Of a DNA stretch of 64,000 nt, positions 1-64,000 are shown piece by piece. The stretch's first letter is position 1. Every line of letters starts with the position of its first letter. Source of the stretch: Onthophagus taurus (taxonomy: Eukaryota > Arthropoda > Insecta > Coleoptera > Scarabaeidae). The translations under genes were made by a program, and so were the position numbers. The DNA is taken from assembly GCF_036711975.1 (NCBI RefSeq), contig NC_091967.1, forward strand, positions 7,750,001 to 7,814,000. Reading direction: 5' to 3'. The notes under the pieces were generated by a model. That model was not told where the DNA came from and ran no database searches. It saw nothing but the letters and a program-made list of their open reading frames with translations.

Positions 1-124
1 TTATCGAAATAATAAATAAAAATATATATAATTTTAAATTTTTATTAAAAAATAATATAAATATATGTATATTTACAACGATTTTCTTACTTTTTAAATA
101 AATATAGGAAAATTAATGCATTTT

Positions 125-973
125 TTATGTATTTTCATTGTTCCTTGGAGTTCTTAATATACTATTCCTTTTAACACAATCCACAAGCCATCTTATACCT
201 TCATCGACCCCCTCGCCGGTTAACGCAGAAACAGGCATTACCATACAATCCCGTTTCCCGATCAAATGAGCGTTTTTATTAAAAATTGGTTTTACCTCAC
301 GAACGCCCATACAATCGGGAATATCCTGTTTATTTGCAAGGACTAATAAAGGGACACCTTGTAAGTTCTCATTCGCTATCATTTTGTCTAAAAACGTATT
401 TATACGGTGAATTTCACTTAAGATGCAAGCGAGTTATATAAAATTCCTGGTATAACATAATAATAAAGTTATTTATTTTTACTAACCGAATGTTTCTTTT
501 GATTCATCTATACGTTCACGATCGTTTGAGTCAACAATATATATGATTGCATGGGATTCTGCATAATACTAAAAAAGTGGTAAATAAAATAAATTAGAAT
601 ATAACCTAAAATTAATGACAGATGTCAAGATTAAATGAATTAAGAAAAATACCTTATCCCATAAGGATTGTAATTCGGTTTGACCACCCAAGTCCCAAAA
701 ATTTAATCTAACTCCTGACAATTCGATTTTCCCAATGTTTAATCCAACGGTTGTGGTTATTTTACTCGGATGAATGCCTCGATAGTTTTTGGTTAGTTTT
801 GTTTTGGCGGCTTCTAAGTACGTCTAATAATTTCATTATTCTTTTTGTTTTAAACGTTACCGTTTGTAAATATAACTTACGGTTTTACCAGCGTTGTCCA
901 ATCCAAGTATGAGGACGCAATACTCATCTTTTTGGACCATATACCTATAGAAACCGTGCAAAAGCGTGTACAT
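125..973 (-). CDS. Arfrp1: ADP-ribosylation factor-related protein 1 (Arf-like small GTPase)
   Basis: Four coding exons on the minus strand: 973-881, 823-653, 568-487 and 387-125, giving 202 residues, the family's usual length. Visible motifs are the P-loop GLDNAGKT followed by TYLEAAKT, switch I ending KITTTVGLNIG, switch II WDLGGQ and the guanine-specificity NKQD (LANKQDIPD). The start is the methionine of MYTLLHGFYRYM, the N-terminus seen in animal ARFRP1. An in-frame upstream methionine at 1042 lies outside the conserved protein. Unlike classical Arf proteins it has no N-terminal myristoylation glycine at position 2, as is known for ARFRP1, which is recruited by N-terminal acetylation. 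The family acts at the trans-Golgi upstream of ARL1 and golgin recruitment. All introns are 57-99 bp and use standard GT-AG borders. Identity is near certain. Confidence 0.95.
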
Positions 974-1428
974 TTTAACGAGTACGATACGTTTGGAAGC
1001 ATTTGAGGTGTCAGCTCTTTTGTTAAAACATGAAATTATCAACTAACCATCACCTTTACGAGATAACATTTGGTTGTTAATTTCGCTAAATTTCTTATGA
1101 TAATGATAGGAATGACGTATGACAGTTCGAAATTGTTAAATTGGTTGCATAATTTTAAACGTTATTTTTTTTTAATAAATAAAAATAAATAATTTATTGA
1201 TTTGGAATGTTTAATTTTTGAGTACTTTATAAAAATATTAATTTTAAAAAAATTTACAGTTTAAGTATATAGTTCAATCACTTAAATGTAGATGTCGCTA
1301 ACATATTAAATTAATCTGTCAATTTTTATAAATTAACCCTTTTTCTATTAGCTTAAAGATTAATTAATTGGTTAACTTAGACCTTAATGATAAATAATAT
1401 ATCAAGTCATAATTATAACGTTGTTAAT

Positions 1429-2527
1429 TTAAACAGCCGTTATTTCTTGAGCAACTTCTTGAGCTATGATTTGTTGAGGTTCCAACGAAACATAATTAAA
1501 TGTTGATTTTTCGATGGGAATATAAATTTCTGATGTTTGGAGTGTTTTTGGTTCAGTCTCTCGTTTAATTGTTGTATGCATCGATTCAGACCATTTACTT
1601 GGAAGCAAAGTATTCTATTCAGAAAAAGAAACATATTAATTTTAAAAATAATAGGATGAAACAAACATACACTTACCTTGCAATAAACAGATTCAAAAAA
1701 CTTCTTTTTTGAAGATCCAATTTTTAAAATCATGGTTTCCGAATAAGAAACAGGAATTTGTTTCGGTTGAAAATAGCATGTTGTTACATATCTAAAAGAA
1801 TATAATTAATGATGTAGTTGAGAGATTTGAGTTTAATCAAACCTTTGTAAACTTCCTGATGAAAAAACGTATCGTTCTTGCGATTGGGAAATTGGTTTTT
1901 GGTGGTTTCTGCAAAAGTAAAAAGAATAATGAATAAAAATTGTTTTTTTACCTTTGTAAGATTAATTAATCAACATTATAACCGGCTTTTGAAGAATTTT
2001 TAATTTTAAATTTCCATCTTCATCCAATTTTATTTTAGCTGGGATTAATTTCGGTTTATTTATTATTTCTGCAGAATGTTCTGACATGATGAGATTTTTG
2101 TAGTGATGAATTGGAGAGAGAAAGAAATTAAAAAAACTCACTTTGTAAATGTTAAAACTGGATTAAAATTAAAATTTGAATTTAAAAAGATTATGTTCTA
2201 ATTGATACTTACTCATCTAAATTCTTTGATTCATCTAAAAAAAAAAATAATAAACTTTATTACATCAATTTTATAAATAAATTAATTTATCTTACAATAT
2301 CTTTCGTTTTCTAAAAAATTATTTAAACTTTTTTTGGAAAATTCCGATTCTTTCTTAACTTCCCCAAGTTCCTTTTCTTTAATTTTAACACCTTCATTAT
2401 CTTTATTTACACAACCTCTCTCAATTAATACAAAACTTCTTTCATTCTCCAAAAAATTTGTCGTCGAATTTTGAAAAAATTCTGCTGGCTTCTTAACGAA
2501 TTCTTTGTTAACTTTCGACTTAGACAT
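1429..2527 (-). CDS. Unrecognised multi-exon protein (model incomplete)
   Basis: Three 3' exons join well in one frame: 1908-1843, 1791-1677 and 1614-1429 (stop). They encode a basic, S/T/K-rich segment with YVTTCYFQPKQIPVSYSE and a C-terminus ending AQEVAQEITAV. Upstream lie an ORF starting MSKSKVNKEFVKKPAEFF (2527-2296, donor GTAAGA), two possible tiny exons (2234-2213 and about 2147-2132) and an open stretch beginning MSEHSAEIINKPKLIPAK (about 2087-1983). The last of these does not splice into exon 1908-1843 in a consistent phase with any good donor I can find. Either an exon border is missed, there are two genes, or the copy is decaying. I recognise no domain. Short introns and lysine-rich composition resemble insect testis or cilia proteins, but that is a guess. 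Confidence 0.38.
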
Positions 2528-2699
2528 AATTAAAAACTTAAACAACTATTCACACCCAAACAAGACGAAAGTATTTCGCTACAAGGAAAAGGAACACTCT
2601 GACTAACTCCGAACGCGGTGATCTCACTTTCTCAAATACAACTGATATAGAACTCTTAAACTCCTTCAACACACCGAATAGAATCACCGAGAATTCGAA

Positions 2700-4540
2700 G
2701 CGACTCCGGACAATGATGAGAACGCAATCGGTGATGTCATAAAGAATGTAATTAGCATAAATATAATAACGTTTGAGGAAATAGGTATTTTTGTTGAAAT
2801 AGGCGTTTCTTTATCTTGAAATTGATAAGAAATATACTTTTCCTTGTTTGTAATCGTGTCATAAATAAGTTTATGTAATATTCGTACGACTAAAAACGAT
2901 TATCATTGAAATTTATTATTGTTAAAAACTTTATTATTAGGTATGATGTCATTTTTAATTCTAAAATTTAATCGTTTTAGGATTCTTTATAAAATGAAAT
3001 TAATTGAATTTATTATTGGGGGAGAGAAATTATTATTATAATTTTTATAATTTTTGATGAAAAATCAAAATGTGACGTTTAATGTCAGAATTGACATTTT
3101 AAATGACAGAAATCTACTTTAATTTTTGTGAAATACTATTTTTAAAACGTAGATGGCGATAAAATCAAACTTCAACAAAAATTAAAGTTTTTTTAATCCA
3201 ACGTCGTTTTAGAGGAAGTAACAATAAAACGATTACATAAAGCTTATTCCGTTTGTATGTCATCGAACATCACTTTCATATCGTTCCCTCGCACACATTC
3301 CCTTTGTAAAACACATAATGCACGCGTTTCCGGACAACTGTAACATACTCCAGAAAGGAGAAATGTGTCGTTATGAAAGTTCCGGAAACGTGACGCGGTA
3401 GTTTGCCGTGGTATATATAGCATATATAGTACTAGAAAAGGTGGCTGAATAAAGTAGGGTGGGGCGAGGGGGAGGAGAGTTTAAAGAGTTGTTGGATGCA
3501 TCAATTCGTTTTAGAGAAGTTTCGACCAAGACGAAAACGACGTCGACGGATCCGCAGCCGAAACTCATTATAGTAAATTGTCTAGAAGGATCTTTGTGTT
3601 GTGGAATTAAGCAGAAGGGAAATGTGGAGAAGTGAAACGATAGTGTAATGGGGAAGGGGAATAAATGTAATTGTACATGCAATAACTATTATTCAACGCG
3701 GGTCAGAAAATAATACATGTTTTATGTTTGTTTGAGCAATTATTTAATGTTAAATTACAAAATTACTAAATCTTAGGAAACTAATCATTTAGGAGAAATG
3801 TAAAAATTATGACAAGAGTTAGAATTATTTATTTTAAACTTGAAACGTCAAAACAACGTTTCATCCACAATCACGCTCATTTGATGTTATCAAAAATGAT
3901 TTGACATTTTTTCATCGTAACTCCAGTTTTTGTCAATATCGAATTAAATTATTATAAAACTTATTATAATAGTATTATAAAACTTTAAACCTTGTTTTCT
4001 AAAAAACCTAAAATAATGGAGATACAATCCTTTACGTTTAAGGTACTGATCAGGTACTGATACATACTTTTGTTTACCTGTCACATTTTTGACAAGTGTA
4101 ATTAAGTCAAAAATAGTTAATAAATAGTTAAAAATTGTCAATAAATTGTGCAATTGTCGTGTATTAATCTCACTAAAATATACTCGAGCTTGATTTTAAT
4201 TCAGGATAATTTAATTTTTAATTTTTCACTCTTGTGTATTTACCCCCGATTAATAAATTGACTCCATAAACAGCTATTATATTCAGTTTGCCACTTAAAA
4301 TTCACATCTGGTACAGTTTATAAACAAACTTCTATATGTTGTGATATTAGAATAGGTCAGCTTCTCCGGGGAGGACTTCAATGTGTTCAAAACATTTTGA
4401 ATCGGTAAAATTTATGAGATGACCTTTAAACAGTTTAAAATTTAAAAACAAACTTCCCACGTTTTAATATATTTCCATAACAAAAAATTATATCACCCCA
4501 AAAAAGCAATTTTTTTATTTTATTTATATATTTTTAGGTT
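2700..4540. other. Intergenic, no gene seen
   Basis: No coding exon could be supported. The stretch holds AT-rich DNA, a less AT-rich patch near 3300-3700 with TTCCGGAA-type inverted pieces, an AGATGGCG motif at 3151-3158, and scattered TGACA/TGTCA words that recur throughout the window. Confidence 0.5.
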
Positions 4541-4549
4541 AATTCACCC

Positions 4550-4756
4550 AGAATTATCCCAGCGTAGAGAACTAAATGAAACTACACTGGGCGTCTCTTA
4601 TGTAACGGGCCCACCGATAAAGAAATTTAAATTATCTGAACTTAAAAGACTCATTGTCTCCCTAAAGTTAAGAAATCGACCGGTTACGATCTCATAACCG
4701 GATTGGATCATTCCTGATACAATGGAAAGTGTCCCAGATAACTATGGTGTTGAAAC
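4550..4756 (+). repeat. Jockey-type LINE remnant, left part (RT fragment)
   Basis: Broken-frame translation shows pieces of a Jockey-clade reverse transcriptase: FKLSELKRLI, then KKSTGYDLITG (usual form KKSPGYDLITG), then QWKVSQITMVLK (usual form QWKVAQIIMIPK). The reading stops at the edge of the P element and resumes at 9241, where PNKNK continues directly after MVLK. The copy is clearly dead, with several frame changes. It is 5'-truncated; I see nothing of ORF1 or of the endonuclease. Confidence 0.75.
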
Positions 4757-4877
4757 ATAGACAAAGAAAAGAATATAGATTGCGCTTGTTCCTGCGCGTA
4801 CGAAATAAAACTTAAGAGTTTTGGTCGCGGCCATTTTTATCCAATGTGACTGCAACAGGAATATATTAGCATTTACC
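4757..4877. repeat. Left terminal/subterminal inverted repeat of P element
   Basis: Matches the reverse complement of 9120-9240 in patches. The outer ATAGACAAAG is perfect, AATATAGAT follows, and the inner GGCCATTTTTATCCAAT block is near perfect. Confidence 0.85.
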
Positions 4878-5108
4878 GTCTTTCTCTATTTAGCAAAGCA
4901 GTTGAAGCAGGTCCGTAATAGGAATTTGTAAATTAATTTCCAAGGTAATATTCACACCATTTTAGCACTTAGAAATTGGAAGTATTTTCGTTCTAGGATC
5001 ATTTTGTAATAGTAAAACAAAGAAATGATTAGTTTCGGTAAGCAATGGCGGTCAAAGTATTAAATAAGATATGAAAATAATAAAAATGCCTTCTATTTTA
5101 TAAAATTT

Positions 5109-8100
5109 TTATTGATGGCTAAATAATATAAGTTTGTTCAACTTCTGCCTTACAGGAGAACCCAACATTTTTTCATTGTATAATTTGGCTAAATTGTACA
5201 ATCGAATTTTGACGTAGGATTTTATAATTATTTTAATTAAAAAATATGGATGTTCATCCAATATATCATTTTCCATAAAATGATTTTTTAATGTCGGAAA
5301 TAAATTATTAATATTTCCAGATGTTTTTTCAAATATAGTTTGTGTTACATTATTTATAATGTTTTTATCGCTTGGAATTTTATTTTCCGTTAAGAACATT
5401 ATTTTTCTAATTAATGTCTCTGTGTTCATACACAAATCGACAACCCCTCTCGATGGTATTATCAATCCACCTGAAATTATGAACAATATAATTAGTACTG
5501 TTTCAATAGAAGGAATTTATAATTTACCCATATTTTTTAATAATACAAATTTATAATTTTGGTTGCTGGACTGGCTATCGTCATTATGGAGAGCATTTAA
5601 ACATATATTGCAATGTACAATTTTGGTGGTCATCCTTATTACATAACCACATATGTATGTTACAACATTTTCTGCATACATACTTATAGGAATTTGAGTT
5701 GGTAACATATAATCATGTTCCTGCAATAAATTAATATCGATTTCTTTATATCGATTAGTGTTACATGTTACAATATTATATTTAGCGAGGGATGATGGAA
5801 TGCTTAATACCACTGTCGTATCCAGTACCTTTGCATTACCTCCTTCTAAATTTGGAATATTGCCATGTAACAACAGTTTTTTAAAGGAATAATAAAATTC
5901 TTGACAGGAAGGATTATTATTCCACCCATTTCTTGTCCTACCAAAAACACAAAAAGCAATATTAAGCTAGTTATTAGTACATATATAGTTACTTAGCTTA
6001 CCTTACACAACAGAAAAACAATTCCAAATGGTCTTGACTACATTTGTATGTCAGCAGGTAAGGAATTTTATTTGTTTTTACAAATTCGTCGTATATACCA
6101 ATAATTGAACTTATTGTTATTAACATACCAATTATGGGCGTTTTTTTTCTTGAGGCGCATAAATAGTTTCCCGAGTTATCTCTTAATAATAATAATTCAT
6201 TTTGGGCACCTAATAAATATGGCCTCCAATAAAATTCGTTTCCCTGTCGAAGGGGAGATTTAAAATTTTTACCAAACGGGTTAATTGAATTTAATACGTC
6301 AAACACATTATTAATTCTTTCTAAAAAGTTGATAGTTGCTTGACTATCTTTAAAATCATCCAACATCAAACAGTTTTTTAGAAATTCTAAGGCTTTAGCA
6401 ACACTGTTACTAAATACTTGTGCAGCCAAATTGACCTAAAAAAATTTCAAAAATTAGTTAAAAAACATTTTCTAAATTCTACTGCATGTTGTTTACCTTC
6501 ATTTTTTGATTTTCCCAGTTTATATGGTTTTTTTTCAATTTTGCGGCTATTTTTAAACCTTCTTCTTCTTGCAATTTTTGCAGCTTTACAATGTAATCCC
6601 ATCTTACCATTTCATTTCTGCCATCCACTATAATATTTAATGTTGAGAAATGGTTTCTTAGTAACTTTAGCATATGTGCTGCATCAAATATGGCATAAAC
6701 GTTTTCTTTTGTTGTAGGATGACTAAAACATGGTCTAATATTTCGTAAATCTGACCAGTCACACCCTAACTCTTTAAACATTGCAAAATTGGTATTTGGT
6801 CCATCACACGTAATTGATGGCACTATGACGCCTACTTCATTTAATCTTATTAACGCTTCTTTAACGAGGTTAGCTTTTTCTTGTCCGTTTAAGGATTTTA
6901 TAAAAAAATATCCTATTGGTAATTTCCATTTTTGCGTCAAGCTAACCACCATAAAAACTAACGCCTCTGATGCTGGTTCACGGTCATCATCTTCACTTGG
7001 TATACCGAAATCCACGTAACCAAAACCATTGATGTCTATTTTTTTCTTTATTGCAATTTCATCAAACATTAAAGAACATATGTTTTTAAAGCCTTTTGAT
7101 TCTTGTTGCTTAGTAATAGCATTCAATGTATTTAATGAAATTTGCTGAAAACCAGGTTCACAATTAACAGCGGTGTACCATTTTCTAATTGTAGCTTGAT
7201 GTGGCAATGCCAATTTAAATTCTTTACGAACGTATTCATACGCTCTACTTGAAAAAAAATTTAGTGTCATTGCAAATTTTCGCAGATCAGGGGGATACAA
7301 TTCTCTCGTAATAGCGCCCCGTTGGCTGTTTTTTATGTAGCGTAAAATTAAACTTTTCGGTACACCATCCAATGACCTTTCCAAATACTCAACGCCTGTT
7401 GTTGAAACAAGATTAACATTGCGTAATTTTACAATTACTTGTTTTAGTGACTGAATCTGTTGTCTAAGGCTTTTAATGACTTTTTTTCGGTAAGCTAATT
7501 TCTGATCCTTTTTAGCAATTTTTTTACCTATTCTATGTTTTACGCTGCGAAATTTTTCTAAAGAAGAACTAAAACATTAGGGAGTTAATAAAAAAAGTAA
7601 AATTAAATCAAAATTGACTGTATACCTGTAACTGTGAATACTTTGGATAAATTTCACACGCTTTCTTCTTGTTCCACTAGATGTTCCGCTTCCAGATGAA
7701 TCCAATTGCCTAAAATGTTAAAAGCATATGATAATTGGAATAAAATTTTAGAAAAAATCAATATTACTAACCGTTTAGAACCTCTTCGACTACCATCTCC
7801 ACTTCTATAATTAATTAATAGTTGTATTATAAAAGATAAATTATATTGCAAAGTTTATTCATATAAAAACGAACTTACGAACTACTCATCTCCGGCAGTA
7901 TAGAATCTTCCATTCTTTGATCCGACTCAGGAATATTAAGGAAAGGTAGAGCATTAGGACCTAAACATTTTCTTCCACCTTTTACAATGAAATCTTCTTC
8001 AGTGAAATGTGCTGAACAAATGCGTAATGAACTTTTCCATGTCAAATGTTCCATTCTAATAAGCAACAAATATTTCTTAAACATTTCGCCTTCAGGTAAT

Positions 8101-8248
8101 CTACATCATAAAATTTTATTCATTTTTATATTTATTTCTTTTTATATTTGGTTAAAACAATTTTATATTATTACCTGTGAAATGATATTTCACTCTCTGG
8201 AGGAAGTAACCTCTGAACATTTTTACAATTTGGCACACAACAAGCCAT
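5109..8248 (-). CDS. P-element-type THAP-domain transposase (THAP9-like)
   Basis: Eight coding exons: 8248-8175, 8100-7879, 7804-7772, 7709-7626, 7568-6497, 6435-6002, 5937-5528 and 5470-5109. A noncoding first exon probably ends at 8341. All phases agree and no stop interrupts the 897 codons, giving 896 residues (human THAP9 is about 900). Residues 1-95 form a C2CH THAP zinc finger: MACCVPNC, a conserved W, RICSAHF and a terminal ALPFLNIP. A basic coiled-coil helix follows near 160-195. RNase H-like catalytic acids are placed at about D307 (SLMFDEIAI), D393 (ITCDGPNTNF) and E633 (SQDHLELFF). THAP binds the subterminal repeats; the catalytic core cuts and joins DNA. The element's TIRs and duplication indicate a transposon rather than a domesticated gene. 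Confidence 0.93.
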
Positions 8249-9119
8249 ACTGTAAAATAAATTAAAATAATTAAACAAAAACAATAAATGTTTATACATA
8301 CACTATTATTATGGGAACTAGTGAAAAATGTTTTACTTACCTTTGTAAATTAACACGTTTTAACGTTAATTTAAATCTATTTAAAACCCAAAAGCTATAC
8401 AACTAAACTTAAAAACTATTCTAAGGAAACACTAACTAACGCAAAAATCTAACAACTATAAAAATAAACTAAATAAACTATGTACTAAAAAACACTAAGA
8501 AAAATAATAAGAACACTAAGAAAAATAAGAAGACGCTAAGACAATGAAACAACTACAACGGCGGATAGATCAAGAGTGATGTTGCTTTTAAAAGAAATAT
8601 TTTACCCAACCAACAAATACATTCAGATGTTTGTTTTGTAGGCCTTTCTTACCTGCTAGGGACCCAAATCTATTTTTACATTTTTCAAAGAAAAAACCTT
8701 ATTCTTTTCAGGTAGTTCTTTTTTCTCATTTTATGCAATGCTTTTATTTCAATATTTTATTCCATTATATCAATATATTACATGCCCTGTGATTGAAAAC
8801 AATAAACAATTTCTTCAATGATAATTATTCTAATTTCTTTTAAAGAATTCTTTAAATTGCTATATTGTTATAGTAATTTATTGTTTTAAAGTATTTCAGA
8901 ATAAGAACAATAATCTCCTTCTTGCAACCGTAACAATTCACCATATTAATATGATTATAATCAATTACACACAATGTAATCTATCAATATAATCAATATA
9001 ATTAGCCTATTAAGTTATTGATATAGGTATTTTTAAATATATCACTTATAGGTTAGGTTTTAAGTGAAAAAGGACAAAACAATAACTAACTTACTTCCAC
9101 CCTACTTCCCAGCCATAAA

Positions 9120-9240
9120 CAATGACAGTAGTATATTGCTATCTCAGTCATATTGGATAAAAATGGCCGCAATTAAAACTGTTAAGATTTTTTGGATGCG
9201 CAGTAGACCAAGCCTCATCTATATTACTATCTTTGTCTAT
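9120..9240. repeat. Right terminal/subterminal inverted repeat of P element
   Basis: Partner of 4757-4877. It contains ATTGGATAAAAATGGCC near 9150 and ends in CTTTGTCTAT, abutting the second copy of GTGTTGAAAC. Confidence 0.85.
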
Positions 9241-10015
9241 GTGTTGAAACCAAATAAAAACAAGTGGCTTCTTACTTCCATTGCTTTCAAGAGTTCGAAA
9301 AGCTCTTATTGAAGAGAATGCAGAGCATCATAGTAAACAAAAAGTTAATTCTTAACTATCAATTTGGGATTAGAAAACAGCATGGTACTATACAACAAGT
9401 GCACAGAGTAGTGAGATCAGCAGCTTTTTTAGACGTGTCATAGGCTTTCGACAGAGTATGGCATGACGATCTTATAGCCAAACTTAAAACCATCTATCAT
9501 ATCCAACATGTCTATCACGTCTATTGTTCCTTGAGATGAGATGGCGGATTTTAAATCGAGGTCATAAAACGAGATGCCGTCAACATCAAACGAATCGACA
9601 TCAGTGTCATTTCTGGTTAATTCTGTGGCTTATATATACTGCCATACTGAAACCTGTTTGGAAATACGGTATTCAATTATGGGGCACCGCTAGCGAATCA
9701 AACATTTTACAGCTGCAGCGATATCAGTCTAAAGTTCTTCGACAAATATGTAACGCACCTTGCTTCATACCTAATTACATCTTACATCAAGACCTCGCTT
9801 ACTGTAAAAGAAGTAATTGTCCAGTCAAGTTCCAAATACCTGAAAAGGCTGCAAGTTCATCCAAAACGACTTGCAAAAATTTGTTGTATCGGGCAACTAT
9901 TAAAACATTGAAGCGAAATGACCTACCAGAACTATCCATGTCAGAATAAAGAATGTACCTATCTTTCATTTGTTATACTATATAAAAATGTTATTGTTGG
10001 TCACAACAATAAAAA
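9241..10015 (+). repeat. Jockey-type LINE remnant, right part (RT to 3' end)
   Basis: Continues the LINE split by the P element. Recognisable pieces are LLTSIAF (standing for SLLPLLS), a degraded copy of AFLDVSKAFDRVWHDDL near 9430-9480, and an open segment at 9524-9949 with LKPVWKYGIQLWGTASES, LQRYQSKVLRQI and IPNYILHQDL, typical of the Jockey RT C-terminus. The region ends in an AATAAAAAATCTTGG stretch. Frame changes and stops make it nonfunctional. Confidence 0.8.
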
Positions 10016-10374
10016 ATCTTGGACTTTTCAAGAGTCGAGTCATGTTGAGTTTTAAAATCGATAAATAATTTTATTGTACGAAATCCTTTAATTACGGATT
10101 TTAAAATCCAACCGGAAAAGTAATCAATGTATTCGGATTTATTCGATTTCAATTAATTATTAGGCCGGCGATTTTACGATTCGTTGCGGACGAAAACAAA
10201 ACCTTTAAGCGGGATGAATATCGAGAATATATCAATTTGATTTAAACATTAAAATTATCAATTATTAATTTAATAATATTTAATTTATTAAATTATATTT
10301 TCAACAAGTCCAAATGTTGTATTTGACGTGCCAAATTCTATAAAACCTGTGTAAGAGGCGAACCATAAATAACC

Positions 10375-10560
10375 AAGTTATGAGAGCCATAAATATGAGA
10401 ACCCTGAGAACTATTACAGGTTTAAGCCTGCGTAAAAAGGTTAGAGATACTGGAGGGATCATGTTGAAAGGATGGGTGAGGAAAGATTGGCAAAGAAAAT
10501 CCAAATACAAAAACCAGATACCAAGCGACTTTCTCGTCGCTTCTTGTTTAGTGATGTTAT
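10375..10560 (+). repeat. Small LINE 3'-end fragment
   Basis: Translation gives MRTLRTITGLSLRKKVRD followed, after a frame slip, by a W/R-rich tail. This resembles the C-terminal region of endonuclease-type LINE ORF2 proteins (LRxIxGxxLRDRVR). It is short and broken. Confidence 0.5.
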
Positions 10561-10562
10561 GA

Positions 10563-12700
10563 TGCGAACTCCATCAAATCATTCTAGATTCTGATCCCTT
10601 CTTGACTTCGATTTTTGTAGAGATGTACTGTGGCAATTCACAATTTCGTGGGAGATATATATCTTAAGATCTATTAATTATTTATTTATGCTATTTTAAT
10701 TTAATTTTCAAGTTATAAAAAAAAACTTTTATTATTGAACTAGAAAATGTTTTCTTAGTAAATACGTGGTTAATTCCGATTGGATTGGAATTCCTGTTGG
10801 TTTAATCGAAAAAAAAGGAGGAAAATCAACCTTTCGTAAAACTGGTGTCTTTCGGACGTTCTTTAAATTGAATTTCTCTCGTCTCCCGACTTGTTACTTT
10901 TCATTTAATTAGTACCGTCACGTTTTTCCACGAGTCGACAGAAAACTAACATATATTTATGTTCAATTAAAATATCTTTTTTTGTGTCACATCCAGGGAA
11001 AGCCATCGTTTTATTGCAATATTATTTCCCCACTTTTATATTTTAGGTGAAACAAAATTGGATTTTTGAAATAACCAAAGAGTGCAAAGTATAAACTTTA
11101 CTGATGCGATGCGACAATATTATGGTAATAGCCAAAAAGGTTTATATCGCGTGAAATTGTATTTTCGCAAAAAACCACTGAAACGGTTGCCATTTCCAAT
11201 CCTTTTTTTATGTCGCAAAAAATATTTCATATATTTAACATTTTTTGATAAATATTGAAAGAAAATTTATATCGTAAATTTAGACGAAAATGTTTAATGA
11301 AATTTTATTTTTAATAGGGTCTCTTTAAAAGAAAACCCACATTTTCTTTGAGCTAAAAGACCACTTTTTCAAAGAATCGTTAATTTAAGCTTGTTTGTGG
11401 TGTTCGAAAGCGCACTTAGCCCGCAATTTCGAAGAGAACCTTCATCGCTTTGACCGGAAAAGTGTTACTAATAGATTATAAAAGTGGCGAGGATTTCCAT
11501 TGAATCCATATATCCCGGAAATGTGCCCTAAATCCATACGATAGAACGAAATCTATAAAAAAAATTCATTTTAAAAGTGAAATTTCTCTTTGTATAAGAA
11601 ATAATTTAGATCTTAAAAGTGTGATAATAACATAAACGAAACAAACAAAGAAAATTCAATTAATAACTCACCCTCTCCAAACCAAATATTTGCGGGATGT
11701 TTTTTTCCTCCTCAATGGTAGAAGGAAAATAAGGGTAATTAATTTTCTTCGGCTGTGTCAGTTTACTGGGGACAATAGATTTTCTTTTAACGACAAATTC
11801 TATTCATAATAGACCGTTTAATCGATATTTTCTTACCATATTGTGTTTTTATGCAAAATTCGAATGAGTCTCTTGTGTCAGTTTATTTTGAAACGTTCCC
11901 ATAACTCTCCAAGAGGAATGCGAAATTAGCTACCGACGTACAAAACTTCATGAATAACCTTCCAACTTTAATAAACCACATATTTTTATTATATTATTTT
12001 AGTAACAGACAATAATAAAACTAAAAAAAACGTATCTCAAATTAAATCCTATTTGATGTAAATGACATGTCAAAAATAACTGATCTGAACTTCGCACAAT
12101 AAAATAATTCGTATTTAATAGTTTTTAATTAAAAAATTAACCACCGACAAAGTGGTGGTTAATTTAAAGCTTTATAAATACACTCAAAGTTTAATAAAAC
12201 ACATATTTTTGTAATATTATTTTAGTAATAGATAATAAAAAAAACTTACTCAAATTAAATACTTTTTGACGTAAATGACATGTCAAAAATATCTGATGTA
12301 AATGACAATAATTCGAATTTAATACTTTTACATTAAAAAAAGGAATTAATATTTCTATTTATATTAATATTTATAATTAAATAATTTTCTTTTATTATTT
12401 TAATTAATTTGAATTTTCAATGAATAATGAATTAAAACCAAGAGATGGCGCTGTTAATATCGCGGGAAAAATTTAATTTAAATGATATTTAATGCTTTAA
12501 ATTTTTTATTTGCGAAATTTAATGGTTAATTTTTTTTGGGTCAAATGATACAAAAGGGAGTACAAAACACGTTAAGAGACACCGTAGCCGTTTGTATATC
12601 AACAGGTGTCCGGTTGTGGTGGGGGAGTTGAAGCTCTGATAAGCTTTCAGGCGGTCCAAAAGCTGCTCTCCGTACAGTCCGTTGCCATCTGTGCTTGAAG
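10563..12700. other. NOS upstream region, no gene seen
   Basis: No supportable ORF. It contains a diverged tandem duplication at 11965-12330 with a strong hairpin between the copies, and a CTCF-like word CCAAGAGATGGCGC at 12438-12451. The rest is AT-rich DNA upstream of the NOS promoter. Confidence 0.5.
11965..12330. repeat. Diverged tandem duplication with central hairpin
   Basis: Copy one (about 11965-12115) and copy two (about 12188-12325) share TAATAAA..CACATATTTTT, ATATTATTTTAGTAA, and GTAAATGACATGTCAAAAAT. Between them ATTAACCACC and GGTGGTTAAT form a perfect 12-bp stem (with flanking bases) around an 8-base loop, GACAAAGT. Confidence 0.7.
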
Positions 12701-12715
12701 GAAAACTGAAATCGT

Positions 12716-12725
12716 TATAAAAAGG
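12716..12725 (+). promoter_or_regulatory. TATA box, NOS promoter A
   Basis: TATAAAAAGG lies about 140 bp upstream of the exon 1A start codon in the only less AT-rich stretch nearby. Initiation would fall near 12747. No strong initiator word was seen. Confidence 0.55.
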
Positions 12726-12862
12726 GAAAGCTTTCGGAAATTTCTTTCTATAATAGTTATTAAGAATTGAACTTGATGAACGTTTTTGGTGTTTTTGTGT
12801 AGTACTATTTTTTTTATTGCAACTTTTTAAAAGTGATAAAAAGATTTCAATAATTTAAAAAA

Positions 12863-15800
12863 ATGATTCATAATAATCACGTGTCGGGTTTAGAAAATAC
12901 TTCAACGGGAAGTTTGCAAAACTCTCCGGGGGCGCAAAGAAAACCCATCAGATTGAAAAATATTGCAACGAAAGTTGAGGCCTTTGATTCGTTACACACG
13001 AAACATAATCACGTAAGTTTTTTAAAAAAAAAGTTTTTTGATTCCTTTTGAATTAAAATCAATTCAATTCGACGTTTTAAATTTATGTTTAAAACCGATT
13101 GAGACGTTTCAAACACCTGATACGTAATTGAAATCTATTTCGGTTTTAATTCACTTCCAATCAGCTCCTTTTTGTGTCCAACTGATTTATTTCTTAAAAA
13201 AAATTTAATTAATTTATTTGAATTTAAATATTTTACCGCCTATTTTTACCTTCTTATTAGCGCCACCTTTCATTTTTATTTTAATTATAACTTATTAGTT
13301 GTTAAAATTATTGATAGATGTCTATTACATATTTTATGAAAATTTGCTAATTAATTAATAAATTAAAATTATATAAACTAATTACTATATAGTGCTCCTA
13401 GTTAAAATGATTTAATTAAATTTTATGTTTAATTATTTTTGTGAATTAATATAATTTTTTGACATTTTGAAGATTTAAATTATTCGCCTTAAAGATTTTT
13501 TTTTCTTATTTTATGATCGAATTTCTGTCGTTTAGCTTAAACCAAGACGTAAAGTACGTTTAAAACTAAAGCTTCGAATTTGTAGAGAGTCATCCCCGGT
13601 CTTAAATTCCCCGATAATGTCCTTACGGGGGTAAAGTCCCGGCGATAAAAGTTTGTTTTAAGAGGATTTTGGAATGAATTATCGAAAAAAATTATATTAA
13701 AATTAAAATTGACAATTTTATATTCAACCAAGATCTTTTGGTTTCATCGAAAAATAAGTTGAATGCAATATTGCATTGAGAAACTGGAGGTAAAAGGCTT
13801 TAAAAGAATATTTTCGAAAACGCTTCTCTGATTTACCACAAAGGGAAAGCACGAAAGGGTCGGGGGTTGTGCGCAATTTTTAAACGGAACCTCATTCTAC
13901 ATTGGGAGGGTATAGAATCGTACCTCGCAATATCTCGAAACGGCATCGAATGGGATTTCTTTGACGAAAAGAATCTGTCGTCTACATTTATATCAAAAAA
14001 ATAATATTAAAAAATGTTAATTTTAAAGAAAACAGTTTTAAAACAAATGTTGATACAGTAAAACCTTGATATATAGGGTTATTTTTGAATGAAGTAAAAC
14101 TAGAACTAACACTAGATCTAGAACTAGAAAGTTTCGGGTTTAGCCGTGCGTCCGTGCGACTACTGTTAATTTTAGTTTTAATTGTTAAGCAGCGCTAGCG
14201 CTAAGGCAGCGCTAAGGGTTTAGCCGTCTTAAAAGACGTATGGCTAAACACAAATGATTCTAGTTCTAGGTATAGTGTTAGTTCTACATAGTAACAGTGC
14301 TAGTGTAAAATTAGAATTAACACTATCTAACTTGTAGTTTTATACCAGCACTGTTACTATGTAGAACTAACACTATACTTAGAACTAGAATCATTCAGGT
14401 TTAGCCGTCTTTAGAGACGTGCTTTAAACCCGAATTCGTGTTTAGTGCAATTGCTCTTAAGATGGCGTAAGCCTCCGCAGAAAAAATAGTTAATTGATCT
14501 GGCAAGCGATAGTATTCTTCAATCTCCAATGAAGGGACATAAATATACTGTATAAAACACTTTTCGGCTCTTGAACCAGCGAACCATCCGTACATATGCA
14601 ATGTGCATCCGGCCATGTGTTCCTTATGTATTACTCAATCTCCTTATCTACCATACTAATCATTCCACTGTTTGATTTTAAGCATTTACATAATCCAGGG
14701 ACAAATATTATCATCTGACGTTTTATTCCATGGTGTGCATATTTTTAGGTTATATCTAAATGTCAAGTTTGTTTTGACTGTCTTTTTAAACTTTAAGTTG
14801 ACATTTAAAACATTAAAATTAATAAATTTATAATCGAAATTCGTAATAAACAAATACTTTTAAAGATCAAAATCTGACTCTATTATACGGCATACTCGGT
14901 CGGAAAAATTCAACGAAGAGAACGGTTAAACGTAGTGAAAATGAAATATGAGATGGTTTTTAGTTTTGACATATTGGAATGTGGCATGTGGCAGATAATA
15001 AATTTCACGTTAATTTAAAAACGATTTTGTACCATTTTAAATCGACGTTCAATGTAGATTACAATCAATAAAATGTAATATTTCATAACCGTTATTATTT
15101 ACGTTTTTATTTTGTATGGTTTTCTCATCCATTAGGTAGTTATGTTGACATCAAAAAAATCCTGGAAACCACAACTCGAAATATATAGGTATATTAAAAC
15201 AAGTAAAAACGAGAAAGAACAGGACTATTAAAGTGAGATAAAAGAAAACCCGGGTGAAAATATACGTTGATGACGCTATTTTGAAGTGAAATTAGGGTTG
15301 TATTTATACTCGTAATACCAACCGAAAAAAAAAAATTAATCCCAACCTCATCGAGAAAGCAATTTTTAATTTAACGCTTCAAATTTCGCATTCAATTCAA
15401 ATTTTGGGTATTGTATCTAATTTTCATCAGTTATATTTATTTAATTCAACTCAACATTTTTTTTTAAGTAGAAATTGAATTTATAAATACCAATTTTATA
15501 CCTTAAAACTTATTATTATGCTTATAAGACAATAATACGTTTCTCTAATAAGCATGATAAAGAGATTATTTCGACGAAATCCCGCACAACTAGTAAGGTA
15601 AATAACTACTAATTACTCAAACGACTCTATAATCCAATTACAAACGTAGACATAACCTTAAAAAAAGTTTCTCGTGTAATTGCACTAATAACAATGTTGT
15701 TTGTTTTCTTTCTCCTCCGGAAAAGTGTTGGGGTATTAAATCCAAGAGGAAAGGGGCCCTTGAACGAACGTATCGTGTGGGAAAAAAGATTACCGAGCGA

Positions 15801-18800
15801 TTTATGTACGCGTTAGCAGTTTTCCCAACGGACCTCAACGAACATCTGGTGAAATACTATTTCACGACTTTTTTTAAAGATGTTTTACTATTTTACTTTT
15901 TATTTATATTTTGTTACTTAATATGTGTAATTTTAACCCATAAAAACTCAAACGTCAACTTGACATTTAAGTTGACGTCTGTCATTATTATAAATACGTA
16001 TATATTGTCGAAATGGTTTTGATTCATGTTGGATTTGCAATCATCAATTTGTTAACCGGGTAAGACGTATATGTACATAAACAAAAAAACGGTTACTTTG
16101 CCCGATTAATAAGTTAATATGTTTAACTTACCCCAAAAAAAACTTAAACATCAATTTGACATTTAAGTTGACATCTGTCATGTATTATACGTATAGGATT
16201 GTAATTAGAGAGATTTTAAGATTACTCGTGATTACCTAACTTTGGTTACAAAGTTTTATTTAAAAAAAATTACCTTTTACGTAAAATGTTAAATTACAAA
16301 AAAAAAAATTAATAATTTTTTGTCCACATAATCGAAATCACCACAACTGTGGTTTTGATTCCTGTTGGATTTGTATATTTTTCTTAAACGCACATTACAT
16401 TTTATAATTGTTCGTAATCCATCTGATTCATCATTGTTAAAAAAAGAAAATTAAACAAATAAATACAATGAATGATGGTAAAAACGTCGCACAATTCAGC
16501 AATTTCTTCTAAGAAAAATGATCCAATATTATACAATGGGAAAAATTCGATGATCAAATTAAATGCGTGGTGTGGTGTGCACGTGAAAATATTAGTTGGA
16601 CCCGTGTTTCGATTTCCATTTTATGTGGGATTTTCGCTTACAAATTTCACGCTTTAACATGTTTCATTAAGTATTTCATTGTTGTATGATGGGATTAAAC
16701 AATTCGTTTCAAGCATACGAACTGGTTAACTTGGCAAATATAAATTTATCTTTACGTGGGTTTTCGTTACAAAATCTTTCTTTCCCTTTTGTTATTGTAA
16801 AGGATCAATTATGCGCAAACGAGTAAATCAATTTTTTTACCTACCCACACACGAACACCACATATATATAACACAGTTTATGGTAATTTAGTAATTTCGA
16901 GTAAACCTAGGTATTTACCATCAGGATTTTATTTATAAATATTAATACATGCCAAACAAGAACAGTTAATTGAATATTATTCTATTGATTTTAACAATAA
17001 ATTACTAAATAATAACACAAAATAACAATTAATGAATTTTTCAAACCACTCCGCATCCTCTCTCGACTAAATGAAGGATTAGATACTACTAATAGATTCC
17101 TTTTGCAAATACTAAATAGTGTTTCCAGAAGACTAGATGATTAGATACTACTAATAGAAGTCTTACTACTTTTATTAGAAGAATATTGCATAAAAAGATT
17201 AAGTAGTGCTTGCAAAACGCTAGATATCGCTAAAGCGAGAGTAAATAGTGCATGCAGAAGACTAAATAATGTTTCCAAAACTTAATAATGCTTGCAAAAC
17301 GCTAGCATTTGTTAATAGATGAGTAAATAGTGCTTGCAGAAGACAAAACAGTGATTGCATAACTAAATAGTGCTTGCAGACCGCTAGAAAGCTTCTTGTA
17401 TAAATAAAAGAAGCTGGTGAAATGATAAATTTGTAATATATCTTCATTTTTGGCAAATGTGGATAACGCGGTCTGGTTAAATATCATTAAACAGGATTAT
17501 ATCTTCTAAAGACATTCATTTCCATGTTTCTTTAAAAATAGCGGGATGGATTACCACTCTCGAACAGTATAAGAAAATCTTAAATACATATTTATATTTT
17601 TTAACAGTTCAAATGTCAAATTTAATTAAGTCTAATTTATAACTTCAAATAAAACTTTGTTTTCTAATTTTAATTCAATGTGTATCTTATGACGAATAAC
17701 GTATTTAAGGATATAACAGATGAGACGTTCAGAAAATGCTACAATTTTGTGTTTTTCCAACCGTAAATTTGCCCCGTATCTCGTCGTAATAATAAAACTA
17801 CGTATATCTTTTAGATACGCTTTTAAAACTGAACGTTTTACAGAAAGTTATGAAGGATATTGTATTATTTCGTCAAGAGGAAAATTAATTTAACGTTAAG
17901 GAGGATTTTATTAATGTTTAAGTGAATCTTTCGGTAAATATTTTCTTTGCTAATCCTTCTACTCCGCACCGTTTTTTTTCCTTGTCATTCAACAAGGAAA
18001 ATTTACCAGAATCTATTTGAATACCAAATCCATTTTAATGCAACCTTTATTCTTTTTTGCTTGTCGCATTAGAATAAAACCTTTTTACCATGGTGAAATG
18101 GGGAGAAATAAAATGTAAATCGACTTTTTTATGATGTTTTAGGTTAGCAGGAAGAGTGTTTATATTTTTCAAACCGGAAATATTTTATGAAGAATTTAAT
18201 AAAAAAAATCTGCTTAATCATGAACTTTTGTAATGACTTGTTTACTTTTTATTACTTTTTATAATTTTGTTCAACCAAAGCGTTTTTTTAAACAAATATT
18301 TCTGTGGTGTTTATTTTGCTAACATGGTTACTTTGTCTTTAATATTTCCTCTTTATTTCCCTTTCAATCGTTTGAATTGTTGAAGGAAGACAACATGGGA
18401 TATACTGTACAAACTTTTTTAAAGACTTATTTACGTTTTACATTTTCTAATTTTGTTCAACTAAAGCATTTTTGTGTTTATTTTGCTAATATGCTTAAAA
18501 GGAAATATTTTTTTATTTATTTAATTTACGTTAAATGAATTTCTAATGATTTTGTTAAAACTATGGATATAACACCTCTTACATTTCCCTCTTAATCGTT
18601 TGAATTGTTGTTGGCCATCGAAATTTAAGTGCTGTCATCCCTCTACGTCGAGTGTTTTGACAGCGGTCAATGGGAATTAAACAAGTTAAACAAATTATTA
18701 TTCTAAATCATCGTTGATAGCGGTTCACCCTTTAAGTTTTCAACAAAAATTATTAAATTTTATTTCAGGTTATGTAATGTGTCAAATTAACATTTACAAA

Positions 18801-21800
18801 AGTACCAATTTTTAGATCAAATATCATCCCAATTTTCGATTTAATAATAGAAAACAAACAAGTATTTCCCAGTTAACGACGGAAAATGACGTAAAAGGGT
18901 CGTTATAAAAGGTAAAACAGCATTGTAAATATTAGCATCTCCACTTTTCCAAATCAGGACCCGACCCGATCCGGCCAGGTTTGTTTCGCGTTCGTTGTCG
19001 GAGTGCGTTTTCTCCCTCGCAAAAGCACCTACAATGGCGAACTCAAACATTTGACAGAAATCCGATACGGTTGTGCAAAATGTCATGTTTTACAACTACT
19101 AAAAGGTGGATGAGAAGATCAAAAGTAGTATATTTGAACGTATTCGATAACAAACTATAATACTAAACAGAAAAGTTTTATAAAACTTTAAGAATGAGAA
19201 ACCGTTTAGAGCGGTATACAAGGTTACGATCGTCCTTAAGGATGCCGTCATCGTTAAAGAAATGGGAATTTCTTCTTAAGAATCGCTTCCGTACATTACT
19301 GTGGTCACGTATCCGAATTACACTCATATATTTGTGAAATTTGGGAATTTTTATAAAATTACATTGTTATGTTTTAATTAAATCAGTTAATTATTTTATT
19401 TTAATAACTCGCAAATATAATATTTGATTTAATCGTTTTTATTATTGCATTTCTCGCTTCACCCTTTCACAAATAAAATACAACCCTAGGGACACAATAC
19501 GTTTTCCAATATAATATATTTCACGTGGAACGTCCCTGGTGGTCGATTTAGTAAATCGCGTCGATTTTTCCTGATTTAAACCGACCGTTTTTCACTTAAA
19601 CGTCGACTTTAAAATGTTAAAAATGAAATGGAATTGTACCCTTTCAAAATAAATTTATTATTTTTGACTTTTTAAATGTCAACTTGAAGTTTAAAATGAC
19701 AGTAAAAAAAAATTTTACGTTTAGATATAACCTAACATTAAAAATCAAAATTTTGAAAATAATTAAAAAAAAAGAAAACGAATAAAAAGAATTACAAGGT
19801 AAAGTGAAAAAACGGATATATATTTTTCGTGTTTGATTTTCGTATAGTTCCACTCTCGCTGGGAGATGAAATTCGTAAAAAAACCGCGAAAAAAGTCGCG
19901 ACCCTTCCAAACACAAAACCTCCATTTAGGAATTAAATGAAAACGCGAAGACAACCTGCACTGATTACTCTTCAGTGTTTCTATTCGCCTTTTTTGCCAG
20001 AAAAATTACGTTGACAAGTTTTGTTTTTGGAAACATCTCGCAATAATTAAAAAGTAATCTCATTTTTGTAACGGATTTTTTCCTTCATTCATTCATTCGT
20101 ATTATTTGTGTTGTCGAATTTCTAAGAAAGAAACGTTTTTGTTATCACGTATTTAGTGAGTGAATAGTTTGAGTACTCTTCGTTACTCTTGACACATATT
20201 TTTTCAAACGTCAAGGTATTTCCAACTCCACGACCATATCATCTCCGATGACTAAAAATCTCATCGCTCCGTACACGACTACAGAAATCGGTATATAAAA
20301 TCCTTGGAAATTCACTTTTATTTCTCAGTCTGAAACTGTTTAAACATCAGTTCCGTATATCAGTAACAAACAAACAAATTTTAAATCGACAGTGAGTTAA
20401 AATTTAAAAAAATGCACGGGTTTAAACAAAAACCGCTTTGTTTAAATAATTTTTCTGATCGCAATAAGGACGTTTTTGATTCGTTAGCCCACACAGGAAT
20501 TAAAGAGGTAAGAGTTTCAAAATTAAAAGGAATTTGTTAATTTTTTATGTGTACATAAATTTGATATAGAAATCATTTTGCGCAAACTAAAAAAATTTCT
20601 TGCGTAAATAACTTACTATTTAAATGTGTCCACAGCAACAGAAAATAACATAAAATCCTCGGAACTGCATGTATGCTCCTCAGTTTTGTTAAACCAGCCT
20701 TTATATCCCAATAATATACTAAAAAAAAGATAAATAAACAAATTTAATAAACAAGCCGATTAAAGTGGGATGAAATGAGCGAGTACAATCAAAAACCGAT
20801 TTGTTTGAATAATTATTCCGATAGCGATAAATGCTTATTTGATTCGCTGTGTTATACTGCAACGAAAATTGGAATTAATCCGGTGAGATTTTCTAAAATT
20901 AGTTACAATAAATGAAAAAAATAATTATTTTAATCGATATTGATGATAAAATCTGTCATATCAAATACAACGGGTTAATCCTGTTAATCCTCTTTAGATT
21001 TTAAACTATCTAGTGTATCAAATTAATAAGCTGTAACGTTTTTGCATAATGTCAAATCATTTTACATTTGATCTAAACGTCATTTGTACTAACTTTCAGT
21101 TGAAAAACGTTTACAAAAAAAGTAATGTAATTATTATTATTTAATCATTACCTAATTAAATTTAAAAGAAATATATTTTTAAATAGATTAAAAAAATACT
21201 TGATACCACAATACCATATGAATAGCATTTTAATAACTTTTTTAATAAAATCTTTTTAAAGTGATTATTGAAATTATATGTGGCTATTTTGTATTTTTAT
21301 TATAGTGTTTAAACACCGAGATTGGTAGTGATAACGAACGCTGCTTTTGACAGTGAATTTAGCAGCGATACAACTTCAAACTCGTAAATCGAAAACACCT
21401 GTTTATGTCAATACATTTAGGAATACCTAGAAGGCATTCATTTTTGTGATAAACGAAATATTCGGATTAAACCCACCGAAAAAAAAATAACTTCCAATTC
21501 TATCAAGTTTGTATAACATAAATAAATGTAACTTAAATAAATTCCTTTTTTTTTAATTTAAAACGTCATATTGATAGTGACAGCGACCAATTTTTAGGTT
21601 AAATTCTGTCATTTTCTATTTTAATAAACAAAAAGATTTTATTAATTTTCCGTAAAATGCTACAAAACATCTTTTAAAGTATAATTAAAATTTTGCGGTC
21701 TTTGCAAAGTATTTAAAACTCAAATCGGGCGATCGGAATTTCGCTTACTTTGAGCTCCCGCATTGATTTATAATTCCCCTAAACGGTTTTCGAGAGGTTT

Positions 21801-24800
21801 AAGTCGTTTAAAGAGCCTTTGAACAGGTTTTTAAACTTTTTGTGATCCGTGACTACGCACATTTCCTTTCTTTTTCTATTTTTCCCCTTCGAACATTGAT
21901 GAATTATCATTTCAAGTTAGTGAAATATATTAAGAGGAAACTTTACTTTAGAGATAATTAAATTTAACAAGTTTAAGTGTCACGAATTTGCATCTCCGTA
22001 ACCGCGTCACAGTGAGTAGTCTTCTCTTAGAGACTCCGAAAACTTTATTATAAATTGGAATGTGCGTTGACTAATTGTTGAGCTCCGTTTCGATTTACCA
22101 TGTCACGAGCGCGGTTCAACAAGAAGTTGTCGCCGGAATTATCAACCCGCAGAAATTGAATAATTCAGTTAATTAATTTCTGCTTGTTTCGATTCGCAAT
22201 CAATCTATATTATTTAAAGTTTCACTTAATATTTTATGTTTACTAAAGAAATCACATGCTTTTTTTCCTCAATACGATTCTATTTTAACATGTGATTTTT
22301 TTCTTTTCATATGATCGATAAGAAATCATCGAGTAAATATTGTCACAAGAATCATAAGATTTATATAAATACATTTATTTATTTACTGCACTTAAATCAT
22401 AAGTTTTTTGTAAAATCCAATAACAATATTAATTAAATTTAACTATGACATCATCCCCATAAGCTGCATGCTTACGGTAGAAGCCATTGTATGGTCCAAG
22501 ATTACGTGGCCTCACTGTAACTTTGCAATGCAGATTTCCAAGCTCTAGCCAATTCAATTTACCTCCAAAGGCTGTCCGTTAAACTACCCATACAGTGACT
22601 TTGACGATCTAATTCTCATCGTTTATCACTTACAAAAAAATTAATCAAAAATTATCTTTTGACGTAAATAAATGTCATTTTGACGTTTACAATGACAGTT
22701 AAAAAAAACAATTTTTACCGTTATTTATTTATGATGATAATAAAAATAAATAGTTTTTATTGTTTAATAATTATAGAAACTGTACAGTTAGTTCCTTTCT
22801 AATCTTATAATGACACAACTTTAAGGGGATTCATCTGGAAACTTCGCTAAGTTATAGTTGTTTCGTAGTCAGAGTTTGTGTACACATGGAATTCCGACGA
22901 AATTTCCAAAGTAAATTTGCTTTGCGGCAAGGTTTTAGTTTTTTTCGCTTCATTTTTCGCTCTTCAAATCTTTTTATGGTTTTAAAATAATTGGATCCAC
23001 CTTTTACAACTCGAAAAAATATATGTTGTAACATTAGAACATGACATAAAAAAATTATTTTCTTTTATAACACAAATAAAAAGAGTTTATTAACTAAATG
23101 GAATTCGTGGTTACTTTCAATCTTTTTGCAACTCTATACCACGAAACTAAGTTGTATTTAAAAGACGACTTTCAGAGAAGTTTCTCTCTGGGAATTTCCG
23201 AATCATATACATATTTTATCTAAACAGACCAAGGTAAATTTTGATACTCAATTAACCTATGGTAATAAACTAAACTAATTGTAACGATAGGACGGAACTC
23301 TGCGTTGAAAATTTACATTCACGACACCAGTAAAAGTGCAAAGTGGCCTACCTTTAGTCGGAGATTCTAATTATAGTTTTGTTTGCTTAAAATGTAATTT
23401 ATTAACACATCTGATTTAGCTGACTTAGTGAAAAAATTAGGTTATGTTTCAAATTTATATCGTTGACAGATTATAAGTAACCTACTGTAACCTACTTTAT
23501 CGACATTAATAAAAAAGGTAAAATTTAATGAAACAATTTTAATTTTTAAATAAATTTTAAAACTGAATCATTTGTAAGTTCAATATATTGCGAGTTATAT
23601 AATTAAAAAAGTAATCTATTTTATTGACGTTAATAAAAATCAATGACGTCTCAAATTTCATATCTAAATTGGTGAAAATTAAATTATTTTCTTATTTATT
23701 AATAATTAAGCGATTATTATTAATTTTCGATTAATTTAATCCAGGTAAATCAGTGTAAAAGTAAATATACATGATATTTTTTTAAAATTACTTCATAACG
23801 TTAAGTGACATTTCCACATAACCTCACTTATACAAATTTCCTGAAATTTCAATTTATATTTATTAATGTTAAATTAGGAGGGTCCTTTTGAAATTGCTAC
23901 AAATAATCCATAAATTTCCTTTCAGACAGAAAACAGGGGAACAAATCTTTTTTATTCAACGTTTTATGTAAAAAAAAACCTTTAATGATTTGTTTGCGTG
24001 ATCTCCAATAACACCATTGAAAGTTCTTCATCGTTTGGGAACATAGAATAAATTTTCTTCTTTATCTCTGCTTGGAGGAACAAAATTTTATCGCGTACCA
24101 TCGATTATTTTCACAAGAAAGTTGCAGGTTCAAGAAGGTGAAATAACTTTGAGTCTCGACGTGCGCACACAATCCTAATGTATTTATTGCCGGTATGAGA
24201 GGGCGTGCATAGAGTCTAAAGTAGATTATCACGTATCGCCCGCTGTGCACACGCCCTCCTACCATAGGAGCTATTAAAGGGAAGGTGGAGAAGCACCGTT
24301 TCCTTTCCGCGCAACTTCATATGTCTACATTCTGTTTACTTTATGCTCGGGATCTTTTGATTTGAACCATCTCGCAATTTAACTAGGCTTAATTAAGATT
24401 ATTTGAGTGTCTAATTGAATTAGAAGTCCAATCTTATAACCGACCGTATGTATATGTAGTATTATTGAAGCGTAAAATGAATAATTATTAGTTTTCCTAA
24501 GTTTAGATTGAGGCGAAATTAGAATATCTAGCTTTAGGTCGGAAATAAATAAATCGGAGTTAAATCTGATTGTGAGAGTGTTTGAATTTATCTTTAACGA
24601 GAACGGTTTTAATACGAAAAAGGGAGAGGGTTCGAAATAAAAGGATAAAACGGAAACCGATTCTGCTCCGCGTTCGTTTATTAACGAGATCGACAAAATT
24701 CCTTGAATTTGTACGGTTTAATTCACTTTTCCGGATCGATTCACAAATAAATAATCTTGAGTTGAAATTTATTCGTATGGAAAGATTTATTTAATAATTT

Positions 24801-27800
24801 TATTTCATGTTTGAGTTAATGTTTCGTTTTAACAACATAACCTAGCTTATCTTCGTTCCCAATTAATTCTATATTAATAACCGTTTAGTGTAATATGGAT
24901 CAATAAGCTAATACATATCAGTTTCTAATTGGAAGTGTTTAGCATTAACCCAAGTTTTAGTTCAAAATAATATTGAATTTCAATAATATTGCATGTTTAA
25001 ACATAACCTAACAATATAAAAGATTTATATGTCAAAGTTATAGTATTTACCATTAGCGACATCTCTTGGGATTAATAAATAATTTATTTTAATCTATAAA
25101 TCCGGTATCAATCAACCCAAATTAACCCAACCCAAGTTATAGTTCTAAATAATGTATTTCAATAATTTGTAAGTTTCAACTTAAGTATAAAAAAAGTAAA
25201 TAAGATTTGTATATCAAAAAGATAAGGATAATAAGGATTTGCTATTGGCGACATCTCTTGTAATTAATAAATAGTATATTCTAACCTATAAACTTGATAT
25301 GAAATAATAAAATTTTTTTTTCTAGGAAACACCATGCAACAATCACGTATGCTTAGGTAGCCTTATGTTACAAAATGGTAAAAACGCAAGAATACGAAGC
25401 CCACAAGAAATTTTATTGCACGCCAAAGATTTTCTCGATCAATTCTTTACTAGAAGGTAAGTTAACTTTTACGATAATCGTTATTAGTTTTACCAGAACA
25501 TGTTTGAGTTTACAAAGAAAATTTTAAGAAACAGACGTTTTCGTGGATATATGTAACATAAATTTGATTTACAGTTTGATTTAAGGTATTAGATTAAAAT
25601 TGATGAGATGGACGTGTTAATTTGACAAGTAAAGCCGATCGATGTCCAATTGATTTACATCGATTAAAGCGTTCAATCAAGTTTGGCTTGTTAGAATTAG
25701 AAGGTTTTTATTTAATAAGTTGAGGTTATATTAATTTATTCTATAAAAAATGTTACCAACCTATTTTTTTTTTGACAGAAAACTCGGGTAATATTTCGCA
25801 TTTATTAAATTTTCTCGAATTTGAACCTTTAGATTTATTTGATAAGTTTATGGGGGTGTTTAAATTCTCGATTCCAATTAAAATTCGAATCGGGGCAGAG
25901 GCGAAACCTGTTGCAGAGAAAATAAATTGATAAACACACTGTTAACTAATCGTTTTACAAAATTATAAATTGTTCGATTAAATTTATTGATTTCACCTTA
26001 TTTAAAAACAATAAATCGTTAAATAAAACGACTCGGACTTACTACAAGATATATGTTAAACCATTTATTTAGAGCTATGTTGTAGTTTACCTTCTTGGGC
26101 CGCCTTGAAACGATAAATTTCAAATGAAAATTTACATACTACATCGTATTAAAATTCCTTTTCTTCCAAAAAAGAATAAAAACTGCGGGGAATAAAAATA
26201 GAAACAGAAAAGAAAGATTAATACACGCCGTCGCATACAACTGGCATTCTGTGCGTAATTTCGTCTATAAAACTACGAAATTATTTTCCCCATATTAGAG
26301 AAACTATGCAAGGTATACAGAGGTGAGATTAAATTACAAAATGAACACTGCATACCTGCTATTCTCTCCATACCGCAAGATTCATGTTATAAACAAATCG
26401 TAAAAACTTGTTCATCGACAATTTAATTGAAATATTTTTAAGAAAATGTGAAAATGATACTCTTAAGTAATATTATTTAAGCTCATTTAAAATATGATTA
26501 AAAAAAAAGTAATATAGTAAAACCTAAAGGACGGTTCTCGTTTTAATTGTTTTTCAGCGCTAGATTGTTGTATTTTTTTACTGAACTAACAGTAGATGTA
26601 GAACTAGAAACATTCGGGTTTAGCCGTACGTCTCTTAAGACGGCTAAACTCGTTCATAGTACTAGTGCTAGTGCAAAACTGGAACTAACACTAGACCTGG
26701 AACTAGAAACATTCAGGTTTAGCAGTCTTTAAAGACGTGCGGCTAACCCCATTTTTTTGGATATAACGGACACTAATTTCCTGATATTAGTCCGTTATAT
26801 TGAGGTTTTTACTGTATTCAGTTTATTGAAATATAAAAACCAGGTTAACTTCACAAAAGTGAATAAATTGTTTGTAAAATCCATTCATGCGAGAACTGGG
26901 AAAAACTGCACTTTAACAAATTTTTGTTTCTCTTTTTTAAAGTTTCAAAGTAAAAAATAAAACAATGTTTTAATATTTACCATTTATATCGCAAAATGTT
27001 TGGTTTTGTTGATGTAATCGAAAACTTTTGAAACAATATCGCATGATGTAGTAGATACATTCGTGTTTACAAGGTTGTTTTAACCCGTTTTGAAGTTTAA
27101 TATCAACAATTTTGAGGTTGTCTCAACCATATGAACTCGTATAGAAAAGAATTTCATACAATAATTATTTAGTATTGGGCTTGAAACACTAAAAAATTCT
27201 CTATAAATAAATAATAACGTTATTTTATTTAAAAAAATAAAGATTGATGGGATTCAGAAACAACCCATGTTTTTATTACGTATTAAATTAACTGGAGATG
27301 GGATTTTATGGCTCCCATAAACGTAAATGTCTTTATGCGTTCCGCAAACATTAATCTGTACGTGTATATTATAATTCATGAGAAAAAGTACCTTGCATAT
27401 ACTTTATACCAATATCAATAAATTTTTAAACAAAGAACGATTTTTCTAGACATTTTTTTTAAACAAATTTTCGATTAAATTTAATAAAAATGTGTTAAGA
27501 AAGAAATTCAATGTAACAAATGTTTCAATGTAAGTTTACAGCGCTGTTCGACGTTAAAAGAATTAAAATTTTCCAACGGTCTCGGTATTAAACAACATTG
27601 TCTACACAAAACCGTTACATATAGGAGGTCAACGGTAAAAATCTCTTTTCATTAAAAACGTATAAACAAAATTCAAATATTTATCATTATTAATTAATTT
27701 AAGTAAAGTTAAGTAAATTTCTCTTGATTGGAGTTCATTTAAAAAAGCTCTAAATTGACACGATTACTCTTAGCCGTGCGTCTTCAGACGAACTAGAAAC

Positions 27801-30800
27801 CCGAAACTTTCTAGTTCTAGGTCTAGTGTTAGTTCTACTTTTAGTTCAATGAAAAATATACAATTTGGTGGTAGATCGCGGCAAGAGTTTGATTACTGTA
27901 GATTGATTTGGTATCTCCAATATTTTTGACATAACTTTAACGCAAAATAAATTAAACTTAAAAGAAATAATTTTACTCCAATAATTAATACAAGTTATAC
28001 ACCAATAATAGAATCCGGTTTTTATATTTACATAACATGCACGAAAGCAAAATATAATCCAAAAAAAATCATCAAATTCACTCCTGTTTTTGCTGATTAA
28101 TATTAAACAACACCTTTTTTATCCTTTTTTTTTAAGTTAAAAATTCCCCGAATATTTAATCTAACCCAAAAAAATCCATAATCCCATAATTGAGTGGGTT
28201 CACGACCCTTCCTATTTCATTCTCTCCACTTGCTGAATTATTCATTTTCAATATTCTTAAATCAAAATTTTTCATTTCCAAATGATCATTAAAAAAAGTT
28301 TCTTCTCCTGTTTCACCACATTTCTTTTTCTTTAATAAATCTGCAATATTTTTGTGCCTTTGCATCCCTTATAAAAGTAATTACACACACTTCGACACCA
28401 TCTGGACAACACACCCAGTCCATTTTTGCACAACCTAACTCAATTATCTCATCCTCGTAGCACCCTTCTGGGTTTCCTTCTCTTAATTCTCTTCTCGTCG
28501 TTGTTCCGGTTTTATTTCGGTTAGTTTGGTTTTATGGGACATGTGGTGTTCGAATGTTAGTTATTACCGTTTTGCTCTTTTATGAAATCTAACGATTTTT
28601 TATTTTTTATGATATTTAATCGTATATTTCTTTCCTCAGGTCTAATAATCAAGCTCATATTAATAGATGGGAAGAAGTCCAGAAAGAAATCGCGGCTACC
28701 GGAACGTATCATTTAACCGAAACCGAATTGATTTACGGTGCAAAATTGGCATGGAGAAATTCGCCGAGGTGTATTGGAAGAATTCAATGGTCAAAACTTC
28801 AGGTAAATATCTAAATAATAAACACCGGAAATTTCATATAACTTGCAATATATGAATGCTGTAACCAGAGTTATGAAACTACTATATACTTGCACTGTCC
28901 CACATAAAAGGCAATATAGCTTAATAGTACAGGCATTGGGTCGTTTTGCAAAGGAAAAGTTTTGCTTGGAAAAAGATGAGCGACGTGCGCTTTCAAGACG
29001 GCTAAACCCAAATGATTGGTCTTGTGTTAGTTCTACCGTTAGTGCTAGTGCAATACTAGAACTAACACAAGACCTAGAACTAGAATCATTCAAGTTTAGC
29101 CGCCTTGACAGACGTGCGTTTCTAGTTCTAGGTCTAGTGTTACTTCAATTGAAATATACAACAATCTTGCGCTGAATAACAATTAAAACTAGAACTAACA
29201 GTAGACCCGTCTGAAGACGCACGGCTAAACCCGAAACTTTCTAGTTCTAGTTTTAGTTTAATAAAAATATGTAACATAGTGATATCTTATGTTAACTAGC
29301 GCTACCTACTTCTGTCACTAGAACTAAAATTAGTCCTACAACTAGAAACATTCAGACATGTTGTATTTTATGTGGGTCAAAGTAAGTAGGTACGCCCTGA
29401 TTTCTATTGAAATATATTTTTGTATACTGCATTTTAAGTGAAATTCACTGTATAATTATTAATTTTAATATTTAATAAGTAATTTGAAAAGTTGCAAACT
29501 ATTAACTCTTAAAATGTAATAGTTCAAGAGTTAATTAAATACCCTCCGAAACTATCACTATTCCCTAAATTTAAATTATCGTCGATCGGGAGAGAGAGAC
29601 TAAACGAACTTTGTCAATAATTGGAGTTAAATAGGTTAGACAGGATCTCCTCGACACCCCAGAAACCTTTCATTTCAACGACATTAAAATAACTCCTAAT
29701 TTGACAATTTTTTAACATAACTCTTTCTGAAATAAATTTTTATGGACGATGAAACCCATCTATCTGCTTTAATGTAATCTCGGTCACGTTTATACCCATA
29801 TTTCGACGGAGCTTATCCGAGGGGTCTAACATCACGAGCAGTGTATTTACGTAAAACGGACAAATTGTCCTTCGGAACGAAGGGACAAGAGAAAGACCGA
29901 CGGTTTCTGTTCGCGTTGATGTGCGCCCCTTTTCAGTAGTTCTGAAAAGCATCCACTGACGCTTACTTGTCTCACGCGGACCACCACACATCACCAAATA
30001 AACGCTTTCCAGCTTTTATGTACTAACACCAAAGCATTCCCTTTCGCCGGAGGCTCTTAAAACCTGATAACGACGCTCAATGTCGTTTTACCTTTTCGTT
30101 CCTCCACGTCATCTAGTTAACTTTAAATTTAATTTCTCTGCATTGCAGGTTAATAAATTTATAAGATAGATGGTGTATTTGAATAATGTTACTAAAACCT
30201 TAGAGGTGATTTTTTCCTTTTTCTTTGTGCTGCATGATCTGCAAATTCTTCACGTTCCCTTACACATAACACGGAATTGGTTCTCAACCTTTTTTAAAAG
30301 AATAGATCTTTTGTTAAAATTTTATTAAATAATTAATAAAAGTAAATTTATTTTCTTTCATCAATACAATTTTATTGATTACTATCATTTACCTAAAACA
30401 GATCATTTATAAAAATCCTTTCTTTACGTCGCTTTAGAAGGGTGTATAAGTGAACTCATAACTTTTCAGTCTTTTCAAACCGTCCCAAGTTAAGTTAAGA
30501 TAAAGAGGCAACATTTTTCACAAATTTAGTTTATTTCTCGCGAAACTCCCACATATTTTCCCTTTTCCATACCGTTCATTGCGTAATAAAAACGGAAAAA
30601 ACTTGTTTCTTCTCTATCACGTTGAAGTAGAAAGTTGAATGTTTTATAAAAGGGATGCTGTTGAAGGTAAACGGGCCGCGTCAATTGAGGGATGTGAATG
30701 GAAACCGGTGTTTGCACGGCCTTATGAGGGAGGACCTTCATGCTGTGTCCATTGGTTCGGCGAAATTTCCATTCTATTCGCATTTCAAAATCTCTCTTTA

Positions 30801-33800
30801 CCAAAGATCTTCAGGGTATAGCCTACAATTTGCCCGAAAGCGGCTACTTTCATATTCTATTGAGTTTGAAATGAACTGTTTCGACGAAATTTATAAACTT
30901 TAACGAAATATTACACAATTATAATAATAAATGTATTTTTAGTATTTTTTATTTGAGTTTTGAGTTCATATTTGGTGTTCTAAACTTATACATTAACCAA
31001 CCTTTGTTTTGTCAATTTATCTCTTGTGTTACGTGAACCGTGTTTATAACAGTATCCGTGTTAATTACTTTTATAAAATTTATCTCCTCTTCATTTTCCG
31101 TGTCATGGTTTTTGTAACATTTTTCCTCGGTTAAATTAACAAAGTAGTTAGATCTTGCACTGGGAGATAATGTCTATGCGATATCGTTACCGAATGGAGC
31201 TTCATTATGTAACCATAGTTTAATAAGGAACATATCGACTTTAATAATTAAGTAGGTAACGGGTTCGTTATCTCATTCTCCCGTAGATTCGGTCCTGTGA
31301 GTTGTTTTGTGCATAAACCCGAATCGAATGAAATATGCAGAACGATGCCACTGGGAACTATATCTCACGTCCACTTAAATTGATTATAAAATTACCCAAA
31401 TATTTTGGAATTAGAATTACCGATTTCTAAATTGATTGATAAATATTTATAAACTGATTCAGTTACAATATATCATGTTTTCAAATCAACTTGTCACACT
31501 GACATTTTAAACTGTCATTAGGTTTTAATTCCCTAACCTCAACTATCTATTCTATTCTATTTCGCGAGTATTTGCAGCTTTGTCCTTATCATTCCAATCA
31601 TCTTCACCCAGTCCTCTACTCTTCATATCCACATTGATATCCTGGATCAATTTTTTTCTAGAGCTACATCTTTTGTTTCTTTCGGCTGGCACCCAGTTCC
31701 AAACCTTAAGTGGGATTCTACCTTTACTCATTCGGCGTAGATGTCCATACCATTTTAGTTACTTTTCATTTATAGTGTACTATTGACTTAAATCACACGT
31801 AAATAATCTTTATTTTATCAATTAAAAATGTTTTTAACGTTTTAATTGTATTGTAATAATCGTAAATTTAATTGACAGTGCCGATAAAACAGTAATTCTA
31901 TTAACTACCAACCTAGTTTATAACGAATAAAGACATATAACACCGGAAATGGGTAACATTTAACTATTCACTATCTTAATGTTAGTCGTAATCACAAAAT
32001 AACCGATATAAATAGATTAATTATAACATAACAGAAAATGATTTTGATTGTTAAACTCGAACTTTGAGCAAAACGTTTATTACCATAAGAGTAATATTTG
32101 CGTTAAAACCATCTCGTCGTGTACACAACATGGTATAACGTGTTGTTGCAAACGGGGTTGAAAATAAATGCGTTTATGCAGATGTTGCAAACTGTCGCCG
32201 GTTTCTCGGTTTCGACAAATTTCCATCCTACCGCAAACTGTCGCAATTTCATCTCTTCTCTACGTGTATGGAAGGTGAATGAAACTTTTTTGTGGACTCG
32301 CTTTTTTTTGCTGAAACCTTAAGAGAAAGCTGATCCAAGTTAATCATTCGGAAATCCTTGAGCGCGGTAAATAAAAAAAGGATTCTGGTTTCAACCAGGA
32401 ATTATCAAACAAAATTTGATTTAATGAACGTTTATGTTTGTATTCTTAATAAACGTTTATGAACGTATTCATTGTAAAATTAAGAGGTTAAATGTCAAAA
32501 ATTAACCTAAAAATATAACTAAAAATGTTAAACGAAAATGTTTCAAGTTGAAATAGTAAAACTGATAAGAATGTTGTTTTAAATTTTAAGATAATTTTAA
32601 GTAATATTAAGTAATTTTAAGATGAAGTAGGAAAGTTGGTGGAAAAGTTTGAAAACCTCTGTCTTAATCAGAGCACCTTCCCGTTTCCTATCTTTATAGC
32701 GGCAATCTAAAAGGAGGTGCATTACCGTGGAAGTGAATTTTGTGGGACGATTTCTTTCCCAGTTAATTTACTTCGGACCCTATCTTAACATTTCACGTCT
32801 TTCGTGTACACAGAATTTTCGAAGTACTTTTATTTGCTAAATTAGTACAAAAAATATTGTCTTTTCTGATTTTTATTTGTTTTTAGGTTTTTGATTGTCG
32901 CTATGTCACCACTACAAGTGGAATGTTCGAAGCACTTTGTAACCATATAAAGTACAGCACCAACAAAGGTAACATAAGGTGAGTTGACCCTTTCTTACTA
33001 CTACACCTACTTAGTTTAAGACAAACTTTATCGAATCTGTTCAACTTCCACCAAAGCCGTGTGTCCAAGACACGTGTTGTCGATGCGACGAGAATTTCAA
33101 ATTTCCCAATGAATTTTTAATCGCTTTAAAAGAATCATCAATGATTCTTTTATTTTTTTATTTTGTTACATTTCAATTCTAATTAGAACTATATTTCTAA
33201 CTTTCCAAACGTAATTTCGAAATTCCCCTTTTTTCTCCCAGAAACTCGCCTTAATAAAGCCAAGCTATTGTTTTACACGTGAATTGATGGGGTAAGAAGG
33301 GGTGTGACATGGGACGGCGGTGCTAATATAGTGAAATTGGAGGTGACAGACTTGAACAAATACAAACCCTTAGCTTCGAGAGTCCACCCCCTAAATACTC
33401 CCCCTTTAAGTTTACTTTCGTGTTGTTCTCTTCATGGTTTATTTGAACTTATTTATTAAAAATAACGGTAATAAACAGTTTTTTTGATTAATTCCCTTTA
33501 AATTGAATTGGAACAGTCTTCTCGCTAACTAACAGTTAAACAATCGAGGCTTGTTGAACACGTGTAATTACGCGGTGACGATTTCATTGTTTAATAACGT
33601 AACAATAGTAAACCGGAGTTCTCTGTAGCTTATAAACATTGAAACGTTAAATTCCAAAAAGCCGGGGGGAAACGGATTTGCGACAACCGTAATGATTAAA
33701 TACCTTTACCCGGGGACTAAAACTATACGGTTTGATTTCGAAATTTATGACGGTTTAGATTTCACAGAATGAAACCATTCAAGTTTGAAAATAATTGTTT

Positions 33801-36800
33801 ATATTCTAGAAATTAAGCTGCACGCTTCGCTTTGTTCTCTATTTAACAAATAATAGATTTATCGAATATTATTTGACTCAGTTCCGACAAACGTAACAAT
33901 AATAACGTAATATGTACAATTAATATTATAAAGCAGAGGTTTATGAAAACATTCGCGGCGCTTTCTGACACTGTTTTTAAAGAATATTAATAATTTAAAA
34001 TGCATCTAATAAATTCTAAAATATAAAAAAGTCGTATTTATTTCTTAATAAGGAATAATTGATCATGATTTTTTAGTTATAAAGCTGTTCTTTTTTTAAC
34101 ATTAATGGATAGAAAATTAAAACTCCTTTAAAATGAATCCAAGCTCCACTTATTTATCTCCAACCGTTATCGAAATATCTTAATTTTTAGCAAAAAATGG
34201 CGATTATTTGGCATTTGACAGTTTATAACCTAACGTTTTTATTTTTTAACACAAACATCGTGTTTGGTATCAAATTAAAGCATTTTTGATTCTTAAGATC
34301 ATTTCAATATTTATCAAAAAATCGTGATATGTAATTTTGACATTTGACAGTTTCTAACCTAACTTTTTTATTTTTTAACCCAAATATATCGTGTTTGGTA
34401 TCAAATTAAAGCATTTTTGATTCTTGTTCGTTGCAGTGGACGAGATGTAATCGGTCGAAGTGGTCGGTCATTAGACGGCTGATTCTTGAAGTCGGCCGAG
34501 TTCGGTTCCACTATATGGGCAGCCTTACATGAAACTGATTCTAAAAACGACAAAACATTGCACTAAATAAGCTATAAATAAATTTTATAAATTTTTAGAG
34601 TATCAAGTTGAACGTATTCGAAGTAAACTCAGTACGAAACTCTTGGCATAACTCCTATTTTCCAAATGCTATTTCTCTTTTGTTCTCCTTCATTACCATT
34701 CGCCGTCGCAGGCTCGAATACAATGCCCAATGTTATGAAGATTGTATTGACCGTTAAAGTTTATTTAGTAACGAAACATCAACGGCACAATATTTCCTCA
34801 ACCCAAAAAAAAATAATAAAACGAAACTATAGAAATAATTCGAATTTAGTTTTGCGAATAATTCTATTTCAACCTTAATTTTACGGTTAATAAATTAAAT
34901 ATCTCGTTTTAAGGTTGTTAAAAGTGGTGGAAATACCATTTTTAACAATACACAATGGAAATTCAACAATAAATATTGAAATTATAAAATAATACAGTGA
35001 TTTCACGATTTTTTAATGGAAATTTGTTTGACTTGTTAAAAATGTTTAATTAAAAAGTTAGTTTTATAATTCAGGTTAACTACAGTAAAAGCTTTTTAAT
35101 TTAATTAGATCAAATTGAATTGTTTTTAAGGTTTTTTTAATTTTCTTAACTCACTCGTACTCGAATTAAATCGAGGTTTAATCTTTATTGACAAATTGGC
35201 TATAATCTCCTCTCTTCTTGGAATTAGATTCAGCGCTGGTTATACCATTATCAAGGTAATTGCAATTACCAATCACTGCAAATGCGATAATTACTAAGTG
35301 AGGTGCTTAACCGACGCGTTAAATAACCTTTAATCTTCTAAAAATGACTTCAAACCAATTCGAGTTTACTATTACGGAATATCAAACGATTCATATTTCT
35401 CTTTAATAATCTCATTTCCTATTCATTTTTCTTCCAATTATTTTTTAATCGTTCATAATAGGGCAATTATTATTTCATTGGTGAATTATGTTTCACTGAA
35501 ATAGCCTTGTTTTTTTCAGATCTGCTATAACAATTTTTCCACAACGAACCGATGGAAAACATGATTACAGAGTATGGAATAGTCAACTTATAGCTTACGC
35601 CGGTTACAAACAATCCGATGGTTCAATAATCGGCGATCCAATAAATGTGGAATTTACGGAAGTTTGCACAAAACTCGGTTGGAGAGGTGCAGGTACAAGA
35701 TTTGATATTCTACCTTTACTTCTTTCGGCCAACGGTCACGATCCCGATTATTTCGACATTCCCGCCGAATTAATTATGGAAGTTAATTTAACACATCCAA
35801 AGTAAGTTAAATTAATGTTTTTCGTTTTCGAGTTTTTTGAGTGCAAAAAGAAATAAATAAAAGGAACGTTAAAAGATCCACTGATGGGTTGTAAATCAAT
35901 GTGATACAGAGAGGGAATTCGGTCAAATTATGGTTTACGGGTGTGTTCATGAACCCATAAACCATAAAATACGTCCGTTTTCGAATCTTCTTTTTTTGCC
36001 CAAATAAAATATAGCGAACAGTTTTTTTTTTAATTTTGCAGTTATGATTGGTTTGAAGAAATGGGACTTAAATGGTATTGTTTACCGGCTGTTTCAAGTA
36101 TGATGTTCGATTGCGGTGGTCTTCAATTTACGGCAGCTCCATTTAACGGGTGGTATATGAGCACGGAAATCGGTTGTCGTGATTTATGCGATTCACAACG
36201 TTACAATTTACTTGAAGTAAGTACAGTAAATTCTAGATATAACGGATTAATAAGGGGAAGGGGGTGTCCGTTATAACCAAAAGTCTGTTATATTCAAAAT
36301 TGTTAATTTGCATTTTAAACGTGTCAATGTCTGAAGATGCACGGCTAAATCCAAAACTTTCTAGTTATGTCTAGTGCTAGTTCTAGTATTAGTTCAATGA
36401 AAACTATACAACAAACGTTGTTAATTGAACCTAGAGCCACCACCCTTCATTTCTACATCGTATAGACAACTCTGGGAATACCCCACGTTTATTACCGAGT
36501 ACAGTCGGTTATTTTAAATTTCTCAAATTAATCACAAAATATACTTACTCATCTTAATCATCTGAATTGAAAGATTTTAAAAAAACTTTAAGCATAAAAG
36601 ACAACTTGTTATCTCGGACAACTTTATTTTGTTCTCCTTTTAAAGGAGTAAGTTTAAAAACACACTTTTTATCTCTTGAAATATTAAATTTATAAAAACA
36701 AAAAAATCGTTTTGGTGTTTATCTCTAAATAATTTGTTTTTAAATTTTTTTAGCCTATAGCATTAAAAATGGGATTGGATACACGAACTCCCGTAACTCT

Positions 36801-39800
36801 TTGGAAAGATAAAGCCATGGTCGAATGCAACGTTGCAGTTTTATTCAGCTTCCAAGCGAAAGGTGTAACCATAGTGGATCATCACACAGCTTCAGAATCG
36901 TTTATAAAACACCTAGAGAATGAAGTTCGTTTAAGAAGCGGCTGTCCGGCAGATTGGGCGTGGATTGTTCCGCCTCTTTCCGGTTCTGCAACGCCGGTTT
37001 TCCATCAGGAAATGGCTTTGTACTACATGAAACCATCGTATGAATATCAAGTAAGAATTTTTTTATTTAAAAGAAAACTAAAAACCTTTTCTACTCAACA
37101 CTTAAACAGTAACTAATTTCAATATTTAATTTTATTTGCTTTAAAATAACCAAAATAATTTGTCAACAAATAATAAAATGTCATTGAGTTAAAAAAATTA
37201 ATAATAGCGCCATCTATTAATTAGTAGCTTGATTACTTATTATTGAAATTTTATTTATTGACTTATTTTAAGGTATAAATAAAGTTAAGTTGGGAAAGTT
37301 TCTTCTTTGTACGAACTTTTACTTCAATAACTAAACTTTCGTTGAATTTAATTTAATCACACTTCAACACCTTGTCGAAAAACAACAAAAATAATTATTA
37401 ACGTCAAGATAAGAAGAATTTTCAATTTAACCACACTTCACCACTTTGTCTACGTAAAACAAGAAAATCCTCCGGAATTCCGTTTGAAAATTTCCAATCT
37501 CTAAACGACTCGGATTCCGATATATTCAATAGTTGAAAAAGGAACAAAAAGCTCACCGCAATAACTGTCAACGGTTTAAAAGTGTGTTGCTCAACCAAGT
37601 GGGTGGTAAAGTTAGGTATTTTTTTCTGCGTAGCGCTTCGAAAAGGGTGTGTTTAAACAGAATAAGGGATGAGACGGACACGGAAAAAAGGCAGATGGGA
37701 AGAGAGGAAATAAAATTCCGTTTCGAAATAGTTGTGGTGTGGTTTGAACTTCTAACTCACGGTGACGCGACTAAAAAAAGTTACTCCCATAACTTATCTT
37801 GATACATAAATAATTACTTTTTAACCTTAACTTGTCATAAATAAAGGAAGGAATCATAAACTTTAAAGCGTCACTTTCATAACCTTAGTTATGGCCTATT
37901 CGTGAAGTTTTACACGTGAAGTAAATAAAATGTAGTGGAATAATATGGGATGTAGTACCTTAGGACATAAATACGGAGGCCCTTCTGGTTAAAGTCGGTT
38001 GTTTTGGAAGGGCAAAAGGATACGGGCGTTACCTTAACTCAACCGGAAATATAAACGCGTAGCTTTGAGAAATTTATGTTTTCCTTTTACGAAAAGATAC
38101 CGATATAATTTTGAATCCAAATAAAAATGTTTTGCTTTAAAATCAGTTTAAGAAAATAATAAAATTTATTTATTTATCTTTTTTTATGTTATAGGATCCC
38201 GCCTGGAAAACACACGTTTGGAAAAAGAATCGCGATTCGGGAAAGAATCAAAAGAAACCGAGAAGAAAGTTTCATTTTAAACAAATTGCAAGGTAATTTT
38301 TTTTAATTTGTTGAAAATAACATCTTCAATACATTTTTGATAGATTTAATAACATTTGACGTTTTGTATGTCACTTTTTAAATCTAAATTATAACAGATC
38401 AAATGTCATTTTGACGTTTTATATGACATTTCTATTTTTGACATGTTGAATCTGTCATTTTAAACGTCATTTTCAATCCTATGACAGATCTAATGTGTTA
38501 TTTCTAATGTTTTATAAGATTTTCGATTATTTATATTGAAATTAAAAAAATAATTCTTTTCAGGGCTGTTAAATTTACTTCAAAGTTATTCGGTCGTGCT
38601 CTTTCGCGACGGATTAAAGCAACAGTACTTTATGCGACGGAAACGGGAAAATCGGAAGGTTACGCGAAGAAATTGGGCGAAATATTCGGGCACGCGTTCA
38701 ACGCGCAAGTTTACTGCATGTCGGACTATGACATATCGAGCATCGAACACGAGGCTCTTCTATTGGTGGTGACCTCTACATTTGGAAATGGTGACCCACC
38801 TGAAAACGGAGAGGTAAAAATTATTATTTTATAACATTTTAAATTGCAAAATGGCATAAATTATTTTATAAAAAAAATATTGAGCCCTATTTATTGGGTG
38901 GAAGGGCCATAAACATTAATTTTACTCGTTGGAGTAAATCCGGGATGAGATCCTTTAAAATGTACGAGCGGATAACGTTTTTGTCGAGCTTGAAACGCAG
39001 ATGTAGCATAGAAGCCACAACCTATCTTTAATCATTCGTTAAACAAATTAATTTTTTTATTCTTTCTCCTTTAGGAATTCGCAAAAAACTTGTACACGTT
39101 GAAACTAAACGAAAACGGGCTTAATAATGGAGATACCAAACTTAGGTAAGTGTTGATAATAAGTTTTCCGTATTTATTCTTAACTTTACGGGGTAAGAAA
39201 ACCCCCGCGAAAATAAGATAAGAACTTAAGAACCCGAAAACGATTTCTCGCGTTGCAAATTTTAACCCAGTTTCTTAATTAATTTCGTCCCGCTCGATTG
39301 GGATTAATAAAAATGATAGAATCAATTTTTTACCTTCCGCTAAAAGAGGTAGACTAGCAATCAAAGTTAAACCTCTAATAATTCGATTTTCTTCCCCTTT
39401 TTCTCCGGTTCATTCAGGTCAAAGGCCAATTTTAACTCACTTTATTATTTCTCGGGTTAAGTGCATCGATAAGGTACAAAAATTGAATTTAAAGAACTAC
39501 AATAATTTATAAACGTATTTCTTATCAATTTGTGAAATAATTAATTTAGTGATTTATTTATGTTAGTATGACAATGCAAACGTCGAAATCGTTTATAAAA
39601 GCTAACAGCCAGAGCGACATAAACGCAGTAAAGAAGCTAGATCGTTGGGATTCTCTCAGAGGATCAGCTAGCGAACCTTTACTGGAAGACACTTTTGGTC
39701 CCTTGAGTAACGTAAGGTAAGAGGTTAAAACGACACTGTTTTTTTAGAGAAGCATGAATAGAATAAAAACACGAAAAACGTAATAAACATAAAACGTAAC

Positions 39801-42800
39801 TTGCCCCTTGGAGAAACTGCATGACATTTTAGATAAGAAAGAATTTTGTTTCTTCAAATATGAATTACTTAATATTATTACTTACCACTTGGGGTTATTT
39901 GATGGTGAAGTGATTGAATTCTGCATGGAGATCGCACAAAATCGATAAATTCTTGAAATATCCTCGATAAGTAACACTTTCGCGGACAGAACTGCGTATG
40001 CAATCAATTGGTCCGTTTACGGGCGTACTATCGAAGTCATAGTGTCCGCGAAAGTGTTAAATATGTCAAATTCTATGTGTCAAAACGGCGTTGCCTAGGT
40101 AACAAAAAAAAATTTACAGTTTTTAGTTGCTTTAATTTTCTAGAGATGGCATACATCCCGGGAACAGGTGTACAACTCTACTGCCCGTTCTTAACGAATG
40201 TTTTTAGTTATAGGTTTAGTGTTAGTTCTACTTTTAGTTCAATAAAAATGTACAATAATCTAGCACTGAATAACTAGAACTAACACTAGACCTAGAACTA
40301 GAAACATTCGAAACATAAACTTAACTTGCTTCTTGGAGAAACTTCATGACATTTTAGATAAAAAGAAATCTTTTTTTCTTCAAATATAAATTACTTAATA
40401 TTATTACTTACCACTTGGGGTTATGTAATTGATGGTAAGGTGATTAAATTCTGCATGCAACCCGCACAAAATCGAAAAAATCTTGAAACAACCTCGATAA
40501 GTAAACATGTCAAATTCGTTGTATCAAAACTGCGGGTAACAAAAAGGGAATTTAATGAAAACATGAAATTCCCTAAACAGATCGAAAAAGGGCGCTAAAT
40601 TTAAACATGACCTATGCGAAGTTAGCCCCCAATTTTTCTAGCCCCCAATTAGATAGGATTTTACATGTATAGTATTTTGATTATAACAAGAGAACCAGTC
40701 AACCGATACAACGATACAAAAAAAAGAGACTCCCCCATAAAAAAGTTTGAATTAGATTATACTATACTCTGTTTTTAAACCAGGAGGAGTAAACGCGAAA
40801 GTCAGATTTACACTAGGAAAAATCACCAGAAAATATCACTAGATATTTTGGCGGTAAATTTAAATTAATAATTATTATTATTTATTTATTTACTTATTAT
40901 TGTATTTATTTTCGTTTGTTATCGTCAACATTAAACATACAAATTAACATTGAAGTTATGAGTGTATTTATTTCAAAATATAATAAAGAAGGGTTTAAGA
41001 ACACAAAATTTACAATAATGACACGAAACTGTCGAATTGTCAATAACCTAACCTTCAAATTCAAAATCAAAATTCAAAATTGCCTGTGTGTGAACCTTCC
41101 TCGCATTCAACCAATCACGTGCAAGGTCAATCTGGTGACAAATTTAAAATACTCCTCCTGGTTTAAAAACAGAGTATAATTACCAAAGAAAACTTCAAGG
41201 TATAATTAATGTTTGTAAACAAAACTAACCTTACCTAACATTCCTTCACGCTATAATTGACATTACAAAAGAAAACTTCACGCTATAATTGCCATTACTA
41301 ATTGCCAAAGAAAACTTCATGGTATAATTAATGTTTGTAAACAAAACTAACCTTACCTCACATTCCTTCACGCTATAATTGACATTACAAAAGAAAACTT
41401 CACGCTATAATTGCCATTACAAATTGCCAAAGAATACTTCATGGTATAATTAATGTTTGTAAACAAAACTAACCTTACCGAACATTCCTTCACGCTATAA
41501 TTGACATTACAAAAGAAAACTTCACGCTATAATTGCCATTACTAATTGCCAAAGAATACTTCATGGTATAATTAATGTTTGTAAACAAAACTAACCTTAC
41601 ATAACATTCAGCGTCTGAAGACACAGGGCTAAACCCGAAACTTAAAAATATACAACTTAGCGCTGAATAACAATTAAAACTAGAACTAACACTTGCACTA
41701 GAACTATACTCTGTTTTTAAACCAGGAGGAGTAAACGCGAAAGTCAGATTTATACTGGAAAAAATCACCAGAAAATATCACTAGATATTTTGGCGGGAAA
41801 TTTAAATTAATAATTATTATTTATTTATTTACTTATTATTGTATTTATTTTCGTTTGTTATCGTCAACACTATACATACAAATTAACATTGAAGTTATGA
41901 GTGTATTTATTTCAATATATAATAAAAAAGGGTTTAAGAACACAAAATATACAATAATGACACGAAACTGTCGAATTATCAATTACCTAACCTTCAAATT
42001 CAAAATTGCCTATGTGTGAACCTTCCTCGCATTCAACCAATCACGTGCAAGGTCAATTTGGTGACAAATTTAAAATACTCCTCCTGGTTTAAAAACAGAG
42101 TATAGTATTATTTAAAGTGGTTTACACTCAATTTTAAAATTTCATGTTTTGACAATGTTGATAATTAAAACTTTATAATTTTTCAAGCACAAAATGCAAA
42201 AATTTATTGAATGGTACCGTTTTTCAAGCACAAATCCAATGAGTAGCGTTCAAACGGTTTTTATCTGGCAACATTACACCGTTCAAATCGCGAATTATCC
42301 CGATATGTTTTGGTAAATTAATAAAATTGAAAACGACTCACCGAATGGATGTTGTTTCCTTTGGATTTTATTTCGAAGCTCAGCTGGAAAGAAAAGATAA
42401 TTAATTTATTGTAACAAAAAAAATGAATTAATACGATACCTTTTAACATCCATAAAATAGCAATCCGATGATCTCAACTATATCACATCACTAATATCAC
42501 CTAACACTTAGCATTATTATTATTATTATTAAATATAGCACGTATTTATCACGTATTTATCGTATATCGTATTTATAATAAGTTTTATTTTTCTAAACTA
42601 CTTCATCACCCTTAAACGCCCGCATATCAACTAAAATGCGTTATTAGCGAATCAACTTCCAAACATCCCCTCCTTAATTTATTGTGGGAAGAAGGAATAC
42701 TGGAGGTGAATAAACAAAAAATGTAAAGACGACGGGCCGAAGCGGTTTTAAATCGTTTTTTGGTTTTAAAACTCAACCTTTCAATAAAAAAATTACTCGT

Positions 42801-45800
42801 TTTCTCGAAATATTTCAAATAAAACTTACGTCATTTTACTAAAATAAAACGCACTAATCGAATTTCAATGTTTAACACCTGCAAAAGAAAGTCTATTCCC
42901 CAATATAAAAAAAATAATTTAAACTAACTACCTTTGATCGAGATGTTGCATTTCCACTTTCGTATTAGTCAAAGATTAAGCTTTCGAATGAGACATTGTT
43001 TATCGAAATCGATTGACTGGTTCTCTTATTATAATCAAAATACTATATGTACATGTAAAATCCTATCTAATTGGGGGGTAACTTCGCATAGGTTTAAACA
43101 TAAACGAAATTGACAGTTTTCTTAGTTGCAATAATTTCGAAGAGAGATGAAAATGCGTTGTTTTAAACCAAATTTAAAAAGAATGACTTTTGAAGAATAA
43201 ATTTAAATGCATGAAGAATGTTTTTTATTAAATAATTTATTTCCACATTTATATATAAACGTTTTTTTAATTTTAGATTTGCCGTTTTTGCACTTGGTTC
43301 AAGTGCTTACCCGAATTTTTGTGCTTTCGGCCAATACGTTGATAATTTATTATTGGAATTGGGTGGCGAAAGATTATTAAAAATGGCTTGCGGCGATGAA
43401 ATGTGCGGACAAGAGCAGGCGTTTCGAAAATGGGCCCCCGACGTTTTTAGAGTAAATAAAAAACACTCACAATCAATCGATTCTTAACTTTAAATTAATT
43501 TTTAAAGGTTGCTTGCGAAACTTTTTGTTTGGACGACGACGACGCGTTATTAGAAGCCACGATTACGTTACAAAGCGAAAATTTAAGCTCATCAACCGTT
43601 CGTTTCGTTGAATCGAAACCGAAAGATCTCGTTTCATCACTTTCAAAATGTTATAACAAACAGGTAAATTGATATTGCGGTTTGTATTAAAATTTTTGCA
43701 TTTAAGAATAAAAGTTATTCGGTGAATGTAAAAAAAAGGGCGCAGATGTTCTATGTATAATTTATCTTGGGATTCTTTTTTCTTTTCCCTTTTTTTATTT
43801 CTAAGGGAAAAGAAAACAAAAAGGAGCATAATCTTCGACAGAAAAGAACGATATTTCTTTAAAAGTTTCAATAAACGTCTCCTTTATCGAAACGTTTATC
43901 CTTTAACCTTGAATTCAAAGCTCCTCATACGTTCTTATTTATTCTATTCTATTTTATTTTATTTTATTAAGGTGTATTCAACAAAATTACTTAATCGTAC
44001 CAATTTGCACGGTGAAAAATCGACGAGAGCAACGCTTGCACTTGAATTCGAATGCAATTTGGCGTACAATCCTGGCGATCACGTGGGAGTTTATCCAAAA
44101 AACCGATCGGAAATAGTTGAGAAAATATTGAAACGTCTGAAAGGTGTTAACGATCCCGATGCGTCCGTGGAACTTCAAATTTTAAAGGAAACTCATACAT
44201 CAAATGGTATTAAAACTAATATACCGGGAATTTCGTATAACTCGCAATATATGAATGCTATAACCATAGTTACGAAACTACTATACACTTGTACTGTCCC
44301 ACATAAAATGAAACATAGCTTAATAGTTGGCATTGCGGTAGTTTTGCAAAGGAAACGTTTTGCTTAAAAAAAGTGACGTCCTTATGATAACTCTGAGTTT
44401 CCGTCTTAAGAGATGCACAGCTAAACCCGAATGGTTCTGGTTCTAGGTCTAGCGTTAGTTCTAGTTTTAATTGTTATTTAGCGTTCAATACAACTAAACC
44501 CGAAGATTCTAGTTCTAGGTCTTGTGTTAGTTCTAGTGATAGTGCTAGTGCAAAACCGAGAACTAGAAACATTCAAGTAATGTCAAGTTATATTTACATG
44601 TTGTATTTTATGTGGGACAAAGTAAGTAGGTACGCCCTGGTTTCTATGGAAATATATTTTTGTATATTGCATCTTAAGTGAAATTCACTGTATATTGAAT
44701 GGCACCTAACAAAGAGTTAACCAAGGAAGGTAGAATCTAAACGGACTGATACATACCGGGAATAAGTTCATAGCTCGACGGCCCGTTCGTGACGTCACTT
44801 ATGGGTGGGCAACTATTATTTCACACCTCGAATTAGCAAATTCTTAACCCTCAATTTGACCAACCGGACACCTATTTCGCTAGAAGGATGTAGAAGTCCT
44901 TTTAGATCCTACCATTCTTGGACTTATCAAAATTTCAGTTACATTTTCATTTTTTAGGGGTTATGAAACAATGGTGCCAACATGAAAAAATCCCAACGTG
45001 TTCAACCAGAGAACTTTTTACACGTTATTTAGATATTACAACACCTCCATCCCCCAATTTACTTCAGCAATTCGCCGTTATTGCCAGTGATAAAGAAGAT
45101 CAAAAAAGACTTAATATTTTAGCAAGTGTAAGCTATTATTTAAAAAAAAATATATTTATTTTTTGTTATCATTTTTTATTTTTTAGGATTCAGCTGCTTA
45201 TGAAGATTGGAGACATTGGCGTTTTCCAAATCTATTAGAAGTTTTCGAGGAGTTCCCATCGGTGAACCCTTACGCGCCACTTTTAGTGGCACAATTAAGT
45301 TTATTACAACCGAGATTTTATTCGATATCTTCAAGCAGAGCTGTACACCAAAATCAAATTCATTTAACAGTGGCTGTGGTTTCATACAGAACTCAAGGTT
45401 AACTTTTTTTATATTTTTAATTAACTTTAATCTCGTTTCTATTATTATTATTTAGATGGCGAAGGACCTGTGCATTATGGGGTTTGTTCAAATTACCTTC
45501 AAGATGTCCCCGTAGGCGAAAATGTTTGTTTATTTGTTAGAAGGTATTTTTTTTACTCAATAATATTTGCTTTTTAATTAATATTATTTTGATAGCGCAC
45601 CAAACTTTTATTTACCAACTGATTCAAGTCGACCTATCATTTTGGTTGGACCAGGCACAGGAATAGCCCCATTTAGGGCATTTTGGCAACAACGATTTGC
45701 TTTGGCAAACAATTCAAAACAAAAATTAGGAAAATGTTGGTTATTCTTCGGGTGTAGACAACGCGAATTGGATTTGTACAAGGAAGAAAAGAAGCGGATG

Positions 45801-46265
45801 GTTGAAAAGGGGGTTATTGACAGATTATTTTTAGCTTTATCCAGGGAACCGGGAATAACTAAAGTAAAAAACATAATTTTTTTAAACCTTTATTTTTATT
45901 TATTTCATTGTAGACTTACGTTCAAAATTTGGCAATGCAAGAAGGTTCTGAACTGTACAAGTTGTTGGTTTTAGAAAGGGGGCATTTTTACGTTTGCGGC
46001 GATTGCACCATGGCGGAACATGTTTATCAAACTTTAAGGATTATCATTCAAAAATATGGAAACATGTCTGCCAGAGAAAGTGAAAGTTATATGTTAACTA
46101 TGAGGGTAAGATTAATTATAACTAATGATAAACAACATTAATAAAAACTTTTTTTAGGATGAAAATCGTTATCATGAAGATATCTTTGGCATAACATTAA
46201 GAACGGCTGAAGTTCATAATCGATCGAGAGAATCAGCAAGGATTCGAATGGCTTCAGAACCATAA
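12863..46265 (+). CDS. Nos: Nitric oxide synthase (insect calcium/calmodulin-type)
   Basis: Twenty coding exons give 1153 residues with exon 1A: 12863-13012, 25326-25456, 28640-28802, 32887-32978, 35520-35801, 36042-36216, 36754-37050, 38195-38292, 38564-38813, 39075-39145, 39567-39716, 43277-43451, 43508-43663, 43972-44206, 44958-45127, 45187-45397, 45456-45543, 45596-45863, 45914-46105, 46158-46265. It makes NO and citrulline from arginine, O2 and NADPH. Oxygenase: zinc CNNHVC (54-59), heme Cys138 (RCIGRIQW), arginine-binding Glu315 (GWYMSTEIG). A basic calmodulin helix lies near 452-480, then FMN (ATETGKSEG, 487-495), an autoinhibitory insert about 571-620, FAD (RFYSISSS, 908) and NADPH ([12 protein letters not shown], 983). 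All phases agree. Two further first exons exist at 20.4 and 20.8 kb. Introns are up to 12 kb and full of transposons, unlike the neighbours. Confidence 0.97.
14053..14420. mobile_element. MITE with pogo-like end and palindromic cassette (truncated)
   Basis: Begins TACAGTAAAACCTTGATATA, the same end as the complete copy at 26515-26814. It carries the repeated CTAGTTCTAG/TTTAGCCGT cassette in opposite orientations. The matching right end is missing; it runs into a LINE fragment. An almost perfect 46-bp inverted repeat (14256-14301 with 14347-14392) lies inside. Confidence 0.7.
14420..14616 (-). repeat. LINE RNase H-domain fragment
   Basis: On the minus strand, [17 protein letters not shown] followed by [16 protein letters not shown] matches the RNase H region of insect non-LTR retrotransposons (usual core IFSAEAxAIxxAI). 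Only this piece is present, inside NOS intron 1. Confidence 0.65.
14640..20290. other. NOS intron 1, 5' half; no gene seen
   Basis: No conserved exon recognised. Contents are AT-rich DNA, two related blocks at about 15948-16005 and 16144-16195 (both with TTGACATTTAAGTTGAC), and a degenerate tandem repeat at 17040-17400. Confidence 0.5.
17040..17400. repeat. Degenerate short tandem repeat
   Basis: Variants of TAAATAGTGCTTGCA, each usually followed by AAACGCTAG or GAAGACTAG, recur roughly every 25-60 bp across this stretch, with ACTACTAATAGA inserts. Confidence 0.6.
20294..20330 (+). promoter_or_regulatory. TATA box and initiator, NOS promoter B
   Basis: TATAAAATCC at 20294-20303 is followed by initiator TCAGTC with its A at 20327, the classic arthropod spacing. 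It lies 85 bp upstream of the exon 1B start codon. Confidence 0.75.
20412..20507 (+). CDS. Nos: NOS alternative first coding exon 1B
   Basis: Encodes 32 residues starting [14 protein letters not shown] and containing [12 protein letters not shown]. It ends in phase 0 at donor GTAAGA, so it splices to exon 2 (25326, ETPCNNHVC) exactly as exon 1A does. The KPxxLxN...FDSL pattern matches exon 1A (KPIRLKN...FDSL) and the conserved NOS leader (LKN...YDTL in other animals). It has its own TATA plus initiator. It lacks the 26-residue extension that precedes KPIRLKN in 1A. Confidence 0.8.
20649..20685 (+). promoter_or_regulatory. TATA-like box and initiator, NOS promoter C
   Basis: CATAAAATCCTCGGAA aligns with TATAAAATCCTTGGAA of promoter B. 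The initiator TCAGTT has its A at 20682, 31 bp from the aligned T, the same spacing as in B. Confidence 0.65.
20775..20882 (+). CDS. Nos: NOS alternative first coding exon 1C
   Basis: Encodes 36 residues starting [18 protein letters not shown] and containing [16 protein letters not shown], ending in phase 0 at donor GTGAGA. It is a tandem duplicate of exon 1B, 363 bp downstream: [10 protein letters not shown] in 1[11 protein letters not shown] in 1C. An upstream ATG at 20770 opens a two-codon ORF (ATG AAA TGA) whose stop overlaps this start codon by two bases, which should lower or condition translation of this isoform. Confidence 0.75.
20883..25325. other. NOS intron before exon 2; no gene seen
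   Basis: AT-rich intron with a tandem duplication at 24925-25295. No exon or domain recognised between exon 1C and exon 2. Confidence 0.5.
24925..25295. repeat. Tandem duplication, about 180-bp unit
   Basis: Two adjacent diverged copies share AACCCAAGTT..TAGTTC, ATTTCAATAAT, AAGATTT..TAT and GCGACATCTCTTG followed by ATTAATAAATA. It ends about 30 bp before exon 2. Confidence 0.7.
26515..26814. mobile_element. Complete pogo/Tc1-like MITE (300 bp)
   Basis: Ends are TAGTAAAACCT on the left and, reverse-complemented, CAGTAAAAACCTCAATATAA on the right, flanked by TA on both sides (26513-26514 and 26815-26816). The interior holds two CTAGTTCTAG/TTTAGCCGT cassettes. The right arm contains a small ATATAACGGAC/GTCCGTTATAT hairpin. 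Confidence 0.8.
27765..27850. repeat. Solo palindromic cassette
   Basis: TTAGCCGTGCGTCTTCAGACG, then AACCCGAAACTTTCTAG, TTCTAGGTCTAGTGTTAG. Same cassette as inside the MITEs, without recognisable MITE ends. Confidence 0.6.
28156..28365 (-). CDS. Possible small antisense ORF in NOS intron 2
   Basis: A 69-residue ORF ([15 protein letters not shown] at the start, [11 protein letters not shown] at the end) is antisense to NOS. Upstream on the same strand a second short ORF begins [16 protein letters not shown] (near 28422), overlapping in another frame. No domain recognised and no promoter assigned. It could be a chance ORF or part of a tiny nested gene. Confidence 0.22.
   Translation of the reverse strand: MQRHKNIADLLKKKKCGETGEETFFNDHLEMKNFDLRILKMNNSASGENEIGRVVNPLNYGIMDFFGLD
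28823..29450. mobile_element. Tc1/mariner-type MITE, copy 1
   Basis: Begins near ACCGGAAATTTCATATAA and ends GTGAAATTCACTG followed by TATA. Its ends are imperfect inverted repeats about 100 bp long that share GAATTTC, GCAATATA and TGTCCCACATAAAA-like blocks. The interior is an expanded array of CTAGTTCTAG/TTTAGCCGT cassettes. It starts 21 bp downstream of NOS exon 3. Paralogous to 44224-44690. Confidence 0.8.
29460..32886. other. NOS intron 3 remainder
   Basis: No exon recognised apart from a LINE tail at 31552-31757. A less AT-rich stretch at 29600-30830 contains open frames on both strands but no motif I can identify. Confidence 0.4.
31552..31757 (-). repeat. LINE ORF2 C-terminal fragment
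   Basis: Minus-strand frame reads [19 protein letters not shown], then W, then ADWND-like [11 protein letters not shown] before a stop at 31552. This is the RWxGHxxRMxxxRIPxK...DWND tail common to insect LINE ORF2 proteins. An isolated fragment inside NOS intron 3. Confidence 0.75.
32979..35519. other. NOS intron 4, no gene seen
   Basis: AT-rich. The only structure noted is a direct repeat of about 90 bp at 34190-34425. Confidence 0.5.
34190..34425. repeat. Direct repeat pair, about 90 bp
   Basis: Two copies of CATTTGACAGTTT..TAACCTAAC, TTTTTATTTTTTAAC, then CGTGTTTGGTATCAAATTAA and GCATTTTTGATTCTT, offset about 136 bp. Confidence 0.75.
36222..36420. mobile_element. Pogo-like MITE remnant at the exon 6 donor
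   Basis: TACAGTAAATTCTAGATATA begins 5 bp after the exon 6 boundary (36216), immediately after GTAAG. ATAACGGA and TCCGTTAT form an internal hairpin. A cassette copy follows (36330-36400: GCACGGCTAAA, TTTCTAG). No right end is visible. Confidence 0.65.
37051..38194. other. NOS intron 7, no gene seen
   Basis: AT-rich, with an AGCGCCATCT-type word at 37206-37215. No exon or repeat family recognised. Confidence 0.5.
39785..40505. repeat. Direct duplication in NOS intron 11
   Basis: Block 39785-40110 and block 40310-40540 share TAACTTGC..CTTGGAGAAACT, CATGACATTTTAGATAA, TTAATATTATTACTTACC and ACTTGGGGTTAT, then CCTCGATAAGTAA. The first copy is interrupted by the 84-bp MITE; the second preserves its empty site. 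Confidence 0.85.
39974..40057. mobile_element. 84-bp MITE with 15-bp perfect TIRs
   Basis: ACACTTTCGCGGACA at the left and TGTCCGCGAAAGTGT at the right, flanked by TA on each side. The paralogous block near 40501 reads GATAAGTAAACATGTC, while the filled site reads GATAAGTA..TAAATATGTC. The empty site therefore confirms both borders and the TA duplication. Confidence 0.92.
40763..41178. mobile_element. MITE with 29-bp perfect TIRs, copy 1
   Basis: Left TIR starts TATACTCTGTTTTTAAACC (40763-40791). The exact inverse ends at 41178. The interior is AT-rich and noncoding; a short open frame inside is chance. Confidence 0.88.
41179..41610. repeat. 122-bp tandem repeat (about 3.5 units)
   Basis: TATAATTAATGTTTGTAAAC recurs at 41201, 41323, 41445 and 41567, an exact 122-bp period. 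Each unit also has two copies of CTTCACGCTATAATTG separated by about 34 bp. Confidence 0.92.
41705..42104. mobile_element. MITE with 29-bp perfect TIRs, copy 2
   Basis: Same family and orientation as 40763-41178, with the same 29-bp ends (TATACTCTG..CAGAGTATA) and a very similar interior. Confidence 0.88.
44224..44690. mobile_element. Tc1/mariner-type MITE, copy 2
   Basis: CCGGGAATTTCGTATAACTC at the left and GTGAAATTCACTG at the right, flanked by TATA (44220-44223 and 44691-44694). Long imperfect TIRs share GAATTTC, GCAATATA and TGTCCCACATAAAAT. It starts 17 bp downstream of NOS exon 14 and carries an internal cassette array shorter than copy 1. Confidence 0.82.
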
Positions 46266-46765
46266 CGATTATCAATCCCAATATAAGAAAATTTACAAAA
46301 ATCCTTTTTGTATAAAAGATAATGAAACATAATTCATGAAGTTTATCTTTAAATTCTTCAAAATCAGAACAAAAAATTTTTGAAATCTGATATTAAATTA
46401 TGATATTGTTATTATTATAATATATACCAATTACTCGAGATCTTAAAAACTCTATCAAAAAAATTCAACTATTTAAAATTAAATATTTAATTTTAAGTTA
46501 AGTACTTTATATGAACGTTACATATTTAATAATAATAAGAGATAAATAATGGAAAAATTAACATAAAAGTTTCTTCCGCTTTTTACTTCGTTAGAATCAA
46601 TAAAAAAATTAACAACAATTAAATGTTTTATTATTTTATTTAAAAAAATGTATAATTTAAAAAAAGAAAGAAACGTCATGTAAATGTCAAAATGACATTT
46701 TTGATCAGTTAAAACCTTTCCAACTATAGTTTTCAAATTCCTGTATAAAGAAAGTTCAACATTCA

Positions 46766-47851
46766 ATGAAAAGAATGGCTCAGGATCCGTCGGCGATGAG
46801 ATCCAGAAGAAGATGGGATACATCTTCGAATGTGGCTTATGGTGTACCGGAAGATACGCAACGGAGAAATCAAAGAGCAGTACCTAGTTATGTCGCCCAT
46901 ACTATGCCATCAGGTATTTTAAAAGATCGTAAGAGAATATAGTTAACATTTCTGCAAAGTCAAAGCAAATTTTTAATTGAGCAAAAAATTATTTGATGAT
47001 AAACTATGTTAAAAAAGAAATGATTTTTTAAAAGTTATATTTTCAATAAAAATCTATTTTGACGCTTTAAATGTCAAATTATAAACTTCAGAAGTGACAT
47101 TTAAATTATTACCAACCCAACAAAAAAATATTAAAAAATATTATCTTTTTAAAAAATTTTAATTTTAGGACCTCACTCTCGCTACCGTGATTATGTAAGT
47201 GTAAAACAAGATACACCACTTCCAAGAAGATCATCAATGCCACCCGGAGTTGCCACCGGTTACGTTCAACCTGTACCGGAAATACCCAACTCCGTGGATG
47301 ACCCAAGTACCCATGAAAATCTTCAACAAGCCGCGTATTTACCACAGAGATCAGCATCACCCGAGCCTGTTACTCAAAGATATCACAATCAATATCGAAC
47401 ATCCCCAACGCGTTATCCCCCTAGAGTCATGTTCGAACAAAATCCTCAAACCGGAAGAAACCATTACGAAACCGGTTATGGAGTTGATTATGAAAAAACG
47501 ATGAACGATCAAATTATAGATCCGATTCAAAGATCTATAATCAATGAAGCACAAGAAATGGTTGAACAATACGACGAGGAACAAGTAAATGAAATTACTC
47601 CGGAAGTTGAAACTTACACGGTAACTCCCGCTGATAGTCAATCGTCCGTTGAAAGTGGAGAACCAAGTGGTGGTGAAGTGGTTGCTTCATCAAATTTAAG
47701 TTCGTTAGAACGGGATTTAGCTAAACGGGAAAAAGAGGAACGAAGGCAATTGCACAAAGATTTAAAACGGTGGCAAAAACAACGAAGGAAGATATTTTTG
47801 AGGCAATCTGGAGAATACGTTACACAAGAAACTCAAAATTACGAACACTGA
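46766..47851 (+). CDS. Unrecognised disordered, basic-tailed protein
   Basis: Two exons (46766-46913 and 47169-47851) give 276 residues with matching phase. The N-terminus is rich in R, S and Q (MKRMAQDPSAMRSRRRWD), the middle in proline and tyrosine (PTRYPPRVMF). An acidic helix follows (NEAQEMVEQYDEEQ), then a charged C-terminal helix (LAKREKEERRQLHKDLKRW, QKQRRKIFLRQSGEY). No signal peptide, membrane segment or known domain. A second methionine four codons later is an alternative start. It lies 500 bp after NOS, is too well spliced to be chance, and converges on CHERP. Confidence 0.8.
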
Positions 47852-48190
47852 ATAACCTTTTTCGTTTTTTTATTAAAGCTAACTACTATAATTAATAGGA
47901 ATTTATTAGACGTTTCAAATACATTTATTTAACGTGAAAAACTTTAGTTTCATTATAATTTATTCACGTCGTATTAATATATTCATTTAAAACTTACTTG
48001 ATTACTTCCAAATTAACTTTTATTAATTAATAAACAAAATAAACATTATTTCCAAGATAATTAAATTCTCTTATTCGCATTATCATTTAAAAAATTAATT
48101 AATATTTACACATTATTATATCCACGCTCACAAAAAGAAAAAAATATCAATCCTTAATGTCACTTAATTAATATGTTGTTAATAACACAT

Positions 48191-50339
48191 TCACATACTT
48201 TCTTGGGCACGTTCCTCGGCTCTCGCTTTCATCCTAGTTATAAAAGCAGCTCCCTTATTTTTTCTAAAGTTCTCATATGGATCATTCAAACTACATCCAA
48301 CCCCTTTAAATTGATCCTGCCGATCACGCACATCCCCACCGGAAATCGGCGAATCGATTCCTTGCTCATTTACTCCCAACCCACTTCCACCCCACCCCAT
48401 TTTCCTCAACATTTGATGTCCTTTATTACTCGAATCTAATTGTTCTAATTGATGATGGGTTGTTGAAGATATCACCACTGGCGTGCTCACCAGCGGTGAT
48501 GGGGATCTTGAACGCGGGGGACTTTTCGATCTCGTTCTACGACTACTCCGACTACTTCTAGATCGTCTTCTTTTAGGACTCCGAGGCGATCTCGATCTTC
48601 TTGGAGGAGTAGGAGACCGACTTGTGTACCTTCTTTTCGGAGGTGAAGGACTTTTCTCGATTATAATATAAACAGGGCTCGGTGAACGCGATTTTTCTCT
48701 TAACCCAGCCTCGATTTGATCTTCCTTTTCTTTTTTTGCATTATTTTTGGCTTTGTAATATTCGTAAAGACCCAATTTTTCCCAACCTTCCGAGTCTCGG
48801 GGTCTTTCATGCGATGGGGGGGCATAAAACGCTTCCACGGCGGCTAAGAGTCGATCGGAAGGAGGTGCTGGCGGTGGGAGACGAATTAAAGTGGGATCTA
48901 ATGGTTTAAAAGCGGTATCCTCAAGTTTTATTAATGGAACCATTAAACCGGCTGGTAATTCATAATAAGGCACCGATGGCATTAATTCTTCTTGTTGGGG
49001 GGGTTCGGGGTTGGTTATGGGAAAACCAGGGGGTGGTTTTGAAAAATCAGGAAACATTCCTGCAGCTGGGAAATAACCCGGTGGGGGTTGATTAAATTGT
49101 GGAGGCGGGATCGATGGGTTTATATTAATCGGAGGAGGGGGTTGTTGAATCGTTGGCGGGGGAATCTGTGGAGGAATTTGGATTTGCTGTATTTGTTGTT
49201 GTTGAATTTGATTTTGTTGTTCAAGCCTTTGTTGTTCCTCTAAAATATTCGTCCGCCTCTGTTCTAAATCTTGTATATTTTGCGTTGCGTGTCCGACAAA
49301 AACTTGATGCTGCACCCGATACCCTTCAAACGTAGCTTGAGTGACACGAGTGATTTCACCCCCATATTTTGCTATTTGCTGATTAAAATGTTGCTGCAAC
49401 GATTCTTGGGGTTTGCGTAAAGCTTCCACGGTACTTTTAGCTAAATAATTAGCTTTGGATTCCCATAATTGTAACAATTTATCTAATTTTAATTTTTGAT
49501 CCTCCGTAGCGGTCGTTGAAGCTCCACAAAACATGGCAACGACAACCGACTCTAAAGCATCTTTAAGATCTATAGCGCTTTTTCTTGCGCAATGATGTAG
49601 AACATCGTTTACTAAATAAATAACATGTAATCGTTGTAAAAACGAAGCCCCCGGTTGCATTGCTTTTAGCAATAAGCAATTTGCAATGCAAAAAGCTTGG
49701 GGTTTATTCGTAGCGTGTGATAATATCCAAGATTTACCCGTTTGAATACTATCTTTAGTACAACTTTCAACGATTGGTTGTAAAATTTGTTGTAACTCTT
49801 CAATGTGAACGTTACACTCCCCGGCTTCTTTCTGTAAATCAGTTGTTTGACTCTCAAATATAACATTTTCCATTTGAACTTGTTGTTGTTGCAACAAAAC
49901 CGTGTGTTGAGCTTGTAAATTTTGTTCGCTCTGTTTTATCTGTTCCTTCAAAGCCTCGATTTGTTGATTAATCTGCTCTAAATCGTTAACACCGTTCGAA
50001 TTATTGGGCCAATTCGAATTTTGACTTTGTTGCGGCATGATGATTCCTTGCTGTTTGATGACCGTTTGTTCGGCGTTAACCTTATACTGATAGTAAGCGT
50101 AATATTCGCCTCCGTATAAAAATTGAAACTTTGGATTGCCTTTCTGTTTGTTCTTGGTCATCTGTTCGAACTCGGGCCCATTGCGCGCCACGAACTGCGC
50201 TAATTTGTCGATAATATTTCTTAGTTCGGTATCTGTAAACATGAAGCCATAACCTCAATTTGTACGCGGGGCGTCTTTCGTATGATTTAACGCAACGGGA
50301 CAATTCAAACTCACCTTGCGGCGGTTGCGGCAGGTCCAT
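48191..50339 (-). CDS. CHERP: CHERP, SURP/CID/G-patch splicing factor
   Basis: Exon 1 (50339-50315, MDLPQPPQ) splices to one large exon (50232-48191), giving 688 residues. Order: SURP module about 10-56 (ELRNIIDKLAQFVARNGPEF, FLYGGEYYAYY); coiled Q-rich stretch; CID about 150-295, the RNA polymerase II CTD-interaction fold (KSWILSHATNKPQAFCIANC, LHVIYLVNDVLHHC); polyQ and proline-rich middle; SR-type tail (RSRSPRSPKRRRSRSSR); G-patch about 605-655 (RKMGWGGSGLGVNEQG). Human CHERP is larger (916) but has the same order. First described in ER calcium release, it is now known as a U2 snRNP-associated alternative-splicing factor in the nucleus. The big intronless second exon is unusual only for its length. 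Confidence 0.95.
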
Positions 50340-50693
50340 TGTTGTCACAATCGCGAAAAATCACCGGCCATTTCACTTAAGAATTAGGCAAAAAATGAAA
50401 ATTTAAGTACTAATCCAGTTTTTGGTTGGAATCAAAGTGAAATCTAGGGAATTTATTTTTTCGATAGAATCGATAAAATTCCTAATTACGATAGTTATAT
50501 ATTTTTATTTATTTCTAAAATATTCATAATCGCATTAATTAATTAAAATTGTTTTAATTAGTATCATTTTAATTTTTTTATAGACAAAAATATTTTTAAT
50601 TAAAATTTATCTGTCGCTTTTAAAACAGTTGGTATTCCTTAAATAAATATAGCTGTCAAATTAAATTTGAAATTTAAAAAATGTTCTTTTAAA

Positions 50694-50888
50694 ATGGATT
50701 CTGAAACTAAATTTGAATTGAAATCAAAACTGAATAAACAAGTTTCATTTAATCAATCAACCACAAACCACGCCAATACTAAATTACGATGGGAGCGAAA
50801 CGCCACAACAAAAGCCGCTTTACTTTCTTATTTAATCGATGATAACCAAGTCTTAAATCCATCTCAAATAACCAAATTTAATAAATAA
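50694..50888 (+). CDS. Small hypothetical protein (64 aa)
   Basis: A single-exon ORF starting MDSETKFELKSKLNKQVSF, with a basic helical part (KLRWERNATTKAALLSYL) and ending ITKFNK. No domain recognised. A three-codon uORF (ATG TTC TTT TAA, 50681) overlaps none of it. It lies between divergent CHERP and convergent OGFOD1, 36 bp from the OGFOD1 stop. The tight packing and codon choice favour a real gene. Confidence 0.5.
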   Translation: MDSETKFELKSKLNKQVSFNQSTTNHANTKLRWERNATTKAALLSYLIDDNQVLNPSQITKFNK

Positions 50889-50924
50889 AAGTTAAAAACA
50901 TATCAAAAACGTTTTCTTTAGATA

Positions 50925-52690
50925 TTAGATTTTATTTTGATCTTCTACATAAGAACAAAATAGCGCATAAAACGGTTCTTTGGTATATTTACTTATGTAA
51001 GTAGTGATTCTTGCAGTGTCCCTAAAAACGATGTTTAACGAGTTATTTTCGGGCGTTAACGTAATTAGTGCTTGTTGTATCTCTTCGTCTTCAGTAACAT
51101 ATTGAGTTTGGCCACCAATTATTTGATTGTTACAGTTAAAATAGATTATTACATCTAATTCTTTTGTATTCCATTTAAAATCGGATAATAACTACAAATA
51201 TAAAAAGTTAGTTTGTAACTATCTTCATTCGACTACATAACCACAACTGTCAAAACTCAAAATAATTATTTACCGAATAGTGCCCTGATTTCCATCTTTG
51301 AACTTCGTATTTTATTCCAGCTTTTTCATCGTCTAAATCCAACTCGGTGTAACATTTTAAAAGTTTAAACATTGATTCTGATTTGAAAATGTCAACTAAT
51401 TCTTTTATCGGTTTAGTAAATTCAGTTTCTGGTAAAACTTCGTATCGGAAACGATTTGGAGGCCCTACCATATCCCATTTTAATGATTCATTCTCGAATT
51501 CGTTACATAACTCCAAGTATTTTGTTGGTACAAAATAATTAGGTAAAGAAATTTCGGAGTTTTCCTCAATTAAATTTTGAATACTTTTTATGTGGTGTTG
51601 ATCTAAATAATCCTCCCAAATCCATTCTGATAATTCAACTGGGATTTTTTTGCTAACATCATACGAGGTTGAAAACAATCCTTCAGTGGGTTCTTTGTAA
51701 ATCGGAGCGACAAATTTATTATTAACATCTCCATGAAACCAGCCGTTTATTGAATATCGAGAGAAATTTTTTTGGGTGACTTCGTCTACTTGGTGATAAG
51801 ATGTTGAAGATACAGGAAACAGAACCAATTGGTTATTAACAGGATAAATTTCGCGAATTGTTTTATGTGGTTGATGAAGATCTGTACAAGATAACAATTG
51901 TAAAGAACCACCCCACGATTGATCCCAATCTTGAACATCAGAAAAATAGAGGACGAAAGCCACCACCCGATCACCGCGTAAATCATCATGAATCAATAAA
52001 TAATCAGTATCTGAGTAATAACTACAAGTAGCTGAGACGGAATGCAAATTAAAATTCATTGTTCTTGAAACCCATGGCATCATTGTTTCTTTTAAAAAAT
52101 TAAAAAAGTTTGTAATATTCTTTGCCTCCAAATGTTTCAAATCACAACTTTGATGAAAATCATACAAATCCATTTTGCGTCTGTTCCAATCAATTTCATA
52201 AAACTCTTGTCGGATTGCTTTTAAAATAGAATCGTCTTCAAAAAGATTATTTAAAACACAAACTTTAAATGGATCAATTATAATTTCGTGTGTTTCACTT
52301 ATTAAGGGTTTATTTGAACTCCATTCTTTAGAAAATTCCTCTAAAAATCCCTTTGAACTTAATTTATTATTTAAAACAGCTTTTATACTTTTGATTTCTT
52401 TAATCGTAGGGGACTTAACTTGATCTATAACAAACATTTTTTTATCTCTTCGCATTTTATTCTTAAATAACTTACAACCCAAAATGGTCGAAAATTTAGT
52501 TCTTTCAACCACTTTACATTCACCTTCCTCTTCATCATCTGAACATGGGAAAGCTTCAGAATCATCTTTCTCCTCCTCGAATGCAGCTTTAGCTTTTCTT
52601 TTTGAACTGCTACTACAGGCTACAACAATTTCTTTTGCAACATTATCATTAAATATATCGCAAACTACCTTGATTAAGCTCTTTATCCAT
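50925..52690 (-). CDS. OGFOD1: OGFOD1, ribosomal prolyl 3-hydroxylase
   Basis: Exons 52690-52669, 52619-51274 and 51191-50925 give 544 residues (human 542). It is an Fe(II)/2-oxoglutarate dioxygenase. The family hydroxylates a proline of ribosomal protein uS12 (RPS23) in nucleus and cytosol and affects translation termination. Visible: iron ligands HxD (LLIHDDLRGD) and the distal His (SSTSYHQVDEV), and the 2-oxoglutarate arginine in SRYSINGWFHG. A second degenerate double-stranded beta-helix domain fills the C-terminal half, as in yeast Tpa1. The first exon (MDKELNQ) is inferred: the large exon has no good in-frame ATG, and a 49-bp GT-AG intron restores frame into a basic leader (SSSSKRKAKAAF). 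The start is therefore the least certain part. Confidence 0.92.
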
Positions 52691-52772
52691 GTTAATTGAA
52701 AATTAAACTTAAAATTAAAAAAATCTTTATTTTTTGAGGTTCTTTTAGGTTAAGTTTGTAGTTTTAGAATGG

Positions 52773-52791
52773 TCGCTAGATGGCGCTAAAA
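52773..52791. promoter_or_regulatory. CTCF-like motif between divergent genes
   Basis: GTCGCTAGATGGCGCTAAA sits in the 260-bp gap between the divergent OGFOD1 and TBC1D7 starts. The core AGATGGCGC resembles the CTCF core (CCANNAGRKGGCGC) and recurs at other sites in the window. Confidence 0.4.
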
Positions 52792-52950
52792 TATGATTTA
52801 AATTTATTGCAAATTAATAATTTTTAATATGTATAAATAATTAATTTTATTATATTTTTTAATTAAATTCAAGTCATAATTTTAATTTACATATTTAAAA
52901 TAATAAAAGTATTTTATATGTAGTATCAAAATCAATCAATAGAGGTCGTC

Positions 52951-53959
52951 ATGTCAATTGATGAACGAAATTTTCGTTCTGCTTATTACGAAAAAGTTGG
53001 TTTTAAAAGTGTAGAAGAGAAGAAATCGTTAGAAATTCTCTTAAAAGATCAACAACTGGAATGTTCGAAATTAAAACTATTTTGTTTAAGGTTTTCGGTG
53101 ACCGCAAGTTACCGAAAACGAGTGTGGAAACTTCTTTTAGGTACCATAACCTCACATTAAACATTTTAATTATAAACAAACATAAATTTTATTAACTTAA
53201 ATTAGGTGTTTTGCCAATGAATTCGGAATGTCACGAATTCGTAATGGATCAACGCCGACAAGAATACCATGATTTGCTTAGAGCTTTACAAGTTATGCGA
53301 ATGATTGATTCAACAACACCGAAACCCCAACAATTTTTTGCAATGTGGTTGCTACAATTTGGTAAAATGCACTCAAAAACGAATATAAACGTGGATTCTA
53401 ATTTTATACCAATAACACAAACGGTTTTATCAATATTTGACGATGAAAAAGATACAGAATCTTATTGGGTCTCAAAATGTTTTTACGATACTGTGCTTAA
53501 ATTCGAAGGTGATATTCCAAAATTAATTGAAATATCATGGTCAATAATTGAAAGAGAAGAGTCAATTTTATTTAAATATTTATATAACATGGGAGTTTTC
53601 GAGTTTTTACCATTAGAAAAATGGTTCGGCTCTTGTTTCGCCGAAATTTTACACCAATCGGCTTTGGTGAGAATTTGGGATAAAATTTGTGGAGGATCTT
53701 ATAAGATTTTAGTTTTTGTATTTGCCGTTATGGTTTTAAATCAAAAACATTGTTTAATTAAGGCAACAAAATCGGAAGATGTTTTAAAATGTTTATCACA
53801 AGTAAATAGAGAAATGATTTTATTTATGAATTTTCCTCTAATTTTTGATATTTTTAGATTCCGGAAAAAACTGCTGATGTAATCGTGACAAAATCCATTG
53901 AAATGTGGCAACACAATGGTAGTCCTTTAACAGTTTATGATAAACCGAAACCTAGTTAA
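52951..53959 (+). CDS. TBC1D7: TBC1 domain family member 7 (TSC complex subunit)
   Basis: Exons 52951-53140, 53206-53801 and 53858-53959 give 295 residues (human 293). A TBC fold spans nearly the whole protein: [19 protein letters not shown] at the start, [20 protein letters not shown], then [20 protein letters not shown] and [20 protein letters not shown] see neither of the usual catalytic fingers (IxxDxxR, YxQ), in line with TBC1D7 being mainly a structural subunit that binds TSC1 in the mTORC1-inhibiting TSC1-TSC2 complex. It shares a short divergent promoter region with OGFOD1. Confidence 0.93.
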
Positions 53960-54444
53960 TATGAATTTTATTAATTGTAAATTAAATATATAACTAATAG
54001 ATTTAGAGAAAAGAGACCTTCCTTGTATAAAATCCGTATATTTTAGAGGCACTTTTACCATCCTTTTGTCAAATTGATTTGACAGATAAGTCTAGTTGTT
54101 ACCATGGTTACAGCTTGTTTTGAATTTGAATGTCAAAAGTGGTCCTAAGTGAAATTAGGCACATTTTGATTTTAACAAAATTAATAAGCGACATATTAAA
54201 ACATTGGGTGGGTTTTTGGAAAATAAAAGTGTTTAAAATTCGTTGTTTATTACTCAACTTACTTATTTGAGATAATAAAAATTGTTTCTGATAAAAATAA
54301 CATCTCTTTTCAATTACTATAATAAACCCTCTCTTTTCATTTTAACATCAACACTTGTTTTACACGAACCGCTCATGAAAAGTCTATGATTCATACTGAA
54401 CTGATGCGGCATAAAAATCAAAAACTGAGAAATATTCACACAAA

Positions 54445-55935
54445 ATGTTACCGAAAACGGATGGATTATTAAAAAAATACATCCATATATTTCTAGTAGT
54501 GAGCGGTTATTGGTTAGTACGCATTTAAATAAAATCTTAAATCCATTTTATTTTTGTTGAGGTTATGTTTACGTATGTAAACGTCAACTGAAACGTTGAC
54601 GTTTATTAAGCGGAAAAATTTAAATATTAATTTTTTTTTGTAATTTTCAGGATTATCTCCATTTTAACAGTATTTGTAAATAAGACTTTATTAAGCGGTT
54701 TAAATGTGAACGCGCCTATGTTTATAGCGTTCTATCAAACCGTCGTTTCTGCTTTAATATGTTACTTTATTAAGACGTTGAGTACAATTTTTCCAAACTA
54801 CTTTTCATTTCCTGATGCAACACCTTTTAAATGGAAAACAATAAAGGATGTAAGAAAAATAAGTAAACTTACACAATTTCATTGTCTTTCATTATGATTA
54901 TTATTTTTTAGGTATTCCCGTTATCTGTGATGTTTTTATGTATGATTGCAATGAATAATTTGTGTTTGAAGTATGTTTCAGTGGCATTTTATTACATTGG
55001 AAGATCTTTAACGACTATTTTTAATGTATTATTCACCTATTTGTTATTAGGTGAAAAAACGTCAGGCAAATGTGTGTTTTTTTGCCTTCTAATTACGTTT
55101 GGATTTTATTTGGGAGTTGATGAAGAAAATTTAGCTGGTACTATTTTAATGTGACAATGAAATTTTATTTCTTATATATATTTTTTAGGTAGCTTATCAA
55201 TAAGTGGAACGATTTTTGGTGTTTTAGGATCCCTTTCATTATCGCTTTATTCCATTTTTACAAAAAGCGTCCTACCAAAAGTTGACAAACAAGTACTCTT
55301 ATTATCTTACTACAACAACATTTATAGCAGCATACTATTCATACCAATTATACTCAGTTTGGGTGAATGGAACGAAATTTTAACCAATAAAGATATTGCT
55401 ACTATTTCCTTTTGGATTTTAATGACTCTCGGAGGTGTTTGTGGTTTCGCCATAGGATTTATGACTTCATTACAAATCAAGGTTATTAAACAGGTTTTAA
55501 GAATTAATTTGAAACAAAAAACTCGATATGTAAATGATATCCTAGCAAATTATTATTGATTGTATAAATATTTCAAATCACATAAGAAAACAGGTTTGGA
55601 TATTTATTGGTTGGTTATTTTTAGATTATGATTGTATCCTTATGTGTTATTGAATTTAACATCGTTCAACTTTGCGCTTGTTTAATAATCGATATAGATT
55701 TTTGATTGAGATTAATTTCTTTTAGGTTACTTCAGCGTTGACTCATAACATTTCTGGTACGGCTAAAGCTTGCGCTCAAACCGTTTTAGCGACTTATTGG
55801 TACAACGAGGCCAAAACGTTTTTATGGTGGATATCAAATTTTATTATTTTGTTTGGAAGTGCTGGGTACGCTCGGGTTAAGCAACTGGATATGGAGAAGA
55901 AATTTCGACAATCTCCAGTTTACACAAAAGTTTAA
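54445..55935 (+). CDS. Gfr: GDP-fucose transporter (SLC35C1 type)
   Basis: Exons 54445-54512, 54651-54849, 54912-55137, 55189-55481 and 55726-55935 give 331 residues, all phases consistent. The protein is hydrophobic with about ten membrane segments. Family signatures: [74 protein letters not shown], and [19 protein letters not shown] (the GTAKA motif used for nucleotide-sugar recognition). It exchanges GMP for cytosolic GDP-fucose in the Golgi membrane to feed fucosylation. The C-terminus ends YTKV without a clear ER-retrieval lysine pair. Confidence 0.95.
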
Positions 55936-56563
55936 TAATTCAAAAACAAGTTTATTTATTTTATTACGTTTTCATTAAAAGCTAGAGAATTAATGTTTAA
56001 AATGTATGTTTAATCTTTTATCCTCTTTGCGTCATTGTCACACTAATATTTACTTTTAGAACCTAAAAACAAGTGGAGAGCAAATAGTATTTTATGATAC
56101 TACAAATAAAGGAAGTTTTAACAAATTTTCCATTTAAAACGAATCTAACCACTTTATTTAAAATTTTTATGCATTTAATGATTTTTTGAAAATCAATCTA
56201 ACTTAACTTGATATCTAACTCATGATATTTACAAAGAAAATTATAGTTTAAAAATAAAATTGATTTTTTAGGTTTTTTAATTTTGACAAACTGAATTTTT
56301 TGACGTCGACATAATAACTATTTAAAAATAATTTAAATTCAAAAATAAATCATTTTCTTTATTTTCCTTCTTTGTATTGTTATCATTTATTTAACGGAGT
56401 TAACTTCTGTGAGTGCGTCGTAAAGTACTGGGGTGAGTCTGATTGAAGTGAAATTTTTCCCCTAACATACTAATAATATTTGAGTTCAAAGATCTTTGGT
56501 GAACCCGGCGCGACCCGAGCCGCCTCCACTCACACACTCCCTCTCTCTTTGAATCTCTCCCGT
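55936..56563. other. Intergenic, RhoBTB upstream region
   Basis: AT-rich until about 56400, then markedly richer in GC, as expected of a promoter. No ORF supported. Confidence 0.5.
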
Positions 56564-56571
56564 TGACGTCA
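56564..56571. promoter_or_regulatory. CRE palindrome upstream of RhoBTB
   Basis: TGACGTCA inside CCCGTTGACGTCACACGGG, in the GC-richer stretch just before the putative RhoBTB first exon. A CREB/ATF-type site by sequence; function is inferred. Confidence 0.5.
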
Positions 56572-56599
56572 CACGGGAAAAATCAATTGTACATCAGTC

Positions 56600-56934
56600 A
56601 TTGCATTACACGCGAAATTCCTCTAGAACGGGGCAAGGACGTTGTCGGTAGTCTTTATTGTGCTGTTGTTGAGTTTTCGTCGTCGGTGCATAACGGGGGC
56701 CGTTTTTGAAGAAAACGGCGAACACGATGCGCCGCCGCCCCGAAACCTTCACAACCAGATGATACCGCCGTTTGACGTCCTCGCGAAACGGACCAGTGAG
56801 TTGAGGAGAGCATCAGCGGCGCATCTCCAGTTTTTTAGTGTCTCACGCACTGCCACACCGTGAAGAAGAAGGAACCACTTCGTAAAACGCGAATCCCCCC
56901 TTGGATATTACTTAGACAACGTTAACACATGAAT
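56600..56934 (+). other. Probable noncoding first exon of RhoBTB
   Basis: A GC-richer stretch ending at a good donor (AACACATGAAT then GTAAGT). It contains short ATG-initiated ORFs. An ATG at its very end (ATGAAT) would, after splicing to the coding exon, run out of frame past the main start, making an overlapping uORF. The 5' end is not defined. Confidence 0.5.
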
Positions 56935-57061
56935 GTAAGTGGATGAGTTTTGTACGATTTTTTTGTGGGAAGCAATTTTCACGATTGAAATTGGTTTTTG
57001 TTAAAAGTACTACGCCCACAATTGAATACACACAAAATATTTATTATTTAAGGTAATTTAT

Positions 57062-57690
57062 ATTTTTTTTGGTTATTTTTTTAGTGGGGATTTAAAAATG
57101 GTGTTTGAAATGGAAATGATTAAGATTAAAAACACAATTTAAGTGGTGGTAAATAATGCCTTGTGTTAAAAAGGTTGCCTCCACTTTAGAAATCTTATGA
57201 TTGAATTTTATAAAGAGAATATTAAATTTATTTATTTGTCTTATTATAAACATGATAGTGTTTTTTAGGTTTATTTTTAAAATGGTTTTGTTTAAATGGC
57301 TCTTTATAGAGTGTGTATTTTGGGTTGCCAATATACAAAGCAAATTCTAATAGAGAATTCTACAATAATCTAAATTCTACGCTAATTTATATATTTTTTT
57401 GGTTATTTTTTAGTGGGGATTTATAAATGATGTTTGAAATGGAAATGATTAAGATTAAAAACACAATTTAAGTGGTGGTAAATAATGCCTTGTGTTATAA
57501 AGGTTGCCTCCACTTTAGAAGTCTTATGACTGAATTTTATAAAGAGAATATTTATTTATTTGTGTTATTATAAACATGATAATGTTTTATTGGGTTAATT
57601 TCCAAAATGGTTTTGTTTAAATGCCTCTTTATGTAGTGTGTATTTTGGGTTGCCAATATAGAAAGCAAATTCTAATAATTTTTAATGTTT
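57062..57690. repeat. Tandem duplication, 329-bp offset, in RhoBTB intron
   Basis: Copy 1 (about 57062-57350) and copy 2 (about 57391-57680) share AGTGGGGATTTA, GAAATGGAAATGATTAAGAT, AAGTGGTGGTAAATAATGCC and TGTATTTTGGGTTGCCAATA with few differences. It ends about 30 bp before the coding exon. Confidence 0.9.
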
Positions 57691-57739
57691 ATAAAGTTAA
57701 TTTTTTGGTTTAGGAAATTTGCCTCTATTGTAATGACGG

Positions 57740-59856
57740 ATGGACAATGAACAGCCCCACCAGGAACTTGTCAAGTGTGTCGTGGTGGGTGATACGGCAG
57801 TCGGAAAGACAAGACTCATTTGCGCTCGAGCTTGTAACAAACAAGTCAGTCTAGCACAGCTTTTAGCGACTCACGTGCCTACAGTTTGGGCGATCGACCA
57901 ATATCGAATCTACAAAGATGTATTGGAACGGTCTTGGGAAGTGGTCGATAGCGTCAACGTTTCGTTGCGTTTATGGGACACATTCGGTGACCACGAGAAG
58001 GATCGTCGTTTTGCCTATGGCAGATCTGACGTTGTCCTTCTGTGTTTCAGCATTAATAATCCGGTTTCGTTGCGAAACTGCCGGCTGATGTGGTATCCGG
58101 AAATACGAAGGTTCTGTCCAAACACGCCTGTTTTGTTGGTTGGTTGTAAAAACGATTTAAGATATATGTATAGAGATGAGGCGTATTTATCGTATTTCCG
58201 GGATCGATCACCGTTTGTAAGAGCGACAAGAAAGAGCGATTTGGTCATGCCTGATGAAGCCCGCGATGTTGCCCGAGAACTTGGACTTTATTATTATGAA
58301 ACATCGGTTTTAACGTATTATGGGGTGAATGAGGTATTTGAAAATGCAATCCGAGCCGCGTTAATGGCACGACGACAACAAAGATTTTGGATGACCAATT
58401 TAAAAAAAGTTCAACGACCGTTATTACAAGCACCGTTTCAACCACCACCACCACCTAAACCGGAAGTTGTTATACCAACCAGTATATTTCATGAAAACGC
58501 ACGACAATTATGGTTGGATCGGTCGCATGTTGATGTATTATTGGTGGCGGGGCCTGTTGCATTTCCGGCACATCGGTTCCTCTTATCGGCAGCTAGTCCC
58601 GTCCTTTATCGTTTACTAACTGCCGATTTAATGGCTCGGAGTACAAGCGATTCTAGTATGGTTAGTTCCCTTGGTGATTTCGCCGATGAAACCGAATGTT
58701 TAATGAAAGCGGAGCAAAAAATTTGTAAACGAAGAGCAAGTTGTCAAGGGTTGCCATCTGGAAAAGAATTTGATCATCCCGCTTTTCAATCGATTCGATG
58801 CGTTGATGGGCAAACTATTATCACCGTTAGTAGAATGGTTACTCCAACTGCACTTCAACAATGTCTACATTATGCTTACACGGGATTGTTGGAACATAGA
58901 AATACAGATATTCAAGTAAATATTAATTCATAACCCCAATTATTAGAAATCGTTTTATCTTATCCCGCCATCTAGTGGTCAATCAAGAAATGTTATAAAT
59001 GTCAATGTCACTTTTTAAGTCAAAATTTTTTTTTCTGAATGATAATTAATTTTCATATTTTTAGGAATTACATCGTTTGGCTGAATTATTAGAACTACCC
59101 CATTTACAGTCAATATTAACAACAGATTATCGTTCGGATGAAAATTACGAAATATATCTTCGTCGCCGAATTGGAGATGTTTGTTTAGACCAAGGTTTAT
59201 TTGCTGATGTAATTTTTGAATTGGATGATGGAGCTTGTGCTGCTCACAAACCAATGTTAGCGGCACGTTGTGATGTAATGAAAGCAATGTTTGGTGGTGA
59301 TTTTCGTGAGGGTCAAGCGAAAGTTATTGAATTTCCAGGTGTTCGAGAATACACCTTTCACAAGCTGTTATGCTTCCTCTACACGGACGAAATCCCGGCG
59401 GTTATAGCAGCCCGTTGTGTTAATTTATTAGAATTGGCAAATCGATTATGTTTACCGAGACTTGTGGCTTTGGTTGAACAACGGGTTATTGAAGATTTAG
59501 AACGTTTACCATCAGCGGAAGCAATTGAGCATTGTTTGAGATTATTGGAACCAGTAAAATTGCACAATGCACATCAATTAGCCGATTGGTGTATGAATAA
59601 TTTGTGCGTAAATTACAATAAATTGTGTAAGATGTCGCCACGTAGTTTGAGATTATTGCATCCGGATAATCAGGCGTATTTGGTCGAACACCGTTGGCCC
59701 CCTGTTTGGTATTTAAAAGATTACGATTACTATCAGAAATGTTTGGCGGAACGGGATCGCGAACAGAAACCTACTGTTAAAAACAATTCTGGGTGTTTGT
59801 GCTTTACGCGCAAATCTGAATCTGATCCTGCTATTTCCACCTCCGGTAAACTATGA
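57740..59856 (+). CDS. RhoBTB: RhoBTB atypical Rho GTPase with two BTB domains
   Basis: Two coding exons (57740-58915 and 59065-59856) give 655 residues. Rho-like G domain about 10-215: GDTAVGKT P-loop, HVPTVWAIDQY switch I, WDTFGDHEKDRRFAYGRSD in place of DTAGQ. A proline stretch follows near 235, then BTB1 (about 262-395, split by an insert after LLTADLMARSTSD), BTB2 (about 425-530: LFADVIFELDDGACAAHKP, FGGDFREG) and the conserved tail HRWPPVWYLKDYDYYQKC. RhoBTB proteins hardly cycle nucleotide; they act as adaptors for Cullin-3 ubiquitin ligases. No CaaX box is present, as in the family. A short ATG ORF eight bases upstream (57732) overlaps the start in another frame. Confidence 0.96.
58965..58978. 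promoter_or_regulatory. CTCF-like motif in RhoBTB intron
   Basis: CCGCCATCTAGTGG, reverse complement CCACTAGATGGCGG, is a near-perfect match to the CTCF core consensus. It sits in the intron between the two coding exons. Confidence 0.5.
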
Positions 59857-60775
59857 CCTATACAACGGCTTTTTTAGCCATATTATTCCGCCTTGGTTTC
59901 TATAATCCAGAGATTTTATTTTAATTTTTACTAAATCTTGAAGATTCAACGTTAATATTAAAGTTGAATATTCAAAATTAATTAATGCATATTTAACCGC
60001 AAGCAAATTTTAATCAATACCTTTACATGGTGCTTTTAATGTACGATTTAAGATAAAGAAGGCACAAATTTAAAAATTAGAAAGAAAGAAATTAATCGTA
60101 CATTAAAAAGGTGATATAAATTTTATTGTTTAATATATTCCTAATAATCTACTTTAGGACCAAAGAATTAAAAACCAAAAAGAAAAATTTTTATACGTCT
60201 AAATAGTGCAGCTATTCTTACGAATGTTTTATGCGATGTTTTGTTAAGTTTTTTTTTAATGCTCTTGAAACATGTAACCTAATCCTATGATTATATTATA
60301 TACCTTCTTAAAATTAGGAATGACACGAAAGTCACACGCAAAGTCAATTCGATTTACCGGTATGGTGGATAAAAGTGAAAAAAATTACTTTTTTAACAAC
60401 AATAAAAGACTTGAGAGAAATATCGAGTGAACAAAAATCTCAATTAACCAATAAGCATGTACTTTTTTTGTTGGACTGGTGATAATAGCTCAGCACTTGT
60501 GTATCTTTTCCGTTGTATATGAGCACTTTTTTATAATCGTAGATTTAAGGGGTCGATACGAATGTTAATTTTTTTAACAAAAGATCTGATTGGAAAGGAT
60601 AAAAAGACAACTTTTTGGGTGAAGTAATTAAATGGATTTTCATATACATTTATCTATTCAACAATCATAATATAATTGTGCAATAATTTGCTATTCTAAT
60701 AAAGATTTTTAAGAAAATATTGTAGATTTTTCTTTATTACGGAACTAAGTAATACTAAAAAAGAAAAAGATTTAA
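59857..60775. other. RhoBTB 3' region / intergenic
   Basis: AT-rich, probably the RhoBTB 3' UTR and the gap to the odorant-binding protein gene. No ORF supported. A TAAAGATTTTTAAG stretch near 60700 lies just before the OBP stop. Confidence 0.5.
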
Positions 60776-61792
60776 TTAACTTCCACATAAATTAAACAAT
60801 TTGAATACCTCTGGAGTATCGTTGTAGAAACATTGTGCTAAGATAAAAGCTATTTCACATTTATCAGTTAATTCGAGACCTTCATCTTTACAAACTTCTA
60901 AAGCATGAAGAGTTGGTGCCCTTCTTGGTTCTGGTAAGGTTGGTACTCGTGATTTCGCTATATTATAATCTAAATGACCATCAGGACTTACTAAGCGAGT
61001 CATTTGCAGAATGCAAGCCACATAACACTTAAAAAAAATTATTTATGTTAAGCGTTGATGCACAATTTTTATTCCATGTTCATACATAAACTCGGCGTAT
61101 TCCCTGAGTTGTCTATACGATGAATAAATCAAAGAAAATTAACTTTACCATTAGAAACATTTTCAAGTAATAATTATTTATATCTTTCTTACAATTGTTA
61201 TTAAATAAAATGATAAATAAGTCGTTTAGTAATTATATGTACTGTATAATTTAGAACGTAAAATTTTTTTGACATTTTATAAATTAGCGCCATCTTGTAG
61301 TTTATTCGAATATTTCAAAAGTTTTTTTAGGTTATGATTGAACTATATTTTTGTTAAATTTGCACGACTTATCCCGTATATTTGTAGTTCTTAGTCTAGT
61401 GTTACTTCTAATGCTTATCATAATTAACATTTAAATTCGATTTCATAATCTATTTGAGCAGATCTAACTAAAATTTTAATGATAACCTCACCTTTCCTTT
61501 TTTAGTAATTCCTTTAAAATTGCCACTTTTAATTTGATCTAATTCAGCTAAAAATGTACTAATTAATACAAAAAATATCCTATAAAATAATTTTACCATC
61601 CTCCGATTTAGTTTTTGATTTGCAAGATTTCCTCATCAATTTCCCGGCTTGTATAACTTGTTCCTCTGTTAACTTTCCAATAAAAGAAATAAAATAAAAC
61701 AAAATTTGCAAATTAATTAAACTTACACTGTTTGCTGTTAAACAATAAGTAACGTAACCAAATAAGATTAAAATCGCCGTAAAACCCTTCAT
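60776..61792 (-). CDS. Odorant-binding protein (classic PBP/GOBP), copy 1
   Basis: Exons 61792-61727, 61672-61597, 61547-61492 and 61027-60776 give 149 residues. An N-terminal signal peptide (MKGFTAILILFGYVTYCLTA) is followed by an all-helical OBP fold. The six conserved cysteines are KSCKSK, CYVAC (C2-x3-C3), VCKDEG, and CEIAFILAQC (C5-x8-C6). These secreted carriers bind small hydrophobic ligands in sensillar lymph or haemolymph. Exon 4 alone covers what its paralogue at 62.9-63.6 kb encodes in four exons, and the intron before CYVAC is absent from the paralogue. Confidence 0.93.
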
Positions 61793-61840
61793 TGTTGATA
61801 TTTTCTTAAAAAATAATTTGATACAGGAAATGAAATGAGT

Positions 61841-61848
61841 TTTTATAA
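61841..61848 (-). promoter_or_regulatory. TATA box of OBP copy 1
   Basis: On the minus strand, TATAAAAA lies about 50 bp upstream of the start codon, giving a short 5' UTR of about 20 bases. Confidence 0.6.
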
Positions 61849-62116
61849 TCAATTTTTGGTGTCCATGGCACGGGGTAATTACTGAAATCGTTTTGTCGCT
61901 TTAAAAGGAAATCAGGGTGTTAATTAAGGTTGGTTTAATTAATGCTTCTAAGGAAGTAATTAAAAAATGAGTGGTTTGAATAGAAAGCCCGATAATTTTT
62001 GAGCCTATATAAAGATTTTTTTTGATTTTACATAAACAGTTTGCAGAAATCAAAAAATACTAGTAGGTAGTATTTTATTTAAAAAAAAATGTGCGTTAAT
62101 AATTATAACTTAATTT

Positions 62117-62634
62117 CTATAAAGCGATAGGCAGTGTTGAAACTTCTTCTTTAACTTCATTATAACTATCCAAATAATCAGCGTGTTCTTTAATTAACAC
62201 CATCAAACTGCCTCGTTTAACTCCTAAAGCGGCTCCTAAATCTGCTCTACTTGGTGTGTAACAATACGGAATATTTTTTTCTTCACAAACAGCCGGTAAA
62301 TGACACATAATCTCAATTGGTGTTACATCTCCGGCAAAAACTACAATACCAGTTTCACCTTTACGTAAATGTGTTTGAACATCTTTTAAGCCTTTTCTTA
62401 CAAAATTCTTATGTTTTTCAGCTAAAAAAACGTTTAATTATCAAATAATTATTGCAATTTTAATTAATTCGCACCTTTTTTAATAAGTTTATAGATCTTT
62501 TTCGTTAACTTTTTCGAAGCCATCGGTTTTGCAATTATACTTACAAATTGAAGCTTTTCATCGTAAGTTAATTCTTCTTTCTTTACCGGTACTGAATCTT
62601 CCTCAGATTTAACAACAACGTTTTCTATTGCCAT
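62117..62634 (-). CDS. NHP2: NHP2, H/ACA ribonucleoprotein subunit 2
   Basis: Exons 62634-62475 and 62421-62117 give 154 residues (human 153). L7Ae/L30e RNA-binding fold: [55 protein letters not shown] and [15 protein letters not shown]. It is a core subunit of H/ACA snoRNPs (with dyskerin, NOP10 and GAR1) that guide rRNA pseudouridylation in the nucleolus, and of scaRNPs. The acidic, lysine-rich N-terminal tail ([13 protein letters not shown]) is normal for the eukaryotic protein. It lies between two OBP genes in the same orientation with gaps of 265-325 bp. Confidence 0.96.
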
Positions 62635-62732
62635 ATTATTACTTTTTTAATGCTTTTAACTAGAACACGTGTTGATTTTTTAGGTTATGTTTACAAACTT
62701 TTCAAGTTTATTTGACAGATTCAGAAAAATGT

Positions 62733-62742
62733 GGCGCCATCT
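62733..62742. promoter_or_regulatory. AGATGGCGCC motif upstream of NHP2
   Basis: GGCGCCATCT (AGATGGCGCC on the other strand) lies 100 bp upstream of NHP2, between it and the OBP gene. Same recurrent word as at 52773 and 58965. Confidence 0.35.
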
Positions 62743-62898
62743 ATTTAATTATTGGTAAGAGCCAAAATGTAATATACCGGGTGTTGGAAAAATTAATTAA
62801 AATAAAAAATGTTTTAATGCTTTTCTAACTTTATTTTAATAGTGTTTATTTAAAGGTTCATCAAAATATATTCAAAACATCGAGAACGTTATTATTTG

Positions 62899-63601
62899 TT
62901 ATGGTATAATGTAATGCTGAAAAAGAAAATTAAAGTAGTTGAACTCGAGGGTGGTTGATTTTTTACCTCTGGACCACTGTCGTAACTGCATTTTGCTATT
63001 GTGACGGCTATGTCACATTTTTGGGTTAAATCATCACCTAAATTATTAAAAAAAAAAGATTTTGTAACGAATCATAAACATAACCTACAAAAAAATTAAA
63101 ATTTACCTGCCGTTTTGCATTCATTTAAAGCATGAGAAGCGGGAGCTCTTCTTGGTTCGGGTAATAGCGGAACTTGTTTCATTCCACTTTCATAATCGAT
63201 ATGCCCATCTTTTTTAACCTACAAGTTATTAAAAGTTAAAATTATTTGTTATTTATCGGAGAGAAATACCATTTTCATCATTCCTAAAGCACAATGTAGA
63301 TAACACTTTCCAGCTTCCGTTGGATTATCAAATTTTCCCTGAATGAAACCATCCAATTCATCTAAAAAGAGACTAAGCCAATTTGAGATTTACTAAAATT
63401 GGAGTACTTTTACCAATATCGGCTTTATATTTTGTACTACATGATCTCCTAATTAATTTTCCGGTTTGCTTAATCTGTGCTTCTGTTAACTTTAAGAAAA
63501 GATTAAAAGAATACTTATTTGATTTAAACTATTTTAACACTTACACAAAACACAACATCAGAACACACAAATATTCCGAACAAACCAAGAAAAATTTTCA
63601 T
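62899..63601 (-). CDS. Odorant-binding protein (classic PBP/GOBP), copy 2
   Basis: Six exons: 63601-63545, 63489-63414, 63361-63270, 63218-63107, 63037-62967 and 62916-62899, giving 141 residues. Signal peptide MKIFLGLFGIFVCSDVVFC. Six cysteines: RSCSTK, KCYLHC, ECKTAG, KCDIAVTIAKC. Clearly paralogous to the 60.8-kb copy: LTEAQIKQTGKLIRRSC here, LTEEQVIQAGKLMRKSC there, and LPEPRRAP in both. The last exon adds only HYIIP, so its border is the least certain. Every phase agrees. Confidence 0.92.
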
Positions 63602-63690
63602 TTTTCGCCTTTGTATCTGCATCGGAAATTTTCAATTAAAATTAAATCATCAATTCCGGTTTTATTTAAATAAACTCGACGTGGGTAATT

Positions 63691-63698
63691 TTTATACC
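63691..63698 (-). promoter_or_regulatory. TATA box of OBP copy 2
   Basis: Minus-strand TATAAAAA about 90 bp upstream of the start codon, inside AAGGTATAAAAATTACCC. Confidence 0.5.
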
Positions 63699-63701
63699 TT
63701 G

Positions 63702-64000
63702 GAGTTGTAATTCTAAAGTAATGCTTCAATTAGGACAACCTAATCGGCACAGTAATTTTAGGTTTTACTAAAATTACAGTATAAGTTTATTAATTAAAGT
63801 ATACTAATTCGAGTTGATTGAAGAGTATAGACAGGATGTTGCGTGTTTAATTCTAACTATATAAAGACATTTTTCCAAGGAACAGTCTTTGTTTTTGAAA
63901 TGATACAGAAATGTGAGATGTTCGTTATTTATATTTTAAATAAATCGTTTTTTTAAAAAATATACATCAGTAGTTTTTATTTTATGTCCAAATTCCATCA
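63702..64000. other. Window end, no gene seen
   Basis: AT-rich upstream region of the OBP gene. A TTTTAGGTTTTACTAAAA inverted piece is the only structure noted. Confidence 0.45.

Follow-up and report, generated by a model that had tools for sequence, protein, structure and literature searches.

A complete, recently moved P-superfamily transposon with an open, predicted eight-exon transposase gene

Positions 4756-9241 of the window (the whole stretch of 64,000 nucleotides analysed here) hold an entire P-superfamily transposon of the cut-and-paste type that moved recently; it is 4,486 bp long and has its gene on the minus strand. We read it with high confidence as an autonomous P-superfamily cut-and-paste DNA transposon that belongs to a low-copy family and has moved recently in this genome, a confidence that we keep because the ends, the copies and the domains carry the reading. 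A preliminary description of this DNA had likewise proposed that the P-superfamily element is whole, encodes an open transposase and could have been active recently. This is supported here by a second insertion, identical in sequence and at an unrelated site, and by an unoccupied related site.

Results

Ends and target site duplication

The ends of the element read CATAGACAAAG...CTTTGTCTATG, starting with CATAG and finishing with CTATG, and they are bordered by an 8-bp target site duplication, TGTTGAAA, at 4748-4755 on the left and at 9242-9249 on the right, which is present as a single copy at an unoccupied related site (L054). Seen alone, the outer sequence at the window site forms a direct repeat of 10 bp, overlapping with the inverted repeat. 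A 10-bp duplication beside the ends first proposed (4757-9240) was considered and rejected, since two of its bases belong to the element ends according to the other copies. The boundaries and the 8-bp duplication are given as above because of the comparison with two further copies, L001 (identical to the window copy) and L003. The preliminary description was therefore right that the element is whole and that both ends and a target duplication are visible, the latter now being resolved to 8 bp, while its boundaries fell one base short on each side.

The terminal inverted repeats (4756-4780, plus strand; 9217-9241, minus strand) match at 22 of 25 positions when the ends are aligned, with a perfect match over the first 11 bases and a weaker similarity that extends to about base 112. 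Inside them, a 26-bp inner inverted repeat (4827-4852, plus strand; 9145-9170, minus strand) matches at 25 of 26 positions and occupies bases 72-97 from the end, at an equal distance on both sides, so that the element has both the terminal and the inner inverted repeats that characterize the P superfamily.

We observe exactly two occurrences of CATAGACAAAG in the window, both at the element ends (mean of 0.03 in shuffled sequences). The shorter ATAGACAAAG of the preliminary description is found exactly only at the two ends, and its 10 matches in the window at up to one mismatch, versus 6.0 expected, are unremarkable. Across the genome, the 25-base end pattern gave 30 matches at up to three mismatches (backward control, 2) and the inner inverted repeat gave 22 (backward control, 0). 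A genome search for further copies by their ends had been put forward as a check, and every end-pattern match with zero or one mismatch (21 matches at 12 places) indeed lies at a family copy; the other nine matches have two or three mismatches.

Copies and movement in the genome

The genome holds at least 55 pieces that match the element, four of which are near-full-length copies: the window copy, L001, L003 and L004. L001 (G000:C10:1923188-1927673) shows zero differences from the window copy over 4,486 bp and lies in the context GATTTCCT/CATAGACAAAG...CTTTGTCTATG/GATTTCCT, with its own 8-bp duplication, and no similarity was found between the flanks of the two copies in 1.0-1.5 kb on each side. 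We conclude that the element moved because the duplications differ and an identical copy exists. The finding of only one copy, which the preliminary description had named as speaking against its reading, is thus not what we observe. The identity of the two copies bounds their age only indirectly and, at insect mutation rates, would allow up to about 100,000 generations.

L003, on C1, is flanked on both sides by the duplication GATTTAAC and differs from the window copy by 26 mismatches and 15 gap positions, and L004 differs from L003 by 2 mismatches over 4,471 bp. Both carry an 11-bp insertion in exon 5, the frameshift of which ends the reading after 485 residues, and this insertion is derived, because it is absent from the relative L018. 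This leaves just two copies with an open frame. Since L003 and L004 occupy different sites with unlike flanks, the frameshifted line has moved as well, presumably by means of transposase made elsewhere. A long copy at C1:20.34-20.36 Mb is broken by indels and inserts.

The 8-bp duplication typical of the superfamily is perfect for the window copy, L001, L003, L011, L012 and L013, and it was not found for L004, L009 (one mismatch), L010, L014 and L018/19. Short copies keep bases 1-343 and approximately 3912-4486 around an unrelated 189-bp middle. Five such copies at C2:30.0-30.5 Mb raised the idea of local hopping, which we rejected: L009, L011, L012 and L013 share their flanks up to the element edge and therefore go back to one insertion copied by segmental duplication, and L010, within the same block, has different junctions. 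With this block counted once, or twice with L010, there are 8 or 9 separate insertions that keep at least one end.

Some copies have additional ends nearby. An extra left end of 57 bp (L003, positions 1443-1499) lies directly beside the near-full copy, and in L004 the first 24 bases are missing and an extra right end of 163 bp is present at 5972-6134; insertion of the element into another copy of itself, with later loss between direct repeats, is a possible origin of these extra ends. The L003 insertion lies between direct repeats of 1,036 bp (403-1438 and the right flank) that are 97% identical and would be about 56 bp apart without the element.

Insertion site and unoccupied related sites

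Both flanks of the element are part of a repeat that has numerous relatives elsewhere in the genome and which we take, from its motifs, to be a non-LTR retroelement; no Pfam match was found in the retroelement fragment to the right of the element (9488-9946). Ten related repeats were fetched, and nine of them align across the joined flanks without the element, a spanning alignment not being found for L057; these empty sites are related sites and not orthologous ones. In L054, a stretch of 33 identical bases contains a single, unaltered TGTTGAAA. Among the remaining element-free repeats, most have at least one change in these eight bases, and small gaps occur at this position in L060 and L063. 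A scan of the window with Rfam and for tRNA genes returned nothing, and a search for telomere repeats gave only an overlapping pair of matches at a single internal position of C3 (backward control, 10).

Transposase gene

The eight-exon, open 896-residue reading of the preliminary description was reproduced on the minus strand, with exons that have GT/AG borders and are predicted to be spliced. Coding exon 1 (8175-8248) holds the start codon and the first part of the THAP domain, and exon 2 (7879-8100) the rest of it with C53 and H56, both assigned from this reading and Pfam. Exons 3 (7772-7804; 33 bp) and 4 (7626-7709; 84 bp) encode the linker. Exon 5 (6497-7568) encodes the helix-turn-helix (HTH) domain, the N-terminal part of RNase H with D307 and D393, and the start of the GTP-binding insertion (Pfam and alignment with P transposase), and exon 6 (6002-6435) the remainder of the insertion domain with D541 and E633 (Pfam and alignments with P transposase and L024). 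Exons 7 (5528-5937) and 8 (5109-5470) are placed by the reading and the L024 alignment, and the stop codon of exon 8 is overlapped by an AATAAA from 5113.

The genome also contains L024, a relative that is read in one open frame; it aligns at 35% identity over residues 226-896, shares the C-terminal end and spans three of the seven joins between exons (at 495, 640 and 776). L064, a further single-frame relative, aligns at 23% over residues 2-774 and poorly in the linker. Exons 3 and 4, both in the linker, are the least supported; the evidence for them is the conservation of splice signals in L018, a relative at 94-95% identity, in which their splice sites are the same and the two exons have zero substitutions.

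A probable 5' UTR intron of 91 nt is predicted at 8250-8340 (minus strand), with the donor ACAAAG/GTAAGT, cut before GTAAGT, and the acceptor TTTTACAG/T just before the ATG. This intron, which had been proposed before, is plausible but falls short of proof: its donor (8341/8340) is the single 9/9 donor on the gene strand of the element and its acceptor lies one base before the ATG, while 29 of 2,000 simple shuffles of the leader also hold such a donor and one donor base is changed in L018 (95% identity).

Transposase domains and catalytic residues

With respect to the encoded protein, Pfam gave six matches above cut-off in the correct order: THAP (PF05485; residues 3-80; 49.1 bits versus a cut-off of 23.9), P-type HTH (PF12017; residues 185-268; 75.2 versus 23), the N-terminal part of RNase H (residues 274-406), the GTP-binding insertion (residues 435-556), the C-terminal part of RNase H (residues 625-659) and THAP9_C (residues 723-872; 27.7 versus 24). 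The split RNase H and its insertion correspond to PF21787, PF21788 and PF21789, an assignment made by sequence only. The protein thus combines the features of a P-superfamily transposase, namely, an N-terminal THAP domain, a P-type HTH and an RNase H fold that is split by a GTP-binding insertion and has D, D and E.

THAP fingers have a C2CH pattern, and in the finger recognized earlier, which exceeds the Pfam cut-off, C3 or C4, C8, C53 and H56 are present. The closest solved structure is the Drosophila P transposase 6p5a (phmmer, E = 4.6e-32, residues 170-667). The three expected catalytic acids that the preliminary description noted are D307, D393 and E633, and in the alignment they fall on D230, D303 and E531, the triad given for P transposase in PMC7776569 and PMC8230255. 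Furthermore, as read off the alignment, D433 and D541 stand opposite D339 and D444, which are described as residues that matter in the fly protein.

Coding constraint

Slower evolution of the exons than of the rest of the element was considered as proof of selection and rejected, since it fails overall: L018/19 differs from the window copy at 76 of 2,635 exon and 11 of 442 intron positions, and L003 at 20 of 2,691 and 2 of 446. Because whole exons are not less divergent than introns, we counted by codon position. An excess of exon substitutions at third codon positions is observed in all four comparisons: L018/19 (39 of 76, P = 9e-4), L003 (11 of 20, P = 0.04), L015 (72 of 138, P = 4e-6) and L016 (22 of 37, P = 1e-3). 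First and second positions are less divergent than the non-coding DNA of the element in one of the four (L018/19, P = 0.011; P = 0.6-1.0 in the other three), and coding constraint therefore rests on the third-position excess. Ka/Ks values are 0.20 (L018/19), 0.20 (L003), 0.19 (L004), 0.20 (L015) and 0.16 (L016), with a synonymous excess (P = 2e-10 to 6e-4) in the four of five comparisons that were tested; these counts left out inserted bases, gapped codons and the 7 stop codons of broken copies. These patterns support the transposase frame as coding, and they do not support strong purifying selection.

Other P-type lines and nearby features

Outside the family of the window, at least 11 stop-free matches to the transposase, with open frames of 619-855 amino acids, were found among the 51 of 501 candidates that were scored, and the genome therefore contains several P-type transposase lines. 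L064 (G000:C11:6042600-6045700) represents another P-superfamily family, whose single open frame spans 855 amino acids. It matches G000:C11:23754909-23758010 over 3.1 kb at an identity that rounds to 100%, and there are many partial copies (69-100%); this family also looks recently mobile. Two P-type fragments at G000:C15:1828491-1830697 and 1833730-1835936 have equal scores and opposite orientation, which suggests an inverted duplication. Beside the P relative at L024, a piece of approximately 348 bp (3555-3902) that is present at dozens of places with 97-100% identity is probably a young short repeat.

Elsewhere in the window we observe pieces of host genes, with a FAD-binding domain (43732-44364), a Surp/CID/G-patch protein (48194-50254), a 2OG-Fe(II) oxygenase with an Ofd1 C-terminal domain (51253-52749) and Ras plus BTB domains (57743-59853). 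The last is presumably RhoBTB-like, and the gene-like names of the pieces between 43732 and 59853 are likewise our assumption.

Discussion

In the mechanism that we propose, the minus-strand gene would be spliced to yield an active 896-residue transposase, the THAP finger and P-type HTH of which would recognize both ends through the 25-bp terminal and 26-bp inner inverted repeats, equally spaced on each side. By analogy with the chemistry of the fly protein, this THAP/DDE transposase would cut and paste the element via its paired ends, probably with the use of GTP and with the long staggered cut that goes with GTP-dependent excision in the superfamily, and the frameshifted and end-only copies may have been moved in trans by an intact copy.

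The alternative that survives best, which we regard as a real but lesser possibility, is a whole family that moved recently and is now silent, either because all copies are repressed (e.g., by small RNAs) or because the identical pair marks the last event before extinction. The low copy number, with four near-full copies, would fit such a family, as would the frameshifts in half of these copies and the one long broken copy, but the two open copies are identical over 4,486 bp. It is rather unlikely, in our view, that we see a P element in mid-invasion, in which the autonomous identical line (window and C10) is still moving while the frameshifted L003/L004 line moves in trans and yields a 485-residue product with THAP and HTH but without the third acid, as a built-in repressor; shortened P proteins act as repressors in Drosophila. 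On this reading, horizontal transfer may have brought the family into the genome.

That the gene is a host-adopted THAP9-like gene whose transposon ends were kept by chance is highly improbable. The THAP9_C match (27.7 bits versus a cut-off of 24) and an open frame with a third-position excess are compatible with adoption, but the intact inverted repeats and 8-bp duplications speak against it, the identical second copy at an unrelated site contradicts it, and the unoccupied related site and end-only derivatives are features that domesticated genes lack. Domesticated THAP9-type genes are described in PMC7776569 as single copy and free of inverted repeats and deleted copies, a description that the window element does not fit. 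Assembly error or segmental duplication, instead of transposition, is an equally remote source of the identical pair, since, even though segmental duplication is known in the family (the four short C2 copies with flanks shared to the element edge), the window and C10 copies differ in their 8-bp duplications (TGTTGAAA versus GATTTCCT) and no flank similarity was found in 1.0-1.5 kb on either side.

The autonomous transposon that we favor is thus a candidate source of a working P-type transposase, found in one genome together with an identical second insertion, a frameshifted sister line and copies reduced to their ends. Should the host be other than a fly, it would add a testable case for the spread, silencing and movement in trans of P elements. 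Knowledge of the superfamily is unchanged and no new principle emerges, while recent activity is well supported.

Comparison with known P-type systems

The fly P element has four exons and is about 2.9 kb long. The window element differs from Drosophila P in its length of 4,486 bp, its eight coding exons, its 26-bp inner repeat located 72 bp from the end and its THAP9_C match, and only residues 170-667 aligned with the Drosophila P transposase (phmmer). It resembles the Drosophila melanogaster P element (6p5a, 6pe2) in the THAP domain, the HTH, the RNase H with GTP-binding insertion, the D/D/E triad and the 8-bp duplications, as well as in having terminal and inner inverted repeats, which measure 31 bp (terminal) and 11 bp (inner) in Drosophila (PMC7776569).

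The preliminary description held that, outside flies, P-like copies are mostly fragments or genes adopted by the host, which is too strong in view of published cases in Anopheles gambiae and zebrafish. In A. gambiae, three P subfamilies are described with proteins of 876-895 residues, and of 15 insertions tested there, 14 are reported to be missing from other colonies (PMC1562414). For zebrafish, P-like elements and an active THAP9 transposase are described (PMC10983969), and one arthropod survey reports P elements in all insects that it investigated (PMC6327564).

Compared by description, the window element is similar to AgaP2, AgaP3 and AgaP12 of A. gambiae in protein length (879, 895 and 876 amino acids there), in its 8-bp duplications and in the occurrence of full-length copies and short derivatives in one genome with evidence of recent movement, but the AgaP elements are described with three putative exons, AgaP3 having an additional intron, and with terminal repeats of 27-31 bp (PMC1562414), so that the eight coding exons found here exceed the number in the Anopheles elements described. 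Zebrafish Pdre2/zfTHAP9, also compared by description, likewise has a full-length THAP9-type transposase within inverted repeats, 8-bp duplications and internally deleted copies (PMC7776569, PMC10983969), with 13-bp terminal and 12-bp inner repeats and 400-bp spacers (PMC7776569). Within the literature searched, and with the Anopheles and zebrafish elements compared by description only, the element represents a new family, of a kind that is well known.
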